NCBI RefSeq assembly: GCF_003991205.1
Contig: NZ_RXOZ01000033.1
Coordinates: 186,001-250,000, forward strand
Length of the DNA stretch: 64,000 nt
DNA from: Georgenia sp. SYP-B2076
Lineage (GTDB): Bacteria > Actinomycetota > Actinomycetes > Actinomycetales > Actinomycetaceae
Direction: 5' to 3'
Under the pieces are notes generated by a model. The model was not told the origin of the DNA. It did not search any database and worked only from the letters and a program-made list of their open reading frames with translations. The stretch's first letter is position 1; every line of letters begins with the position of its first letter. The translations under genes and the position numbers were made by a program. Of the stretch, positions 1 to 64,000 are shown one piece after another.

Positions 1-457
1 TGCGCACGCCGTCGACGTGCTGCACGGAGACCACGGGCCGGTTCACCACGGGCCCCGCGAAGGCCACGACGCCGTCAGCCGCCGCGAGGACGGGCGCGCC
101 GACGGCGAGCGCGAGGTCGACGCCCCGGTGCCCGGCGTCCCAGGGCTGGCCGGGCCTGTCGAAGGCCCGGACCACCTCGGCCGGGCCGCCGGTCGGCCAT
201 GCGTACTCCACGTCGCCCGGGGCGGGCGCGCCGCCGGGCGGCCCCGTGCCCTCGAGGAGCGCCGCCGGGCCGCCCCGGCCGGCAGGGTCGCCTGCCCCCG
301 CCGGCGGGGCCGCCGTCGCCACGCCCGAAGCCGAGGCGGGCGCCGCGCGCGGCTCACCAGCGGGCGCCGTGACGGTGCCGAGGACGCCGAGGGAGACGGC
401 CGCCAAGGCGGCGAGACCGGCGACGAGCGGGAGACGCGAGGCGTGCGCGAGGACCAT
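1..457 (-). CDS. M23-family metallopeptidase, N-terminal part only
   Basis: Reading the minus strand from an ATG at 457 gives about 152 residues with no stop before the window edge. The protein starts with a hydrophobic signal-like stretch (residues about 8-31), then an Ala/Pro/Gly-rich linker. From about residue 85 it shows the start of a LytM/M23 domain: EVVRAFDRPGQPWDAGHRGV, then D-L-A and a beta-rich stretch (VLAAADGVVAFAGPV). The H-x-x-x-D pair at about residues 110-114 is the first zinc-ligand motif of M23 peptidases; the second (HxH) would lie beyond the edge. M23 enzymes cleave peptidoglycan cross-bridges outside the membrane. An M23 gene divergent from rpsB is a common actinobacterial arrangement. 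In-frame GTG codons further upstream leave the exact start uncertain. Confidence 0.8.
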   Translation of the reverse strand, partial: MVLAHASRLPLVAGLAALAAVSLGVLGTVTAPAGEPRAAPASASGVATAAPPAGAGDPAGRGGPAALLEGTGPPGGAPAPGDVEYAWPTGGPAEVVRAFDRPGQPWDAGHRGVDLALAVGAPVLAAADGVVAFAGPVVNRPVVSVQHVDGVR

Positions 458-583
458 GGGCACCACGGTGGCGGGCCCGTCGCCCGGCCGCCCCGCGCGC
501 CGGCGGGCGATGTGGACGCGGGGGCACCATCGCCGCCTGTGGACGGCCCGGCCCGTCGGCGATCCCAGGCCCCGCACCCGCGC

Positions 584-621
584 GAGGTCACGGGCGCCGC
601 ACGAGGTGACGGGCGCCGCAC
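584..621. repeat. Tandem 19-nt direct repeat
   Basis: Two head-to-tail copies of a 19-mer (GAGGTSACGGGCGCCGCAC) differ at one position. They lie in the M23/rpsB divergent region just upstream of the likely rpsB promoter. Function unknown; a tandem regulator site or slippage product are both possible. Confidence 0.6.
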
Positions 622-654
622 GAGGCGGGAGGCCGGGCGCCACGGCCCATCGGC

Positions 655-691
655 TACGATGAGACCTGCAACCGGCGTCAGTCGGTTGACA
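655..691 (+). promoter_or_regulatory. Possible rpsB promoter elements
   Basis: TACGAT at 655-660 fits an actinobacterial -10 hexamer (TANNNT). TTGACA at 686-691 is a perfect -35 hexamer, but 17-19 bases downstream there is only a weak match (around TCGTAC, 710-715). Either would give an rpsB leader of roughly 200-260 nt. The assignment is tentative. Confidence 0.3.
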
Positions 692-926
692 ACGCGTGCC
701 CGCACATCGTCGTACCAGCCCGCCCGGCCTGCCGGGCGAGTCGCGGTCGGCGAGGCGAACAGCGGCGGTCCTCTCCTCGCGAGGGGTGCTGTCACCGCGG
801 GCACCAGGGTCCGCGGCCACCCGGCCGACGGGCAGACAACCGAAACACGGGCCACGACGCGCCACGCGAGAACGCGGCGCGCGGGGCCCCTTGCGTGCGG
901 GTGACCGCACCACGAAAGGACGTGCC

Positions 927-1946
<1,020 letters not shown>

Positions 1947-1980
1947 GAACTAGCACCCGAGGATCTGGAGAGGATCATCA

Positions 1981-2820
1981 ATGGCGAACTACACCGCCGC
2001 TGACATCAAGGCCCTGCGCGAGAAGACCGGCGCGGGCATGCTGGACGTCAAGAAGGCTCTCGACGAGGCTGACGGCGACTCGGCCAAGGCCCTGGAGCTC
2101 ATCCGCGTCAAGGGCCTGAAGGGCGTGGCCAAGCGTGAGGGCCGCACCGTCGCCGAGGGCCTGGTCGCGGCGAAGATCACCGCCGACGGCGCCGGCGAGA
2201 CCGGCGTGATGGTCGAGGTCAACTCCGAGACGGACTTCGTCGCGAAGAACCAGACCTTCATCGACTTCGCCGACAGCGTGCTCGCCGCAGCGGTCGCCAC
2301 CGAGGCGGCCGACGCGGACACCCTGCTGGCCGCCGAGGTCGACGGGGAGACCGTGCAGGCCAAGGTCGACGGCGTCGCCGCCACCATCGGCGAGAAGATC
2401 GCCGTGCGGCGCGTGGCCCGCCTGTCCGGCGCGAAGGTGTCGAGCTACCTGCACCGCACCGCTCGGGACCTCCCGCCGTCGGTCGGGGTCCTCGTGGCCA
2501 CCGACGCCGCCGGCGCGGACGTCGCGCACGACATCGCGATGCACGTCGCGGCGTTCTCCCCGAAGTACCTCAGCCGTGAGGACGTCCCCGCCGAGGTCGT
2601 GGCCAGCGAGCGCCACATCGCCGAGGAGACCTCCCGCAACGAGGGCAAGCCCGAGGCGGCCCTGCCGAAGATCGTCGAGGGCCGCATGAACGGGTTCTTC
2701 AAGGAGAACTGCCTGATCGACCAGGCCTTCGCGAAGGACAACAAGAAGACCGTCGGCAAGGTTCTCGAGGAGGTGGGCGGCACGATCACCGGGTTCGCCC
2801 GCTTCCGCGTCGGCGCCTGA
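1981..2820 (+). CDS. tsf: Translation elongation factor Ts
   Basis: 279 residues. EF-Ts releases GDP from EF-Tu so it can bind GTP and aminoacyl-tRNA. The N-terminal UBA-like domain (YTAADIKALREKTGAGMLDV, residues about 3-45) and the core T-D-F-V-A-K-N motif near residue 83, which contacts the EF-Tu nucleotide site, are both present. Length is normal for the actinobacterial form. The ATG at 1981 has GGAGAGG about 8 bases upstream. It is second in the rpsB-tsf operon and is followed by a strong hairpin at 2831-2866, so pyrH is probably read mainly from another promoter. Confidence 0.98.
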   Translation: MANYTAADIKALREKTGAGMLDVKKALDEADGDSAKALELIRVKGLKGVAKREGRTVAEGLVAAKITADGAGETGVMVEVNSETDFVAKNQTFIDFADSVLAAAVATEAADADTLLAAEVDGETVQAKVDGVAATIGEKIAVRRVARLSGAKVSSYLHRTARDLPPSVGVLVATDAAGADVAHDIAMHVAAFSPKYLSREDVPAEVVASERHIAEETSRNEGKPEAALPKIVEGRMNGFFKENCLIDQAFAKDNKKTVGKVLEEVGGTITGFARFRVGA

Positions 2821-2830
2821 CGCACGCATC

Positions 2831-2866
2831 CGGTGGCCCCGGCCCGGCGACGGGCCGGGGCCACCG
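2831..2866 (+). terminator. Hairpin terminator after tsf
   Basis: A perfect 16-bp GC stem, CGGTGGCCCCGGCCCG pairing with its complement, around a GCGA loop. It starts 10 bases after the tsf stop. There is no U-tract, as is usual for terminators in high-GC actinobacteria. Confidence 0.8.
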
Positions 2867-3006
2867 GCGCATCTGCGCCCGGATGCCACGGCAGCGTGGG
2901 CGACCGGTGCCTGGGTGCCCACGGGCGCCAGCGCGGGCGCACCCGCGCCACTAGACTTCCTGCCGACCTTGATCCGCACCGCCGCCCCGCTGGAGGCCAC
3001 CGCACC

Positions 3007-3768
3007 ATGACCGATCACACGACCGCCGACCACGTCGGGACCCGCCGTGTCCTGCTCAAGCTTTCCGGTGAGGTCTTCGGCGGCGGCAGGGTCGGTCTGG
3101 ACCCGGACGTCGTCTCCGCCGTCGCCCGGCAGATCGCCGAGGCGGTCGCCGACGGCGTGCAGGTGGCCATCGTCGTCGGCGGTGGGAACTTCTTCCGCGG
3201 CGCGGAGCTGTCCCAGCGCGGCATCGACCGCTCCCGCGCCGACTACATGGGCATGCTGGGCACGGTCATGAACGCCCTCGCCCTGCAGGACTTCCTCGAG
3301 CAGGCCGGCGTGCGCACCCGCGTGCAGACCGCCATCGCGATGGGGCAGGTCGCGGAGCCCTACATCCCCCTGCGCGCGATCCGGCACCTCGAGAAGGGCC
3401 GGGTCGTGGTCTTCGGCGCCGGCGCGGGCCTGCCCTTCTTCTCCACGGACACCGTCGCGGCGCAGCGCGCGCTCGAGACCCACTGCGACGAGGTCCTGGT
3501 GGGCAAGAACGGCGTGGACGGCGTGTACACCGCCGACCCGAACGTGGACGCCACCGCCACGAAGCTCGACCACCTCACCTACGCCGAGGCGATCCAGCAG
3601 GGCCTGAAGGTCGTCGACGCCGCCGCCTTCAGCCTGTGCATGGACAACGACCTGACGATGCGCGTGTTCGGCATGGGCGAGCCCGGCAACGTCACCCGCG
3701 CCCTCCGGGGTGAGAAGATCGGAACGCTCGTGACCGCAACCCCGCTGAACGAAGGAGTGACGCTGTGA
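3007..3768 (+). CDS. pyrH: UMP kinase
   Basis: 253 residues. PyrH phosphorylates UMP to UDP and is a hexameric amino-acid-kinase-fold enzyme unlike eukaryotic UMP/CMP kinase. The N-terminal K-L-S-G-E motif ([14 protein letters not shown], residues about 14-28), the [10 protein letters not shown] loop and [17 protein letters not shown] are characteristic. The ATG at 3007 was chosen because GGAGG sits at 2992-2996 and the longer upstream reading crosses the tsf terminator. A TAGACT hexamer at 2952-2957 may be its -10 box. Its TGA overlaps the GTG of frr (GTGA), implying translational coupling. Confidence 0.97.
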
Positions 3769-4322
3769 TCGACGACGCCCTGCTCGAGGCCGAGGAGAAG
3801 ATGGAGAAGGCGGTGGAGCGGGCCCGCGAGGAGTTCAGCCACATCCGCACCGGCCGCGCCAGCGCGGGGATGTTCAACTCGATCCTCGTGGACTACTACG
3901 GCGCCCCCACGCCCCTGCAGCAGCTCGGCTCGCTGACCATCCCCGAGGCGCGCACCGTGATCGTCACGCCGTACGACCGCTCGGCGACCAACGCGATCGT
4001 CAAGGCGCTGCGCGAGTCCGACCTCGGTGTGAACCCCACCGACGACGGCAACGTCATCCGCGTGGTCCTGCCCGCCCTCACGGAGGACCGGCGCAAGGAG
4101 TACGTCAAGCTCGCCCGGACGAAGGGGGAGGACGCCCGCATCTCGATCCGCTCCGTGCGCCGCAAGGCCAAGGAGGAGCTCGACCGCATCAAGAAGGACG
4201 GCGACGCCGGCGAGGACGAGGTCGACCGCGCCGAGAAGGAGCTCGAGGGCCTGACGAAGAAGCACGTGGAGCTCGTCGACGCCGTCCTCGAGGGCAAGGA
4301 ACGCGAGCTGCTCGAGGTCTGA
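3765..4322 (+). CDS. frr: Ribosome recycling factor
   Basis: 185 residues, exactly the usual RRF length. With EF-G it splits the post-termination 70S ribosome. The sequence shows the long helical domain I ([20 protein letters not shown] and HIRTGRAS, residues 5-35), domain II, and the C-terminal helix with [15 protein letters not shown]. The GTG start overlaps the pyrH stop by four bases. The order pyrH-frr-cdsA is conserved in bacteria; cdsA begins 6 bases later. Confidence 0.98.
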
Positions 4323-4328
4323 GCGGAC

Positions 4329-5273
4329 ATGGCACACGAGCGCGACGCCCAGGAGTCCTTCGTCGCCGCCCTGAGGCGGCTGGGCGAGGCGCGCCGCCGT
4401 GCCCGCACGGCGCTCGTCGAGCCGCCGCCCCCGCGGCCCAAGGCCCCGCCGGCCGGGCGGGCCGGGCGTGACCTCCCGGCCGCCATCGGCGTCGGCGTCG
4501 CCCTCCTGGTCGTCGTCGCCCTGAGCCTGTTCACCCGCCCCGAGGCCTTCGTCGTCCTCGTCGTCGTCGCCGCCTCCGGGGCGCTGTGGGAGCTGGCCCG
4601 CGCCTTCCTCCAGCGCGGCATCAAGATCCCGCTGCTGCCCTTGTGGGTCGGCACGATCGGCATCGTCGTCTCGGCGTGGGCGGCGGGGCCGGAGGCCATG
4701 CTCATGGCCTTCGTCCTCACCGCCGGCGGCGTCTTCATCTGGCGGGTGCTCGACGGCGGGGGCCGGGCCGCCGTCCGGGACGCCTCGGCCGGGATGTTCG
4801 CGGCCGCCTACGTGCCGCTCCTGGCGGGCTTCGCCGTGCTGATGCTCGCGCTGGACGACGGCCCATGGATCGTGGTCGCGTTCATCCTCGTCACCATCGG
4901 CAACGACATCGGCGGCTACGTGGCCGGCGTGCTGTTCGGCCGGACGCCCATGGCGCCCTCGATCAGCCCCAAGAAGTCCTGGGAGGGGCTCGCCGGCTCC
5001 GTGCTCATGTCTGCCGCGCTCGGCGCGGCGATGATGGCGCTGGTGCTGGGTGGCACGTGGTGGTCCGGTGCGCTGCTCGGCGTCGCCGCGGTGGCCGCCG
5101 CCACCACCGGCGACCTGGCGGAGTCCCTCCTCAAGCGGGACCTGGGCCTGAAGGACATGGGCTCGCTCCTGCCGGGCCACGGGGGCATCATGGACCGACT
5201 CGACTCGTTGCTGGTCTGCGCGCCCGTGTGCTATGTCATCCTCAGCGCGGCCACCGGTCAGCTGACCTTCTGA
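4329..5273 (+). CDS. cdsA: Phosphatidate cytidylyltransferase (CDP-diacylglycerol synthase)
   Basis: 314 residues. CdsA converts phosphatidic acid and CTP to CDP-diacylglycerol in the membrane, the precursor used by PgsA further down this window. The first 50 residues are polar and Ala/Pro-rich, typical of actinobacterial CdsA, followed by about eight hydrophobic segments (for example residues 55-95). The family signature is present: [11 protein letters not shown] near residue 215 and, near 265-285, [20 protein letters not shown] then IMDRLDSL with the metal-binding Asp residues. It lies 6 bases after frr; rlmN follows within 20 bases. Confidence 0.96.
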
Positions 5274-5289
5274 GAGGATGGTCTGCGTC

Positions 5290-6483
5290 ATGACGCAGCA
5301 GACCCCAGCCCCCGTCCCTGTCCAGGTCAAGCCCTCGCACCAGGTGGAGCCGGGGGGCCGGCCCACGCTGACCTTCACGGCCAAGCGCCGCGGGAAGCCG
5401 CCGCGCCACCTGGCCGACCTCACCACCGCTGAGCGGTCCGAGGTGGCCAAGGAGCTGGGCCTGCCCGCGTTCCGCGCCGACCAGCTCTCCCGGCACTACT
5501 TCGCGCACCTGACGCGGGACCCGGCCGACATGACGGACCTGCCCGCGGACGCCCGCGAGCAGCTCACGGCCACCCTCATGCCCGAGCTGGTCACCAAGGT
5601 CCGGGACATGGTCGCGGACAAGGGCGCGACCGTGAAGTCCCTCTGGCGCCTCTTCGACGGCGCGATGGTCGAGTCCGTGCTCATGCGCTACACCTCGCGC
5701 ACCACGCTGTGCGTGTCGTCCCAGGCCGGCTGCGGGATGGCGTGCCCCTTCTGCGCGACCGGCCAGCAGGGCCTGACCCGCAACCTCTCCACGGCCGAGA
5801 TCGTCGAGCAGGTCCGCATGGCCGCCAAGACCTCCCGCGACGGCGACCTCAAGGGCGGGCCCACCCACCTGCGCAACGTCGTCTTCATGGGGATGGGGGA
5901 GCCGCTCGCGAACTACCGCACGGTGGTGAACGCGGTGCGCCGCATGGTGGACCCGGCCCCGGCGGGCCTCGGCCTGTCCGCCCGCAACATCACCGTCTCG
6001 ACAGTCGGGCTCGTCCCGGCCATCGACAAGCTCGCGAAGGAGGGCCTGCCGGTCACCCTGGCCGTCTCCCTCCACGCGCCCGACGACGAGCTGCGCGACG
6101 AGCTCATCCCCATCAACTCCCGCTGGAAGGTGGGCGAGCTGCTCGACGCCGCCCGCCGCTACTTCGAGGCCACCGGGCGGCGCGTGAGCATCGAGTACGC
6201 GCTCATCAAGGACATGAACGACCACGCCTGGCGCGCCCAGCTGCTCGCCGACGAGCTCAACGCCCGCGGCCGCGGCTGGGTCCACGTCAACCCCATCCCG
6301 CTCAACCCCACGCCCGGCTCGATCTGGACGTGCAGCGACCGGGACGTGGAACAAACCTTCGTCGACACGCTCCGCAACGCGGGGATCCCGACGACCGTGC
6401 GGGACACTCGTGGCAGCGACATCGACGGCGCCTGCGGCCAGCTCGCCGCTGAGGTGCTGGTGGAGAAGAAGCAGGAGCAGTGA
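5290..6483 (+). CDS. rlmN: 23S rRNA (adenine2503-C2)/tRNA methyltransferase RlmN
   Basis: 397 residues from the ATG at 5290. RlmN is a radical-SAM enzyme that methylates C2 of A2503 in 23S rRNA and A37 in some tRNAs. The [4Fe-4S] motif C-x3-C-x2-C is clear at residues about 148-155 ([19 protein letters not shown]). The catalytic second Cys is in the C-terminal [10 protein letters not shown], and the mid-region [11 protein letters not shown] is typical. An earlier in-frame ATG at 5278 sits directly against GAGAGG, too close for an SD, so the second ATG is preferred. It overlaps the next gene by one base. Confidence 0.95.
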
Positions 6484-7052
6484 TGAGCACGATGTTCCCC
6501 TCGGCCGGCAAGATGCGTACCGGCTACGACCGGCAGCAGGTCGAGGAGTTCTTCACGCGCGCGCGCGGCGCCTACGAGTCCGGGCAGGGCCTGGCCGGGA
6601 CGCCCGCCCCGGGCGCCTTCGACGAGCAGTCGGTGCGCGCCGCCGCGTTCGACCTGGTCCGGGACGGGTACGCCACCGCCGCGGTCGACGCGGCGCTCGA
6701 CCGGCTCGAGGCCGCGTTCGTGCAGCGCCGGCGCACCACCTTCGTCGCCGGCAAGGGTGACCAGGCCTGGATGGACCACATCGCCGAGCTGGCCACCACC
6801 CTCTACCCCCGGCTGCTGCGCCCCGCGGGCGAGCGGTTCCGGGCCCCGGAGCGCGGCCGCGGCTACGACCGCGCCGCCGTGGACGAGCTGCTCGAGCGCC
6901 TCATCGCGTACTTCGACGACGGCGGCGACCTCACCGCGGTCGACGTGCGGACCACGACCTTCCCGTCGGCGCGCGCCGCCCACGCGTACCACGAGGGCAC
7001 CGTCGACGCGTTCCTCGACCGCGCCGTCGAGGTGCTCGTGGCGGTCGAGTGA
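6483..7052 (+). CDS. DivIVA-domain protein
   Basis: 189 residues. Two DivIVA-type N-terminal motifs are visible: F-P-S-A-G-K-M-R-T-G-Y-D-R-Q-Q-V-E-E-F-F at the start and GYDRAAVDELLERLIAYFDD near residue 125. A related segment lies between them (SVRAAAFDLVRDGYATAAVD). True DivIVA/Wag31 is a polar coiled-coil scaffold for cell-wall growth; this protein lacks the long C-terminal coiled coil and is more likely a small DivIVA-like paralog. It overlaps the rlmN stop (TGATG) and ends in a GTGA overlap with dxr, so it is co-translated with both. Role unknown; a link to envelope growth is inference from the domain. A GTG at 6480 is an alternative start. Confidence 0.8.
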   Translation: MSTMFPSAGKMRTGYDRQQVEEFFTRARGAYESGQGLAGTPAPGAFDEQSVRAAAFDLVRDGYATAAVDAALDRLEAAFVQRRRTTFVAGKGDQAWMDHIAELATTLYPRLLRPAGERFRAPERGRGYDRAAVDELLERLIAYFDDGGDLTAVDVRTTTFPSARAAHAYHEGTVDAFLDRAVEVLVAVE

Positions 7053-8350
7053 CCGAGGTGCTGGCGCGCGCCGCCCGTGCCATGGCACCGACCGCGCCGA
7101 CCGACGTCGTCCTGCTCGGCTCCACCGGGTCGATCGGCACCCAGGCGCTGGAGGTCATCGACGCGGCCGCCGAGGGCGCCTACCGGGTGCGGGCGCTGGC
7201 GGCGGGCGGCGGGAACCTCGAGCTGCTCGCCGAGCAGGCCGTCACCCACCGCGTGCCCGTCGTCGCCGTGGCGACCGGCGACGCGGGCGACGTCGCCCGG
7301 CTGCGGGACCTGCTCGCCGACGAGGTCGCCCGGGCCGCCGGGGACGTGACCGTGCCGCAGGTCCTCGCCGGCCCGGATGCCGCCACGGAGCTGGCCGGCT
7401 CCCTCGCCGGCACCCCCGCCGGGCGGCGCGCCGTCGTCCTCAACGGCATCACGGGCTCGGTGGGGCTGGCTCCCACGCTCGCCGCGCTGCGCTCGGGCGC
7501 CACGCTGGCGTTGGCCAACAAGGAGTCCCTCGTCGTCGGCGGGGCGCTCGTCCGCCAGGCGCAGCAGCGCCCGGGCCAGGTGGTGCCCGTCGACTCCGAG
7601 CACTCGGCCATCGCGCAGGCGCTGCGCTCCGGCCGGCACGAGAAGGGCATGACCAGCCCGGTGGTCACCGGCCGCACCGAGGTGCGCCGCATCATCCTCA
7701 CCGCCTCCGGCGGCCCGTTCCGCGGGCGCACGCGGCGGGAGCTGGCCGGTGTCACCCCCGCGCAGGCCCTCGCGCACCCGACGTGGGCGATGGGCCCGGT
7801 CGTGACGATCAACTCCTCCACCATGGTGAACAAGGGCCTCGAGCTCGTCGAGGCGCACCTGCTGTTCGACGTCCCGGCCGAGGACGTCGTCGTGGTGGTG
7901 CACCCGCAGTCGGTGGTGCACTCGATGGTCGAGTTCCACGACGGCTCGACGATCGCCCAGGCGTCCCCGCCGGACATGCGGCTGCCCATCGCGCTGGGCC
8001 TGACGTGGCCCGAGCGCGCCGAGCACGTGGCGACGCCGTGCCGGTGGGACGCGCCGACGGCGTGGACGTTCGAGCCGCTGGACGAAGAGGTCTTCCCCGC
8101 CGTGGCCCTCGCCCGCCAGGCCGCGGCGGCCTCGCCGACCCACCCCGCCGTCCTCAACGCCGCCAACGAGCAGTGCGTGGCGGCCTTCCTCGCCGGGCGC
8201 CTGGCCTACCTGGACATCGTCGGGGTCGTCGAGGAGGTCCTGGCCGCGCACCCGCACCCCGCCGGCGCGGCGCTGCTCCTCGAGGACGTCCTCGGTGCCG
8301 AGGACTGGGCCCGTGCGCGCGCCGACGAGCTGATCGCGCGGCGCGCCTGA
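7049..8350 (+). CDS. dxr: 1-deoxy-D-xylulose 5-phosphate reductoisomerase
   Basis: 433 residues. Dxr catalyses the second step of the MEP isoprenoid pathway, converting DXP to MEP with NADPH. Visible features are the Rossmann NADPH motif GSTGSIGTQALEV (residues about 28-40), NKESLVVGG, the SEHSAI substrate segment, and the flexible-loop/catalytic region SGGPFRGRTRRELAG. The first 24 residues are an Ala-rich extension, so a later start is possible. The GTG start overlaps the preceding stop. ispG, another MEP-pathway enzyme, is two genes downstream. Confidence 0.97.
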   Translation: MTEVLARAARAMAPTAPTDVVLLGSTGSIGTQALEVIDAAAEGAYRVRALAAGGGNLELLAEQAVTHRVPVVAVATGDAGDVARLRDLLADEVARAAGDVTVPQVLAGPDAATELAGSLAGTPAGRRAVVLNGITGSVGLAPTLAALRSGATLALANKESLVVGGALVRQAQQRPGQVVPVDSEHSAIAQALRSGRHEKGMTSPVVTGRTEVRRIILTASGGPFRGRTRRELAGVTPAQALAHPTWAMGPVVTINSSTMVNKGLELVEAHLLFDVPAEDVVVVVHPQSVVHSMVEFHDGSTIAQASPPDMRLPIALGLTWPERAEHVATPCRWDAPTAWTFEPLDEEVFPAVALARQAAAASPTHPAVLNAANEQCVAAFLAGRLAYLDIVGVVEEVLAAHPHPAGAALLLEDVLGAEDWARARADELIARRA

Positions 8351-8465
8351 CCGGGGAACCCGCCGCGCCTGACCGGGCGGAACCAGGGCGGCCCGCTGCA
8401 CGTTGTTCCGGTGCCCGGCCCACACCCACCGCACCACCCACCGCCCAGCTGGAAGGAGCCACGCC

Positions 8466-9779
8466 GTGGACTTCGTCATCGGAGTGCTCATCCTCGCGGT
8501 TGGACTGATCCTCTCGATCGCGCTGCACGAGATCGGCCACCTCGTGCCCGCCAAGAAGTTCGGCGTCAAGGTGCCGCAGTACATGGTGGGCTTCGGCAAG
8601 ACCCTCTGGTCCCGTACCGTCCGCGGCACGGAGTACGGCATCAAGGCCCTGCCGCTGGGCGGCTACGTCCGCCTCGTCGGCATGTACCCCCCGGCGCGCA
8701 CCGGGCGCGCGAGCCTGCGCAGGGACGGGCGCCCCACGATGGTCCAGGAGGCGCGCGACGTCGCGCTGGCGGAGCTCGGGCCGGGGGAGGAGCACCGCGC
8801 CTTCTACCACCTCACGGTGCCCCGCAAGCTCGTGGTCATGCTCGGCGGCCCCGCGATGAACCTCCTCATCGCCACGGTCCTCATGGGGGTCATGGCCGTC
8901 GGCCTGGGCATCGCCCAGTACACCGCCACGGTCGGCAACGTGCAGCAGTGCGTCCCCGCAGACCCGGCCCGCGCGGAGTGCGCCCCCGGCGACCCCGCCG
9001 CGCCGGGCGCCGCCGCCGGCCTGCGGCAGGGCGACGAGGTCGTCTCGTGGGCGGGGACCCCGGTCCACGACTGGGCGGACATCACCGCCGCGATCTCCTC
9101 CGGCGGCACCGTCCCGGCCGCCGTCGTCGTCGAGCGCGACGGCCACCCGCGCACGCTCCAGGTGACCCCGAGGCTGACGGAGCGGCCGGTCGTGGACGCG
9201 AGCGGCGCGCCCGTCACCGACCACTCCGGCCGGCCCCGGACCGAGATGCGGCCCTACGTGGGCATCGGCCCGACGTTCGAGCTCGTCCGCCAGAGCCCGG
9301 CCGCCGTCCCCGGGCTGGTGTGGACCACGTTCACCGGCACCGTCGACGTCGTCCTCCACCTCCCGCAGCGGCTCGTGGGCGTCGCCCAGGCCGCGTTCGG
9401 CACCGCGGAGCGGGACCCGGGCGTCGTCGGCCTCGTGGGCGTGGGGCGCTTCGCGGGCGAGATCGCCTCGGTCGACGGCGCCGGGTACGGCCTCGCCGAG
9501 CGCAGCGCGGACATGCTCTCCCTGCTCGTCTCGCTGAACATGGCCCTGTTCGTCTTCAACCTCATCCCGCTGCTGCCGCTGGACGGCGGCCACGTGGCGG
9601 GGGCGCTGTGGGAGGGCGCCCGCCGCCAGGTCGCGCGGGTGCGGGCGCGCCCCGACCCGGGCCCCGCGGACACCGCCCGACTGCTCCCGCTGACCTACGT
9701 CGTCGTCGCGTTCATGCTCGGCATGAGCCTGCTGCTGGCCTACGCCGACATCGTCAACCCGCTCACCTTGACCGGCTGA
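8466..9779 (+). CDS. rseP: Site-2 intramembrane metalloprotease, RseP/RasP family
   Basis: 437 residues from the GTG at 8466, with AAGGAG at 8453-8458. It is a multipass zinc protease that cuts transmembrane anchors such as anti-sigma factors and cell-division proteins. H-E-I-G-H at residues 21-25 in the first membrane helix supplies two zinc ligands and the catalytic Glu. A PDZ-like region spans about 150-270, and [18 protein letters not shown] near residue 365 supplies the Asp ligand. An insertion with two Cys (residues about 160-175, [18 protein letters not shown]) precedes the PDZ part. Position between dxr and ispG is conserved across actinobacteria. Confidence 0.95.
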
Positions 9780-9907
9780 GCACGCGCCCCCGCGCGCAGG
9801 ACCGCGGGGCGGCTCGCGCGCCTCCCTTGCCGGCCGGCGCGCCCGTGGGGCGCGATGGTAACGGTCACACCTGCGCCCTGACGGCGGGTGCGGACGGGAC
9901 CGGGTGC

Positions 9908-9922
9908 GATACTGGGTCGGTG
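9908..9922 (+). promoter_or_regulatory. Leaderless-type promoter of ispG
   Basis: TGC then GATACT (extended -10 form, hexamer 9908-9913), six bases (GGGTCG), then the GTG start codon at 9920. Transcription would begin on or next to the start codon. There is no SD upstream. Confidence 0.6.
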
Positions 9923-11092
9923 AGCGTACCGATCTCCCTGGGAATGCCAACCATCAAGGAAGCACCGCCTGTCCTCGCGCCGCGTCGCAAGACGCGCCAG
10001 ATCCGCGTCGGCTCCGTCCTGGTCGGTGGCGACGCGCCGATCTCCGTTCAGTCGATGACGACGACGAAGACCCACGACATCAACGCCACCCTCCAGCAGA
10101 TCGCCGAGCTCACGGCGTCCGGGTGCGACATCGTCCGGGTGGCGTGCCCCACGGACAAGGACGCCGAGGCGCTGCCGATCATCGCCAAGAAGTCCCAGAT
10201 CCCGGTCATCGCGGACATCCACTTCCAGCCGAAGTACGTCTTCGCCGCCATCGAGGCCGGCTGCGGCGCTGTCCGGGTGAACCCCGGCAACATCCGCAAG
10301 TTCGACGACCAGGTCAAGGAGATCGCGCAGGCGGCCAAGGACGCCGGCATCTCGATCCGCATCGGCGTCAACGCCGGGTCGCTGGACCCGCGCTTGCTGC
10401 AGAAGTACGGCCGGGCGACCCCCGAGGCGCTCGTCGAGTCCGCGGTGTGGGAGGCCTCCCTCTTCGAGGAGCACGACTTCCACGACTTCAAGATCTCCGT
10501 CAAGCACAACGACCCGGTGGTCATGGTCCGCGCCTACGAGCTGCTCGCCGAGCGCGGCGACTGGCCCCTGCACCTCGGGGTCACCGAGGCCGGGCCGGCG
10601 TTCCAGGGCACCATCAAGTCCGCGACCGCTTTCGGCGCCCTGCTGAGCGAGGGCATCGGGGACACGATCCGCGTCTCGCTCTCCGCGCCGCCGGTCGAGG
10701 AGGTCAAGGTCGGCAACCAGATCCTCGAGTCGCTGAACCTGCGCCCGCGCAAGCTTGAGATCGTCTCGTGCCCCTCCTGCGGGCGCGCCCAGGTCGACGT
10801 CTACACGCTCGCCGACGCCGTGACCGCCGGGCTCGAGGGCGTCACCGTCCCGCTGCGGGTGGCCGTCATGGGCTGCGTCGTCAACGGCCCGGGCGAGGCC
10901 CGCGAGGCCGACCTCGGCGTCGCCTCCGGCAACGGCAAGGGACAGATCTTCGTCAAGGGCGAGGTCATCAAGACCGTGCCCGAGGACCAGATCGTGGAGA
11001 CCCTCATCGCCGAGGCGCAGCGCATCGCCGCCGAGATGGGCGAGTCGGACGGCGCGGCGGCGGCCGGTTCGCCGGTCGTCTCCGTCAGCTGA
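9920..11092 (+). CDS. ispG: 4-hydroxy-3-methylbut-2-en-1-yl diphosphate synthase (flavodoxin)
   Basis: 390 residues. IspG reductively converts MEcPP to HMBPP in the MEP pathway using a [4Fe-4S] cluster. The N-terminal TIM-barrel half includes [20 protein letters not shown] and VQSMTTTKT. The cluster cysteines lie in [11 protein letters not shown] (about residue 280) and [15 protein letters not shown] (about residue 317). Although an open frame extends far upstream through the antiparallel reading of rseP, IspG similarity begins only here. The GTG at 9920 is at the expected leaderless position. A GNAT gene follows after 9 bases. Confidence 0.97.
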
Positions 11093-11101
11093 GCCGCGAT
11101 C

Positions 11102-11971
11102 GTGCCGTTGTGGCGCCGGCCCGCGCCGGTGGTGCGCCCGCTGACCGCCGACGACCGCGACGCAGCGATCGAGCTGTGCCGGCGTGACCCCGTTGGGGCC
11201 GTGCTCGCGGGCGTGCAGGTCGAGCGTCTCGGCCTGCCCCGCCCGCCCGGCACCGAGCTGCTCGGCGTCGTCGACCACGACGGCGGATCCTCCGCCCTGC
11301 GGGCTGTGTGCTGGGCCGGCGCGAACCTGGTGCCCGTCCAGGTCTTCGGCGAGGTGCTCGACGACCTCGTTGAGCACGTGCGCCGCCGCGGGCGTCGCTG
11401 CTCCTCCATCGTCGGCCCGGCCGAGCAGGTGCTCCCGCTGTGGGAGCGGCTAGCCCCGGTGTGGTCCCACCCCCGCGAGGTCCGCGAGGACCAGCCGTCC
11501 ATGGTGATCGACGACGACCCCGCCGTCGGACCGGACCCGCGCGTCCGGCTCGCGCAGCCCGAGGAGGTCGCCCTCGTGCTGCCCGCCAGCGTGGCGATGT
11601 TTACCGAGGAGGTCGGCTACGACCCGACGATCGTCGGGATGTCCTACGCCGCCCGGGTGGCCGAGCTCGTGGGCACCGAGCGCACGTACGTGCGCATGGA
11701 GGAGGACGACGGCGCACCCCGCGTCGTCTTCAAGGCGGACGTCGGGGCCCTCGCCCTCGGCGTCGCCCAGATCCAGGGCGTGTGGGTCCACCCCGACCTG
11801 CGGGGCCAGGGGCTCGCGAGCGCCGGGATGGCCGCCGTCGTCGCCGACGTGCGCGCCCGCCTCGCCGGCACCGTCTCGCTCTACGTCAACAGCTACAACG
11901 CGGCCGCGCTGGCAACGTACCGGCGCGTGGGCTTCCGCCAGGTCGGCAGCTACGCGACGGTCCTGTTCTAG
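11102..11971 (+). CDS. GNAT acetyltransferase with DUF4081-like N-terminal domain
   Basis: 289 residues. The C-terminal half (about residues 150-289) has a GNAT fold: IQGVWVHPDLRGQGLASAGM is the acetyl-CoA P-loop region (motif A, Q/R-x-x-G-x-G/A), and VSLYVNSYNAAALATYRRVG then FRQVGSY is the usual C-terminal pair. The N-terminal half (PLTADDRDAAIELCRRDPVG onward) resembles the DUF4081 domain seen in the GNAT protein next to ispG in many actinobacteria. The substrate is unknown. It begins at GTG 11102, nine bases after ispG, so it is probably co-transcribed. Confidence 0.85.
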   Translation: MPLWRRPAPVVRPLTADDRDAAIELCRRDPVGAVLAGVQVERLGLPRPPGTELLGVVDHDGGSSALRAVCWAGANLVPVQVFGEVLDDLVEHVRRRGRRCSSIVGPAEQVLPLWERLAPVWSHPREVREDQPSMVIDDDPAVGPDPRVRLAQPEEVALVLPASVAMFTEEVGYDPTIVGMSYAARVAELVGTERTYVRMEEDDGAPRVVFKADVGALALGVAQIQGVWVHPDLRGQGLASAGMAAVVADVRARLAGTVSLYVNSYNAAALATYRRVGFRQVGSYATVLF

Positions 11972-12076
11972 CCGCCCCAGGTCACGTCAGCGGGCCATCT
12001 CGGCTGCCGGCGTCCGCTGTCGGTCGCCCGCCGCGCCAGCCTGGACGGTCCCGGTCAGCTCCGGTCGCCCGCCGCG

Positions 12077-12943
12077 TCAGCGCAGCAGCTTCGACATCCG
12101 CCGGTCGGCCAGGATGCGGCCGCCCGTCTGGCACGTCGGGCAGTACTGCAGCGAGGAGTCCGCAAAGGAGACCTCCCGCACCGTGTCCCCGCACACGGGG
12201 CACGGCTCCCCGGTGCGGCCGTGCACGCGCATGCTGCGCCGCTTGGCGTCCTTGAGCTCTGCCGCGGGTTTGCCCGAGGCCTGCCCGATGGCCGCCCCCA
12301 GCACCTCGAGCATCGCCGTGTGCAGGCGCCGGGCGGACTCCTCGTCGAGCGTGGACGTCAGCGCGAACGGGCTCATCCGCGCGACGTGGAGGATCTCGTC
12401 GGAGTAGGCGTTGCCGATCCCTGCGATGACCGACTGGTCCCGCAGGAGTCCCTTGACCTGCTGCTTGCGCGGTGCCAGGAGCGCACGGAACTCGTCGAGC
12501 CCCAGCCCGAGGGGCTCGGGGCCCAGCGTGGCGACGGCGGGCACGTCGTCCGCCCGGGCGACGACGTGGACCGCGAGCCGTTTGCGGGTGCCCGCCTCGG
12601 TGAGGTCGAACCCGGCGCCGTCGTCGAGGCGGACACGTAGGGCGATGGGCGAGCGACCGGGCCGGAGCGCGGCCTTGGGGACCGTGTCGTACCAGCGCAG
12701 CCACCCGGCCCGCGCGAGGTGGAAGAGCAGGTGCAGCTCGCCGTCGGCGCCTGCGGTGGCGATGTCCAGCCACTTGCCGCGGCGGAGGACGTCGGAGACC
12801 TGCGCGCCCACCAGGGCCGACGGTGCGGGGGAGTAGGTCTTCAGCGCGCTGACGGCACCCACCTCCACGCCCGTGAGCGTCCTGCCCATCGTCCGCCCGC
12901 GCAGGAACGCGGCCAGTCCCTCGACCTCCGGCATCTCGGGCAT
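12077..12943 (-). CDS. Fpg/Nei-family DNA glycosylase
   Basis: 288 residues. The N-terminus M-P-E-M-P-E-V-E-G supplies the catalytic Pro2 and Glu3 of this family, which excise oxidised bases and nick the strand by beta/delta elimination. A helix-two-turn-helix region includes LLRDQSVIAGIGNAYSDEI (about residues 165-185). The C-terminus has a zinc finger, CPVC then CPTC (about residues 245-270), followed by Q-T-G-G-R. The set of residues resembles the actinobacterial Fpg-like group rather than classic MutM, so the substrate is uncertain. It is convergent with the GNAT gene. A second family member is at 45731-46528. Confidence 0.9.
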   Translation of the reverse strand: MPEMPEVEGLAAFLRGRTMGRTLTGVEVGAVSALKTYSPAPSALVGAQVSDVLRRGKWLDIATAGADGELHLLFHLARAGWLRWYDTVPKAALRPGRSPIALRVRLDDGAGFDLTEAGTRKRLAVHVVARADDVPAVATLGPEPLGLGLDEFRALLAPRKQQVKGLLRDQSVIAGIGNAYSDEILHVARMSPFALTSTLDEESARRLHTAMLEVLGAAIGQASGKPAAELKDAKRRSMRVHGRTGEPCPVCGDTVREVSFADSSLQYCPTCQTGGRILADRRMSKLLR

Positions 12944-13344
12944 GGGGTCATCCTGGCGCAAGACGGCAGGAAGTGGGGCCCGCTCCAGGTCAGGAAGCCG
13001 TCCAGGCGCGGAACCGTCGTCCAGGCGCGGAACCGTCGTTGTGCACAGAACCGCCCTCGAGCACAGAAACGCCGTCGAGCACGGAAACGCCGTCGAGAGG
13101 GAGCGGCTGGAGGTTCTGGGCCCCAACTTGCCACAGGTGTCCCGCCCCCCTCCGCCCCACTGCCTCCACCCTCGGCCCGGCACCGGCCTCCGCCACCGGC
13201 CTCCGCCCGCGTCGAGTGGCACGAAATGGTCCGGTCCATCGGGGACGCGGACACCGGCGAGGGACGGCGGCGACCCCGATCCCGGTGACGGGGGTGGGCG
13301 GCCTCCCCAGGCCGCGCCCGCGCGCCGGGCGAGATAATCGGGTC
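12944..13344. other. Intergenic region between Fpg/Nei gene and ABC exporter
   Basis: 401 bases between divergent genes. It holds the degenerate tandem repeat at 12998-13095 and then a C-rich stretch (about 13140-13210) with repeated CACCGGCCTCCGCC. The leaderless-type promoter of the ABC gene is at its right end. Long open frames cross it on both strands but have only low-complexity Arg/Ala content and no family resemblance. Confidence 0.6.
12998..13095. repeat. Degenerate tandem repeat, period 18-19 nt, about five copies
   Basis: Successive units read approximately CCGTCGTCCAGGCGCGGAA, CCGTCGTTGTGCACAGAA, CCGCCCTCGAGCACAGAAA and CGCCGTCGAGCACGGAAA. The earliest unit starts at 12998 and the last is truncated at about 13095. 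The shared core is CCGTCG-n(4-6)-GC-n-C-n-GAA. It lies upstream of both divergent genes. Confidence 0.7.
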
Positions 13345-13347
13345 GTG
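13333..13347 (+). promoter_or_regulatory. Leaderless-type promoter of the ABC exporter
   Basis: GATAAT at 13333-13338, six bases (CGGGTC), then the GTG start at 13345. No SD is present. Confidence 0.6.
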
Positions 13348-14325
13348 AGCTCCGACACGTCCCGGATGTCCGACACGAAGACGCACACCGCGGCCCTGTC
13401 CGTGCACGGTCTGGGCAAGCGTTTCAGGGACCGGGTGGCGTTCGAGGACGTGTCGTTCGAGATCGGGTGGGGCGAGGTGTTCGGCTTCCTCGGGCCGAAC
13501 GGTGCGGGGAAGACGACGACGGTGCGCACCCTTGGCACGCTCGTGGCGCCGACCTCCGGCTCCGCGACGGTCGCGGGCGTCCCGCTCACGCCGGAGAACG
13601 GCGTGGAGATCCGGCGACGGATCGCGGTCCTGCCCGAGTCGCCGGGGCTGTACCTGCGGCTGAGTGTGGTCGAGAACCTCGAGTGCTTCGCCGACCTGTA
13701 CGAGACGCCCGCCGCGTCCGCGCGCATCGACGCCGCGTTGCGCGCGGTGGGTCTCGGCGACCGGGCGCACGACGTGTGCGGGGCGCTGTCGAAGGGGCTG
13801 CGCCAGCGCGTCGCCCTGGCCCGGGCGCTGCTGAGCGATCCGCAGGTGCTGTTCCTCGACGAGCCGACCGCCGGCCTGGACCCGGCGGCCACCCATGACG
13901 TCCACGAGCTGATCGAACAACTTCGGCAGCTCGGCGTGACGATCTTCTTGACGACGCATCGCCTCGAGGAGGCGGAGCGGCTGTGCGACCGAGTGGCGAT
14001 CCTGAACACCACGCTGCGCACGATCGGTCGGCCCGACGAGCTGCGCGACCGGCTGTTCGCGAAGGCACTGACGGTTCGGACGCGTGCCCCGCTCGCCGAC
14101 CCGCACCGGGTGTTCGCCGACCTGCCCGCCGTCGACGGTTGGCACCAGGACGGAACCGGTACCTACGTCCTGGCCGTGTCCGACCTGACGGTCGCCGCCC
14201 CCGGTGTCACCCGGGCCCTCGTGGCGGCCGGCGCCGACGTGCTCGCGATCCGCGAGTCGCGCCACAGTCTCGAGGACGTCTACCTCGAGCTCATCGGCTC
14301 CGACAGCGCCCTGAAGCCGAGATGA
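13345..14325 (+). CDS. ABC exporter ATP-binding protein
   Basis: 326 residues. Walker A is GPNGAGKTTTVRTLG (about residue 50), the signature is LSKGLRQRVALARAL (about 150), Walker B is VLFLDEPTAGLDP (about 170), and the switch His is in TIFLTTHRLEEAERL. The C-terminal 80 residues form the extra domain of CcmA/DrrA/NatA-type exporters. Such proteins pair with one membrane subunit to pump lipids, ions or drugs outward. The membrane partner follows with an ATGA overlap. The substrate cannot be told from sequence. Confidence 0.93.
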   Translation: MSSDTSRMSDTKTHTAALSVHGLGKRFRDRVAFEDVSFEIGWGEVFGFLGPNGAGKTTTVRTLGTLVAPTSGSATVAGVPLTPENGVEIRRRIAVLPESPGLYLRLSVVENLECFADLYETPAASARIDAALRAVGLGDRAHDVCGALSKGLRQRVALARALLSDPQVLFLDEPTAGLDPAATHDVHELIEQLRQLGVTIFLTTHRLEEAERLCDRVAILNTTLRTIGRPDELRDRLFAKALTVRTRAPLADPHRVFADLPAVDGWHQDGTGTYVLAVSDLTVAAPGVTRALVAAGADVLAIRESRHSLEDVYLELIGSDSALKPR

Positions 14326-15044
14326 GCGTGAGCAGGCGGCGGGTCCGGGCCATCGTGCTGAAGGAGCTCCGGGAGTACCGGCGCAACCGGTCGCTCGTCG
14401 GCGGAATGACGATCGTCCCGCTGATCTTTCTCGTCCAGCCGCTGGTTGCCGTCTTCGCCGAGCCCGCGTCCGCGTCGGCCCAGCTGGGCCGTCAGCACGA
14501 GCTGCTGTACCTGCTGGGGATCCCGGCGCTGGTGCCCTCGCTGATCGCGAGCTACTCCGTGGTCGCTGAACGCCAGCAGGGCACCCTTGAGCCGGTGCTC
14601 ACGACGCCGATCCGCCGCGAGGAGCTGCTGCTGGGCAAGGCGCTGGCCATCCTCCTGCCCTCGATCGTGGTCTCCTACGGCGTCTACGGCCTCTTCCTGG
14701 CGTGCGTCAGGGCCTTCGCCCGGCCGGCCGTGGCCTCGGGACTCCTCCGCGGGCCGGACGTCCTCGCCCAGCTGATCTTCACGCCACTCCTCGCCACGTT
14801 GTCGATCTGGATCGGTATCGCGATCTCGAGCCGGTCGAGTGACATCCGCGTCGCGCAGCAGGTCAGCATGCTCGCGAGCCTCCCGTCGATCGCGGTGACC
14901 ACGCTGATCGCCATCGGCGTCATCCACGCGACGCTGGGCCTGGCGCTCGTGCTCGGCGCCGCCCTGCTGCTCGCCGCCGGCCTGGGCTGGCGGCTGACGT
15001 CTGCGGCATTCGATCGCGAGCGGCTGATCACCCGCACCAGATGA
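14322..15044 (+). CDS. ABC-2-type exporter permease
   Basis: 240 residues. It begins [20 protein letters not shown], the amphipathic entry helix of ABC-2 permeases, followed by about six membrane segments (for example [20 protein letters not shown] at about 22-41, [31 protein letters not shown]). The soluble motif [20 protein letters not shown], near residue 85, is the typical ABC-2 coupling segment contacting the ATPase. The ATG overlaps the ATPase stop codon, so the two are translated together as one exporter. Confidence 0.9.
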
Positions 15045-15231
15045 CGGCCCACCCGCGCGGGTCGTGGTGGTCATCGCGCGACACGGACCCGGTCCTCCCA
15101 CGACGCTGGCCCGGTCCTTGGCGCCCGGGCCCGACCCAGTGCGTGCGCCCCCGACCCCGGCGCGTGCGCCCCCGGCGCGGTGTGAGCGTCGTCGCGGGTG
15201 GCCGCCACCGGGGGGAGCGCCGCGCGGCCAC

Positions 15232-15247
15232 TAGGCTGGCCCGCGTG
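15232..15247 (+). promoter_or_regulatory. Leaderless-type promoter of proS
   Basis: TAGGCT at 15232-15237, seven bases (GGCCCGC), then the GTG start at 15245. No SD is visible. Confidence 0.55.
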
Positions 15248-17041
15248 CTGATGAAGATGTCGTCCCTTTTTGTTCGGACCCTGCGTGAGGACCCGGTCGA
15301 CGCCGAGGTCGCGAGCCACCGGCTGCTGGTACGGGCCGGGTACATCCGGCGCGCCGCCCCGGGGATCTACACGTGGCTCCCGCTCGGGCTCAAGGTGCTC
15401 GCCAAGGTGGAGCAGATCGTCCGCGAGGAGATGGACGCCATCGGCGGCCAGGAGGTCCACTTCCCCGCGCTGCTGCCCAAGGAGCCCTACGAGGCCACGG
15501 GCCGCTGGGACGAGTACGGGCCCAACCTCTTCCGCCTGCAGGACCGCAAGGGCGCCGACTACCTCCTGGCCCCCACCCACGAGGAGATGTTCACGCTCCT
15601 GGTCAAGGACCTGTTCTCCTCGTACAAGGACCTCCCGCTGGCGCTGTACCAGATCCAGACCAAGTACCGCGACGAGGCCCGCCCGCGCGCCGGCCTCATC
15701 CGCGGCCGCGAGTTCATCATGAAGGACGCCTACTCCTTCGACGTCGACGACGCCGGCCTGGAGCGGTCCTACGAGCTGCAGCGCGGCGCGTACCAGCGCA
15801 TCTTCGACCGTCTCGGCCTCGAGCACGTCATCGTCCGTGCCATGAGCGGCGCGATGGGCGGCTCGCGCAGCGAGGAGTTCCTGCACCCGACGGCGATCGG
15901 CGAGGACACCTTCGTGCGCTCGCCGGGCGGGTACGCCGCCAACGTCGAGGCGGTCACGACGCCGGCTCCCGCGCCCGTCGACTTCACTGACCTGCCCCCG
16001 GCCGTGGTGCTCGACACCCCGGACTCGACGACCATCGACACGCTCGTGGAGGCCGCCAACCGGCTCCACCCCCGCAGCGACCGGCCCTGGACCGCTGCGG
16101 ACACCCTCAAGAACGTGGTCCTCGCCCTCGTCCACCCGGACGGCACCCGCGAGGTCGTCGTCGTCGGGCTGCCCGGTGACCGCGAGATAGACCTCAAGCG
16201 CCTCCAGGCCGGCGTCGAGCCCGCCGAGGTCGAGCAGGCGGGGGAGGAGGACCTGAAGGCGCACCCCGAGCTCGTCAAGGGCTACATCGGTCCCGCCGTG
16301 CTCGGTCCCAACGGTGCGCCCCGCGACGAGAACGGCGACGGCGGCGCCCTGCGGTACCTGCTCGACCCGCGCGTGTCGCCCGGCACGAGCTGGGTCACCG
16401 GCGCGGACGCGGACGGCAAGCACGTCTTCGGTCTCGTCGCCGGCCGCGACTTCACCGCGGACGGGACGATCGAGGCCGCCGAGGTGCGTGCGGGAGACCC
16501 CGCGCCGGACGGCTCCGGCCCCCTCGAGCTGGCCCGCGGCATCGAGATCGGTCACATCTTCGCCCTCGGCCGCAAGTACGCGGCGGCGCTAGACCTGAAG
16601 GTCTTGGACCAGAACGGCAAGGCCGTCGTCGTCACGATGGGCTCCTACGGCATCGGCGTGACGCGTGCGCTCGCCGCCCTCGCGGAGGCCAACCACGACG
16701 AGCACGGCCTGGTCTGGCCGATGCAGGTGGCCCCGGCGCACGTCCACGTCCTCGCCACCGGCAAGGGCGAGGAGATCTTCGCCGCCGCCGAGCGCCTCGC
16801 CCAGGGGCTCGAGGCCGCCGGGATGGAGGTCCTCTACGACGACCGTCCCAAGGTCTCCGCCGGTGTGAAGTTCGCGGACGCCGAGCTCCTGGGCGTCCCC
16901 CTGAGCGTGGTGGTGGGCAAGGGCCTGGCCGACGGCGTCGTCGAGGTGCGTCAGCGCCGTAGCGGCGAGCGGGAGGAGATCGCCCCCGATCTGGCGGTCG
17001 CGCGCCTGCGTGAGCTGGTGGACGAGGCGCTCGCCGGGTAG
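15245..17041 (+). CDS. proS: Prolyl-tRNA synthetase (bacterial type with editing insertion)
   Basis: 598 residues. It charges tRNA-Pro. It begins [20 protein letters not shown]. Class II motifs are visible: motif 1 around [20 protein letters not shown], motif 2 in [20 protein letters not shown] (about residues 140-160), and motif 3 near [16 protein letters not shown] (about 460). The region about 225-395 is the INS editing domain that clears mischarged Ala, as in E. coli-type enzymes. The C-terminal anticodon-binding domain includes [20 protein letters not shown]. The nearest other in-frame starts (ATG 15251, ATG 15257) are slightly inside and equally compatible with the protein family. Confidence 0.97.
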
Positions 17042-17104
17042 GCGGCCGCCCGCTCGTCGGCGGGTGTTCGCCCGGGCGGATGCCGGGCGGACGGCGGGAT
17101 GTCA

Positions 17105-17136
17105 GCCCGGGCAGAGGCCGGGCCGCCTGCCCGGGC
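17105..17136 (+). terminator. Hairpin after proS
   Basis: GCCCGGGCA at 17105-17113 pairs with TGCCCGGGC at 17128-17136 around a 14-nt loop, about 65 bases after the proS stop. The surrounding 17042-17150 is rich in repeated GGGCGGA-like words that could form alternative stems. Confidence 0.45.
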
Positions 17137-17169
17137 GGACGCCCGGGTGCTGAGGAACACTTGGTACGC

Positions 17170-18429
17170 ATGACCCAAGATCGGTCCGCCATGGTGACGT
17201 GGGGACGGCGCGCCTGGGGCGTGATCGGCGTCGGCATCGTCGTCGTGGTCGTCGTCATCGCCGCGAGCAAGGTCAGCCTGGTCCTCACGCCGATCGTGCT
17301 GGCGCTGTTCCCCGCGGCGCTCGTCAACCCCTTCTCGTCCCGGCTCCGGCGCAGCAGGCTGCCGAACGCCCTCGGGGCGCTGGTCATCCTGCTGTCCCTG
17401 CTGCTCGTCTTCGCGATCCCCGCGTACCTGATCGCGCCGGCCTTCGCCGCGCAGGTTCCCGAGCTCGCCCGGTCCGTGACAGGCGGCCTGGACCAGCTGG
17501 ACTCCGCCGTCGACTGGTCGAGGCTGCCCGGCAACATCACCGGCCTCAGCGACCTCGCCTCCCAGGCGGCGGCCGCCCTGCGCGGTGGCGGCGCGCTCAC
17601 CGAGGGCCTCGGCGTCGTGCAGCAGGTCGGCGACTTCGCCACCGGCCTGGTGCTGATGATCGTGATCCTGTTCTTCTACCTCAAGGACGGGCGGCGGATC
17701 TGGCAGGCGATCCTCGACCTCGTGCCGGGCAGGTACGCCGGCGACATCGACACCGTCGCGCGGGAGTCCTTCTGGACAATCGGGGCGTTCCTGCGCGGGC
17801 AGCTGCTCGTCGCGCTCGTCGACGCGGTCTTCATCGGCCTGGGCCTTTGGGCGCTCGGCGTCCCGCTGGTGCTGCCCCTGGCGGTGCTGGTCTTCTTCGG
17901 TGGGCTGTTCCCCATCGTCGGCGCGTTCCTCTCCGGGACCGTCGCCGTCGTCGTCGCACTGGCGGACCAGGGGCCGGTCACGGCGCTGCTCGTCCTCGGC
18001 GTGGTCCTGCTCGTCCAGCAGCTCGAGGGACACGTCCTGGCGCCGATCATCCAGGGCCGGATCATCGCGCTCCACCCCTTGATGATCATCCTGTCGGTCA
18101 CGACGGGCGGTGTGCTCATGGGAATCCTGGGCGCCTTCCTCGGGGTGCCCGTCGCCGCCGTCCTCGCGCGGATCGTCGACCACCTCCGGGGCCGCGCGCC
18201 CGCGGCAGGCCCCGCGGCACACGCGGGGGCGCCCCAGGGCGTCGAGGACGCCGTGACCGCCGAGCTCGCGGACCGCTCCGGACAGGCCGGGACCGGCGGG
18301 CGCGATCCGGGGCCGGGAGAGGGGTCGCGTGCGGGCGACGGGCCGCGCCAGGGGGGCATGGCCGGCGTGCGGGGCCCGGATGGCCGCCGCGACGGCCCGA
18401 CGTCCGGCGGGGGCTCGGCGCCCGAGTAG
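17170..18429 (+). CDS. AI-2E-type (PerM) membrane transporter
   Basis: 419 residues from the ATG at 17170. The pattern is that of the AI-2E/PerM family: paired N-terminal hydrophobic helices (VIGVGIVVVVVVIAASKVSL at about 16-35), a soluble region, then a C-terminal bundle of membrane segments. These carry the family hallmarks FYLKDGRRIWQAILDLVPG (about 175-195), F-F-G-G-L-F-P-I-V-G-A-F-L-S-G, and QLEGHVLAPIIQGRIIALHP (about 285-305). Members export small molecules or act as Na+/H+ antiporters; the substrate here is unknown. The last 65 residues are polar Gly/Arg/Asp-rich. It converges on the DUF4439-like gene. Confidence 0.88.
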   Translation: MTQDRSAMVTWGRRAWGVIGVGIVVVVVVIAASKVSLVLTPIVLALFPAALVNPFSSRLRRSRLPNALGALVILLSLLLVFAIPAYLIAPAFAAQVPELARSVTGGLDQLDSAVDWSRLPGNITGLSDLASQAAAALRGGGALTEGLGVVQQVGDFATGLVLMIVILFFYLKDGRRIWQAILDLVPGRYAGDIDTVARESFWTIGAFLRGQLLVALVDAVFIGLGLWALGVPLVLPLAVLVFFGGLFPIVGAFLSGTVAVVVALADQGPVTALLVLGVVLLVQQLEGHVLAPIIQGRIIALHPLMIILSVTTGGVLMGILGAFLGVPVAAVLARIVDHLRGRAPAAGPAAHAGAPQGVEDAVTAELADRSGQAGTGGRDPGPGEGSRAGDGPRQGGMAGVRGPDGRRDGPTSGGGSAPE

Positions 18430-18464
18430 GCGCCCGGCGCGACGGCGGTGCTCCCGGCCCCGCG

Positions 18465-19490
18465 TCAGCCCAGGCCCGGCAGGGCGGGCAACGTCCCGCC
18501 CCAGGCGTGCACCCGCGCCGCGGCGTCCTCGGCGGCGGCCACGAGCGCCTCCCGGTGCCCGGGGTCGGCGCGGCCCAGCAGATAGGTCCAGTGCGCCAGG
18601 AGTACCTGCTCCGCGGCCACAGCGAGGTTCTGCTCGGCGCTCAGGGATGGACCCGTGGCCACGTCTGCACCCTCCACCCCGCCCGGGCCGGTGAGCGGGC
18701 CGGTGAGGTCGTACGCGCCCATCCGCTCGTCGGGGGCACCCGCCGCGATGGCCGCGTCCACCAGCCCCTGCAGGTACGTCGCGCGCTCGGCGGCGTCCTC
18801 CCGGGCGGCGCCCTTGCTGCGCGCCGCGACCGTCTCGAGGCTGTAGCGCGCGGAGTCGAGCACGCGCACCGTCACCCCGTCGACGCCGACCCCACGCAGG
18901 TCCTCGGCGGTCATCGGCGCGCCCGCCGATGCCGCCGCCGGCTCGCCGAGCGCGGCCGCGAGGTCGGCCGCGGCGTCCGCCCGGGAGATCGACACGGCGG
19001 CCAGGACGGCGGCCAGGGCGTCGTCGTCGGCCTCCAGCGCACCGGCCCGCGCGCTCGCGGCGCCCTCGCGCACGAGCGTCAGGGCGTCCCGCGCGGTGGG
19101 CTCCGCCGTCGGCGCGGCCGTGGACACCTCGGGTGTGGCGACGCCGGCGGGGGCGCCCTCCGGCCACGCCATCCACACGCCGCCGAGGGCCGTGGAGTGC
19201 GACTGGGCGTCCGCCGCCGCGTCCCGGAGGGCCGCCGCGACGGCGGGGTCGGCGTCGGTGATCTCGGACACCGTCCCGGTGATCGTGGCGGCGTCGACGG
19301 CCGCGTCCTGGCGGAGGACCTCGACCGCGTCGGGCGTGGGCACGGCAGGCGGCGGGGTGTCCAGGCGCACGCCGCAACCGGCCAGCAGGGCCGCGGCGGC
19401 AACTGTGGCGGCCGCTCGCGTGCCGCGCCGACTGAGGGCGCGCGGACGGTTCTGGGGGGCCCGGTGGGCGGCGCGAGGAAGGGGGGACAT
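18465..19490 (-). CDS. Secreted lipoprotein, DUF4439/ferritin-like
   Basis: 341 residues from the ATG at 19490. The N-terminus has an Arg-rich start, then AAATVAAAALLAGC: a signal peptide with a lipobox whose Cys (about residue 38) would be lipidated. The rest is Ala-rich and helical. The last 140 residues, including LSAEQNLAVAAEQVLLAHWT and AHAWGGTLP-like ends, resemble the DUF4439 ferritin-like domain found in the lipoprotein divergent from rimP in many actinobacteria. I see no clear di-iron ligand set. Function unknown; an envelope role is inferred from the lipobox. Confidence 0.75.
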   Translation of the reverse strand: MSPLPRAAHRAPQNRPRALSRRGTRAAATVAAAALLAGCGVRLDTPPPAVPTPDAVEVLRQDAAVDAATITGTVSEITDADPAVAAALRDAAADAQSHSTALGGVWMAWPEGAPAGVATPEVSTAAPTAEPTARDALTLVREGAASARAGALEADDDALAAVLAAVSISRADAAADLAAALGEPAAASAGAPMTAEDLRGVGVDGVTVRVLDSARYSLETVAARSKGAAREDAAERATYLQGLVDAAIAAGAPDERMGAYDLTGPLTGPGGVEGADVATGPSLSAEQNLAVAAEQVLLAHWTYLLGRADPGHREALVAAAEDAAARVHAWGGTLPALPGLG

Positions 19491-19503
19491 CGGTGCCGAT
19501 CCT

Positions 19504-19520
19504 CCCACGCGCGGCGTGGG
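19504..19520. promoter_or_regulatory. Palindrome between DUF4439 gene and rimP
   Basis: CCCACGC-GCG-GCGTGGG, a perfect 7-bp dyad with a 3-bp spacer. It lies in the divergent gap, 18 bases before a -10-like TAGTCT (19538-19543) that could serve rimP. It is a candidate operator. Confidence 0.45.
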
Positions 19521-19592
19521 GGCCGTGCCCGGGTGGGTAGTCTGTGGGATTGACCGTGATCGCCCCGGTCCTGCGTGAAGGAGATGTTCTCG

Positions 19593-20078
19593 ATGAGTCC
19601 CGCCCGTCCATCCGACCTGCTCAACCGGCTGCGCGCTGCGCTCGAGCCGGTGGTCGGCGCCTCGGGACTGTTCCTCGAGGACGTGACCGTCGCGGCCGCC
19701 GGACACCGCAAGATCGTCCGCGCCGTGGTGGACCTGCCCGACGGCCCCGGGGGCGTGAGCTCCGACCAGCTTTCCGAGGTCTCCCGCGAGATCTCCGGCG
19801 TGCTCGACGACGTCGACCTCGTGGAGGGCGCCTACACCCTCGAGGTCACCACCCCCGGCACCGACCGCCCGCTCACCGAGCCGCGGCACTACCGCCGCGC
19901 CGTCGGACGGCTCGTCACCGCCGAGACGACGGCGGGGCGCGCGGTCACCGGCCGCCTGCGCGAGGCCGACGCCGCGGGCATCGTCCTCGACGTCGCCGGC
20001 CGGCGCGAGGAGCTCAGCTACGCCAAGCTCTCCCGCTCGCGTGTCGAGCTCGAGCTCAGCCGACCCGACGAGGCCTGA
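19593..20078 (+). CDS. rimP: Ribosome maturation factor RimP
   Basis: 161 residues. RimP helps assemble the 30S head. Its two-domain pattern is visible: the N-terminal half with LEDVTVAAAGHRKIVRAVVD, then VSREISGVLDD and the hallmark EVTTPGTDRPLTEPRHYRRA (about residues 87-107), followed by an SH3-like C-terminus. The ATG at 19593 has AAGGAG at 19578-19583 nine bases upstream; an in-frame GTG at 19575 would put the SD inside the gene. It opens the rimP-nusA-rnpM-infB operon, with nusA 9 bases downstream. Confidence 0.96.
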   Translation: MSPARPSDLLNRLRAALEPVVGASGLFLEDVTVAAAGHRKIVRAVVDLPDGPGGVSSDQLSEVSREISGVLDDVDLVEGAYTLEVTTPGTDRPLTEPRHYRRAVGRLVTAETTAGRAVTGRLREADAAGIVLDVAGRREELSYAKLSRSRVELELSRPDEA

Positions 20079-20087
20079 GGAGGACCT

Positions 20088-21128
20088 ATGGACATTGACA
20101 TGACTGCTCTGCGCCTGATCGAGAGCGAGCGGGGGATCAGCCTCGACGTCCTCGTCCGGGCGATCGAGGAGGCCCTCCTGCTCGCCTACCACCGCACCCC
20201 CGGCGCGATGGAGAAGGCGCGTGTCGAGCTGGACCGCCGCACCGGCCGGGTGACCGTCCTGGCGACCGAGGTCGACGAGGAGGGCCACGACGCCGGCGAG
20301 TTCGATGACACCCCGACGGGGTTCGGTCGCATCGCCACCGCCACCGCCCGCTCGGTGATCGTGCAGCGCCTGCGCGACGCCGAGGACGACCAGGTGATGG
20401 GCAACTACCGGGACAAGGCCGGCGAGATCGTCAGCGGCGTGGTCCAGCAGGGCCGCGACCCCCGCACCGTGCTGGTGGACATCGGTGACATCGAGGCGGT
20501 GCTGCCCGCGCACGAGCAGGTGCCCACCGAGAAGTACGTCCACGGTGACCGGCTGCGCGCCTACGTGCTCGACGTCAGCCGCGGGATGAAGGGCCCGTCC
20601 ATCACCCTGTCCCGGACCCACCCGAACCTGGTGCGCAAGCTCTTCGCGCTGGAGGTCCCCGAGGTGGCCGACGGGTCCGTCGAGATCATGGCGATGGCGC
20701 GCGAGGCGGGCCACCGCACCAAGATGGCCGTGCGCGGCAACGTGCCCGGCCTCAACGCCAAGGGCGCCTGCATCGGCCCGATGGGGCAGCGTGTGCGCGC
20801 CGTCATGACGGAGCTGAACGGCGAGAAGATCGACATCGTCGACTACTCCGACGACCCGGCCCGCTTCGTGGCCAGCGCGCTCTCGCCCGCCCGCGTCAGC
20901 AGTGTCGAGGTCGTCGACGCCGAGGCCCGCGCGGCCCGCGTCGTCGTGCCCGACTACCAGCTCTCCCTCGCGATCGGCAAGGAGGGGCAGAACGCCCGCC
21001 TCGCCGCGCGGCTGACCGGCTGGCGCATCGACATCCACTCGGACACCGAGTCCGACGGCGCGGCCCCCGCCGCCGCGTTGGGTGAGGTGTCCGTCACGGA
21101 CGAGCACGCCGAGGGCGCGCAGGGGTAG
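20088..21128 (+). CDS. nusA: Transcription termination/antitermination factor NusA
   Basis: 346 residues, the short form lacking the C-terminal acidic repeats of E. coli NusA, as usual in Gram-positives. NusA binds RNA polymerase and modulates pausing, termination and antitermination. Visible are the N-terminal RNAP-binding domain ([20 protein letters not shown]), the S1 domain from about residue 110, and the KH domains including [20 protein letters not shown] and [30 protein letters not shown] sits just upstream. The genes on either side all act on translation or transcription coupling. Confidence 0.98.
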
Positions 21129-21142
21129 AGTGTTCGTTGGGC

Positions 21143-21484
21143 ATGAGCCCGGAATCCCATATGAGCAGACGCAACGAGACATCCACGCCCGGCAACGGGC
21201 CGCTGCGCACCTGTACGGGATGCCGGGAACGGGCCCCGAGGTCCGCCCTGGTACGCCTCGTCCTGGACACCGCCGCGCAGCGCGTGGTGGTGGACCCGGG
21301 CCGTGACGCACCGGGACGCGGGGCCTGGCTCCATCCGAGCCAGGAGTGCCTGGATCTCGCCCTGAAGCGCCGAGCGCTTCCACGGGCCCTGCGCGCTGCA
21401 GGGCCGGTGGACACCGGCGGGCTGGGCGGGTGGTTCGGCCAGCACGATCCTCGCGAGGCGTCAGATGCGCCCCGCGAACACTGA
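21143..21484 (+). CDS. rnpM: RNase P modulator RnpM (YlxR family)
   Basis: 113 residues from the ATG at 21143. The YlxR hallmark [19 protein letters not shown] is at residues about 20-38, and [20 protein letters not shown] at about 55-75. Members are small RNA-binding proteins encoded between nusA and infB; the Bacillus homolog binds RNase P RNA. Typical members are 90-100 residues; the extra length is a Gly/Asp-rich C-terminus. The start is uncertain (TTG 21137 and ATG 21161 are alternatives). infB follows only after the unusual leader at 21485-21600. Confidence 0.9.
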
Positions 21485-21515
21485 GTCATCGACGAAGAAA
21501 GCGGGTTGGAAGCCG

Positions 21516-21558
21516 ATGGGCACCCGATGAGTACCCAGCGATGAGCTGCCAGCACTAA
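21516..21558 (+). promoter_or_regulatory. Three overlapping mini-ORFs in the infB leader
   Basis: Three tiny reading frames follow one another. ATG GGC ACC CGA TGA (21516-21530) encodes M-G-T-R. ATG AGT ACC CAG CGA TGA (21527-21544) encodes M-S-T-Q-R. ATG AGC TGC CAG CAC TAA (21541-21558) encodes M-S-C-Q-H. Each of the first two stops overlaps the next start as ATGA, the arrangement used for termination-reinitiation. A weak SD-like GGAAG (21508-21512) precedes the first. The last stop is 42 bases before the infB GTG and 10 bases before the hairpin that covers the infB SD. Reading frames are seen directly; translation and regulation are inferred. Confidence 0.6.
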
Positions 21559-21568
21559 AAGCGGTCCA

Positions 21569-21594
21569 CCCTGTCCGGGCGGGCCGAGACAGGG
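21569..21594 (+). promoter_or_regulatory. Hairpin sequestering the infB ribosome-binding site
   Basis: CCCTGTC at 21569-21575 pairs with GACAGGG at 21588-21594. An inner CGG/CCG pairing (76-78 with 84-86) leaves a bulged A and a 5-nt loop. The 3' arm includes most of the only good SD for infB (AGGGAGAG, 21591-21598). A folded hairpin should therefore block infB initiation until a ribosome or factor opens it. Confidence 0.55.
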
Positions 21595-21600
21595 AGAGTT

Positions 21601-24600
21601 GTGGCAAAGGTCCGCGTCCACGAGCTTGCGAAAGAGCTCGGCGTCGACAGCAAGACGGTGCTCGCGAAGCTTCGCGAGCAGGGGGAGTTCGTGAAGTCGG
21701 CATCGTCGACGATCGAGGCCCCGGTCATCCGCCGGCTGCGCGAGGCATTCCCCGCAGGGGAAGCACCCACTAAGCCGAACGGCCCCAGCGCCGCGCGGCC
21801 CGCAGGCAGGACGGCACCCACCCCGGGTCCCGCCCGACCTGACACCGAGCCGGCGGCGGCACCCGCCCCGGCCGCACCGCAGGCTCCCAGCGAGCCCGCG
21901 ACCACCCAGGCACCGGCCCCCGCAGCGCCGACGGCGGCACCCGCCCCGGCCGCTCCGGCCCCGGCCGCTCCGGCCCCGGCGGCCTCGGCACCGGCTGCTC
22001 CGGCACCGGCCGCACCGGCACCTGCCGCTCCGGCCCCGGCCGCTCCCGTGGCGGCCCCGGCACCCGCGGCCCCGCCCGCGGCCCAGGCGCCCGCCCCCGA
22101 GGGGACGGAGGCCACCGGGGCACGCCCCGCGGCCCGGTCCAACGCACCCAAGCCGGGTGCGCGTCCGGCGCCCGCGCCCGAGGCGAAGCCGCAGACCGGG
22201 ACCCGTCCCGGCGCCGGCACCCGTCCCGGCGCCGGTCGTCCCGGCGCGCCGCGTCCGGGCAACAACCCGTTCGCGCCCTCCCAGGGCATGCCCCGCGCGG
22301 GCGGTTCCGGTCGTCCCGGTGCCGGCGGCGGCGCACCCCGCCCGGGCAACAACCCGTTCGCGCCCTCCCAAGGGATGCCGCGCCCGGGTGGGACCGCAGG
22401 TCCCCGTCCCGGCGGCACCGCAGGTCCCCGACCCGGCGGCACGGGTGGTCCGCGTCCCGCGGCCGCGCCGCGTCCCGGCGGTGGCCCGCGCCCGAACCCG
22501 AACATGATGCCCGGCCACAGCTCCGTGGCGCGGCCCGGTGCGGCACCCGCCCGTGGTGGCGGCCGTGGCCGTCCCGGCGCCGCCGGCACGGGTGGCGCAC
22601 CCGGTCGTCCCGGTGGTGGCGGCGGCTTCGCCGGTCGTCCCGGCGGCGCCGGCGGCCGTGGTGGCCGTGGCGGCACGCAGGGCGCCTTCGGTCGCGCCGG
22701 CGGCCGTCCGGTCCGCGGACGGAAGTCGAAGCGTGCGAAGCGTCAAGAGTTCGAGCAGCAGTCCGCGCCGTCGATCGGCGGCGTGCAGGTCCCGCGCGGC
22801 AACGGCTCGACGGTCGTGCGCATCCGGGCCGGCGCCTCGCTGGCGGACTTCGCCGACAAGATCGACGCGAACCCCGCAAGCCTGGTGACGGTGCTCTTCC
22901 ACCTCGGCGAGATGGCCACGGCCACCCAGTCGCTGGACGAGGACACCTTCAAGGCGCTGGGCGACGAGCTCGGCTACGTGATCGAGATCGTCTCGCCCGA
23001 GGAGGAGGAGCGTGAGCTCCTCGGCAGCTTCGACATCGACCTCGAGGCCGAGGAGGCCGGCGAGACCGACGAGGACCTACATCCCCGCCCGCCGGTCGTG
23101 ACCGTCATGGGTCACGTCGACCACGGCAAGACCAAGCTCCTCGACGCCATCCGTTCCACGGACGTCGTCGCGGGCGAGGCCGGTGGCATCACCCAGCACA
23201 TCGGTGCGTACCAGGTGACCACCCAGCACGAGGGCGACGAGCGTCCCATCACCTTCCTCGACACCCCGGGCCACGAGGCGTTCACCGCCATGCGTGCCCG
23301 TGGCGCGCAGGTGACGGACATCGCCATCCTCGTGGTGGCCGCGGACGACGGCGTCATGCCGCAGACCGTGGAGGCGCTGAACCACGCCCAGGCGGCCGGT
23401 GTGCCGATCGTCGTGGCCGTGAACAAGGTGGACAAGGAGGGGGCCAACCCCGCCAAGATCCGTCAGCAGCTCACCGAGTACAACCTCGTGGCCGAGGAGT
23501 ACGGCGGCGACACCATGTTCGTGGACGTCTCCGCCAAGAACCGCACGGGCATTGACGACCTCCTCGGGGCCGTCCTGCTCACCGCGGACGCCGCCCTCGA
23601 CCTGCGTGCCAACCCCGACAAGGACGCGCGCGGTGTGGCCATCGAGGCCAACCTCGACAAGGGCCGCGGCTCGGTGGCCACGGTGCTGGTGGAGTCCGGG
23701 ACGCTGCACGTCGGCGACTCGATCGTGGCCGGTACCGCCCACGGGCGTGTGCGTGCCATGTTCGACGAGCGCGGCGACACCGTCGCCGAGGCCGGGCCCT
23801 CCCGCCCGGTCCAGGTCATCGGGCTGCAGTCGGTGCCCCGCGCCGGCGACAGCTTCATCGTCGCCCCCGACGACCGCACCGCCCGGCAGATCGCCGACAA
23901 GCGGGCCGCCGCCGACCGCGCCGCCAACCTGGCCAAGCGCCGCAAGCGCATCAGCCTCGAGGACTTCACCAAGGCTCTCGAGGAGGGCAAGGTCGAGACC
24001 CTCAACCTCATCATCAAGGGCGACGTCTCCGGTGCCGTCGAGGCACTCGAGGACGCCCTGCTCAAGATCGATGTGGGCCGCGAGGTCGAGCTGCGGATCA
24101 TCCACCGCGGCGTCGGTGCGATCACGCAGAACGACGTCAACCTCGCGACGGTGGACTCCGCCGTCATCATCGGCTTCAACGTGCGCCCCGCCGAGCGGGT
24201 CGCCGAGCTGGCCGACCGCGAGGGCGTGGAGCTGAAGTTCTACTCGGTGATCTACGACGCCATCGACGAGGTGGAGAGCGCGCTCAAGGGCATGCTCAAG
24301 CCCGAGTTCGAGGAGGCCCAGCTGGGCACCGCGGAGGTCCGCCAGGTGTTCCGCTCCTCCAAGTTCGGCAACATCGCCGGTTCGATCGTGCGCTCCGGCA
24401 CCATCCGCAGGAACACCAGCGCGCGGATCACGCGCAACGGCGTCGTGGTGGCCGACAAGGTCAACATCGACTCCCTGCGCCGGGAGAAGGACGATGTCAC
24501 GGAGGTCCGCGAGGGCTTCGAGTGCGGCATCGGCCTCAGCACGAAGGACGTCCAGGAGGGCGACATCATCGAGACCTTCGAGATGCGCGAGAAGCCGCGC

Positions 24601-24606
24601 GCCTGA
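21601..24606 (+). CDS. infB: Translation initiation factor IF-2
   Basis: 1001 residues. IF2 is the GTPase that places fMet-tRNA and joins the subunits. An IF2-N domain ([20 protein letters not shown]) fills residues 2-53. A low-complexity linker follows: Ala/Pro repeats (about 85-175), then Gly/Arg/Pro-rich sequence (to about 375) containing a duplicated [14 protein letters not shown] second IF2-N domain covers about 395-450. The G domain starts at [14 protein letters not shown] (about 504), with DTPGHEAF and [10 protein letters not shown], then domains II-IV. The length is typical of high-GC actinobacteria. The GTG at 21601 is preceded by AGGGAGAG. Confidence 0.98.
22255..22370 (+). repeat. 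Duplicated 29-nt segment within infB
   Basis: Identical 29-nt copies at 22255-22283 and 22342-22370 are separated by 87 bases (29 codons) start to start, and encode the repeated [12 protein letters not shown] core. Synonymous sites are also identical, which suggests recent duplication or gene conversion in the disordered linker. Confidence 0.7.
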
Positions 24607-24617
24607 CAGGTCGTCAG

Positions 24618-24661
24618 CCCGGGCGGGCGGAGCTGCCGCAGGCAGCCACCGCCCGCCCGGG
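24618..24661 (+). terminator. Hairpin terminator 1 after infB
   Basis: A perfect 13-bp stem, CCCGGGCGGGCGG (24618-24630) with its complement at 24649-24661. It encloses a second 6-bp hairpin GCTGCC-GCA-GGCAGC. It starts 12 bases after the infB stop. No U-tract. Confidence 0.75.
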
Positions 24662-24710
24662 TACCGGGCCGTCGTCGTGCCCGCACGGCGACGGCCCCGA
24701 CCAGCACCAT

Positions 24711-24744
24711 CAGCGACCTCGCGGCACCTGCCGCGAGGTCGCTG
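24711..24744 (+). terminator. Hairpin terminator 2 after infB
   Basis: A perfect 16-bp inverted repeat, CAGCGACCTCGCGGCA (24711-24726) and its complement (24729-24744), with essentially no extra loop. It stands alone between the first hairpin and rbfA and strengthens the transcription break. Confidence 0.75.
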
Positions 24745-24844
24745 CTGCTTCACCGACATCTCTCGTGGCGGCTCCGCCGCCCATGCGAGACAATCACGTC
24801 CGAATCCGCCGGCCCCCGGGCCGGCCCCCATCGAGGAGATCCCC

Positions 24845-25432
24845 ATGGCCGACGCCCCTCGCGCCCGCAAGCTTGCCGAGCGCATCCAGCAGATCGTCGC
24901 GCGGATGCTCGACACCCGGATCAAGGACCCGCGACTGGGCTTCGTGACCATCACCGATGTCCGCGTCACGGGTGACCTGCAGAACGCGACGATCTTCTAC
25001 ACCGTGTACGGATCGGACGAGGAGCGGGCCTCCTCGGCGGCCGCGCTCGCCTCCGCGCGGGGCCTCATCCGCTCCGAGGTCGGCAAGCAGACCGGCATCC
25101 GGCTCACCCCGACCATCGAGTTCGTGCTCGACGCCGTCCCGGAGACCGCCGCCAGCCTCGAGGACGCCCTGCGCGCCGCCGCCCAGCGTGACGCCGAGGT
25201 GGCCGCGCTGGCCGCCCGCGCCACCTTCGCCGGCGAGGCCGACCCGTACCGCCGTCCCGACGAGGACGACGACAACGATGACGAGGACGTCGCCGCCGAC
25301 GAGCTCGAGGACGCCCTCGGCATGGTGGCGGACGACGACGCCGACGGCTCCGCCGCGGACGGCTCCACCGGCGGCTCCGCCGGCGCCCCCGCCGACGAGC
25401 GCGCGCAGGGCGCCACCGGGGACGCGCGGTGA
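24845..25432 (+). CDS. rbfA: 30S ribosome-binding factor RbfA
   Basis: 195 residues. RbfA binds the 30S near 16S helix 1 and is needed for late maturation and cold growth. The KH-like core runs from [20 protein letters not shown] (about 6-25) to [15 protein letters not shown] (about 120); core motifs include [20 protein letters not shown]. The last 65-70 residues are an Asp/Ala/Gly-rich acidic tail beyond the usual 120-130 residues. The ATG at 24845 has GAGGAG upstream, and a -10-like GACAAT is at 24789-24794. Its stop overlaps truB (GTGA). Confidence 0.96.
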
Positions 25433-26574
25433 CCTCTCGCGACGCCGGCCCGCGGGCGGGAGACCGCCCGGCGGCCCGCGACGGGAACCGGCCGGAGCTG
25501 CCCCGCGGGCGCGCGACCGCCGCCGACGGGCTGCTCGTGGTCGACAAGCCCCAGGGCCTGACCAGCCACGACGTCGTCGCACGGGCCCGCCGGCTCGCGG
25601 CCACGAAGAAGGTCGGGCACGCCGGCACGCTGGACCCCATGGCCACCGGCGTCCTCGTCCTGGGCGTCGGCCGCGCCACGCGTCTGCTGACGTATCTCGT
25701 CGGCGCGGACAAGGAGTACACCGCCACCGTCCGGCTCGGGCAGCGCACGGTGACGGACGACGCCGAGGGCGAGGTCACCGCGGCGCCCGGCGCGGCCGCT
25801 GTGGTGCGCCCGGACGGCACGGTCGACGCCGACGCCATCGAGGGCGCCCTGGCCGCCCTCCGCGGCCCCGTCACCCAGGTGCCCAGCGCCGTCTCCGCGA
25901 TCAAGGTGGACGGCAGGCGCTCCTACGCGCGGGTCCGCGGCGGCGAGGACGTGGTCCTGCCCGCCCGGCCCGTCACGATCCACCGGCTCGAGGTGACCGC
26001 CGCCCCCCGTGTCGCGCACGTCGACGGCCCGACGCCGGGCGGCACCACGGTGGTCGACCTCGACGTCGTCGTGGGCTGCTCCTCCGGCACCTATGTGCGG
26101 GCCCTCGCCCGCGACCTCGGGGAGGCCCTCGGCGCCGGCGGGCACCTCGTCGCCCTGCGACGCACCCAGGTCGGACCGTTCACCCTGGCGCACGCACGGA
26201 CCATCGACGAGCTCGCGGCCGAGGTCGCGGCCCAGGCCGAGGAGCCCGAGCCCGCGGGCCTGGGCGTGATGAGCCTGACCGACGCGGCGACGTCGTGCTT
26301 CCCGGCCCGCGTCCTGACGGCGGAGGAGACGCGCGACGTCCGCGTCGGCAAGGCGCTGACCGCCACCGCGACGCCCGCCGACCCGGCCCCGCCGGTTCCG
26401 CCGGCTGCGGACGCGCCGGCTGCGGACGCGCCGGCCCCGCCGGCCGGCACCGGGCCCACCGGCCGGGACCATCCCGTCGTCACGGCCGCGCTCGCGCCCG
26501 ACGGGCACGTCGTCGCGCTCCTGACCGACCGAGACGGGAAGGGCAGGCCGGTCCTCGTCCTGGACCCGGCGTAG
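25429..26574 (+). CDS. truB: tRNA pseudouridine(55) synthase TruB
   Basis: 381 residues. TruB makes pseudouridine 55 in the T-loop of tRNAs. The catalytic Asp lies in [20 protein letters not shown] (about residues 62-81), with [10 protein letters not shown] just before and [20 protein letters not shown] after. A further motif is [15 protein letters not shown] (about 218-232). The N-terminal 30 residues are Arg-rich, and a Pro/Ala linker (about 315-345) is inserted near the C-terminus, making it longer than the usual 300. The GTG overlaps the rbfA stop. Confidence 0.97.
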
Positions 26575-26665
26575 CGAGCCGGGCAGCGCGGACGGGACGA
26601 GCCGCGCGGCGAGATAGGGTCGACCACGCGCGCCGCGGCGCGCACCCCAGACGAGGAGGACGCGC

Positions 26666-27670
26666 GTGCAGGTGTGGACCGGGATCGAGCAGGTCCCCGC
26701 GGACCTCGGTGCCACCGTGGCCACGCTCGGCATCTTCGACGGCGTCCACAAGGGTCACCAGGTGATCCTGGGCGCCACCGTCGCCGAGGCGGAGGCCGCG
26801 GGACTGATGTCCGTGGCGGTCACCTTCGACCCGCACCCGGCCACGGTGCACCGCCCCGAGGAGCACTTCCAGCTCATCGCCTCGCTCACCGACCGGCTCG
26901 AACGGCTGGCGGCCACGGGCCTGGACGCCGTCCTCGTGCTGGAGTACACGCTCGACTTCGCCCGGGCCACGCCGGAGGAGTTCGTGCGCCGGTACCTCCT
27001 CCAGGCCCTGCACTCGACGCTGGTCGTGGTGGGGGAGGACGTGCGGTTCGGGCGGGACAACTGCGGCGACCGCCACACCATGGCCGAGCTGGGCCGCTCC
27101 CTGGGCTTCGGCGTGGAGATCCTCAGCGACATCCGCGCGGAGAACGGGCGCCGCTGGTCCTCGACCTGGGTGCGCGAGCTGCTGGCCGCCGGGGACGTGG
27201 CCGGTGCCGCGGAGGTCCTCGGGCGCGCGCACCGCGTGCGTGGCGTCGTCGTCCACGGGTTCAAGCGCGGGCGGGACCTGGGCTACCCCACCGCGAACCT
27301 CCTCGCCGACGACCTCGGCGTCGTCCCCGCGGACGGCGTCTACGCCGGCTGGCTGATCCGGCCCGAGCACGCCCCGGACGACGGCACGTCCAAGCGCCTG
27401 CCCGCCGCGATCTCGGTGGGGACGAACCCCACCTTCCACGACGTGCAGCGCACCGTCGAGGCGTACGTCCTGGGGCGCACCGACCTCGAGCTGTACGGCG
27501 AGGAGGTCGTCATCGAGCTCGTCGAGCGGCTGCGCCCGATGGTGACGTTCGACGGCATCCCGGCGCTCCTGGAGCAGATGGCCGACGACGTGGCGCGCAG
27601 CGCCGCGATCCTGGGGGTGCCCGCGCCCGCGCGCCCCGACGTCTACGCCGCGGACCCGCCGACCGGCTGA
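26666..27670 (+). CDS. ribF: Bifunctional riboflavin kinase/FAD synthetase
   Basis: 334 residues. RibF makes FMN from riboflavin and then FAD. The N-terminal adenylyltransferase domain has the nucleotidyltransferase motif GIFDGVHKGHQVIL (about residues 23-36) and F-D-P-H-P. The kinase domain begins near residue 195 with GVVVHGFKRGRDLGYPTANL, the conserved PTAN motif, followed by SVGTNPTFHD. The GTG at 26666 has GAGGAGG upstream. A -10-like TAGGGT at 26615-26620 gives a leader of about 45 nt with a GCGCGCC/GGCGCGC dyad (26628-26643). Confidence 0.97.
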   Translation: MQVWTGIEQVPADLGATVATLGIFDGVHKGHQVILGATVAEAEAAGLMSVAVTFDPHPATVHRPEEHFQLIASLTDRLERLAATGLDAVLVLEYTLDFARATPEEFVRRYLLQALHSTLVVVGEDVRFGRDNCGDRHTMAELGRSLGFGVEILSDIRAENGRRWSSTWVRELLAAGDVAGAAEVLGRAHRVRGVVVHGFKRGRDLGYPTANLLADDLGVVPADGVYAGWLIRPEHAPDDGTSKRLPAAISVGTNPTFHDVQRTVEAYVLGRTDLELYGEEVVIELVERLRPMVTFDGIPALLEQMADDVARSAAILGVPAPARPDVYAADPPTG

Positions 27671-27770
27671 CCGCAGCAGACCTGCCGACCGGCTGATCGC
27701 CGCCGACCCGGGCGACCGTGGAGGGCGGTGTGTGGCGAAGGCCCGGTCGCGGGGGATCCTGCGCGCCTGA

Positions 27771-27776
27771 TAGGCT
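27771..27776 (+). promoter_or_regulatory. -10 element of the rpsO promoter
   Basis: TAGGCT, the same hexamer seen at several other starts here, predicts a start site near 27783 and an rpsO leader of about 80 nt. The leader can form small stems around CCGGG/CCCGG and could carry S15 autoregulation, which is known for several rpsO genes. The structure here is not decisive. Confidence 0.45.
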
Positions 27777-27863
27777 GCTCGGTGCCGTCAAGCCGGCCAC
27801 GGATGTGTCATGCCCGGGTGGAAATGCCCCGGTGCTCCGTGCAACGACCTACAAGGAGAACCA

Positions 27864-28133
27864 ATGGCCCTCGCTGCCGACGTCAAGCAGTCCATCATCG
27901 CTGAGTACGCCACCCACGAGGGTGACACCGGTTCGCCGGAGGTCCAGATCGCGATGCTGAGCCAGCGCATCAAGGACCTCACGGAGCACTTCAAGACCCA
28001 CAAGCACGACCACCACTCGCGCCGCGGCCTCATGCTGCTCATCGGTCAGCGCAAGCGTCTGCTGACCTACCTCGCCGCCGAGGACATCGAGCGTTACCGC
28101 TCCCTCATCGCGCGGCTCGGCCTGCGCCGCTGA
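27864..28133 (+). CDS. rpsO: 30S ribosomal protein S15
   Basis: 89 residues, exactly the family length. S15 is a primary 16S rRNA-binding protein that organises the central domain. The sequence carries [19 protein letters not shown] (about 18-36), then [10 protein letters not shown] and [17 protein letters not shown], all diagnostic. The ATG at 27864 has AAGGAGA upstream; longer in-frame readings are rejected on length. It is followed by a strong hairpin and then pnp, the standard rpsO-pnp order. Confidence 0.98.
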
Positions 28134-28140
28134 TCTAGCC

Positions 28141-28173
28141 GACCGGCTCGGACCGACAAGGTCCGGGCCGGTC
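28141..28173 (+). terminator. Hairpin between rpsO and pnp
   Basis: A 13-bp stem, GACCGGCTCGGAC (28141-28153) with GTCCGGGCCGGTC (28161-28173), with one G-U pair and a 7-nt loop, begins 8 bases after the rpsO stop. It may terminate rpsO transcripts, or act as an RNase III-type processing hairpin as in other rpsO-pnp operons. Confidence 0.7.
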
Positions 28174-28378
28174 GTGCATGCCCGCCGCTCCCGTGCCGGG
28201 AGGGACGGGCCGGGCCACCCGGCCCACCACCGAAGAGATCCATCCCCACTCCGCACCGGCCACGCACGACCGGTCCTCGGTAGTGGCCTCCGGAACGCGA
28301 CGCCACGTCGCCGACGTCCGTGGGCCTCGATCGATGACCGCCGGGCCCCCGGGCGGACGGACCAGAAGGAGGGCACCC

Positions 28379-30733
28379 ATGGAGGGTCCCGAGATCAAGT
28401 TCGCCGAGGCCGTCATCGACAACGGCAAGTTCGGCACGCGCACCGTGCGCTTCGAGACGGGCCGCCTGGCCCGCCAGGCCGCCGGCTCCGCCGTCGCCTA
28501 TCTCGACGAGGAGACGATGGTGCTCTCGGCCACCACGGCCGGCAAGCACCCCAAGGAGCAGTTCGACTTCTTCCCCCTGACGGTGGACGTCGAGGAGCGC
28601 CAGTACGCCGCCGGCAAGATCCCCGGCTCGTTCTTCCGCCGCGAGGGCCGCCCCTCGACCGAGGCCATCCTCGCCTGCCGCCTCATCGACCGCCCGCTGC
28701 GCCCGTCCTTCGTCAAGGGCCTGCGCAACGAGGTCCAGATCGTCGAGACGGTCCTGGCCATCCACCCGGACGACTCCTACGACGTCCTGGCCATCAACGC
28801 CGCGTCGATGTCCACGCAGATCTCCGGCCTGCCGTTCTCCGGCCCGATCGGCGGCGTCCGCATCGCCCTGATCGACGACCAGTGGGTCGCGTTCCCGCGC
28901 TACAGCGAGATCGAGAAGGCCGTCTTCTCGATGGTCGTCGCCGGCCGGGTCGTCGGTGACGACGTCGCCGTGATGATGGTCGAGGCCGAGGCCACCGACA
29001 ACGCCTGGACGCTCATCAAGGAGCAGGGCGCGACGGCGCCGACCGAGGAGGTCGTCGCCGGCGGCCTCGAGGCCGCGAAGCCGTTCATCAAGGCCCTGTG
29101 CGACGCGCAGTCGCAGCTCGCCGCCACCACCTCCAAGGCGACCGTGGAGTTCCCCCGCTTCCTCGACTACCAGGACGACGCCTACACGGCCGTCCAGGAG
29201 CAGGTCTCCGCCGACCTCGCCGAGGCGATCACCATCGCCGACAAGCAGGCCCGCGAGGCCCGCCAGGACGAGATCCGCGCCGCGATGCTCGACGCGCTCG
29301 CCGAGCGTTTCGCCGGCCGCGACAAGGAGCTCTCCGCCGCGTTCCGCGCCGTCGCCAAGTCGGCCGTGCGCCAGCGCGTGCTCAAGGACGGCGTCCGCAT
29401 GGACGGCCGTGGCCTCAAGGACATCCGCACCCTCTCGGCCGAGGTCGAGGTGCTCCCGCGGGTGCACGGCTCGGCGCTGTTCGAGCGCGGCGAGACGCAG
29501 ATCATGGGCGTCACCACGCTGAACATGCTGCGCATGGAGCAGCAGCTGGACACCCTCAGCCCGGTGACCCGCAAGCGCTACATGCACAACTACAACTTCC
29601 CGCCCTACTCCACCGGTGAGACCGGCCGCGTGGGCTCCCCCAAGCGCCGCGAGATCGGCCACGGCGCGCTGGCGGAGCGGGCCCTCATGCCCGTGCTGCC
29701 CTCCCGCGAGGAGTTCCCCTACGCGATCCGCCAGGTCTCCGAGGCCCTCGGCTCCAACGGGTCCACCTCGATGGGCTCGGTCTGCGCCTCGACCCTGTCG
29801 CTGCTCAACGCCGGCGTGCCGCTGCGCGCGCCCGTCGCGGGCATCGCCATGGGCCTCATGAGCGACACCGTGGACGGTGAGACCCGCTACGCGGCCCTCA
29901 CCGACATCCTCGGCGCCGAGGACGCCTTCGGCGACATGGACTTCAAGGTCGCCGGCACCCGCGAGTTCGTCACGGCCATCCAGCTCGACACCAAGCTCGA
30001 CGGCATCCCCGCCTCCGTGCTGGCCGCCGCGCTGACCCAGGCCCGCGACGCCCGCCTGTACATCCTCGACGTCATGAACGAGGCCATCGACTCGCCCGAC
30101 GAGATGGCCCCGACCGCCCCGCGCGTGATCACCGTCAAGGTCCCCGTGGACAAGATCGGCGAGGTCATCGGCCCGAAGGGCAAGATGATCAACCAGATCC
30201 AGGAGGACACCGGCGCGGACATCTCGATCGAGGACGACGGCACCGTCTACATCGGCGCCACCGACGGCCCCTCCGCCGAGGCGGCCCGCCAGGCCGTCAA
30301 CGCGATCGCCAACCCGCAGATGCCTGAGGTCGGCGAGCGCTTCGTGGGCACCGTCGTCAAGACGACGTCCTTCGGCGCCTTCGTCTCCCTGACCCCGGGC
30401 AAGGACGGCCTGCTGCACATCTCGCAGATCCGTCGCCTGGTCGGCGGCAAGCGCGTGGAGAACGTCGAGGACGTGCTCGCGGTGGGCCAGAAGGTTCAGG
30501 TCGAGCTGGCCGAGATCGACCCGCGCGGCAAGCTGTCGCTGCACGCCGTCGTCGAGGGCGAGGAGGACGGCGAGAGCCAGTCCGACGACGCCGCCCCGGC
30601 CGGCGAGCAGTCCGGCGAGGCGCGCGAGGACGGTCACCGCGAGGGTGGCCGCGACGGCGGTCGCCGTCGTGACCGCACCCGCACCCGTCGCCGTGAGGGC
30701 GACGAGGCCGAGACCGCGCAGGCCGACGCCTGA
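28379..30733 (+). CDS. pnp: Polyribonucleotide nucleotidyltransferase (PNPase)
   Basis: 784 residues. PNPase is a trimeric 3'-5' phosphorolytic exoribonuclease that can also add tails. Two RNase PH domains are visible: the first from the N-terminus ([20 protein letters not shown]), the second with [20 protein letters not shown] and [16 protein letters not shown] domain ([20 protein letters not shown], about residues 595-615) and an S1 domain (about 650-715) follow. The last 60 residues are Asp/Glu then Arg-rich. In actinobacteria this protein was once called guanosine pentaphosphate synthetase. The ATG at 28379 has GAAGGAGGG upstream. Confidence 0.98.
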
Positions 30734-30735
30734 GG

Positions 30736-32151
30736 ATGCCCCAACAGCTGAACCTCGGCCCGGCCGGTGCGCCGGGCACGGAGGTCCACACCGAGCAGGA
30801 CGGCAGCGTCATCCGGCGCTCCGTCCTGCCCGGGGGGATCCGGGTGCTGACCGAGGCCATGCCCGGTCAGCGCTCGACCGCCGTGGGCGCCTGGGTGGCC
30901 GTCGGCTCGCGCGACGAGACGGACGGCCACCACGGCTCCACCCACTTCCTCGAGCACCTGCTCTTCAAGGGCACTCCGACGCGTACGGCGCTCGACATCG
31001 CCGAGGCGTTCGACGCCGTCGGCGGTGAGGCGAACGCCGCCACCGGCAAGGAGCACACGTGCTACTACGCGCGGGTGCTCGACGCCGACCTCCCCATGGC
31101 GGTGGACGTCATCACCGACATGGTCACCTCCTCGCTGCTCGACGCAGGCGAGCTCGAGACCGAGCGCGGGGTCATCCTCGAAGAGCTCGCCATGAACGAC
31201 GACGACCCCGTCGACGTCGCCCACGAGCGCTTCACCACGGCCGTGCTGGGCGACCACCCGCTCGGCCGCCCCATCGGCGGCACACCCGAGACCATCCGCG
31301 CCGTGCCGCGCGAGGCGGTCCTGGACCACTACCGGCGCACCTACGTGCCGCGCGAGCTGGTCGTCACGGCCGCCGGCAGCGTCGACCACGACGTCCTGTG
31401 CGCGCAGGTGCTGCGCGCGGTGCAGGCGGGAGGGTGGACCCTCGACGCGGACGCCGTCCCCGCGGAGCGGCGCGTCGGCGCGGTCGTCGCGGAGAACCGG
31501 GGCGTCCGGGTCCCCGGCTCCGGCGCGCTGGTCGTGCCCGGACCCGAGTCCGCGCTGCTGCCCGCCACGGGCAGCGCGGTGACGGTGCACCGCCCCACCG
31601 AGCAGGCCAACGTGCTGCTCGGCGGGCCTGGCATCCCCGCCGGCGACGACCGCCGCTACATCCTCTCGGTCCTGACGACCGTGCTCGGCGGCGGGATGAG
31701 CTCGCGGCTCTTCCAGGAGATCCGGGAGAAGCGCGGCCTGGCGTACTCCACGTACGCCTTCGCGTCCTCCTACGCCGAGGCCGGCACGTTCGGCCTCTAC
31801 GCGGGGTGCGCGCCGGGCAACGTCTCCCAGGTGGTGGAGCTGTTCACCGCCGAGTGGGACCGCCTCGTGGCCGACGGCATCACCGACGACGAGCTGCTGC
31901 GCGGCGTGGGGCAGCTGCGCGGCAACATGGTCCTCGGGCTCGAGGACAACGGCTCGCGCATGTCCCGCCTCGGCCGCGCCGAGATCGTCCACGGCGAGCT
32001 CACCAGCCTCGACGAGATGATCGAGCGGATCTCCGAGGTCACGGCCGAGCAGGTCCAGGTGCTCGCCGCGGAGCTCGCGGCCGCGCCGCGCTCGCTCGTG
32101 GTCGTCGGGCCGTTCGACGACGACATCGCCGCCAGGCTCCTGCACCGGTAG
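30736..32151 (+). CDS. M16-family zinc metallopeptidase
   Basis: 471 residues, two M16 halves. The inverted zinc motif H-F-L-E-H is at residues 70-74, and the third ligand Glu lies 76 residues later in ERGVILEELAM (about residue 150), the exact spacing of active M16 enzymes (processing-peptidase/PqqL type). The second half has GGGMSSRLFQEIREKRGLAY (about 310-330), which forms the substrate clamp. Its target is unknown. The gene starts 2 bases after pnp, a conserved actinobacterial pairing, and ends at a very strong terminator. Confidence 0.94.
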   Translation: MPQQLNLGPAGAPGTEVHTEQDGSVIRRSVLPGGIRVLTEAMPGQRSTAVGAWVAVGSRDETDGHHGSTHFLEHLLFKGTPTRTALDIAEAFDAVGGEANAATGKEHTCYYARVLDADLPMAVDVITDMVTSSLLDAGELETERGVILEELAMNDDDPVDVAHERFTTAVLGDHPLGRPIGGTPETIRAVPREAVLDHYRRTYVPRELVVTAAGSVDHDVLCAQVLRAVQAGGWTLDADAVPAERRVGAVVAENRGVRVPGSGALVVPGPESALLPATGSAVTVHRPTEQANVLLGGPGIPAGDDRRYILSVLTTVLGGGMSSRLFQEIREKRGLAYSTYAFASSYAEAGTFGLYAGCAPGNVSQVVELFTAEWDRLVADGITDDELLRGVGQLRGNMVLGLEDNGSRMSRLGRAEIVHGELTSLDEMIERISEVTAEQVQVLAAELAAAPRSLVVVGPFDDDIAARLLHR

Positions 32152-32161
32152 TCCGCCGCAC

Positions 32162-32201
32162 CGCCGCCGTCCCGCACCGTTCTCGGTGCGGGGCGGCGGC
32201 G
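32162..32201 (+). terminator. Strong terminator after the pnp-M16 operon
   Basis: An 18-bp stem (CGCCGCCGTCCCGCACCG and complement, one G-U pair) with a TTCT loop, 10 bases after the M16 stop and followed by TCTGTG. Confidence 0.9.
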
Positions 32202-32259
32202 TCTGTGCGTCGAGCGGGGCGGCGGATGCCGCGTCGAGCCGTCCAATTTCCCGATGCAA

Positions 32260-32332
32260 CGAATGGCAACAAGTTGTCGTCCGTATGTCTGGGCCGGGAT
32301 GGTGAGCCCTGTTCCTGGGCTTTACCTGGGAA
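32260..32332. promoter_or_regulatory. Inverted repeats upstream of the GH3 gene
   Basis: The 32220-32443 leader is less G+C-rich than its surroundings. It contains ACAA-G-TTGT next to two GCAAC words (about 32255-32280) and GTTCC...GGAAC across the repeated CCTGGG (about 32310-32333). Such dyads suit a sugar-responsive repressor, but no specific site is recognised. Confidence 0.3.
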
Positions 32333-32443
32333 CGGCATGTGCCCGGTCGCTGCCGATCGGGAGAGCAAAAGCGGTACGGGAGCGTCGTCAATTGTGTGCT
32401 CCCGCGAGTGAACCGTCCACCGAGGTCGAGGGAGACCAACCAG

Positions 32444-34888
32444 ATGAGGACTCGCAAGGCAGTCACGCGTCGTCGGGGCATCGCAGCCGCCGTCGTCGCC
32501 ATCCCCCTCTCGCTGGCCCTGGCCGGCGGGGCGTTCGCCGCCCCGCCCAGCCACTCCAGCGCGGGAGGCAACCCGCCCGCCCACTCCAACGCCGGCGGCG
32601 CGAAGTCGCCGGACGTGGAGAGCAGGGTCAAGCCGATCATCAAGAAGGGTCAGCGCGAGTTCCGCGACCTCAACGCCAACAAGAAGATCGACCCGTACGA
32701 GGACTGGACGAAGTCGGTCGACAAGCGGGTGGACGACCTCGTCTCGCGCATGTCGCTGGAGGACAAGGCCGGCCTCATGCTCATCGACACGCTCAACGCC
32801 GAGTGCATCAACGGCGACCGCGCATCGATCTCGGGCACCGGGCTCGACTACATCAACAACCAGCGCATGCACCGCCTCATCTTCCGCAACACCGTCACGG
32901 ACAAGCCGGTCTGCGGCGCGCCCGGCGGCGGGTTCGGAGCCACCACCAGCGTCACCCCGGCCGAGGCTGCCAGGTTCATGAACCGCGTCCAGGAGGCCAG
33001 CGAGCGCACCCCCCTCGGCATCCCGGTGCTGTACAAGTCGAACGCCCGCAACCACATCGACCCGGACGCCCGCGCCGGCATCAACGAGTCCTCGGGCGCC
33101 TTCTCCGCGTTCCCGAAGGAGGCGGGCATCGCCGCCGCCGCCCTCGGCGAGCAGTCGCGCCGGACGGGCAAGGCACCCACCACGGGCGACATGTCCGTGG
33201 TGGAGGACTTCGCCGGCGTCATGGGCGACGAGTGGGAGTCCATCGGCCTGCGCGGCATGTACGGCTACATGGCCGACCTGTCGACCGAGCCGCGCTGGTA
33301 CCGCACGCACGAGACGTTCACCGAGGACGCCGACCTCAACGCGAACATCATGACGTCGCTCGTGGAGACCCTGCAGGGGCCCGTCGACAAGAAGGGCGTC
33401 TCGCTCAGCCCCGACACGTCCGTGGCGCTGACCATGAAGCACTTCCCTGGCGGCGGCCCGCAGGAGCTCGGTCTGGACCCGCACTACTCCTTCGGCAAGA
33501 CGCAGGTGTACCCGGGCGGAGCGTTCGGCGAGCACCTCAAGCCGTTCGAGGCCGCCATCGACGCCGGCGTGTCCTCGATCATGCCGTACTACGGCGCGCC
33601 GATCGACGTCACCTATGACGGCGTCACGTACGGCCAGACCGGCATGGCTTTCTCCAGCCAGATCAACAACGACCTGCTCCGGGGCAAGCTGGGCTTCCAG
33701 GGCTACGTCAACTCCGACACCGGCATCATCAACGACCGTGCCTGGGGCCTTGAGAACGCCTCCGTGCCCGAGCGCGTCGCGGCCGCCGTCAATGGCGGGA
33801 CCGACACGCTGTCCGGCTTCCACGACGTCAAGACCATCACGGACCTCGTGGCTGGCGGCAAGATCACCGAGGAGCGCGTGACGCTCGCCGCCGAGCGGCT
33901 GCTCACCCCGATGTTCCAGATGGGCCTGTTCGAGAACCCGTACGTCGACGAGGCCGAGGCGACCGCCACGGTGGGCAGCGAGGTCAACCGCAAGGTCGGC
34001 CTGGACGTGCAGCGCAAGTCCGCCGTGCTCCTGCAGAACAAGGAGGCTGAGGATGGGGACAAGGCCCTCCCGCTGAAGGACGGCTCGTCCGTCTACATCC
34101 TCGGGGACTTCAAGGAGGAGACCGTCGCAGCCAAGGGCTACACCGTCATCAACGGCAACAAGCTCGTCGACGGCAAGCGGCCCAGCGCGGCGGGCGCAGA
34201 CAAGGCCATCATCACGGTGACGGCCAAGAACAAGAACACGAGCACGTACGACAGCAAGGCGGCGGCCGCCGACCCGAAGACCCCGATCAACCCGATCGTC
34301 ATGCCCGGGACCGCCGCCCTGGACGGCCAGCACAAGTTCGGCGCCGAGGACGTGTGCGTCTCCTACGACACCAGCGCGCCCTGCACCGACAACGGCCTGC
34401 GCTTCGGCGGCTCCTTCCCGTGGGAGTCGAGCATCCTCGACTTCTCCGGCATGGCGGAGTCGCAGTCGTGGCAGGTCGTGCCCTCGCTGAGCGAGATCCA
34501 GCAGGTCATGAACGAGGTCGGCGCGGAGAACACCATCCTCCACGTCTACTTCCGCCAGCCGTTCGTCCTCGACGAGGCCAGCGGCCTGCGCGACGCCGGT
34601 GCCATCGTGGCCGGCTTCGGCATCAGCGACACGGCGCTGATGGACGTCCTGTCCGGCGACTTCAAGCCTCAGGGCAAGATGCCCTTCGCCCTGGCCGGCA
34701 CCCGCGCGGCGATCGAGCAGCAGTTCAGCGACCTCCCGGGCTACAAGGAGACAGAGGACGGGGCGCTGTTCCCGTTCGGCTTCGGTCTCACGTACGACGA
34801 TGACCGCGGCGGCAAGGACGACCACGGCGGCAAGGACGGCCGTGGCGGCAAGGGCGGTCAGGGCGGCCGTGGCGGCGGTCACCGATGA
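32444..34888 (+). CDS. Secreted glycoside hydrolase family 3 protein
   Basis: 814 residues. A signal peptide is clear: M-R-T-R-K-A-V-T-R-R-R-G then IAAAVVAIPLSLALAGGAFA, cut after AFA at about residue 33. The GH3 barrel follows (SLEDKAGLMLIDTLNAE, MKHFPGGGPQELGLDPHYSF). The likely nucleophile is Asp425 in GYVNSDTG, preceded by LRGKLGFQ. The C-terminal alpha/beta sandwich follows from about 525 and ends with FPFGFGLTYDDD. Such enzymes release glucose, xylose or GlcNAc from glycans outside the cell; the exact sugar is not clear. The last 28 residues are an odd Gly/Lys/Asp/His repeat tail (G-G-K-D-D-H-G-G-K-D-G-R). The ATG at 32444 has GAGGGAGA upstream. Confidence 0.9.
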   Translation: MRTRKAVTRRRGIAAAVVAIPLSLALAGGAFAAPPSHSSAGGNPPAHSNAGGAKSPDVESRVKPIIKKGQREFRDLNANKKIDPYEDWTKSVDKRVDDLVSRMSLEDKAGLMLIDTLNAECINGDRASISGTGLDYINNQRMHRLIFRNTVTDKPVCGAPGGGFGATTSVTPAEAARFMNRVQEASERTPLGIPVLYKSNARNHIDPDARAGINESSGAFSAFPKEAGIAAAALGEQSRRTGKAPTTGDMSVVEDFAGVMGDEWESIGLRGMYGYMADLSTEPRWYRTHETFTEDADLNANIMTSLVETLQGPVDKKGVSLSPDTSVALTMKHFPGGGPQELGLDPHYSFGKTQVYPGGAFGEHLKPFEAAIDAGVSSIMPYYGAPIDVTYDGVTYGQTGMAFSSQINNDLLRGKLGFQGYVNSDTGIINDRAWGLENASVPERVAAAVNGGTDTLSGFHDVKTITDLVAGGKITEERVTLAAERLLTPMFQMGLFENPYVDEAEATATVGSEVNRKVGLDVQRKSAVLLQNKEAEDGDKALPLKDGSSVYILGDFKEETVAAKGYTVINGNKLVDGKRPSAAGADKAIITVTAKNKNTSTYDSKAAAADPKTPINPIVMPGTAALDGQHKFGAEDVCVSYDTSAPCTDNGLRFGGSFPWESSILDFSGMAESQSWQVVPSLSEIQQVMNEVGAENTILHVYFRQPFVLDEASGLRDAGAIVAGFGISDTALMDVLSGDFKPQGKMPFALAGTRAAIEQQFSDLPGYKETEDGALFPFGFGLTYDDDRGGKDDHGGKDGRGGKGGQGGRGGGHR

Positions 34889-34959
34889 CGGCGGGTCATC
34901 TCGGCGGTGACCGCGCCCGCGGTTGATCGCGAGACTGCATGAGCCCTGACCGCATCGAC

Positions 34960-34982
34960 CGGGTGGCGGGAACCGCCACCCG
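34960..34982 (+). terminator. Hairpin 1 after the GH3 gene
   Basis: CGGGTGGCGG pairs with CCGCCACCCG around a GAA loop (10 bp), 71 bases downstream of the GH3 stop. Confidence 0.6.
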
Positions 34983-35006
34983 AGGCCGGAGGCGGTAGGG
35001 ACGCGG

Positions 35007-35039
35007 CGGCGCCCGTGGCTACCAGAGCCACGGGCGCCG
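35007..35039 (+). terminator. Hairpin 2 between GH3 and dapB
   Basis: A perfect 14-bp stem CGGCGCCCGTGGCT and complement, loop ACCAG. Together with the first hairpin it isolates GH3 transcription from dapB. Confidence 0.75.
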
Positions 35040-35103
35040 TCGCGCGTCGTCGGCCGCGGCGCCCGGCTGGTGGGCCCTCGCGGTGCGCGGGTCCCCGATC
35101 ACC

Positions 35104-35119
35104 TACGCTTCCCTGTGTG
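35104..35119 (+). promoter_or_regulatory. Leaderless-type promoter of dapB
   Basis: TACGCT at 35104-35109, seven bases (TCCCTGT), then the GTG start at 35117. No SD. Confidence 0.55.
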
Positions 35120-35890
35120 ACCTCCCCCCTCTCAGTAGCAGTGGTCGGCGCGCACGGGCGCATGGGACGCGCGGTGTGCGACGCGGTCGACGGCGCGCCG
35201 GACCTCCAGCTGGTAGCCCGGCTCGACGCCAGCGATGCCATCGCGGACCTCGCCGGCGGCCCCGCCCGGGTCGCCGTCGAGTTCACCGTCCCCGGCGTGA
35301 CCGAGGCCAATGTTCACGCCCTGATCGACGCGGGCCTCAACGTGGTCGTGGGTACCACCGGCTGGACCGAGGAGTCGCTGGGGCGGGTGCGCGAGCACCT
35401 GGCCGAGCGCAACGCGCACGCGGGTGACGGCGCCCTCGGCGTCCTCGTCGCCCCGAACTTCGCGCTCTCCGCCGTGCTGGCGATGAGGTTCGCCCAGCAG
35501 GCCGCGCGCTTCTTCGACTCTGCCGAGGTCGTCGAGCTCCATCACCCCAACAAGGTCGACGCCCCGTCCGGCACGGCGATGACGACGGCCCGCCACATCG
35601 CGGCGGCCCGCGCCGAGGCGGGACTCGGACCGATGCCGGACGCCACGGAGAAGGAGGTCGACGGCGCCCGCGGCGCCGTCGTCGACGGCGTGCACGTCCA
35701 CTCCGTGCGACTGCGCGGTCTGGTCGCGCACGAGGAGATCCTGCTGGGCAACCCGGGGGAGCAGCTGACCATCCGCACGGACTCCTTCGACCGTTCGAGC
35801 TTCATGCCCGGCGTCCTGCTCGCCGTGCGCGAGGTCGTGAAGCGGCCGGGGCTCACCTTCGGGCTCGACCAGGTCCTCGACCTGAGCTAG
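35117..35890 (+). CDS. dapB: 4-hydroxy-tetrahydrodipicolinate reductase
   Basis: 257 residues. DapB reduces the product of DapA on the way to diaminopimelate, needed for lysine and cell-wall cross-links. The Rossmann motif VAVVGAHGRMGRAV is at residues about 6-19. The catalytic and substrate region ELHHPNKVDAPSGTAMTTAR (about 138-157) contains the His-His pair and the Lys, and GLVAHEEILLGNPGEQLTIR follows. The first codons match the leaderless GTG at 35117; no usable SD exists. dapA lies 1 kb downstream beyond a minus-strand GNAT gene. Confidence 0.97.
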   Translation: MTSPLSVAVVGAHGRMGRAVCDAVDGAPDLQLVARLDASDAIADLAGGPARVAVEFTVPGVTEANVHALIDAGLNVVVGTTGWTEESLGRVREHLAERNAHAGDGALGVLVAPNFALSAVLAMRFAQQAARFFDSAEVVELHHPNKVDAPSGTAMTTARHIAAARAEAGLGPMPDATEKEVDGARGAVVDGVHVHSVRLRGLVAHEEILLGNPGEQLTIRTDSFDRSSFMPGVLLAVREVVKRPGLTFGLDQVLDLS

Positions 35891-35947
35891 TACCGCACTC
35901 GCCGGGCGGGCTCCGGCCTCGCTCGCTGCCTCCGCCGCACCGGGTCC

Positions 35948-36763
35948 TCAGAGCTCCGCGTACCAGCAGATCTCGACCACCGGCGTGCCGGCGATGTCCA
36001 GGGTGCGCCGCACCCCCGCCGGCGCGAACCCGGCCTGGCTGAGGAAGCGGGTGCGGGACTCGTCCCCCTGCACTGCCCAGGTCTGCACCCGCGCCGCACC
36101 CTGCTGACGGAGGATGTCCGCGCACGCGGCCAGCAGCCGGGAGCCGTGCCCGCCACGCGCGTGCGCGGCGGGAACCTCGAGGGCCAAGATCTCGGCGGTG
36201 CCACCGCCCGGGGCGCCCTCGCCCGGGGCGCCCACGTCGGCGCCGTCCCCCACCGGTGTGTCCTGCACGTCGGCGCCGTCCCCCACCGGTGTGTCCTGCA
36301 CGGCGGCGCCCGGGGAAGCATCCTCACCCGGCTCGACGTCGACGGCCACCTCCGCGGGCGCGAACGCCGCGAACCCGACGACCTGCGCGCCCGCGCAGGC
36401 CGTCAGCACCCGGTGGCGCGGCGACGGGGGCGAGGAGATCGCCGCCGCCCAGGACGCACCGAGCGCCTCGGGGGTGATCGCACCGGCAACCTCCGGCCCG
36501 ACCTCGTGTCCGGTGCCCGCCGCCAGGGTGGCACGCAGCGTCCGGGCATGGATGTCACCCAGCAGCGGGGCGTCCTCCACCAGCGCGGGGCGTACCGAGA
36601 GGTCCGCACTCGGGCGAAGAGGGTCGTTGTGCGCGTGACCAGCGTGCGGGTCGTGCCGCGGCTCCTGCCGCGGGTCGGGGCCGGCCCCGCCCCCTGGCGC
36701 GGTCGAGGCGATCAGGCGGCCGAGCAGGTCGTCGTCTGGCGAGAGGTCGTCGATCGTGGTCAC
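35948..36763 (-). CDS. GNAT-family acetyltransferase with repeat insertion
   Basis: 271 residues from GTG 36763. The first 55 residues are polar and His/Asp/Pro-rich. The GNAT core runs from SVRPALVEDAPLLGDIHART (about 57-76) to the end, with the acetyl-CoA loop HARGGHGSRLLAACADILRQ (about 200-220) and the C-terminal FLSQAGFAPAGVRRTLDIAG. A low-complexity insertion before the core strand contains two perfect copies of V-Q-D-T-P-V-G-D-G-A-D, from a 33-bp DNA repeat. Substrate unknown. A TAGCCT-N6-GTG leaderless-type promoter sits on its start. It lies between dapB and dapA on the opposite strand. Confidence 0.85.
   Translation of the reverse strand: MTTIDDLSPDDDLLGRLIASTAPGGGAGPDPRQEPRHDPHAGHAHNDPLRPSADLSVRPALVEDAPLLGDIHARTLRATLAAGTGHEVGPEVAGAITPEALGASWAAAISSPPSPRHRVLTACAGAQVVGFAAFAPAEVAVDVEPGEDASPGAAVQDTPVGDGADVQDTPVGDGADVGAPGEGAPGGGTAEILALEVPAAHARGGHGSRLLAACADILRQQGAARVQTWAVQGDESRTRFLSQAGFAPAGVRRTLDIAGTPVVEICWYAEL
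36233..36298 (-). repeat. Perfect 33-bp tandem duplication within the GNAT gene
   Basis: Two identical 33-bp units (36233-36265 and 36266-36298) encode an in-frame 11-residue repeat. The neighbouring GGGGCGCCC words (36210-36232) are also duplicated. Complete identity points to recent or unstable slippage. Confidence 0.85.
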
Positions 36764-36775
36764 GGTGCCAGGCTA
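36761..36775 (-). promoter_or_regulatory. Leaderless-type promoter of the GNAT gene
   Basis: On the minus strand TAGCCT (36775-36770), six bases, then the GTG start at 36763-36761. No SD. Confidence 0.55.
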
Positions 36776-36848
36776 GCCGCGCCGCGAGGCGCACCACGAT
36801 GTGGGACGGCGGCGGGGGAGTGACCCGTGACGGCGATACCGTCATGTC

Positions 36849-37778
36849 ATGGACTCCACCGCCCAGGCCACCGAGGCAGACCGGATCCCGTCGCGCACCT
36901 TCGGGTCCGTCTCGACGGCGATGGTCACGCCCTTCCACCCCGACGGCACGATCGACATCGACTCGGCCGTACGGGTGGCGGTCAAGCTCGTCGACGACGG
37001 GTGTGACGCCCTGGTCCTCAACGGCACCACCGGCGAGTCCCCGACCACGCACCAGCCCGAGAAGGACGACCTGATCCGCGCCGTCATCGACGCCGTAGGG
37101 GAGCGGGCCATGATCGTCGGCGGCGCCGGCTCCAACGACACCGCCCACGCGGTGCGGATGGCGCAGAGCGCCCAGGCGGTGGGGGCCAGCGGGGTGCTCG
37201 TCGTCTCGCCGTACTACAACCGCCCCTCCCAGGAGGGCGTCTACCAGCACATCAAGGCGGTCGCCGACGCCGTCGACGTCCCGGTGCTCCTCTACGACAT
37301 CCCCGGCCGCACCGGCGTGGCCATCGGTGACGAGTGCCTCGACCGTCTCGCCGAGCACCCGCGGATCCTGGGCGTCAAGGACGCCACGGGCAACGTCCCC
37401 GCCGGCTTCGAGCGCATGGCGCGCACCGGCCTGGAGTTCTACTCCGGCGACGACGGCCTCAACTTCGACTGGCTCGCGCACGGCGCCTCCGGCGTCGTCT
37501 CCGTCGTCGGGCACGTCGCGGCCGGCGCCTATGCCGAGATGGTTCGTGAGGTCGACGCCGGGGACCTGCCGCGCGCCCGCGACGTCGCGGCACGCATGCG
37601 CCCGATCGTCGCCGCGCTGATGGGCGGTGGTCAGGGCGCCGTCATGGCGAAGCACGCGCTCCACCTGCAGGGCTTTATCTCCAGCCCCACCGTGCGCCTC
37701 CCGCTCGTCCAGTCCTCGCCCGCCGAGGTCGCCGAGCTCGAGAGGGTGCTGCGCGAGCACGGGCTCCTCGCCGCCTGA
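36849..37778 (+). CDS. dapA: 4-hydroxy-tetrahydrodipicolinate synthase
   Basis: 309 residues. DapA condenses pyruvate with aspartate semialdehyde to start the diaminopimelate/lysine pathway. The sequence contains SVSTAMVTPFHPDGTIDIDS, the LNGTTGESPT active-site loop (about residues 58-67), VVSPYYNRPSQEG with the catalytic Tyr, LYDIPGRTGVAI, and the Schiff-base Lys in LGVKDATGNVP (about residue 178). A GATACC hexamer eight bases before the ATG suggests a leaderless or nearly leaderless transcript. The gene is followed by six 14-bp tandem repeats. Confidence 0.98.
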   Translation: MDSTAQATEADRIPSRTFGSVSTAMVTPFHPDGTIDIDSAVRVAVKLVDDGCDALVLNGTTGESPTTHQPEKDDLIRAVIDAVGERAMIVGGAGSNDTAHAVRMAQSAQAVGASGVLVVSPYYNRPSQEGVYQHIKAVADAVDVPVLLYDIPGRTGVAIGDECLDRLAEHPRILGVKDATGNVPAGFERMARTGLEFYSGDDGLNFDWLAHGASGVVSVVGHVAAGAYAEMVREVDAGDLPRARDVAARMRPIVAALMGGGQGAVMAKHALHLQGFISSPTVRLPLVQSSPAEVAELERVLREHGLLAA

Positions 37779-37802
37779 GCCGGGCGGCCGCCGCGGCCGG
37801 TC

Positions 37803-37886
37803 GGCCCTGGCCCGGCGGCCCTGGCCCGGCGACCTCGGCCCGGCGACCTCGGCCCGGCGGCCCCGGCTTGGCGGGGCCGGCCCAGC
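37803..37886. repeat. Six tandem 14-bp GC-rich repeats after dapA
   Basis: Units of consensus GGCCCYGGCCCGGC / GACCTCGGCCCGGC run head to tail at 37803, 37817, 37831, 37845, 37859 and 37873. The first two are identical, the third and fourth are identical, and the last two have diverged. They fill most of the dapA-rnj gap and could form GGCC-type stems. Confidence 0.85.
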
Positions 37887-37984
37887 GCACCCGACCCGGA
37901 TCCAAACCCGGTGCGACCGTTCGGTGACACAGCCGAGCGAGACAGCCCGGCACCGCCGGCCCGCTCGCCTGGCAAGATGGTGGC

Positions 37985-39670
37985 GTGAGCCACCCGCATC
38001 CAGAACTGTCCACGCCCGGCCCCATCCCCCAGGGAGGCCTGCGCATCGTCCCGCTCGGCGGGCTCGGCGAGGTCGGCCGGAACATGACGGTCTTCGAGCA
38101 CGCCGGCCGGTTGCTCATCGTCGACTGCGGCGTGCTGTTCCCGGAGGACACCCAGCCCGGCGTGGACCTGATCCTGCCGGACTTCGAGTACATCGCCGAT
38201 CGCCTCGACGACGTCGAGGCCATCGTGCTCACGCACGGGCACGAGGACCACATCGGCGGCGTCCCCTACCTGCTGCGGCTGCGCGGCGACATCCCGCTGA
38301 TCGGCTCCCAGCTGACGCTGGCCTTCCTCGAGGCCAAGCTGAGGGAGCACCGCATCACGCCGGTCACCCTCGCGGTGCGCGAGGGGCAGACCGAGCAGCT
38401 CGGCCCGTTCGGCCTCGAGTTCGTCGCCGTCAACCACTCGATCCCCGACGCCCTCGCCGTCATGATCCGCACCGCCGCCGGCAATGTGCTGCACACGGGC
38501 GACTTCAAGATGGACCAGCTCCCGCTCGACGGACGCATCACGGACCTGCGCGCCTTCGCCCGCCTCGGTGAGGAGGGCGTGGACCTGTTCATGACCGACT
38601 CGACCAACGCCGAGGTCCCCGGCTTCACGTCCCTCGAGCGCGAGATCGGACCGGTGCTCGACCACGTATTCGGGCAGGCCACCGGCCAGATCGTCGTCGC
38701 GAGCTTCTCGTCGCACGTGCACCGCGTCCAGCAGGTGCTCGACGCCGCAGCCCTGCACGAGCGCAAGGTCGCCCTGGTCGGCCGGTCGATGGTGCGCAAC
38801 ATGAACATCGCCGCGGACCTCGGCTACCTCAAGGTCCCGCCGAACACCCTCATCGACGTCAAGAAGATCGACAGCTACCCGCCCGAGGACACCGTCCTCA
38901 TGGCCACCGGCTCGCAGGGCGAGCCCATGGCGGCGCTGAGCCGGATCGCCAACAAGGACCACCGCGTCTCCGTGGGGCCGGGGGACACCGTGGTGTTCGC
39001 GAGCTCACTCATCCCGGGCAACGAGAACTCGGTCTACCGGGTCATCAACGGGCTGACCCGCCTCGGCGCGAACGTCGTGCACCAGGGCAACGCCAAGGTC
39101 CACGTCTCGGGCCACGCGAGCGCCGGCGAGCTCCTGTACTGCTACAACATCGTGCGGCCGAAGAACGTCATGCCCGTGCACGGCGAGATCCGCCACCTCG
39201 TGGCCAACGGGGCCCTCGCCGTCCAGACCGGTGTGCCGGCCGAGCGCGTGGTCCTCGCCGAGGACGGCGTGGTGGTCGACCTCATCGACGGCAAGGCCCG
39301 CATCGCCGGGGCCGTGCCCTGCGGCTACGTGTACGTGGACGGCTCGTCCGTCGGCGAGATCACCGACGCGGAGCTCAAGGACCGCCGCATCCTCGGCGAG
39401 GAGGGCTTCATCGCCATCTTCGCCGTGGTGGACACGACCACCGGCAAGGTCCTCACGGGCCCGCACATCCAGGCCCGCGGGATGGCCGAGGACGACTCCG
39501 TCTTCGACGCCATCCTTCCCGACGTCACGGAGGCGCTGACCGAGGTGGTCGGGCGCGGCAACGCCGACCTCCACCAGATGCAGCAGGCCATGCGCCGCGT
39601 CGTCGGCCGCTGGACCGCCAAGCGGCTGCGCCGCAGCCCCATGATCATCCCGACGGTCGTCGAGGCCTGA
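37985..39670 (+). CDS. rnj: Ribonuclease J
   Basis: 561 residues. RNase J is a metallo-beta-lactamase/beta-CASP nuclease with endo- and 5'-3' exonuclease activity in RNA decay and rRNA processing. The zinc motif H-G-H-E-D-H is at about residues 83-88, with G-D-F-K-M-D (about 172), TDSTNAEVPGFTSLE, the beta-CASP core IVVASFSSHVHRVQQ and NVMPVHGEIRHLV following. The C-terminal domain is complete. The GTG at 37985 has a CAAGAT hexamer six bases upstream rather than an SD. Order dapA-rnj is conserved in actinobacteria. Confidence 0.97.
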   Translation: MSHPHPELSTPGPIPQGGLRIVPLGGLGEVGRNMTVFEHAGRLLIVDCGVLFPEDTQPGVDLILPDFEYIADRLDDVEAIVLTHGHEDHIGGVPYLLRLRGDIPLIGSQLTLAFLEAKLREHRITPVTLAVREGQTEQLGPFGLEFVAVNHSIPDALAVMIRTAAGNVLHTGDFKMDQLPLDGRITDLRAFARLGEEGVDLFMTDSTNAEVPGFTSLEREIGPVLDHVFGQATGQIVVASFSSHVHRVQQVLDAAALHERKVALVGRSMVRNMNIAADLGYLKVPPNTLIDVKKIDSYPPEDTVLMATGSQGEPMAALSRIANKDHRVSVGPGDTVVFASSLIPGNENSVYRVINGLTRLGANVVHQGNAKVHVSGHASAGELLYCYNIVRPKNVMPVHGEIRHLVANGALAVQTGVPAERVVLAEDGVVVDLIDGKARIAGAVPCGYVYVDGSSVGEITDAELKDRRILGEEGFIAIFAVVDTTTGKVLTGPHIQARGMAEDDSVFDAILPDVTEALTEVVGRGNADLHQMQQAMRRVVGRWTAKRLRRSPMIIPTVVEA

Positions 39671-39720
39671 GCCCGGGGCCTGGTCCCGGGGCCTGGTCCC
39701 GGGGCCCGACCCCGGGCGCC
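39671..39720. repeat. Tandem 13-bp GC-rich repeats after rnj
   Basis: Directly after the rnj stop come GCCCGGGGCCT, GGTCCCGGGGCCT, GGTCCCGGGGCCC and GACCCCGGGCGCC, a 13-bp period. The units contain CCCGGGG/CCCCGGG self-complementary words, so the array may also act as a terminator. Confidence 0.75.
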
Positions 39721-39753
39721 GCGCTCCCGTGCCACCTGTGCCAGGATGCGCCG

Positions 39754-40737
39754 GTGCGTTTCGTCCTCGCCGTGCTGCTCGCCGCCGTCTGCTTCGGCAC
39801 GACGGGCACGGCGGGCGCGCTCGGACCGGAGAACGCGAACGCGACCCAGATCGGCGCCGCGCGCATCCTCGTCGGCGGCGGCGCACTGGCGGCCGTCGCT
39901 GGGCTGACCCTGCTGGCGAACCGCCACAGGGCCAGCGGGACGACGGGGGCGTCGGGCGCGGTGACGCGCGCCCTCACGGCCTCCCGGCCCCCGACGACGG
40001 GCGCCCGAGCCGTGGGGTCCTCGCTGCTGGTCGTCGTGATCGGCGCGTGCGGCGTCGTGGCGTACCAGCCGATGTTCTTTGCGGGAACCTCCGTCAACGG
40101 CGTCGCGATCGGCACCGTCGTCGCCCTCGGGTCCGCGCCGGTGCTCACCGGGGTCCTCGACTGGGCGATCCACCGCCGCTTCCCCGGGACGGCGTGGATC
40201 GCGGCGACGGCGATCGCGACCTGCGGCGTCGCCGTCCTCGGTGGGGCGACGGGCGCCGCCGGTCCGGCGGCCGCCACCACGGTGCCGGCGCCTCTCGGAC
40301 TGCTCGCCTCGGTGGGGGCGGGGGCGTCGTACGCGGTCTACACGCTCGCGGGCAAGGAGCTCCTCGATCGGGGCTGGTCCCCGACGGGATCGATGGGCGC
40401 CCTCTTCGGGCTGGCCGCGGCCCTCAGCATCCCGCTGCTCGGCACCGACGCGGGCTGGCTCGCCACGGGACCGGGCCTCGCGATGGCACTCTGGCTCGGC
40501 CTCGTCACCACGACGCTGGCCTACCTCCTCTTCGGGTACGGCCTGGCCGGGCTGCCTGCCTCGGTCGTGGCGACCCTGACCCTCGCGGAGCCGCTCACGG
40601 CGAGCGTGCTCGGGCTGCTCGTCCTGCACGAGCACCTGTCGCCCGGCGCCGTGACCGGCCTCGTGATCCTCGCATGCGGCATCCTCACCCTCACCCTCAC
40701 CCTCGCCGCCCGCCGGCCAGTGCGGCCGGCCGCGTAA
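39754..40737 (+). CDS. EamA-family (DMT) transporter
   Basis: 327 residues, with about ten hydrophobic segments in two EamA repeats: N-terminal FVLAVLLAAVCFGTTGTAGA with ARILVGGGALAAVAG, and C-terminal SVGAGASYAVYTLAGKELLD to ASVVATLTLAEPLTASVLGL. These drug/metabolite transporters export amino acids, nucleosides or similar molecules. Ligand unknown. A 45-residue Ala/Thr/Arg-rich loop separates helices 2 and 3. A CAGGAT hexamer six bases before the GTG suggests leaderless expression. Confidence 0.88.
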   Translation: MRFVLAVLLAAVCFGTTGTAGALGPENANATQIGAARILVGGGALAAVAGLTLLANRHRASGTTGASGAVTRALTASRPPTTGARAVGSSLLVVVIGACGVVAYQPMFFAGTSVNGVAIGTVVALGSAPVLTGVLDWAIHRRFPGTAWIAATAIATCGVAVLGGATGAAGPAAATTVPAPLGLLASVGAGASYAVYTLAGKELLDRGWSPTGSMGALFGLAAALSIPLLGTDAGWLATGPGLAMALWLGLVTTTLAYLLFGYGLAGLPASVVATLTLAEPLTASVLGLLVLHEHLSPGAVTGLVILACGILTLTLTLAARRPVRPAA

Positions 40738-40860
40738 ACCCGCGCCACCGCCGCACGACAACCCTGGGGATGATCTGCCGGGCCGCAGGGCACGCACCGC
40801 GGGGAACGTGATGCGGCGCACCTGCGGCGCGGCGGGGGTGCCGGGGCGGGAGCGCGGGGC

Positions 40861-40878
40861 TAGTTTGTCCCCATCATG
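40861..40878 (+). promoter_or_regulatory. Near-leaderless promoter of ftsK
   Basis: TAGTTT at 40861-40866 is followed by nine bases and the ATG at 40876, predicting a leader of about two or three bases. Confidence 0.4.
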
Positions 40879-43626
40879 GCTACCCGTACGACTTCCCCCG
40901 GACGGTCGGCCTCGACGGCACGTGGATCATCCGCGCGCAGTACTCGCGGAGGCAAGGGATCCGGTAGCCGCGGGCGGACGGCTCCGCCGTCGCGCCCGAA
41001 GCGTAGCTCGCTCCCCGTTCGCTTCTTCCGTGGCATCTGGATGGGAGGAGCGCACGTGGTGGGAGGCACTGCCCGAGGGGTCGGTTCCGGGGCGAAGGAT
41101 CTCGACCCCGCCCTGCGACGGGACGGGGTGGCCTTCCTGCTCCTCGCGATGGCGATCGTCGTCGCACTCCGGGAGTGGTTCGGGCTCTCCGGCATCGCCG
41201 GTGACGCCATCCACCACGTGGCCGCCGGCGTCGTCGGCGTCCTCGGCATCCTCCTGCCGATCGTCCTGGTCGGCATGGCCGTGCGCCTCATGCGCCACCC
41301 CGAGCGCACGCAGGCGAACGCGCGCGTGACCGTGGGCCTCGTCGCCGTCACGACGGCGGTGTGCGGCCTGATCCACGTCGCGTCCGGCTTGCCCCGCCCC
41401 ACCGAGTCCTTCGCGGCGGTGGAGTCGGCCGGCGGCCTGCTCGGTTGGATGGCGGGGACGCCACTGACCGTCCTGCTCTCGGCGTGGGGCGCGGTCCCGC
41501 TGCTCCTGCTTCTCGCCCTCTTCGGCGTGCTCGTGGTCACGGCCACCCCGGTCGCGGCCGTCCCACGCCGCCTCGCCTCCGCCGGGAACTGGCTGGTGGG
41601 CCGGGCGCCGGAGGAGGGCGAGGAGGTCACCGCCGAGCTCGTCGCCGCGGACGGCACCCCGCGCCCGCCGGCGCCCCGCCGGCGCCGGACGCCCCGCGCC
41701 ATCGAGGCGCCGACCGTCGTGCCGGGGGAGTACGACGCCGACGAGGCGTTCACGCACCCGCACGAGCTGGCCCCCGCCGACGACGTCGACGCCGCCGCGA
41801 CGACGGCGCTGGCCGCCGCCCGCCGCGGCAAGGGCCGCAAGCGCGCCGAGGCCGCGCCGACCGCAGAGACCGCCGACGCGGCGGCCGACCCCGCGGCGGA
41901 CGAGGCCCCGAAGGCCGAGCTGGAGGCGCCGCCCACCCAGGCGCTGCCCGCGCGCGCCGAGCAGCTCCAGCTCGCCCCGGACGTCATCTACACCCTCCCC
42001 GCCGACGACGTGCTCATCAAGGGCGCCCCGCACAAGCTCCGCTCGGCGGCCAACGACCGCGTGGTCGAGGCCCTGACGACCGTGCTCACCGAGTTCTCCG
42101 TCGACGCCCACGTCACCGGCTTCTCCCGGGGGCCCACCGTCACCCGGTACGAGCTCGAGCTGGGCCCGGGCGTGAAGGTGGAGCGGATCACCGCGCTGAG
42201 CAAGAACATCGCTTACGCGGTGGCCAGCGCGGACGTGCGCATCCTCTCCCCGATCCCCGGCAAGTCCGCGATCGGCGTCGAGATCCCCAACACCGACCGC
42301 GAGACCGTGGCGCTGGGCGACGTGCTGCGCTCGTCGGTGGCGCGCCGGAGCGAGCACCCGCTGGTCGTGGGCGTCGGCAAGGACGTCGAGGGCGGCTACG
42401 TCGTCGCCAACCTCGCGAAGATGCCCCACCTGCTCGTGGCCGGTGCCACCGGCGCCGGCAAGTCGAGCTTCGTGAACTCGATGATCACCTCGATCATGAT
42501 GCGCTCGACGCCCGAGGAGGTGCGCATGGTCCTGGTCGACCCGAAGCGGGTCGAGCTGACCATCTACGAGGGCATCCCGCACCTGATCACGCCCATCATC
42601 ACGAACCCCAAGAAGGCGGCCGAGGCGCTCGAGTGGGTGGTGCGCGAGATGGACGCCCGCTACGACGACCTCTCGGCGTTCGGCTACAAGCACATCGACG
42701 ACTTCAACGCCGGGGTGCGCTCGGGCAAGGTCAAGCCCCTGCCCGGCAGCGAGCGGAAGATTGCGCCGTACCCGTACCTGCTCGTGATCGTCGACGAGCT
42801 GGCCGACCTCATGATGGTGGCCCCCCGCGACGTCGAGGCCTCGATCCAGCGCATCACCCAGCTCGCCCGCGCGGCTGGCATCCACCTCGTCCTCGCCACG
42901 CAGCGGCCGTCCGTGGACGTGGTCACGGGCCTGATCAAGGCCAACGTGCCCTCCCGCCTCGCCTTCGCGACCTCCTCCCTCGCCGACTCCCGCGTGGTCC
43001 TCGACCAGCCCGGCGCCGAGAAGCTCATCGGCCAGGGCGACGCGCTGTTCCTGCCCATGGGCTCGTCCAAGCCCATGCGGGTCCAGGGCGCGTGGGTCAC
43101 CGAGTCCGAGATCCACGCGGTCGTCGAGCACGTCAAGGCCCAGCTTCAGCCCACCTACCGCGAGGACGTCGTCCAGACGGTCGCGAAGAAGCAGGTGGAC
43201 GAGGACATCGGCGACGACCTCGACCTGCTGCTGCAGGCGGCCGAGCTCGTCGTCACGACCCAGTTCGGTTCCACCTCCATGCTCCAGCGCAAGCTGCGGG
43301 TGGGCTTCGCGAAGGCCGGGCGCCTCATGGACCTGCTCGAGTCCCGGGAGATCGTGGGCCCGTCCGAGGGTTCCAAGGCACGCGACGTGCTCGTCCAGCC
43401 CGACGACCTGCCCGCCACGCTGGCGATGCTGCGCGGCGAGGACGCGCCCGCCGCCGCCGCGGGCCCGGGCGCGGGCCCCTACGACGTCGATGGGGACGAG
43501 CCCGCCGCGCCGGTGGACCGGTACGCCGACGGCGTCGCCGGGCACGCGCCGCCGGCGGCGGCGGCGGACTACGACGACGGCGACGAGGAAGACGGCGAGG
43601 ACGCCTGGCAGCTCACCGGGCGCTAG
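40876..43626 (+). CDS. ftsK: DNA translocase FtsK/SpoIIIE
   Basis: 916 residues. FtsK pumps chromosome ends through the closing septum. A basic Ser/Arg-rich start, then four to five membrane helices (about residues 80-235, for example LLLAMAIVVALREWFGLSGI) and an Ala/Glu/Asp/Pro-rich linker (about 240-370) precede the motor. The alpha/beta parts include SRGPTVTRYELELGPGVKVE, Walker A GATGAGKS (about 521) and Walker B VIVDELADLMM (about 638). The winged-helix gamma domain that reads KOPS (FGSTSMLQRKLRVGFAKAGR) is near residue 800, with a further acidic tail. Confidence 0.96.
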   Translation: MATRTTSPGRSASTARGSSARSTRGGKGSGSRGRTAPPSRPKRSSLPVRFFRGIWMGGAHVVGGTARGVGSGAKDLDPALRRDGVAFLLLAMAIVVALREWFGLSGIAGDAIHHVAAGVVGVLGILLPIVLVGMAVRLMRHPERTQANARVTVGLVAVTTAVCGLIHVASGLPRPTESFAAVESAGGLLGWMAGTPLTVLLSAWGAVPLLLLLALFGVLVVTATPVAAVPRRLASAGNWLVGRAPEEGEEVTAELVAADGTPRPPAPRRRRTPRAIEAPTVVPGEYDADEAFTHPHELAPADDVDAAATTALAAARRGKGRKRAEAAPTAETADAAADPAADEAPKAELEAPPTQALPARAEQLQLAPDVIYTLPADDVLIKGAPHKLRSAANDRVVEALTTVLTEFSVDAHVTGFSRGPTVTRYELELGPGVKVERITALSKNIAYAVASADVRILSPIPGKSAIGVEIPNTDRETVALGDVLRSSVARRSEHPLVVGVGKDVEGGYVVANLAKMPHLLVAGATGAGKSSFVNSMITSIMMRSTPEEVRMVLVDPKRVELTIYEGIPHLITPIITNPKKAAEALEWVVREMDARYDDLSAFGYKHIDDFNAGVRSGKVKPLPGSERKIAPYPYLLVIVDELADLMMVAPRDVEASIQRITQLARAAGIHLVLATQRPSVDVVTGLIKANVPSRLAFATSSLADSRVVLDQPGAEKLIGQGDALFLPMGSSKPMRVQGAWVTESEIHAVVEHVKAQLQPTYREDVVQTVAKKQVDEDIGDDLDLLLQAAELVVTTQFGSTSMLQRKLRVGFAKAGRLMDLLESREIVGPSEGSKARDVLVQPDDLPATLAMLRGEDAPAAAAGPGAGPYDVDGDEPAAPVDRYADGVAGHAPPAAAADYDDGDEEDGEDAWQLTGR

Positions 43627-43855
43627 CTCCGCGCGTGCTCGACGCCCCGTCACGACGGTGCCGCACAGGTGGCCCCGCCGCCGCGGCGCTGCCGGGCCAG
43701 ATGGCCGAGCCGCCGGGACGACGGCACGGATCGCGATACAAAGCGGTGCCAAAGTGACGGATGCGACGGGGAGCGTCCTCCGACCGGGGTCTCCGCCCGC
43801 GGTTGTGGCGCGATCCCCGCGCTGGACGCCGGGCGCCGTGCGGCCGCCGGGGACC
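43627..43855. other. Intergenic region between ftsK and pgsA
   Basis: About 230 bases with no gene I can support. A relatively A-rich stretch near 43725-43760 includes GATACAAAG. No hairpin terminator with convincing stem length was found after ftsK. Confidence 0.4.
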
Positions 43856-43870
43856 TAGGCTGAGCGGGTG
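43856..43870 (+). promoter_or_regulatory. Leaderless-type promoter of pgsA
   Basis: TAGGCT at 43856-43861, six bases (GAGCGG), then the GTG start at 43868. Confidence 0.6.
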
Positions 43871-44587
43871 ACGACAGATCCCGCAACGACGCCGTCCGGC
43901 GCGAGCACTCCCGCGGCCGTGCCGCTGTGGAACATCGCGAACGTGCTGACGATGCTGCGCATCGTGATGGTGCCGGTCTTCGCGTGGCTGCTCCTTCAGG
44001 ACACCACCACGCTGCGGCTGTGGGCCACAGTCGTCTTCCTCCTCGCGGCCGCCACGGACAAGCTCGACGGCTCGCTCGCGCGCAGCCGGGGCCTGGTGAC
44101 CGACTTCGGCAAGATCGCCGACCCGATCGCCGACAAGGCGCTGGTCATCACGGCGCTCGTGCTGCTCTCGATGGACGGGTCGCTGCCGTGGTGGGTCACC
44201 GTCGTGATCATCGTCCGCGAGCTCGGCATCACCGTGCTGCGGTTCTTCATGATCCGCCGGGCCGTGATGGCCGCCAGCAAGGGCGGCAAGCTGAAGACCA
44301 CCCTGCAGATCCTCTTCATCGCGCTCCTCCTGGTGCCGTGGGCGAACCTCGTGCCGAGCGGGATCGCCGACGGCATCAACGTGCTGACCTGGTTCATTGT
44401 CCTCGTGACCGTGGCGGTCACCGTGATCACGGGCCTCGACTACGTCGTCCAGGCGATGCGGATCGCCCGCGCCACTCCCGACCCCGGCCAGCGAGGCACG
44501 GCGGGGCCGACCGGTGACGGCCTCCCCGAGGGCCCGGCAGGTGCGGCGGGCAACGGCGTTCCTGACGGCCCCGCGCCCCAGGGCTGA
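43868..44587 (+). CDS. pgsA: CDP-diacylglycerol-glycerol-3-phosphate 3-phosphatidyltransferase
   Basis: 239 residues. PgsA transfers phosphatidyl from CDP-diacylglycerol (made by cdsA in this window) to glycerol-3-phosphate, the committed step to phosphatidylglycerol. The CDP-alcohol phosphotransferase signature D-x2-D-G-x2-A-R-x8-G-x3-D-x3-D is present as DKLDGSLARSRG then DFGKIADPIADK (about residues 60-90). About five membrane helices follow. The 35 C-terminal residues are Gly/Pro-rich. It may also be annotated as a general CDP-alcohol phosphatidyltransferase. cinA follows 7 bases later. Confidence 0.94.
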   Translation: MTTDPATTPSGASTPAAVPLWNIANVLTMLRIVMVPVFAWLLLQDTTTLRLWATVVFLLAAATDKLDGSLARSRGLVTDFGKIADPIADKALVITALVLLSMDGSLPWWVTVVIIVRELGITVLRFFMIRRAVMAASKGGKLKTTLQILFIALLLVPWANLVPSGIADGINVLTWFIVLVTVAVTVITGLDYVVQAMRIARATPDPGQRGTAGPTGDGLPEGPAGAAGNGVPDGPAPQG

Positions 44588-44594
44588 GCCGCGC

Positions 44595-45143
44595 GTGGCT
44601 GAGCGCGGTCCGGTGGCCGGCGCGGTGCCCGGCGCGGGCGGTGCCGCGCCGGCCGTGGAGCGGCTGGTCATGATGCTCGAGGCGCGGGGCGCGACCCTGG
44701 CCGTCGCCGAGTCGCTGACCGGCGGGCAGGTGAGCGCCGAGCTCGTCCGCGTCCCGGGCGTCTCCGCCGTCCTGCGGGGCGGAGTCGTCGCGTACGCCAC
44801 CGACCTCAAGTGCGAGCTGCTGGGTGTTGACGCCGGGCTCCTGGCTGAGCACGGGCCCGTGCACCCGGACGTCGCGCGGCAGATGGCACGCGGCGCGGCG
44901 CATCGCCTGGGGGCGAGCCACGGTGTCGCGACAACGGGTGTCGCCGGTCCCGGCGCGTCGGATGGACACCCGGCGGGGACGGTCCACGTCGCTGTGCACG
45001 GCCCCGGCGGGATCCGTGTCCGCCGGCTCGCCCTGGCAGGCTCCCGCGCCACCATCCGCGGCGCGGCGTCGGCCGCGGCCCTGGCGCTGCTGGCGTCCCT
45101 CGTTGCGGACGAGCGGGAACAATCGGCGGCGCCGCGCCGTTGA
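44595..45143 (+). CDS. CinA C-terminal-domain protein (nicotinamide-nucleotide amidohydrolase)
   Basis: 182 residues, a stand-alone CinA-C domain without the N-terminal MoCF domain. The domain deamidates NMN to nicotinic acid mononucleotide in NAD salvage. [20 protein letters not shown] (about residues 35-54) carries the catalytic Ser/Lys-type motif, with [20 protein letters not shown] and [20 protein letters not shown] downstream. The GTG at 44595 was chosen because it lies just after the pgsA stop; a start at 44514 inside pgsA is possible but less likely. The pgsA-cinA-clgR order is conserved in actinobacteria. Its stop codon overlaps the -35 of the clgR promoter. Confidence 0.92.
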
Positions 45144-45170
45144 CACGAGTGATGGCTACCAGTCGATACA
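45140..45170 (+). promoter_or_regulatory. Promoter of clgR
   Basis: TTGACA at 45140-45145 overlaps the cinA stop codon. It is followed after 17 bases by TCGATA (45163-45168), or after 19 by GATACA (45165-45170). This predicts a clgR leader of about 140 nt. Confidence 0.5.
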
Positions 45171-45173
45171 CGT

Positions 45174-45193
45174 ACCGCGCGGGATCGCGCGGT
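45174..45193. promoter_or_regulatory. Inverted repeat in the clgR leader
   Basis: ACCGCGC-GGGATC-GCGCGGT, a perfect 7-bp dyad just downstream of the predicted clgR start site. It may be an operator or a leader hairpin. It does not match the ClgR motif I know. Confidence 0.4.
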
Positions 45194-45316
45194 GCTGCGC
45201 AATCCCCCCGACGTCCCGAGGGGCGTGTCGAAGTCCGCACAGGCAAGCGCCCCGCCCCCGCGGCGGGGTACGGTATGAGGACAACGCCCAGCCGGGCAGG
45301 GGAGGAGGGCCGCACG

Positions 45317-45622
45317 ATGATCCTGCTACGTCGTGAGATCGGGGACGTGCTACGTGACGCCCGCCAGCGTCAGGGTCGAACCCTTCGTGAGGTCTCCTCA
45401 GCCGCGCGCGTGTCCCTCGGCTACCTCAGCGAGGTCGAGCGCGGTCAGAAAGAGGCTTCGTCCGAGCTGCTCGCATCCATCTGCGAGGCGCTCAACGTTC
45501 CGATGAGCTTCGTGCTCCGAGCCGTCTCCGACCGTGTCGCAGTGGTCGAGGGCGTGCATGTGCCCGATACCGTGCCGGACGAGCTGCTGCGTCGAGAGAG
45601 CGTGCTCCAGCCGGTCGGTTGA
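45317..45622 (+). CDS. clgR: XRE-family regulator ClgR
   Basis: 101 residues from the ATG at 45317, with GGAGGAG at 45301-45307. The helix-turn-helix spans about residues 12-65: [20 protein letters not shown], then [20 protein letters not shown] and [14 protein letters not shown]. These are diagnostic for ClgR, which activates clpP, clpC and other protease/chaperone genes in actinobacteria and is itself degraded by Clp. The next TACGGT (45269-45274) could be a second, closer -10 box. The gene ends at a bidirectional terminator shared with nei2. Confidence 0.93.
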
Positions 45623-45648
45623 CTCCGACCCTGACCTACGCACCGCCC

Positions 45649-45680
45649 GCGAGGCCCGGACCATCTGGTCCGGGCCTCGC
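45649..45680. terminator. Bidirectional terminator between clgR and nei2
   Basis: A perfect 14-bp stem GCGAGGCCCGGACC and complement with an ATCT loop, placed between the convergent clgR and nei2 genes. Confidence 0.9.
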
Positions 45681-45730
45681 GCTGTGTCCGGGCGCCTTCA
45701 GGGAGCGGCGCCGTGTGGCCGGGCGCCCGC

Positions 45731-46528
45731 TCAGGGAGCGGCCTGGCAGCTCGGGCAGTAGTAGGCGACTCGCGCCGTGGGTGCCCGGCCCACCTCGCCC
45801 CGGGCCACCGGGGTGCCGCAGCGCGGGCACGGCTGCCGTTCCCGGCCGTGCACGTTGGTCGTGCGCCGGGCGTCTCCCGTCGCCGTCGGCGTGCGGGCCT
45901 GCGCGGAGCGCAGCATCAGCCGCCGCGCCGTCGCCACGAGGTCGGCGGCGGTGTCGCCCAGCGTCCCGGCCGGGCGCCACGGCCAGACGCGGTGCGCCCA
46001 CAACGACTCGGCCATGTAGATCGTGCCCAGGCCGGCCACCACGGTCTGGTCCAGCAGCACCTCACCGATGCCGCGGGCGCCCTCCGCGAGGACGCGCTCG
46101 GCCGCAGCGGCCATGTCGACGTCGGGGGCCAGCACGTCCGGGCCGAGGTGGGCGAGCAGCCGGTTCTCGTCCCTGGTGCGGAGCAGGTCCATCATCCCCA
46201 GGTCGATCCCGAGGCACGCCCACCGGTGGCTCGCGAGCACGGCGCGGACCTGCGGGGAGCGGTCGGCGCGGCTCGCGCCGGCGGCCAGGTCGGCGGTCCG
46301 CACCAGCCTCCACCGCCCCTCCATGCGCAGGTGGGTGTGGAGGGTCCGGCCGTCCCCGAGCCTGGTGAGCAGGTGCTTGCCGTAGGTGCCGTGCCCGACG
46401 ACGGCGACCCCCGCGAGGTCCTCGCCGCCGAGGTTGGGCCAGCGCAGCTCGCCGCGCACGAGCACCTCCCCGGCCAGGGCGGCATCGAGGCGCCGCGCGA
46501 CCCGCAGGACGATGTCGCCCTCAGGCAC
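45731..46528 (-). CDS. Nei2-type DNA glycosylase/AP lyase
   Basis: 265 residues. The N-terminus M-P-E-G-D-I-V gives the catalytic Pro2-Glu3 in the form typical of actinobacterial Nei2 (endonuclease VIII), which removes oxidised pyrimidines. Further signs are GHGTYGKHLLTRL (about 45-57), LHTHLRMEGRW (about 63-73), LLDQTVVAGLGTIYMAESLW (about 158-177), and a C-terminal zinc finger CPRC with CPSC plus N-V-H-G-R-E-R. GTG 46528 is the start. It lies 18 bases after the MFS gene on the same strand, so it is probably the last gene of an HTH-MFS-nei2 operon. Confidence 0.92.
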   Translation of the reverse strand: MPEGDIVLRVARRLDAALAGEVLVRGELRWPNLGGEDLAGVAVVGHGTYGKHLLTRLGDGRTLHTHLRMEGRWRLVRTADLAAGASRADRSPQVRAVLASHRWACLGIDLGMMDLLRTRDENRLLAHLGPDVLAPDVDMAAAAERVLAEGARGIGEVLLDQTVVAGLGTIYMAESLWAHRVWPWRPAGTLGDTAADLVATARRLMLRSAQARTPTATGDARRTTNVHGRERQPCPRCGTPVARGEVGRAPTARVAYYCPSCQAAP

Positions 46529-46546
46529 GGCGCGCCCCGGTGAGGA

Positions 46547-47851
46547 TCATGGGCCCGATGGTGCCTCGCCGCCGACCCGCGCGGCAACAGCCAGCGGCGG
46601 GGGCGTCCCCGCCGCCTCGGCCCGCCGTTCCTGGCGCCACGCGGGCAGGTAGAGCGGCGCAGCCACGGCCAGCACGACCGCCCCGACGATCATGGCCGCC
46701 CCGACGCTGAGCCCGTCCGCCAGCCACGTCAGCGCGATGACCCCCAGGGAACCGGCCGGCTGGGACGCCATCGAGCTCAGGGAGAGCACCGTGGCCCGTT
46801 GCGGACCGTGGACCTGGCGGTGCAGCAGGCTCTGGTGCGCGGGGTCGGACGCGCCGTTGACGACGTAGCAGGCCAGGTAGGCGGTGACCACGCCCACGAC
46901 GCCGGTGAACAGGCCGATCCCGACGACCGTGACGCCCTGCACGACGCGCATGAGCGCCGCGGTGCGCGCGAGGCCGAGGCGGCGCCCGACCCAGGGCAGC
47001 GCCGCGGCGCCGGCGGCGGAGAGCAGCCACGCGGCCGAGCTCGCCGGGCCGGTGATCGCCGCGGCGGCTTCGCCGCCGACGATCTCCGCGAGACGGACCG
47101 GGGTGAGCGTCTCGAAGGCCACCATGCCGAAGCCCCAGGTCAGCTCCACGGCGACGAGGGCGAGCAGCACACGGTTGTGCCGGAGCACGGACACGCCGTC
47201 GGCGATCGCCCGGGGGGTGCGGGCGGCCGCCCGCCACGCGGCGCGCGCGCCCGTCGTCATCGGCGTCTCCACCATCAGCACGGCGATCCCGGCGAGCCCG
47301 AGGACTTGCAGGAGGAGCGACGCGGCCACCGGCACGGCGAGCGCGTCGAGGACCGGCACCGGGTCGAGGACGACCAGTGCGCCGCTGAGGAGCGCCCCGC
47401 CGGCGATCGCCAGGCCGACGACGACGCCCTGGGCGCTGAGCGCGCGGTCGATGGGCGCGTGGCCGCCGACTGCCATGGCCGCATCGACGTACCAGGCCTC
47501 GAGCGGGCCGCTGTCGAGGGCGCGGTAGACGCCCTGCAACGCGAACACTGCGGTCAGGAGCACGGCCGTGTCGGCGACCAGGTACAGGCCCGTCGAGACG
47601 ACGCCCACGCCCGCGGCGAGCAGCAGGACGCGGCGGCGACCCACCGAGTCGGCCAGCCCACCGGTCGGCAGCTCCAGCGCGAGGACCACGAGGCCCTGGA
47701 CCGACACGGCCAGCCCGACCTCGCCCAGACTGAGGCCACGCTCGAGGGGGAGCAGCACCGTGATGGGGATGATGAGGCCCACCGGCAGCCAGCGCAGGGC
47801 GCTGAGGGCGAGGAACCGGCGGCGCAGCGAGCGGGCACTCAGCCCGCTCAC
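46547..47851 (-). CDS. MFS transporter
   Basis: 434 residues with about twelve hydrophobic segments. The MFS loop motif between helices 2 and 3 reads GGLADSVGRRRVLLLA (about residues 65-80), preceded by LSALRWLPVGLIIPITVLLP and VSVQGLVVLALELPTG. It resembles single-component drug or metabolite exporters. The GTG start overlaps the stop of the upstream regulator (GTGA), so the two are translated together, which suggests the regulator controls export of the compound it senses. Substrate unknown. Confidence 0.9.
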   Translation of the reverse strand: MSGLSARSLRRRFLALSALRWLPVGLIIPITVLLPLERGLSLGEVGLAVSVQGLVVLALELPTGGLADSVGRRRVLLLAAGVGVVSTGLYLVADTAVLLTAVFALQGVYRALDSGPLEAWYVDAAMAVGGHAPIDRALSAQGVVVGLAIAGGALLSGALVVLDPVPVLDALAVPVAASLLLQVLGLAGIAVLMVETPMTTGARAAWRAAARTPRAIADGVSVLRHNRVLLALVAVELTWGFGMVAFETLTPVRLAEIVGGEAAAAITGPASSAAWLLSAAGAAALPWVGRRLGLARTAALMRVVQGVTVVGIGLFTGVVGVVTAYLACYVVNGASDPAHQSLLHRQVHGPQRATVLSLSSMASQPAGSLGVIALTWLADGLSVGAAMIVGAVVLAVAAPLYLPAWRQERRAEAAGTPPPLAVAARVGGEAPSGP

Positions 47852-48432
47852 GACGCGTCCCCGGCCACCTCGGGGAACGTGTGGAGGAAGACGAAGACGC
47901 GGTGGGTGTCGCGCGCGGGGCCGGCGGCCGCCGAGGCCGGGGTGCGGTAGCGCTCGATGACCTCGTCGATCTCGCCGACGAGCGAGACCAGGTCGTCCGG
48001 GGAGAGGTCCAGCGCGTAGTCCGAGGCCCCGGCCGCGTCGCGCCACGGCGCGGGCCAGCGCGCCTCGTCACGCCGCCACGCATCGGCGCGGGTCTGGAAG
48101 TGGCGCGCGTACTCGCCCTGGAGCCAGCTGTGCGCCGCGCGGCTCTCCGGGTCGTCGTCGAAGTCGCTCGCGAACCACGAGTGGCTCTCGTGGGCGGCCC
48201 GCCACCAGCGCTCCCGACGGGTGCCCTCGCCGGTCTCCTCGACGAGCCCGACCTCCGCGAGCTTGCGCAGGTGGTAGCTCGTGGCGCCGGTGTTGGTCCC
48301 CAGCGTCCGCGCGAGGGCGGTGGCTGTGGCGGGGCCGTCCAGCCGCAGCGCGCTGAGGAGCCGGCTGCGCAGCGGGTGCGCGAGGACCTTGACGGCTCGC
48401 GCGTCGAGCCGTGCCTGGCGGGAGTCTTCCAT
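47848..48432 (-). CDS. ArsR-like winged-helix transcriptional regulator
   Basis: 194 residues from the ATG at 48432. The DNA-binding domain is at the N-terminus: RAVKVLAHPLRSRLLSALRL (about 12-31), then ALARTLGTNTGATSYHLRKL (about 40-59) as the recognition helix region, and AEVGLVEETGEGTRRERWWR as the wing. The C-terminal 110 residues are helical, Asp/Trp-rich and probably bind a ligand or dimerise; no cysteine pair suggests metal sensing. It heads the operon with the MFS gene. The promoter carries tandem repeats suited to autoregulation. Further upstream ATG/GTG codons are inside the promoter and are rejected. Confidence 0.88.
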   Translation of the reverse strand: MEDSRQARLDARAVKVLAHPLRSRLLSALRLDGPATATALARTLGTNTGATSYHLRKLAEVGLVEETGEGTRRERWWRAAHESHSWFASDFDDDPESRAAHSWLQGEYARHFQTRADAWRRDEARWPAPWRDAAGASDYALDLSPDDLVSLVGEIDEVIERYRTPASAAAGPARDTHRVFVFLHTFPEVAGDAS

Positions 48433-48468
48433 GGAGTGCACAGTAGTTATGCACAATAGTTGTGTAAA
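48430..48468 (-). promoter_or_regulatory. Consensus leaderless promoter of the HTH-MFS-nei2 operon
   Basis: On the minus strand: TTTACA (48468-48463), 17 bases, TACTGT (48445-48440), seven bases, then ATG (48432-48430). This is the best-formed promoter in the window and places the transcript start on the start codon. Confidence 0.75.
48439..48464. promoter_or_regulatory. Tandem 13-bp operator-like repeats
   Basis: CACAGTAGTTATG (48439-48451) and CACAATAGTTGTG (48452-48464) are adjacent and share 11 of 13 bases. The second is a perfect dyad CACAA-TAG-TTGTG. They fill the promoter spacer and the -10, so bound regulator would block RNA polymerase. Confidence 0.65.
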
Positions 48469-48481
48469 GGGGTGCGGGGGT

Positions 48482-49498
48482 TCAGAGCCAGCGGTGCTTC
48501 TTGAAGATGACGTAGAGCACGATGCCCATGACGAGCATGGCGAGCAGGGCCAGGGGGTAGCCGAGGCGCCAGGCGAGCTCGGGCATGTTGCGGAAGTTCA
48601 TCCCGTAGATCGTGCCGACCAGGGTGGGCGCGAAGAGGATCGCCGCCCACGAGGAGATCCGCTTGACCTGCTCGCTCTGCGCGTAGCTCGCCTCGGTGAG
48701 GCTGCGCATCTCGTCGTTCTGCCGCTGGGTCTCGAGGGTGGCGCTCACGGTCAGCGCGTTCTGGAGGAGTACGCGGAAGGAGTCGGCACGCTCGACGACG
48801 CGGAGGATGTGGTCGCGCACGTCCCGCAGGCTGTGCTGGAGCTCGATGTCCGCGTCGGTCGTGCTGAGTCCGCGCGCGAGGCGCTCGACCATCTCGATGA
48901 GCGGCTGGGTGGCGCGCTGGAACTCGATGACCTCGCGGGAGAGCTCGTAGATGCGGCGGGATACGGAGGGGTCCCTGCTGAAGAGCTGGTCCTCGATCTG
49001 GTCGATGTCCTCCTCCAGGCCCGCCACGACCGGCGCGTACTCGTCGACCACCTGGTCGAGAATGGCGTACAGGACCGCAGTGGGGCCCAGCCGCAAGATC
49101 TCGGGCGCCCCCTCCAGCCGTCTCCGGACACGGGCGAGGTCGGGCGACTCCGCATGACGGACGGTGACGACGAAGCCTCGCCCGACGAACACGTGGAGCT
49201 CGCCGAACTCGACCTTCTCCGTGCTGTCGATGTAGCGGGCCGGCCGCAGGACCGTGAAGAGCGTCTGCCCGTAGCGTTCCAGCTTCGGGCGCTGGTGCGC
49301 CTTGGTCGTGTCCTCCACGGCCAGCTCGTGCAGGCCGAACTCGCGGGCGACCGCCTGCACCTCGCCGCTGTCGGGCCGGTACAGCCCGATCCACGCCATG
49401 GCGTGCTGCGCGTTCAGCAACGCGAACGTCTCGTCGAGCGTGCTGGGGCGTGCCGTCCGTACGCCGTCGACGTAGATCGCGTTGTCCACCAGCGTCAC
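48482..49498 (-). CDS. corA: CorA-family Mg2+/Co2+ transporter
   Basis: 338 residues. CorA is a pentameric inner-membrane magnesium channel. The cytoplasmic domain covers residues 1-275, with a long helix (LEEDIDQIEDQLFSRDPSVS onward). Two C-terminal membrane helices follow: SSWAAILFAPTLVGTIYGMN with the invariant G-M-N selectivity motif (about residue 300) and N-F-R-N-M-P-E-L loop, then LGYPLALLAMLVMGIVLYVI and the basic tail F-K-K-H-R-W-L. The GTG at 49498 has GAGGAGAGG upstream. It lies just upstream of the HTH operon on the same strand, separated by 13 bases from its -35. Confidence 0.94.
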   Translation of the reverse strand: MTLVDNAIYVDGVRTARPSTLDETFALLNAQHAMAWIGLYRPDSGEVQAVAREFGLHELAVEDTTKAHQRPKLERYGQTLFTVLRPARYIDSTEKVEFGELHVFVGRGFVVTVRHAESPDLARVRRRLEGAPEILRLGPTAVLYAILDQVVDEYAPVVAGLEEDIDQIEDQLFSRDPSVSRRIYELSREVIEFQRATQPLIEMVERLARGLSTTDADIELQHSLRDVRDHILRVVERADSFRVLLQNALTVSATLETQRQNDEMRSLTEASYAQSEQVKRISSWAAILFAPTLVGTIYGMNFRNMPELAWRLGYPLALLAMLVMGIVLYVIFKKHRWL

Positions 49499-49574
49499 GA
49501 CGCCCTGCCTCTCCTCGGTGCCGCGCCCTGCCGGTGGTGCGGGCGCGCCAATCCAGCATGGCACGGCCGCGTCG

Positions 49575-49656
49575 GCGCGGCGACGGCGCGGCGGGCCCCG
49601 GGACACGAGCGCGGCGACGGCGCGGCGGGTCCCGGGACACCGGCGCGGCGCCGGCG
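49575..49656. repeat. 34-bp tandem repeat, about 2.4 copies
   Basis: Units start at 49575, 49609 and 49643 (partial). The first two differ at a few positions (consensus begins GCGCGGCGACGGCGCGGCGG). It lies in the divergent gap between corA and the 119-residue unknown gene. Confidence 0.75.
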
Positions 49657-49678
49657 TGACGCGCCCGGCGCGCGTCGG

Positions 49679-49693
49679 CACACTGGCTGGATG
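49679..49693 (+). promoter_or_regulatory. Leaderless-type promoter of the 119-residue gene
   Basis: CACACT at 49679-49684, six bases (GGCTGG), then the ATG at 49691. No SD. Confidence 0.5.
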
Positions 49694-50050
49694 CGCGAAG
49701 CATTCGCCCACGAGGCCGTCCTGGCGATGGCCGCTGACGGCGATACCGGGGCGCCCGGGGCGGCGATCACCGTGGAGCTGTGCGGGCACTGGGACCACGA
49801 ACCGCCGTGCCCGCTCGCGCCGCATCACACAGGCGCGAGGCGGGTCGGCGAGGACCTCCACCTGACGATCCTGTTCGTCGCCGCCCCCGACCAGGAGGGC
49901 GAGGTGCGCCGCCGGATCGACCGCGCGCTGGCCGCCGGCCGGCTTCGGGGGCCGGACGGCGTGACCACACGCTGGCAGCTGCTCACGAGCCGGAGGGTCG
50001 TCGTCCCAGACGACCAGCGGCGCCTCGCCCAGCGGCTCCTGGGTGGCTGA
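49691..50050 (+). CDS. Unrecognised small Cys/His-rich protein
   Basis: 119 residues; I do not recognise the family. It begins M-R-E-A-F-A-H-E-A-V. Residues 31-46 form a compact cluster with Cys31, His33, His36, Cys40, His45 and His46 (C-G-H-W-D-H-E-P-P-C-P-L-A-P-H-H), which could bind a metal. The following strand DLHLTILFVAAPDQEGEVRR and helix RIDRALAAG, then T-R-W-Q-L-L, suggest a small alpha/beta fold. The coding frame is supported by the leaderless start position and by codon use like its neighbours. It is divergent from corA and convergent with the yciI-like gene. Confidence 0.65.
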   Translation: MREAFAHEAVLAMAADGDTGAPGAAITVELCGHWDHEPPCPLAPHHTGARRVGEDLHLTILFVAAPDQEGEVRRRIDRALAAGRLRGPDGVTTRWQLLTSRRVVVPDDQRRLAQRLLGG

Positions 50051-50079
50051 GGGGAGCCGGAGCGGCCCCGCCGGGCGGC

Positions 50080-50505
50080 TCAGGCGCCCGTGAGCCTGTC
50101 GCGCAGCGCCTGCTCGTCTGCCTTCTGCGCGGGGGTCATGTCCGGGAAGTCGGACAGCTCGGCGATCTGACGCACCTCGATGACCGCCTCCGAGCCGAAC
50201 TCCTCGCCGGCCCCGAGAGGCGCGCGGCGCGCCCACTCCACGGCCTCCTCCTTCGAGCCCACCTCGATCATCCAGAAGCCCGCGAGGAGCTCCTTGGACT
50301 CCGTGAAGGGCCCGTCGGTGACGCTGGTCCCGCCCTTGGAGTGGGTCACCCGGGTGCCGGTAGCGCTGGACAGCAACCCCTCGGCGGCGAGCAGGGCACC
50401 GGCCTGTGCCAGCTGGTCGTTGTACCTGCCCATCGCCTCGAAGACCTCCGGGCCGGGCGTCTCGCCGGGGTCGGAGTCACCCTTGAGCAGCAACATGAAT
50501 CGCAT
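50080..50505 (-). CDS. YciI-like (DGPF-domain) protein
   Basis: 141 residues. The start M-R-F-M-L-L-L-K-G and the motif TVTDGPFTESKELLAGFWMI-like stretch (V-T-D-G-P-F-T-E-S-K, about residues 62-71) define the YCII/DGPF superfamily, dimeric ferredoxin-like proteins of mostly unknown role, often paired with ECF sigma factors or SRPBCC proteins. The ATG at 50505 has AAGGAGG upstream. It is downstream of the SRPBCC gene on the same strand with a 166-bp gap that holds an 11-bp direct repeat. Confidence 0.88.
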   Translation of the reverse strand: MRFMLLLKGDSDPGETPGPEVFEAMGRYNDQLAQAGALLAAEGLLSSATGTRVTHSKGGTSVTDGPFTESKELLAGFWMIEVGSKEEAVEWARRAPLGAGEEFGSEAVIEVRQIAELSDFPDMTPAQKADEQALRDRLTGA

Positions 50506-50607
50506 GGTCGTCCTCCTTGGTCGGGCCGGGGTGGTGCCGGCGTGGGCCGGTCGAGGTCTCGGCCGGCTCCCCGTCATGCTCACGTCGAACCGCGCCGGCT
50601 GCTTTCG

Positions 50608-50636
50608 ACACGGAACGGCCTCCTCACACGGAACGG
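50608..50636. repeat. Direct repeat ACACGGAACGG upstream of the YciI-like gene
   Basis: Two identical 11-mers at 50608-50618 and 50626-50636, 18 bases apart start to start, lie in the gap between the SRPBCC and YciI-like genes. They could be a regulator site. Confidence 0.5.
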
Positions 50637-50671
50637 GCCCGACGACGAACCGTGCGCCCGTCGCGCGCCCC

Positions 50672-51121
50672 TCAGCTGTCCCGGCCGATGAGGGCGTCCA
50701 GCCTCTCGAAGCTGTCTGTCCACCCTCCCCGGTGCAGGGCGAGTCGTTCCTCGGTCGCGAACACGCCGTGCGAGAGGGACACCGCCGTGGCGTCGCCGGC
50801 GGCGGCCAGCGACAGCGTGACCACCGTCTCGCGGTCGTCGGGGGCGGGTTCATCCCACCTGAACGTGTAGACGAGGCGGGCCGGCGGGTCGATCTCGAGG
50901 AACTCGCCCGAGACGTGGAACACGTCGCCGCCGGGCGTCAGCATGGAGAAGCGGTACCGGCCGCCGGCCCTCAGGTCGAGCTCGGTCTCGGGCATGGTGA
51001 ATCCGTGCGGGCCCCACCACCTGGCGAGCTCGGCGGGCTCGGTCAGCATGCGGAAGACGCGCTCGCGCGGCGCATCGAGGGTGCACGTCAGCTCGAGGAG
51101 TCCGTCCGGCCGCCCGTCCAT
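50672..51121 (-). CDS. SRPBCC (AHSA1-like) domain protein
   Basis: 149 residues from the ATG at 51121. The pattern LELTCTLDAPRERVFRMLTE (about 8-27), L-A-R-W-W-G-P-H-G-F-T, a beta-rich middle (GGRYRFSMLTPGGDVFHVSG), and the final long helix (HRGGWTDSFERLDALIG) is that of the START/Bet v1-like AHSA1 family, which form a hydrophobic cavity. It is often encoded next to ArsR regulators or YciI proteins; here the YciI-like gene follows it. Ligand and role unknown. Confidence 0.88.
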   Translation of the reverse strand: MDGRPDGLLELTCTLDAPRERVFRMLTEPAELARWWGPHGFTMPETELDLRAGGRYRFSMLTPGGDVFHVSGEFLEIDPPARLVYTFRWDEPAPDDRETVVTLSLAAAGDATAVSLSHGVFATEERLALHRGGWTDSFERLDALIGRDS

Positions 51122-51239
51122 GACCCGACCCTGCCATCCGCCGGTGCCGAACAGAAGAGCCCGGCGGCGCCACGCCGTCGCCCCGCCCGCGACGGGCCGG
51201 GTACCTCGGGACAGGGTGCGGATGGGGGAGGATCGAGAC

Positions 51240-51848
51240 GTGACCACGTCCCTGCGGGATGCCGTCGACGTCGCCTCGTGGCGGCGCGAGGTGCATGCCC
51301 TCTACGCCGAAGTCCGCGCCGAACCGTCGCCGAGCGCGGCCCACGCGCTCTGGGTGGCCGGCCGCAGCGACCTGTTCCGCTCCCACCCGGCCTCGCCGCG
51401 CGTCGGCGGCCAGTCCCTCAGGCACGCGGACTACGACCAGGCCTTCCGGTTCGAGCTCCCCGTCGTCGAGGCCGAGCCGGAGGCCTGGGCGGTCGCGACC
51501 GGGACCGACGGCGTCGCCCGGTTCCAGCGTGTCGGACGGTTCGAGCTCCCGGGGCTCGGGTCGCTCGACGTGTGGTGGCTGTGCTCGTACGGCGGCGGGC
51601 TCTTCGTCCCCTTCCGCGACGGCACGGCCGGCACCTCGACCTACGGCGCGGGGCGCTACCTCCTCGACACCGCCAAGGGGGCCGACCTCGGCAGGACGTC
51701 GCAGGAGACCTGGGTCGTCGACCTCAACTTCGCCTACAACCCCTCGTGCACCTACGACCCCCGCTGGGCCTGCCCGCTCGCCCCGGCGGGCAACCGGATC
51801 GAGGCGCCCGTGCCGGTCGGCGAGCTCGTCCCCGAGGGCGGGCACTGA
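51240..51848 (+). CDS. DUF1684 protein
   Basis: 202 residues from GTG 51240. The C-terminal signature of DUF1684 is plain: YGAGRYLLDTAKGADLG (about 138-154), then VDLNFAYNPSCTYDPRWACP (about 160-179) with two conserved Cys. The N-terminal half has W-R-R-E-V-H-A-L-Y-A-E-V and DLFRSHPASPR. Function unknown for the family. GGGGGAGGA upstream can be read as an SD or as a -10 (GAGGAT, N6), so leaderless status is undecided. It converges on the DUF5997 gene with only 11 bases between stops. Confidence 0.88.
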   Translation: MTTSLRDAVDVASWRREVHALYAEVRAEPSPSAAHALWVAGRSDLFRSHPASPRVGGQSLRHADYDQAFRFELPVVEAEPEAWAVATGTDGVARFQRVGRFELPGLGSLDVWWLCSYGGGLFVPFRDGTAGTSTYGAGRYLLDTAKGADLGRTSQETWVVDLNFAYNPSCTYDPRWACPLAPAGNRIEAPVPVGELVPEGGH

Positions 51849-51859
51849 ACGCGGGCGAC

Positions 51860-52252
51860 TCAGCCCAGCTCGGACCGCGCCTGCTCGGCCGCGCGCGCCT
51901 TCAGCCGCGCCTCCTCGGCCCGGACCTTCGCCTGGGTCGCGCGTTCCGCCTCCAGCCAGGCCGGCATCTCGGCGAGCAGCGCCTTGATCTCGTCGGTCGT
52001 CAGGGGCTCGGTGACGCCACCGCGCGTGAGGCCGGACACGGACACCCCCAGGCGCCACGCCACCTCGTGGCGCGGGTGGGGGCCGTTGTGCCGCAGCTGG
52101 GTCAGCCACTCGGGCGGGTTCGCCTGGAGGTCGTTCAGCTCGTCCCGGCTGACCACCCCGTCCTGGAACTCCGCCGGCGTCGCGGACAACAGCACGCCCA
52201 GCTTCTTGGCGGCGGTCTGGGGCTTCATGGTCTGGGGCTTGGGCGTGCTCAT
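51860..52252 (-). CDS. DUF5997 protein
   Basis: 130 residues from the ATG at 52252. The N-terminus MSTPKPQTMKPQTAAKKLGV, the middle F-Q-D-G-V-V-S-R-D-E-L and PEWLTQLRHNGPHPRHEVAW, and a C-terminal charged Ala/Glu/Arg helix match DUF5997. Family members are encoded divergently from a LysR-type effector-domain protein in many actinobacteria, as here. The role is unknown; I infer the pair works together. A TACGCT-N7-ATG leaderless-type promoter is present on the minus strand (52265-52250). Confidence 0.85.
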   Translation of the reverse strand: MSTPKPQTMKPQTAAKKLGVLLSATPAEFQDGVVSRDELNDLQANPPEWLTQLRHNGPHPRHEVAWRLGVSVSGLTRGGVTEPLTTDEIKALLAEMPAWLEAERATQAKVRAEEARLKARAAEQARSELG

Positions 52253-52265
52253 GCCCGAAAGCGTA
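52250..52265 (-). promoter_or_regulatory. Leaderless-type promoter of the DUF5997 gene
   Basis: Minus-strand TACGCT (52265-52260), seven bases, ATG (52252-52250). Confidence 0.55.
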
Positions 52266-52293
52266 GGCGGTGGCGGGCGGGAGGCCGAACCGC

Positions 52294-52317
52294 GCTGCAC
52301 TATCCTCGGGGTGCAGC
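52294..52317. promoter_or_regulatory. Palindrome over the -10 of the LysR-like gene
   Basis: GCTGCAC at 52294-52300 and GTGCAGC at 52311-52317 form a perfect dyad around TATCCT (52301-52306), a good -10 hexamer for the rightward gene. It is a likely operator in the divergent DUF5997/LysR-like gap. Confidence 0.55.
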
Positions 52318-52344
52318 AAGCACGCCGACGACCGGAGGACCGAG

Positions 52345-53055
52345 ATGACGGAGCCGTTCCGCGTCCGCTTCGCCCCCGGGGTGACGCCGGACAAGTGGCT
52401 GAAGATCTGGGCGAGCCGGATGCCCGCGAGCCCCCTCGAGGCCGCGCAGGTGGAGGAGGCCGGGCAGACCGCCGTGCTGCGCGCCGGCGAGGCGGACATG
52501 TGCTTCGTCCGGCTCCCGGTCGACCGTGAGGGCCTGCACGTGATCCCCCTCTACGGCGAGGTCCCCGTCGTCGTGGTGGCCAAGGACCACCCCGTCGCCG
52601 CGTTCGACGAGGTCGCCGTCGCGGACCTGGCCGACGAGCACCTGCTCCAGGACCCCGACGACGTGCCGGAGTGGCGCGCCGTCGCCCGGGAGCTGCGGGA
52701 CGGCACCCGCGTGGACGTGCCCACCATGACGGTGAAGCAGGCGGTCGAGGTGGCGGCCGCCGGGGCGGGCATCGTCATCGTGCCGATGTCCCTGGCGCGG
52801 CTGCACCACCGCAAGGACGTCGTGCACCGCCCCGTCACCGGCGTCGCCGAGCGCCAGGTCGCGCTGGCCTGGCGGGCCGACGACGAGGACCCGCGCGTCG
52901 AGACGTTCATCGGCATCGTGCGCGGCCGGACAGAGCAGAGCTCCCGGGGCGGGGCCGCGGCGCCCGCCCCGAAGAAGGCCGCCGGCGGGAGGCGGGCCAC
53001 CCCCACGGTGGCCCCGCGCCCGCGGCGGGGCACGCCCCGCCGGCGCTCGCGGTAG
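52345..53055 (+). CDS. LysR-type substrate-binding domain protein without DNA-binding domain
   Basis: 236 residues from the ATG at 52345, with GGAGGA upstream. It contains only the periplasmic-binding-protein-like effector domain of LysR regulators: FRVRFAPGVTPDKWLKIWAS, then D-M-C-F-V-R-L-P, VPVVVVAKDHPVAAFDEVAV, and VEVAAAGAGIVIVPMSLARL (about residues 130-149). No helix-turn-helix precedes it in any frame back to the divergent gene. The last 40 residues are Arg/Ala/Pro-rich and very basic, perhaps a nucleic-acid-binding tail. It may sense a metabolite for DUF5997; this is inference. Confidence 0.88.
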   Translation: MTEPFRVRFAPGVTPDKWLKIWASRMPASPLEAAQVEEAGQTAVLRAGEADMCFVRLPVDREGLHVIPLYGEVPVVVVAKDHPVAAFDEVAVADLADEHLLQDPDDVPEWRAVARELRDGTRVDVPTMTVKQAVEVAAAGAGIVIVPMSLARLHHRKDVVHRPVTGVAERQVALAWRADDEDPRVETFIGIVRGRTEQSSRGGAAAPAPKKAAGGRRATPTVAPRPRRGTPRRRSR

Positions 53056-53059
53056 CCGC

Positions 53060-53082
53060 GGAGCCGGTGCTCTGCCGGCTCC
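53060..53082. terminator. Bidirectional hairpin between convergent genes
   Basis: GGAGCCGG pairs with CCGGCTCC (8 bp, 7-nt loop), between the LysR-like gene and the methyltransferase gene. Confidence 0.6.
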
Positions 53083-53097
53083 CCGGCGCGGGCGAGG

Positions 53098-53889
53098 TCA
53101 GGACGGGTGGGCGCCGATCACGACGGTCGCGTCGAGCTCGTCCGACGTGACCACCACCGGGACCAGCCCGCGGCGGGCGACGAGCGCGGCGGTGCCGGCC
53201 GCCTGACGCCGGCTGGTCTCCACCAGGAGGTGGCCACCAGGCGCGAGCCACCGCGGCGCGCAGGCGATCAGCCTCCGCTGGACGTCGAGCCCGTCCGGGC
53301 CGCCGTCGAGCGCCACCCGCGGCTCGTGCGTGCGGGCCTCCGGGGGCATCGTCGGGATCGCCCCCGTGGGGACGTAGGGGGCGTTCGCGGCGAGGACGTC
53401 GACGCGGCCGCGCAGCATGGCGGGCAGCGGCTCGTCGAGGTCGCCCCGGTAGACCCGGCCCGCGGCGGCGGCCACGTTGCGCCGCGCGCAGCGCACCGCG
53501 GCCGGGTCGATGTCCGCGGCGTGGAGCTCGACCGGGCCCAGCCGGGCGGCGAGCGCGGCCCCCACCGCGCCGGAGCCGCAGCACAGGTCCACGACGACGG
53601 CCCCCGGTCCCGCGAGGCGGGTGGCCTCGCGGACGAGGAGCTCGGTGCGGCGGCGCGGGACGAACACCCCCGGCTCCACCGCGATCCGCAGGCCGCAGAA
53701 CTCCGCCCACCCCAGGACCTGCTCCAGGGGGAGGCCGCCGGCCCGCCGGGTGACCAGCTCGGCCAGCTCGGCCGGGCTCCGGGCCGCGGAGACCAGCAGC
53801 GCGGCCTCGTCCTCGGCGAACACGCAGCCCGCCGCCCGCAGCCGGGCGACGACGGCGGACCTCGCGTGGGGCGACGGTGAGCTCGGCAT
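53098..53889 (-). CDS. Putative protein N5-glutamine methyltransferase (PrmC/HemK-like)
   Basis: 263 residues. A Rossmann methyltransferase with SAM motif VVVDLCCGSGAVGAALAARL (about 98-117) and a variant catalytic motif N-A-P-Y-V-P (about 168) where PrmC has N-P-P-Y. The N-terminal helical part (AGCVFAEDEAALLVSAARSP) and F-V-P-R-R-R-T-E-L-L-V fit the PrmC family. True PrmC methylates the GGQ Gln of release factors; this looks like the actinobacterial paralog and its target is unknown. It lies 8 bases downstream of lhr on the same strand. Confidence 0.87.
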   Translation of the reverse strand: MPSSPSPHARSAVVARLRAAGCVFAEDEAALLVSAARSPAELAELVTRRAGGLPLEQVLGWAEFCGLRIAVEPGVFVPRRRTELLVREATRLAGPGAVVVDLCCGSGAVGAALAARLGPVELHAADIDPAAVRCARRNVAAAAGRVYRGDLDEPLPAMLRGRVDVLAANAPYVPTGAIPTMPPEARTHEPRVALDGGPDGLDVQRRLIACAPRWLAPGGHLLVETSRRQAAGTAALVARRGLVPVVVTSDELDATVVIGAHPS

Positions 53890-53897
53890 GGCCCCTC

Positions 53898-56800
53898 TCA
53901 GCGCCGGGTCTGGTGCGGGACGCGCAGCCGCAGTCCACGGGGGGTCGGCCCGAACCCGGCCGCCTCCAGCCCCTGGCGCAGGGCCCCACGGGCCTCGAGC
54001 GCCGGGGCGCCGTCGAGCCGCTGGACGGTGAGCGCGCCCAGGGCCCCGGTCGCGGCGGCGCCGCCCAGGGCGGCCGTCGCCGGTTCGAGCAGCGCCGCGT
54101 CCTCGGTGAAGGAGAGCAAGGACCGCCCGCCCTTCTCGACGTAGAGCACCAGCGCGCCGTCGGCCAGGACGACGACCGCGCCCGCCTTCCGCCCGGGTCG
54201 GTGGCCCTCCCCGGCGGTGGTGGGCGGCCAGCCGAGCGCGGCCCCGTACGGGTTCGCGGGGTCCGTGGCGGCGAGGAGGTCCACCCGTGGGGCGGCCCCG
54301 GAGCCCGGCGCCTGCTCGCGCTCGCGGCGCGCGGCGAGGCTCGCGGCGTCGCCCCGGAGGCGGTCGACCACCTCGGGCAGGGCGAACTGTGCCGCGCCGA
54401 GGCCCTCGACGAGGTAGCCGCGGCGCACCTGGCCCGACTCCTCCAGCCGCCGCAGCACCTGGTAGGCGGCCCCGAAGCCGCCGGGCAGGTCCTCCAGGCC
54501 GGCGGCGCCGCGCACGAGCAGGCCGTGGCGCTCGAGGAGCGCCACGGTCAGCGCGGTCACCCGCGCCGTGCGGGCCGCGGCGTCGTCGCCCGCGGACGCG
54601 CCCGGCTCCAGCGGCGCGGCGCCGCCCGGCGTGTGCACCAGCGACCAGCGCCCCGCCGCGGCCGGCAGGTTGACCGCGCCGGTCGGGCGGGCCCCCGCGA
54701 GCGCGGACCGGGAGAGCGCCGCCCGGCGCAGGCCGGCGCCCGGACGCAGGGACCGGGCCCGTGCCGGCGCGGTCGGGGCGGAGTGCGCGGGCCGCCCGCC
54801 GCGGAGCCGGGCGCGCACCGGCACGAGCGTGTCGTTCGTGACGAGCCCCGCCCAGACGAGGTCCCAGAGGGCCTCGAGCACCTCGGTGGGCCGGGCGCTG
54901 GCGGCGCGGCCGTCGGCGGCGAGCTCGTCGGGCGGTAGCAGGTCACGGAAGAAGCGGCCGCCGCCGGCGCCCAGCACGCTCAGGAGCCGCTCGTGCAGGC
55001 TGGCCAGCGCCGGCGTCGCGGGCGGCCGGGCCGGCGCGAGGTCGGTGACGGCGTCCGCGGGCAGGAGGGCGAGCATGCCGTCCACGCCGGGCAGCGTGCC
55101 CGCACCCACCCACACGATCTCCCCGGCGCTGGTGAGCTCGTCGAGCATCGCGGGTGAGTAGTCCCGCACCCGCGCCGGGAGCACGAGGGACTCCAGCGCG
55201 GAGGCCGGCACGAGGGCACCGGCCAGCTGGTCGACGACGGTCAGCACCCCGTCCGCGCCCCGCAGCTCGGGGCGGGCGCCGACGGGCGCGACGTGCTGCC
55301 AGCGGGGGAGGAAGACTCCCAGGGTCTGCGGGCCGACCGGCTCGACCTCGCTGCGCAGATGGGCGAGCGAGCGGCGCCGGATGCGGCGCATGACCTCGGC
55401 GTCGCAGTACTCCACGGGCGGCGCCGCGACGACGTCGAGCTCGTCCGGCGACGCCAGCGCCACGAGGGACCGGGGCTCCGCGCCGTCCGGCCCCGCCGCC
55501 GCACCGGGGGCCGCGGCGAGGTGCCCGTCGGCCGGCGCCACCGGGCTGAGCCTGCCCTGGACCATCGCCCCGGTGCGGACCAGGTCGGCCAGGACGGGGA
55601 GGACCGCGCCGGGTCCGAGGCCCAGACGCCCCGCCACGTCGGCGGCGGTGAACGGGCCGTGGGTGCGGGCGTGGCGGCGTACCAGGTCTCCGAGGGGGTC
55701 GGGCAGCAGCTCCAGGACCGCCTCCGGCAGACCGACGGGCAGGGCCGTGCCCAGGGCGTCGCGCAGGCGGCCGGCGTCCTCCAGGACCGCCCACTGGTCG
55801 GTCCCGGCCACGCGCACGGCCATGATCCGGCGCTGGTCCTCCAGCTCCGCCAGCCACGTCCCCACGAGCTCGGGCGTGACGGCGCGGGCCTCGAGCTCGG
55901 CGGTGCGCAACGGCCCCAGGCGGCGGACGAGGTCGACCACGCCCTCGGCGTCCCGGGCGCGGGCGCGCTCCGTGCGCAGGCCCACCTCCGCGGACACCTG
56001 CGCCACGGCGTCGGGGTCGAGCAGGTCCGCGAGGTCGCCGAGGTCCGAGCCGACGAGCTCCGCGAGCAACGCAGGGTCGAGCGTCAGCGCGGTCGCGCGC
56101 CGCTCGGCCAGCGGGGCGTCGTCGCCGTAGAGGAACTGCGCCATGTACCCCATGAGGAGCGAGCGGGCGAACGGCGAGGGGGCGGTCGTGGCGACCTCGA
56201 CCACCCGGACCTCCCGGGACGCGACCCGGCGCATGAGGTCCGTGAGCGCGGGCACGTCGAAGTCGTCCTGGAGACACTCGCGCACGGCCTCGAGCACCAC
56301 GGGGAAGTCGGGGTAGCGCGAGGCCACCGCCAGCAGCTGCGCGCTGCGCTGGCGCTGCTGCCACAGCGGCTGGCGCCGGTCCGGGCGGCGGCGGGGCAGC
56401 AGCAGCGAGCGGGCGGCACCCTCGCGGAAGCGCGCCGCGAAGTGCGCGGACCCGGTCAGGGCCGCGACCACGAGGCCGGAGACCTCGGCCGGGTCGAGCA
56501 GCAGGCTCCCGACGTCGAGGGGGCCGGACTCGTCGGCGTCCATGTCGGGCAGCCGCAGCACGATCCCGTCGTCGCTGGGGGAGGCGTGCACGTCCATGCC
56601 GGTGGCCTCGCCCAGCCGCGCCGTCAGGACCATGGCCCACGGGGCGTGCACCCGCGCGCCGTAGGGCGAGTGCAGGACCACGCGCCAGTCACCGAGCTCG
56701 TCGCGGAAACGCTCGACGACGATGGTCCGGTCGTCGGGCAGCGGCCCGGTGGCCTCACGCTGCTCGCCCAGGTACGACAGGACGTTCTCGACGGCCCACC

Positions 56801-58859
56801 CGTCCAGCCCGGTCGCCGCCAGCCGCTCGGCGGCGGAGTCCTCGAGGTGGGCGACGAGCTCGCGGGTCGTGGCGCCCAGCGCGCGACCGAGCTCGGCGGG
56901 CCGGCCGGGGGAGTCGCCCTTCCAGAACGGCAGGCGCCCGGGCTGTCCGGGTGCGGGCGAGACGAGCACCCGGTCCGGCGTGATCGCCTCGATGCGCCAG
57001 GTGCTCGTGCCGAGGGTGAAGGTGTCGCCCACGCGCGACTCGTAGACCATCTCCTCGTCGAGCTCGCCGACCCGTCGGCCGGCGCCCCGGGCCCCCGAGG
57101 TCACGGAGGCGGTCGAGCCGGGGCGGTCGTCGTCGGCGGGGCCCGGCCCGGCGGCGAGGTAGACGCCGTAGAGGCCGCGGTCCGGGATGGTCCCGCCGCT
57201 CGTGACGGCCAGGCGCAGGGCGCCAGGCCGGGCGCGGAGCATGCCGGCGGTCCGGTCCCACACGATCCGGGGGCGCAGCTCGGCGAAGTCCTCGCTGGGG
57301 TAGCGGCCGGCGAGCATGTCCAGCACCGCCGTCAGCGAGCGGTCGCCGAGCGTGGCGAACGGGGCGGAGCGCCGCACGATCGCCGCGACGTCCTCCACGG
57401 CGAGATCCTCCATGGCCAGCATCGCCACGACCTGCTGGGCGAGCACGTCCAGCGGGTTCGCCGGCGTGCGGACCTCCTCGATGAGGCCGGCCCGGGCGCG
57501 CGCGGAGGCGACGGCCGCCGGCAGCAGCTCGCCGCGGTAGGTGGGCAGCACGACGCCGTGGGACAGCGCGCCCACCTGGTGCCCGGCCCGGCCGACGCGC
57601 TGGAGCGTCGAGGCCACCGACGGGGGCGCGCCCACCTGCACCACGAGGTCCACCGCCCCCATGTCGATGCCGAGCTCGAGGGAGGAGGTGGAGACGACGG
57701 CCCGCAGCTGGCCGGACTTCAGGGCCGTCTCGGTGCGCACCCGCTCCTCGCGGCTCATCGAGCCGTGGTGGGCGCGCGCGATGACCTCCGACGTCGCCAG
57801 CGCGGTGCCGGACTGCCCGGGGACGGCGGCCGCCCACGCCCCGCCCGCCGCCCGCACGGCGTCGTCCGTCCCCGCGCCCTCCTGGCGCGCCTGCCACTCC
57901 TCGTTCAGGCGGGCCGTGAGCCGCTCCGCGGACCGGCGGGAGTTGGTGAAGATGATGGTCGAGCGGTGCTCGGCCACGAGGTCGACGACCCGTTCGGTCA
58001 GGTGCGGCCACACGGAGGGATGGCGCTGCTCGGGCGGCGCGCCGGCCGCGTCCCCGGACAGGTCGGGGCCGTCGTCGGCGCCCGCGCGGGCGGCGGCGCG
58101 CAGGGGCGTGGCGGAGGGGTCGGCGAGGTCCTCGACGGGGACCACGACGTCGATGCGCAGCTCCTTGCTGCTCGCCGGCTCGACCACGCGCACGGGCCGG
58201 CCGCCGTCCTGCAGGCCGCGGTGGCCGGCGAGGAACGTCGCGACGGCGCCCACCGGCCGGACCGTTGCGGAGAGCCCGACGCGCTGGGCGGGGACCGGCA
58301 GGAGCTCGTCGAGGCGCTCGAGGGAGAGTGCCAGGTGCGCGCCGCGCTTGGTGCCGGCGACGGCGTGCACCTCGTCGAGGATGACGGTCCGGACGCCGCG
58401 CAGGCCCTCGCGGGCCGAGGAGGTCAGCACGAGGTAGAGCGACTCGGGGGTGGTGATGAGGATGTCGGGCGGATGGGTGGCCATCCGACGGCGCTCGGCG
58501 GCCGGGGTGTCCCCGGTGCGCACGCCCACGCGCACGTCGTTGACGGCGGCGCCCAGGCGCGCGGCCGCCTGCGAGATGCCCACGAGCGGGGACCGGAGGT
58601 TGCGCTCGACGTCGGCCGCGAGGGCCTTGAGCGGGGAGACGTAGAGCACGCGGCAGCGCTGGGCGGCCTCGGGCACCTCGCCGGTGAGCATCTGGTCCAG
58701 CGCCCACAGGAACGCGGCCAGGGTCTTGCCGGAGCCCGTGGGCGCGACCACCAGGGCGTGCTCGCCGGAGGAGATCGCGTCCCACGCGCCGCTCTGGGCG
58801 GGCGTCGGGGCCGCGAACGCCCCGGAGAACCACGCGCGGGTCGGCTCGGAGAAGGGCAC
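53898..58859 (-). CDS. lhr: Large ATP-dependent helicase Lhr
   Basis: 1653 residues from GTG 58859, as expected for actinobacterial Lhr (about 1500-1650). It is a 3'-5' ssDNA translocase and DNA/RNA:DNA helicase linked to repair. The SF2 motor fills about 1-850: PTPAQSGAW (Q-like), Walker A APTGSGKT (39-46), D-E-V-H-A (about 145), and motif VI Q-R-V-G-R-A-G-H-Q (about 430). The winged helix and beta-barrel modules follow, then the large C-terminal domain with YCDAEVMRRIRRRSLAHLRS. On the minus strand CACAAT-N6-GTG predicts a leaderless mRNA. It is divergent from DUF3046-recA. Confidence 0.96.
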   Translation of the reverse strand: MPFSEPTRAWFSGAFAAPTPAQSGAWDAISSGEHALVVAPTGSGKTLAAFLWALDQMLTGEVPEAAQRCRVLYVSPLKALAADVERNLRSPLVGISQAAARLGAAVNDVRVGVRTGDTPAAERRRMATHPPDILITTPESLYLVLTSSAREGLRGVRTVILDEVHAVAGTKRGAHLALSLERLDELLPVPAQRVGLSATVRPVGAVATFLAGHRGLQDGGRPVRVVEPASSKELRIDVVVPVEDLADPSATPLRAAARAGADDGPDLSGDAAGAPPEQRHPSVWPHLTERVVDLVAEHRSTIIFTNSRRSAERLTARLNEEWQARQEGAGTDDAVRAAGGAWAAAVPGQSGTALATSEVIARAHHGSMSREERVRTETALKSGQLRAVVSTSSLELGIDMGAVDLVVQVGAPPSVASTLQRVGRAGHQVGALSHGVVLPTYRGELLPAAVASARARAGLIEEVRTPANPLDVLAQQVVAMLAMEDLAVEDVAAIVRRSAPFATLGDRSLTAVLDMLAGRYPSEDFAELRPRIVWDRTAGMLRARPGALRLAVTSGGTIPDRGLYGVYLAAGPGPADDDRPGSTASVTSGARGAGRRVGELDEEMVYESRVGDTFTLGTSTWRIEAITPDRVLVSPAPGQPGRLPFWKGDSPGRPAELGRALGATTRELVAHLEDSAAERLAATGLDGWAVENVLSYLGEQREATGPLPDDRTIVVERFRDELGDWRVVLHSPYGARVHAPWAMVLTARLGEATGMDVHASPSDDGIVLRLPDMDADESGPLDVGSLLLDPAEVSGLVVAALTGSAHFAARFREGAARSLLLPRRRPDRRQPLWQQRQRSAQLLAVASRYPDFPVVLEAVRECLQDDFDVPALTDLMRRVASREVRVVEVATTAPSPFARSLLMGYMAQFLYGDDAPLAERRATALTLDPALLAELVGSDLGDLADLLDPDAVAQVSAEVGLRTERARARDAEGVVDLVRRLGPLRTAELEARAVTPELVGTWLAELEDQRRIMAVRVAGTDQWAVLEDAGRLRDALGTALPVGLPEAVLELLPDPLGDLVRRHARTHGPFTAADVAGRLGLGPGAVLPVLADLVRTGAMVQGRLSPVAPADGHLAAAPGAAAGPDGAEPRSLVALASPDELDVVAAPPVEYCDAEVMRRIRRRSLAHLRSEVEPVGPQTLGVFLPRWQHVAPVGARPELRGADGVLTVVDQLAGALVPASALESLVLPARVRDYSPAMLDELTSAGEIVWVGAGTLPGVDGMLALLPADAVTDLAPARPPATPALASLHERLLSVLGAGGGRFFRDLLPPDELAADGRAASARPTEVLEALWDLVWAGLVTNDTLVPVRARLRGGRPAHSAPTAPARARSLRPGAGLRRAALSRSALAGARPTGAVNLPAAAGRWSLVHTPGGAAPLEPGASAGDDAAARTARVTALTVALLERHGLLVRGAAGLEDLPGGFGAAYQVLRRLEESGQVRRGYLVEGLGAAQFALPEVVDRLRGDAASLAARREREQAPGSGAAPRVDLLAATDPANPYGAALGWPPTTAGEGHRPGRKAGAVVVLADGALVLYVEKGGRSLLSFTEDAALLEPATAALGGAAATGALGALTVQRLDGAPALEARGALRQGLEAAGFGPTPRGLRLRVPHQTRR

Positions 58860-58871
58860 GTGGTCATTGTG
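58857..58871 (-). promoter_or_regulatory. Leaderless-type promoter of lhr
   Basis: Minus-strand CACAAT (58871-58866), six bases, GTG (58859-58857). It is back to back with the DUF3046 promoter. Confidence 0.55.
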
Positions 58872-58921
58872 CCGCCCGCCACCCACACGCACGCGCGTGC
58901 GACGGGTCCGTGCGGTCGTGC

Positions 58922-58936
58922 GATTCTGGGGGCGTG
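58922..58936 (+). promoter_or_regulatory. Leaderless-type promoter of the DUF3046 gene
   Basis: GATTCT at 58922-58927, six bases (GGGGGC), then GTG at 58934. Confidence 0.55.
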
Positions 58937-59179
58937 AAGCACTCAGAGTTCTGGCAGGTGGTCGAGGAGACCTTCGGCGCCGGCTACGGCCGTTCCCTGG
59001 CGCAGGACCTCGTGCTGACCAGGGTGGGGGGCCGGACGGCGGAGCAGGCCCTGGCCGACGGCTTCGCCCCGCGGGAGGTGTGGGACGCCGTGTGCGACGA
59101 GATGGAGCTCCCCGACACCGTCCGCTGGCGCCACCGGATGGACCCCAAGGAGAAGCGCCGCGGCGCGCCGCGGGCGTGA
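58934..59179 (+). CDS. DUF3046 protein
   Basis: 81 residues. The sequence M-K-H-S-E-F-W, then G-A-G-Y-G-R-S-L-A-Q-D-L-V-L, LADGFAPREVWDAVCDEMEL and V-P-x-x-x-R-W-R-H-R-type end is the whole DUF3046 domain, a small helical protein encoded directly upstream of recA across actinobacteria. Function unknown; the constant place before recA suggests a DNA-repair or chromosome link, but that is inference. Confidence 0.92.
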   Translation: MKHSEFWQVVEETFGAGYGRSLAQDLVLTRVGGRTAEQALADGFAPREVWDAVCDEMELPDTVRWRHRMDPKEKRRGAPRA

Positions 59180-59201
59180 CGTGGGAGCCGGCGTGTCGGG
59201 A

Positions 59202-59231
59202 ATGACTTCGAACAGACGTTCAGCGTAGGCT
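59202..59231 (+). promoter_or_regulatory. recA promoter with embedded LexA (SOS) box
   Basis: GAAC-AGAC-GTTC at 59210-59221 matches the Gram-positive/actinobacterial SOS box (GAAC-N4-GTTC). It sits in the 18-bp spacer between ATGACT (59202-59207) and TAGGCT (59226-59231), so LexA binding would block the promoter. The resulting leader is about 180 nt. Confidence 0.8.
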
Positions 59232-59374
59232 CGTCCACAGGCGACGACGGCCGCGAGTCTCCACACCACCGCGGGGGCCCACGGCCGGATGTCAGTGGTC
59301 GGGCATAACGTCGCTCGCAGGTAGCCGTCCGGAGAGGGCGGGCCCTGCACCAGACCAGCCCTGACCCGAAAACC

Positions 59375-59394
59375 CGGGCCGCCCCGGCGGCCCG
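59375..59394 (+). promoter_or_regulatory. Hairpin in the recA leader
   Basis: CGGGCCGCC and GGCGGCCCG form a 9-bp stem ending 6 bases before the recA SD (GAGAGG, 59401-59406). It could tune RecA translation or protect the mRNA. Confidence 0.45.
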
Positions 59395-59415
59395 ATCGCC
59401 CGAGAGGTGACTGAC

Positions 59416-60495
<1,080 letters not shown>

Positions 60496-60500
60496 GCCCC

Positions 60501-61097
60501 ATGACTGCACCCGGCGGCGACCGGTGGCGGCGCACTCGTCCCCGTGACGAGCTCGAGCCGCCGCCGGTCGGCGCGGCCGCAGAGGACGCCGAGCCGGACG
60601 CGGAGGAGGTGGCGCGCACCATCGCCCTGCGGCAGCTCACGGCGGCCCCGCGCAGCCGCGCCCAGCTCGAGCAGTCCCTGGCGAAGAAGGACGTCCCCGC
60701 CGAGGTCGCCGCCCGGGTCCTGGACCGGTTCACCGAGGTCGGGCTCGTCGACGACGCCGCCTACGCCGACATGCTGGTTCGCACGCGCCACTCCGAGCGG
60801 GGGCTGGCGCGGCGGGCGTTGGCCGAGGAGCTCCGGAAGAAGGGCATCGGGCCCGAGGTCGCCGGCGCCGCGCTGGAGCAGGTCGCCGACGAGGACGAGG
60901 AGGCGGCCGCCCGACACGTCGCCGAGAAGAAGGCCAGGAGCACGCAAGGCCTCGACAGGCAGGTGCGCCGGCGGCGGATCGCCGGTGTGCTGGCCCGCAA
61001 GGGCTTCGCGCCGGGCGTGGCGATGCGGGTCACCGACGAGGTGCTCGCCGCCGAGGGCGCGGAGGACGGCGCCGTCTGGGACGACGACCCCCTCTGA
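60501..61097 (+). CDS. recX: RecA regulator RecX
   Basis: 198 residues. RecX caps and inhibits RecA filaments. The tandem three-helix repeats are visible: EVARTIALRQLTAAPRSRAQ (about 37-56), then VGLVDDAAYADMLVRTRHSE with the conserved L-V-D-D-A-A-Y-A, LARRALAEELRKKGIGPEVA, and a third repeat ending in a short acidic tail. The N-terminal 35 residues are an Arg/Glu/Ala-rich extension. It starts 5 bases after recA, so SOS control is shared. Confidence 0.95.
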   Translation: MTAPGGDRWRRTRPRDELEPPPVGAAAEDAEPDAEEVARTIALRQLTAAPRSRAQLEQSLAKKDVPAEVAARVLDRFTEVGLVDDAAYADMLVRTRHSERGLARRALAEELRKKGIGPEVAGAALEQVADEDEEAAARHVAEKKARSTQGLDRQVRRRRIAGVLARKGFAPGVAMRVTDEVLAAEGAEDGAVWDDDPL

Positions 61098-61119
61098 CGG
61101 CCCAGCCGCGACAGGGCCG
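61098..61119. terminator. Weak hairpin between recX and gluD
   Basis: CGGCCC pairs with GGGCCG around 10 bases, between convergent genes. The stem is short, so the assignment is weak. Confidence 0.4.
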
Positions 61120-61140
61120 AGGCGCCGGCGGCCTTAGCCG

Positions 61141-61998
61141 CTACAGGACGGGCGCGCCCTGCTCCTGCGCGGCGACCTGCGTCCTGCCGGCGGTGCGCCT
61201 GTCGAGCCTGCGCGCCACGCGTTCGGCGACCTTGCTGAGGGTGTAGTTGATGAGGATGAAGATGACCGCGGCCACGATCAGCGCCGGCAGCAGGTTGGCG
61301 TTGGAGGTGCCCACCAGCCGCGCCTGCCGCAGCAGCTCGGTGTACGTGATGATGTAGCCGAGCCCGGTGTCCTTGAGGATGACCACGAGCTGGCTGATCA
61401 TCGACGGCATCATCGCGATCAGCGCCTGGGGCACCTCGACCAGCCGCAGGCACTGGCCCCGCGTCAGGCCGATCGCCAGCGCCGCCTCGCGCTGGCCCCG
61501 CGGGAGGTTGTGCACGCCGGAGCGGACGAGCTCGGCGATGACGGACCCGTTGTACAGCGTCAGCCCGACGACGACCCCGTAGAACGGCGCCTCGCTGGGC
61601 GGGACCAGGCCGCCGAACGAGAACAGGTTCCAGAAGAAGATCATCATGATCAGCACGGGCACCGCGCGGAAGAACTCCACGATCGCGGAGCTGACCCACC
61701 GGACGGCCGCGAGATCGGACAACCGGCCCAGGCCGAAGATCAGACCGAAGACGTTCGACGTGACGATCGCGACCGCCGCCGCCTTGAGGGTGTTCCACAG
61801 CCCCGGCAGGAAGTAGTCCTGCCAGATCGTCGCCGTGAGGAAGGGCTGCCACTTGGCGGCGGTGAGCTGGCCCTTGCCGTGGAGGGCGAGCACGACCCAG
61901 GCGAGGACGCCGAGGGCGAGGAGCGCACCGACGACGTTGAGGACGGCGATGCGGCGCCGGGCCCGGGGCCCGGGGATGTCGAAGAGACCGGAGCTCAT
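61141..61998 (-). CDS. gluD: Glutamate-type ABC transporter permease, GluD-like
   Basis: 285 residues. After a basic N-terminus (about residues 1-16) there are about six membrane helices. The HisMQ-type EAA loop reads GQREAALAIGLTRGQCLRLV (about 178-197), followed by E-V-P-Q-A-L, which docks on the ATPase. FFRAVPVLIMMIFFWNLFSF is also typical of polar amino-acid permeases. The ATG overlaps the stop of the GluC-like gene (ATGA), so the two permeases are translated together. Glutamate specificity is inferred from the GluABCD order of actinobacteria. Confidence 0.9.
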   Translation of the reverse strand: MSSGLFDIPGPRARRRIAVLNVVGALLALGVLAWVVLALHGKGQLTAAKWQPFLTATIWQDYFLPGLWNTLKAAAVAIVTSNVFGLIFGLGRLSDLAAVRWVSSAIVEFFRAVPVLIMMIFFWNLFSFGGLVPPSEAPFYGVVVGLTLYNGSVIAELVRSGVHNLPRGQREAALAIGLTRGQCLRLVEVPQALIAMMPSMISQLVVILKDTGLGYIITYTELLRQARLVGTSNANLLPALIVAAVIFILINYTLSKVAERVARRLDRRTAGRTQVAAQEQGAPVL

Positions 61999-62696
61999 TG
62001 TGCGACCCCCAGGCGGCGGGAGAGGGCGGTGGCCACCAGGCCGATGGGCAGCACGATCACGAGCCACCCCAGGGCGACGACGAGGAAGATGGCGACCATG
62101 AGGTCGGACCGGAACTCGATCATGGTGAGCATGAGGGTCGAGGCCTGGAGCACGCCCGCCGCCTGCGCGACGGTGGTGTTCTTGGCCAGGGCGATGAGGG
62201 TGTTGCCGAGCGGGGCGATCGCCCCGCGGATGGCCTGCGGCAGGATCACCATGCGCATGGACTGACCGAAGGTCAGCCCGATCGCCCGCGCCGCCTCGGC
62301 CTGGCCCGGCGGGACGGTGTTCACCCCGGAGCGCAGGGCCTCGCAGACGAACGCGGCGGTGTAGAGGGACAGCCCGAGCACCGCGAGCCGGAAGTTGTTG
62401 TCGAGGAGGAACGTCGGCGACTGGCGGTCGGCGAGCACGATCCCGAGCTGGCCCCACAGCCCCAGGGAGCACCCGAGGATGATCAGGGTCAGCGGGGTGT
62501 TGCGCACGAGGTTGACGTAGGTGGCGCCCGCCCACTGCAGGCTGGGCGCGGGGGAGACGCGCATGACGGCCAGGACCAGGCCGATCACGAAGGCGAGGAC
62601 CCCTGAGTAGAGCGTCAGGCGGACGTTGACGAGGAACGCGCCCAGGATGTCGTAGCTACCGAGCAGCTCGGCGATGCCGTCGAGGTAGTCGCCCAC
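61995..62696 (-). CDS. gluC: Glutamate-type ABC transporter permease, GluC-like
   Basis: 233 residues from the GTG at 62696, which has GGAGGA a few bases upstream; an in-frame TTG at 62708 would include the SD. Five to six membrane helices are present. The EAA loop reads GQAEAARAIGLTFGQSMRMV (about 135-154), then I-L-P-Q-A-I-R. The NTPLTLIILGCSLGLWGQLG segment is typical of the GluC/HisQ group. It forms the membrane channel with the GluD-like subunit. A strong hairpin separates it from the binding-protein gene. Confidence 0.9.
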   Translation of the reverse strand: MGDYLDGIAELLGSYDILGAFLVNVRLTLYSGVLAFVIGLVLAVMRVSPAPSLQWAGATYVNLVRNTPLTLIILGCSLGLWGQLGIVLADRQSPTFLLDNNFRLAVLGLSLYTAAFVCEALRSGVNTVPPGQAEAARAIGLTFGQSMRMVILPQAIRGAIAPLGNTLIALAKNTTVAQAAGVLQASTLMLTMIEFRSDLMVAIFLVVALGWLVIVLPIGLVATALSRRLGVAQ

Positions 62697-62739
62697 TCGG
62701 TCCTCCAATCAGTCGTCCGGGGCGGTCGGTGGAGCGGTA

Positions 62740-62765
62740 CCTGGGGCCGGCGGGCCGGCCCCAGG
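62740..62765 (-). terminator. Attenuator-like hairpin between gluB and gluC
   Basis: CCTGGGGCCGGC and complement form a 12-bp inverted repeat with almost no loop. In this position it would stabilise the gluB mRNA or stop most transcripts, giving more binding protein than permease. Confidence 0.7.
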
Positions 62766-62774
62766 CGGCGTCCG

Positions 62775-63626
62775 TCAGGCGCAGGGCTGGACCTTGGGCG
62801 GGTTCAGCTTCGGGTTGGGGGTGTACCCCTCGCCGGCGTTCTTGGTCACGAGCTTCTGCCAGGTGCCGTCGTCGATCATGTCGGTGATGGCGGTGTTGAC
62901 GTCCTCGCAGACGTCGTTCTCCTTCGGCAGGCCGACGCCGTAGTTCTCCTCGGAGAAGGGGTTGCCGACGACCTTGAACTGGCCCTTGTACTCCGGCTGG
63001 GCGGCGAAGCCCGCCAGGATGATGTCGTCGGTGGTCACGGCGTCGACCTGGCCGGCGCTGAGGAACTCCACGCACTCGGAGTACCCCTGGGCCTCCTGGA
63101 GCTGCACACCGGCGGCGAACTGGTCCTTGACGCGCTGCGCCGACGTCGAGCCCGACACCGAGCACAGGACCTTGCCCTCGAGGGCCTCCGGCCCGGTGAT
63201 CTCGGTGTCGTCCGCGCGCACCAGGAGGTCCTGGCCGGCGACGAAGTAGGGGCCGGCGAACGCGACGGACTCCTTGCGGGCGTCGGTGATGGAGTAGGTC
63301 GCGAAGATCATGTCGACCGAGCCGTTCTGCAGGAGCGTCTCGCGCTGGGAGGAGACGGCCTCCGTCCACGTGATGTCCTCCGGGGTGTAGCCGAGCTTGC
63401 CGGCCACGTACGTGGCGACGTCGACGTCGAAGCCGGTGTACTTGTCGCCCTCCTTCAGCCCGAGACCCGGCTGGTCGAACTTGATGCCGATGGTCACGCC
63501 CTTGCCGGAGCCGCTCGCCGACGAGGTGCCGCCAGAGCCGGGCTGGCCGCCGCCGCCGGAACAGGCGGCCAGGGCAAGGGTGGCTGCCAGGGTGAGGGCG
63601 ATCCCGGCTCTACGTGTGCCTCGCAT
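62775..63626 (-). CDS. gluB: Glutamate-type ABC transporter substrate-binding lipoprotein
   Basis: 283 residues. The signal peptide ends in a lipobox L-A-A-C (Cys about residue 22), then a Gly/Ser linker. The SBP3 fold follows: VTIGIKFDQPGLGLKEGDKY, Y-T-G-F-D-V-D-V-A, SVDMIFATYSITDARKESVA (about 105-124), then VDAVTTDDIILAGFAAQPEY. Two Cys pairs may form disulfides. GAAGGAGA precedes the ATG at 63626. It binds a polar amino acid, most likely glutamate, outside the membrane and delivers it to the GluCD-like channel. Confidence 0.92.
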   Translation of the reverse strand: MRGTRRAGIALTLAATLALAACSGGGGQPGSGGTSSASGSGKGVTIGIKFDQPGLGLKEGDKYTGFDVDVATYVAGKLGYTPEDITWTEAVSSQRETLLQNGSVDMIFATYSITDARKESVAFAGPYFVAGQDLLVRADDTEITGPEALEGKVLCSVSGSTSAQRVKDQFAAGVQLQEAQGYSECVEFLSAGQVDAVTTDDIILAGFAAQPEYKGQFKVVGNPFSEENYGVGLPKENDVCEDVNTAITDMIDDGTWQKLVTKNAGEGYTPNPKLNPPKVQPCA

Positions 63627-63675
63627 GGTGTCTCCTTCTGTCGGTCCCCGGGCGGGGAAGTGAGGTCGTGCGGGC

Positions 63676-64000
63676 TCAGTGGCTGAGCAGCTTGGACAGG
63701 AAGTCCTTCGCCCGGTCGGACTTCGGGCGGGTGAAGAACTCCTCGGGCGTGGCCTCCTCCACGATGTGGCCGGCGTCCATGAAGACCACGCGGTCGGCGG
63801 CCTTCCGGGCGAACCCCATCTCGTGGGTGACGACGACCATCGTCATGCCGTCACGGGCCAGCGACGTCATGACGTCGAGGACCTCGGTGATCATCTCGGG
63901 GTCCAGCGCCGAGGTCGGCTCGTCGAACAGCATGACCTTGGGCTGCATCGCCAGCGCGCGGGCGATGGCGACGCGCTGCTGCTGACCGCCGGAGAGCTGC
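63676..64000 (-). CDS. gluA: Glutamate-type ABC transporter ATPase, C-terminal part only
   Basis: The last 108 codons are inside the window; the N-terminal Walker A part lies beyond the right edge. Visible are the end of the signature ([16 protein letters not shown]), Walker [16 protein letters not shown], and the switch His in [20 protein letters not shown], plus the polar amino-acid ATPase ending [20 protein letters not shown]. It would power the GluBCD system; order A-B-C-D on the minus strand matches the known operon. Confidence 0.93.

What the first reader, a model, noticed from the sequence alone, without database searches (positions are those of the whole stretch)
21516..21558. Three ATGA-overlapped mini-ORFs directly upstream of the IF2 gene
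Seen directly: three consecutive frames of 4, 5 and 5 codons, the first two joined to the next by overlapping stop/start (ATGA), end 42 bases before the infB start. The peptides are nearly alike (M-G-T-R, M-S-T-Q-R, M-S-C-Q-H), so start-stop spacing rather than product may matter. IF2 drives initiation, so a chain of very short ORFs needing repeated initiation or reinitiation would be an efficient sensor of initiation capacity feeding back on infB. From memory, similar short MST-type frames occur before infB in Streptomyces; I cannot verify that here.
Basis: partly seen in the sequence, partly recalled or inferred. Interest (0 to 1): 0.85.

Follow-up and report, generated by a model that had tools for sequence, protein, structure and literature searches.

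The report
Start-stop mini-ORF chain before infB
Just before the gene for the protein-synthesis starter IF2, actinobacteria carry a conserved chain of three tiny reading frames, each beginning inside the stop signal of the last and ending at an RNA hairpin, which looks like a built-in gauge by which the cell could adjust how much IF2 it makes.

Summary
Window 21516-21558 holds three mini-ORFs (MGTR, MSTQR, MSCQH) joined by ATGA overlaps, 42 bases before infB. It is not chance. Of 290 infB leaders of the same class, 259 have three or more NTGA-joined mini-ORFs. Of 94 leaders under 80% identical, 84 do if 1-nt overlaps also count, against 1.2% of shuffles. RTGA spacings keep one reading phase (153 of 172). 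ORF1 has an SD-like box; ORF2 and ORF3 have none comparable. In 30 loci of other classes, 0 have the chain.
A hairpin begins 1 nt (median) after the last stop. In the window's order, masking 9 nt after that stop, as a terminating ribosome might, frees a strand that pairs with the infB Shine-Dalgarno sequence: mean switch +2.6 kcal/mol versus -0.1 in shuffles, n=49; window 3.5 to 9.4. Class-wide this switch is significant in only 22 of 91.
Best reading: a translational attenuator in which a ribosome must initiate three times before it reaches the position that closes infB. Chain and hairpin are well supported; translation, sign and IF2 as signal are inferred. I found no description in the open papers searched.

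The parts
21137..21484 (+). ylxR/rnpM-like gene upstream of the leader; its stop is at 21482-21484
   Evidence: NCBIfam RnpM 55.9 bits, below the cut-off of 80
21499..21512 (+). Purine-rich SD-like box (AAGCGGGTTGGAAG) before mini-ORF1; probable ribosome entry site
   Evidence: across leaders the mean anti-SD duplex energy peaks at -3.6 kcal/mol for 7-mers starting at -15 of ORF1
21516..21530 (+). mini-ORF1, ATG GGC ACC CGA TGA (MGTR)
   Evidence: 4 codons in 55 of 90 non-redundant leaders
21527..21544 (+). mini-ORF2, ATG AGT ACC CAG CGA TGA (MSTQR), starts inside the stop of ORF1 (ATGA)
   Evidence: 5 codons in 67 of 90 non-redundant leaders
21541..21558 (+). mini-ORF3, ATG AGC TGC CAG CAC TAA (MSCQH), starts inside the stop of ORF2 (ATGA)
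   Evidence: 5-8 codons in 80 of 90 non-redundant leaders; all three stop codons are used at its end (TAA 38, TAG 30, TGA 22 of 90)
21562..21567 (+). Strand 1 (CGGTCC), 5' arm of the hairpin next to the final stop (anti-sequestor)
21570..21575 (+). Strand 2 (CCTGTC), complementary to the infB SD region
21581..21586 (+). Strand 3 (GGGCCG), pairs with strand 1
21588..21596 (+). Strand 4 with the infB Shine-Dalgarno sequence (GACAGGGAG); pairs with strand 2 in the closed form
21601..24606 (+). infB, translation initiation factor IF-2 (GTG start)
   Evidence: TIGR00487 E 3.3e-226

Best explanation
The leader is a translational attenuator of infB. A ribosome enters at the SD-like box before mini-ORF1, translates four codons, and reinitiates at the ATGA overlap to translate mini-ORF2 and then mini-ORF3. 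Each step needs a fresh initiation event (fMet-tRNA, IF2). While a ribosome waits at the first or second junction, its leading edge (about 10 nt past the stop; figure recalled) does not reach strand 1 (21562-21567). The 1:3 hairpin can then form and the infB SD stays at least partly open. Only a ribosome that has completed all three initiations and sits at the final stop (21556-21558) covers strand 1; strand 2 then pairs with the SD and infB is closed. Plentiful initiation capacity thus lowers IF2 synthesis and scarcity raises it. Shown by sequence: chain, phase, entry site, hairpin at the stop and, for most leaders tested in the window's order, the predicted switch. Inferred: translation of the frames, IF2 as the limiting signal, and the sign. 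Rough probabilities: frames translated by termination-reinitiation 0.85; hairpin gated by the ribosome at the last stop 0.75; closing of infB in the window's order 0.5; IF2 as the signal 0.35-0.4.
For: Chain of >=3 in 84 of 94 leaders <80% identical versus 1.2% of 2,820 shuffles when NTGA or 1-nt overlaps are accepted; 259 of 290 before dereplication, NTGA only. RTGA spacings of 8-24 nt are 2 mod 3 in 153 of 172. ORF2 and ORF3 second codons begin with A in 90 of 90 each (largely forced by the overlap), whereas ORF1, which overlaps nothing upstream, has G or C in 14 of 90. Where the ORF1 ATG has become ACG, an in-frame upstream GTG or ATG is seen (L109, L115, L128, L161, by eye). Where ORF3 is 23-26 codons (L277, L282, L294) its stop is still at the hairpin, first paired base 1 nt on. 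SD-like energy minima precede ORF1 (-3.6) and infB (-7.4); ORF2 and ORF3 reach only -1.8 and -1.9 within 16 nt. Hairpin more stable than shuffles in 70 of 91 and dependent on the 9 nt after the stop in 58 of 91. Order-level switch mean +2.61 vs -0.12 kcal/mol, highest mean of 60 shuffled sets 0.36; >1 kcal in 34 of 49 vs 17% of shuffles; p<=0.05 in 26 of 49; window 0 of 60 shuffles as large. Window: SD opening 3.45 to 9.37 kcal/mol, P(2:4) 0.77 to 1.00 with 9 nt masked. 1:3 helix: 19 cells changed on both sides, at most 14 in 300 partner shuffles. Where the codon before the stop at a junction ends in A it is CGA in 108 of 151, while CGA is 8 of 84 NNA codons in eight window CDS; a rare codon there may lengthen dwell (inference).
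Against: Across 91 leaders the switch is significant in only 22 (1 opposite), and SD opening in the masked state is above shuffles in 26 but below them in 11; the Streptomyces-like leader L132 and several other families show little, so SD sequestration is not class-wide. The 2:4 helix shows no covariation beyond chance: 84% of cells paired against 83-85% in partner shuffles, 4 cells changed on both sides against up to 7 in shuffles and 5-6 in two slid versions; only sliding separates it (at most 57%). RNAalifold on the 49 leaders predicts part of 1:3 only. A GACAGGAG SD also occurs in leaders without strand 2 (by eye). The unoccupied window RNA already leans to the closed form (P(2:4) 0.77, minimum-energy fold closed), so the open state would have to be kinetic or ribosome-assisted. 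The result depends on footprint: in the window masks of 6-10 nt close the SD, 12 nt gives 4.38 and 15-18 nt 2.7-3.0 kcal/mol; order-level with 10 nt, 28 of 49 rise by >1 and 4 fall by >1. No ribosome profiling, reporter or IF2 depletion data were available.
Confidence: 0.45

Rival explanations
1. Positive relay: the chain is a ribosome landing pad that carries ribosomes by repeated termination-reinitiation towards infB, and the hairpin only shortens the gap to the infB SD.
For: Hairpin and chain are class-wide while the SD switch is not. In M. [quoted passage not shown] Masking 15-18 nt, as a ribosome moved slightly onward would, gives a window SD opening energy of 2.69-2.98 against 3.45 kcal/mol unmasked.
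Against: The final stop lies a median 43 nt from infB rather than overlapping it. infB has its own strong SD (-7.4 kcal/mol mean). In the window's order a ribosome at the stop predicts a more closed SD in 34 of 49.
Confidence: 0.27
2. Same ribosome-gated leader, but the sensed variable is not IF2: for example ribosome-targeting drugs, recycling factor, release factor, or the tRNA reading CGA.
For: CGA before the stop in 108 of 151 junctions whose last codon ends in A. infB is listed in the SigR regulon of Streptomyces (PMC5472188, passage) and has a WhiB7 ChIP peak upstream in M. abscessus (PMC10727445, table row).
Against: The chain multiplies initiation events, not elongation events, and sits on the gene of the factor that carries the initiator tRNA. 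CGA preference could also be an RNA-level motif (CGATGAG).
Confidence: 0.2
3. A protein-binding RNA repeat (GATGAGYAC) whose reading frames are incidental.
For: RTGA words recur mostly at 11- and 14-nt spacing (66 and 73 of 172).
Against: Phase is kept while spacing and sequence vary; junction starts are ATG 161, GTG 11, CTG 6, TTG 2 of 180 and final stops interchange TAA/TAG/TGA; lost starts have in-frame replacements.
Confidence: 0.06
4. Chance arrangement without function.
For: None beyond the short length of each ORF.
Against: 84 of 94 versus 1.2% of shuffles.
Confidence: 0.01

Closest known systems
Yeast GCN4 leader (four short uORFs; recalled, not looked up)
   Same: Several very short uORFs; reinitiation between them; sensing of the carrier of initiator tRNA
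   Different: Bacterial, start-stop overlapped without scanning distance, sits on the gene of the carrier itself (IF2), predicted output through SD pairing
Translational attenuators of the erm/cat kind (recalled)
   Same: Ribosome position on a leader ORF chooses between exclusive RNA folds, one closing the SD
   Different: Three linked ORFs, no known stall peptide or drug; ribosome at the last stop is predicted to close rather than open the gene
ATGA termination-reinitiation gene pairs (PMC6728339, passages; RTGA-coupled ORFs, PMC4633059, passages)
   Same: Stop-start overlap coupling
   Different: The coupled ORFs are mostly 4-8 codons, in series, and do not overlap the gene they precede
infC (IF3) autoregulation by a non-canonical start codon (PMC5472188, passage)
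   Same: Initiation factor gene with translational homeostasis
   Different: infB starts here with GTG; the device is a leader chain
NusA-mediated feedback on the metY-nusA-infB operon (as described in PMC4448216, passage)
   Same: Feedback on the corresponding operon
   Different: Transcription-termination based and at the head of the operon

Membership tests
ATGA termination-reinitiation coupling | Stop and next start overlap by 4 nt (or 1 nt) | tested here: met
[quoted passage not shown]
   ORF2/ORF3 lack a comparable SD of their own, which is only suggestive
Translational attenuator | Leader ORF with ribosome-binding site | tested here: met
   SD-like box before ORF1, weaker than that of infB
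Translational attenuator | Two exclusive RNA folds, one sequestering the SD, chosen by ribosome position | tested here: inconclusive
   Predicted in the window and in 34 of 49 order-level leaders, but significant in only 22 of 91 class-wide, and 2:4 lacks covariation
Translational attenuator | Ribosome stalling or occupancy changes expression | not testable with these tools
   no experiment
GCN4-type uORF sensor | Multiple short uORFs with reinitiation | tested here: inconclusive
   Architecture met; reinitiation itself not measured
GCN4-type uORF sensor | Response to initiator-tRNA carrier level | not testable with these tools
   no experiment
Known Rfam leader | Match to an Rfam 15 family | tested here: not met
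   0 matches up to E=1 in window 19000-22500
Intrinsic transcription attenuator | Hairpin followed by a U-run | tested here: not met
   0 terminator-like sites in window 21100-21700; other leaders not scanned

The most novel reading that the evidence does not exclude
A bacterial counterpart of GCN4: a chain of minimal ORFs that makes one ribosome undergo several successive initiator-tRNA loadings and so reads IF2/fMet-tRNA availability with multiplied gain, placed on the IF2 gene itself and conserved through most of the class Actinomycetes.
Probability: 0.35. Interest if true: 0.93.

Novelty: new variant of a known kind. Interest (0 to 1): 0.84.

Why it matters
How bacteria keep IF2 in step with translation is, as far as I know, not settled (recalled). 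A leader that counts initiation events would be a direct homeostatic device, testable with reporters and existing Ribo-seq, in a class that includes antibiotic producers and important pathogens. It would also show that the uORF-reinitiation logic known from eukaryotes arose independently in bacteria, and it gives natural tandem substrates for studying termination-reinitiation.

Tried and rejected
Rfam: nothing. A strict nucleotide pattern (GATGAGTACNCGATGAGTAC) hit 0 of 100 genomes of the phylum, the window's own among them: sequence identity is the wrong handle, because frame geometry is what is kept. The pattern ATGA..ATGA..ATGA gave 30 places in the own genome (pattern reversed: 4); 0 of these 30 loci hold an NTGA chain of >=3 ORFs of 2-8 codons. 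This pattern cannot see the infB chain itself, whose ORF1 begins ATGG. An intrinsic terminator was rejected for the window. I considered, by eye, that the 3' arm of the hairpin might pair with infB codons 3-6 (in Streptomyces-type leaders CCGGACC against GGTCCGG); I did not test it. A class-wide SD switch was rejected: 22 of 91. Free-state SD opening energy does not differ from shuffles.

Limits. The 290 leaders include the window's own (L201) and some genomes fetched twice (e.g. L125 and L220, both G062). Dereplication kept 94 of 290. Fold tests used 91 of 94; three with a stop-to-infB gap outside 30-70 nt were dropped (L165, L272, L298). The order-level set of 49 (from 69) keeps only leaders with a chain >=3 and a gap of 38-48 nt. 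Start and stop entropies are zero partly by construction, since the frames were chosen by the chain search. In some leaders the search with ORFs up to 30 codons picks extra upstream or alternative frames (e.g. L110, L126, L272), and the final stop of L165 is misplaced. One value of the SD profile (ORF3 at -12) is corrupted. For the 30 loci of other classes several start assignments are doubtful (L179, L181, L189, L190, L194), so absence there is less certain. Loci from G handles bear no organism names. Paper searches covered open-licence PMC only; supplements could not be read.

Full report
What is there. One search confirms three frames of 4, 5 and 5 codons at 21516-21558, the first two stops overlapping the next start as ATGA. 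They lie between ylxR (stop 21482-21484) and infB (GTG 21601) in a rimP-nusA-ylxR-infB order (the RimP and YlxR/RnpM models score below their cut-offs, 139.7 of 150 and 55.9 of 80 bits; NusA and IF-2 above). Nothing in Rfam matches.

Not chance. I gathered 290 infB leaders of the class, the window's own included (80 named loci; the rest). The longest NTGA-joined chain of ATG/GTG ORFs within 200 nt was 3 in 225, 4 in 29, 5 in 4, 6 in 1, 2 in 29 and 1 in 2. After reduction to 94 leaders less than 80% identical, 78 of 94 have >=3 by NTGA alone (0.7% of 9,400 shuffles). If 1-nt overlaps such as TAATG also count, 84 of 94 do (1.2% of 2,820 shuffles). The reverse strand has 1 of 94 with NTGA alone. 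Four Bifidobacterium-like leaders (L043, L219, L225, L230) have two chained ORFs with a long second one (kinship inferred from the named L043). L015 has lost a junction, L104 has a 2-nt gap in place of one, and L298, from a 0.8-Mb genome, has no chain. Named genera with the chain visible by eye include Georgenia, Ruania, Kineosporia, Geodermatophilus, Frankia, Amycolatopsis, Nocardia, Rhodococcus, Gordonia, Mycobacterium and Micromonospora. In 30 loci of other classes of the phylum, 0 of 30 had >=3.

Marks of translation. Without assuming frames, RTGA spacings between 8 and 24 nt are 2 mod 3 in 153 of 172 cases, as NTGA chaining requires. Usual lengths are 4, 5 and 5-8 codons but change by whole codons: 4-4-6 in L132, 4-3-5 in L151, 6-6-6 in L119. 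In the 90 of 94 leaders with >=3 frames when CTG and TTG starts, 1-nt overlaps and ORFs up to 30 codons are allowed, junction starts are ATG 161, GTG 11, CTG 6, TTG 2, and final stops TAA 38, TAG 30, TGA 22. When the ORF1 ATG has become ACG (L109, L115, L128, L161), an in-frame GTG or ATG lies just upstream (by eye). An SD-like energy minimum precedes ORF1 (-3.6 kcal/mol) and infB (-7.4); ORF2 and ORF3 reach only -1.8 and -1.9 within 16 nt. Where the codon before the stop at a junction ends in A, it is CGA in 108 of 151; CGA is 8 of 84 NNA codons in eight CDS of the window.

The hairpin. In 91 leaders with 30-70 nt between final stop and infB, the first paired base lies a median of 1 nt after the stop (90 of 91 within 8 nt). 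The fold upstream of the SD is -16.4 versus -10.6 kcal/mol in shuffles, p<=0.05 in 70 of 91. It is lost when the first 9 nt are masked, more than in shuffles, in 58 of 91. In the 11 leaders whose last ORF is 9-26 codons long the stop still abuts the hairpin (offsets 0-7 nt).

The switch. In the window, strand 1 (21562-21567) pairs with strand 3 (21581-21586), and strand 2 (21570-21575) pairs with the SD region (21588-21593); the two cannot form together without a knot. On 49 order-level leaders 1:3 is paired in 260 of 287 cells (partner shuffles at most 88%) with 19 changed on both sides (at most 14 in 300 shuffles). 2:4 is paired in 247 of 294 cells (84%; slid versions at most 57%, but partner shuffles 83-85%) with 4 cells changed on both sides (shuffles up to 7), so its support is conservation, not covariation; RNAalifold finds part of 1:3 only. 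Masking 9 nt after the stop raises SD opening energy by a mean of 2.61 kcal/mol against -0.12 in shuffles; >1 kcal in 34 of 49 against 17%; < -1 in 2 of 49 against 20%. In the window it goes from 3.45 to 9.37 kcal/mol; the unmasked RNA is a mixture leaning to the closed form (P(1:3) 0.23, P(2:4) 0.77), and masks of 12, 15 and 18 nt give 4.38, 2.69 and 2.98. Class-wide the switch is significant in 22 of 91 and opposite in 1; SD opening in the masked state is above shuffles in 26 and below in 11 of 91. Other families therefore either lack the switch or use another readout.

Mechanism. A ribosome at stop 1 or stop 2 reaches to about 21540 or 21554 (taking 10 nt past the stop, recalled) and leaves strand 1 free; at stop 3 it reaches about 21568 and covers strand 1. 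Only ribosomes that have initiated three times therefore close infB in this model. That makes the leader a multi-step gauge of initiation capacity with negative feedback on IF2. Translation, IF2 dependence and sign are inferences; the positive relay remains the main rival.

Literature. Search listings. Passages only were seen in PMC11260477, PMC6728339, PMC4633059, PMC5472188, PMC10727445, PMC13236596, PMC4448216, PMC7157823, PMC10158994 and PMC12121999; in PMC6511841 only reference-list entries. In PMC9094748 the search terms, infB among them, gave no passage. None of what I saw describes an infB mini-ORF chain; subscription papers and supplements were not searchable. GCN4 and erm/cat comparisons are recalled.

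Noticed in passing
L165, L168, L296, L302, L318 (upstream of infB): In these leaders the last frame before the hairpin is 21-23 codons when read by eye, with a recurring LRSA-like segment in four of the five; it may encode a real leader peptide.
   Followed up: partly
junctions of 94 leaders; window 21525-21527 and 21539-21541: The rare codon CGA is strongly preferred before the UGA stops of mini-ORF1 and mini-ORF2 (108 of 151 junctions whose last codon ends in A).
   Followed up: partly
L137 and L156 (upstream of infB): Leaders from small genomes with AT-rich flanks keep the chain but use a TAATG junction in place of one ATGA.
   Followed up: partly
L132, L105, L127 (hairpin 3' arm and infB codons 3-6): The 3' arm CCGGACC is complementary to GGTCCGG in the infB coding start; a possible alternative sequestor in families without strand 2. 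Seen by eye, not tested.
   Followed up: no
upstream of infB in Mycobacterium abscessus and Streptomyces (papers): A WhiB7 ChIP peak and SigR control are reported for infB, so infB may have its own stress promoter near this leader.
   Followed up: no
window 21850-22400: The IF2 N-terminal region is a long low-complexity Ala/Pro/Gly-rich stretch.
   Followed up: no
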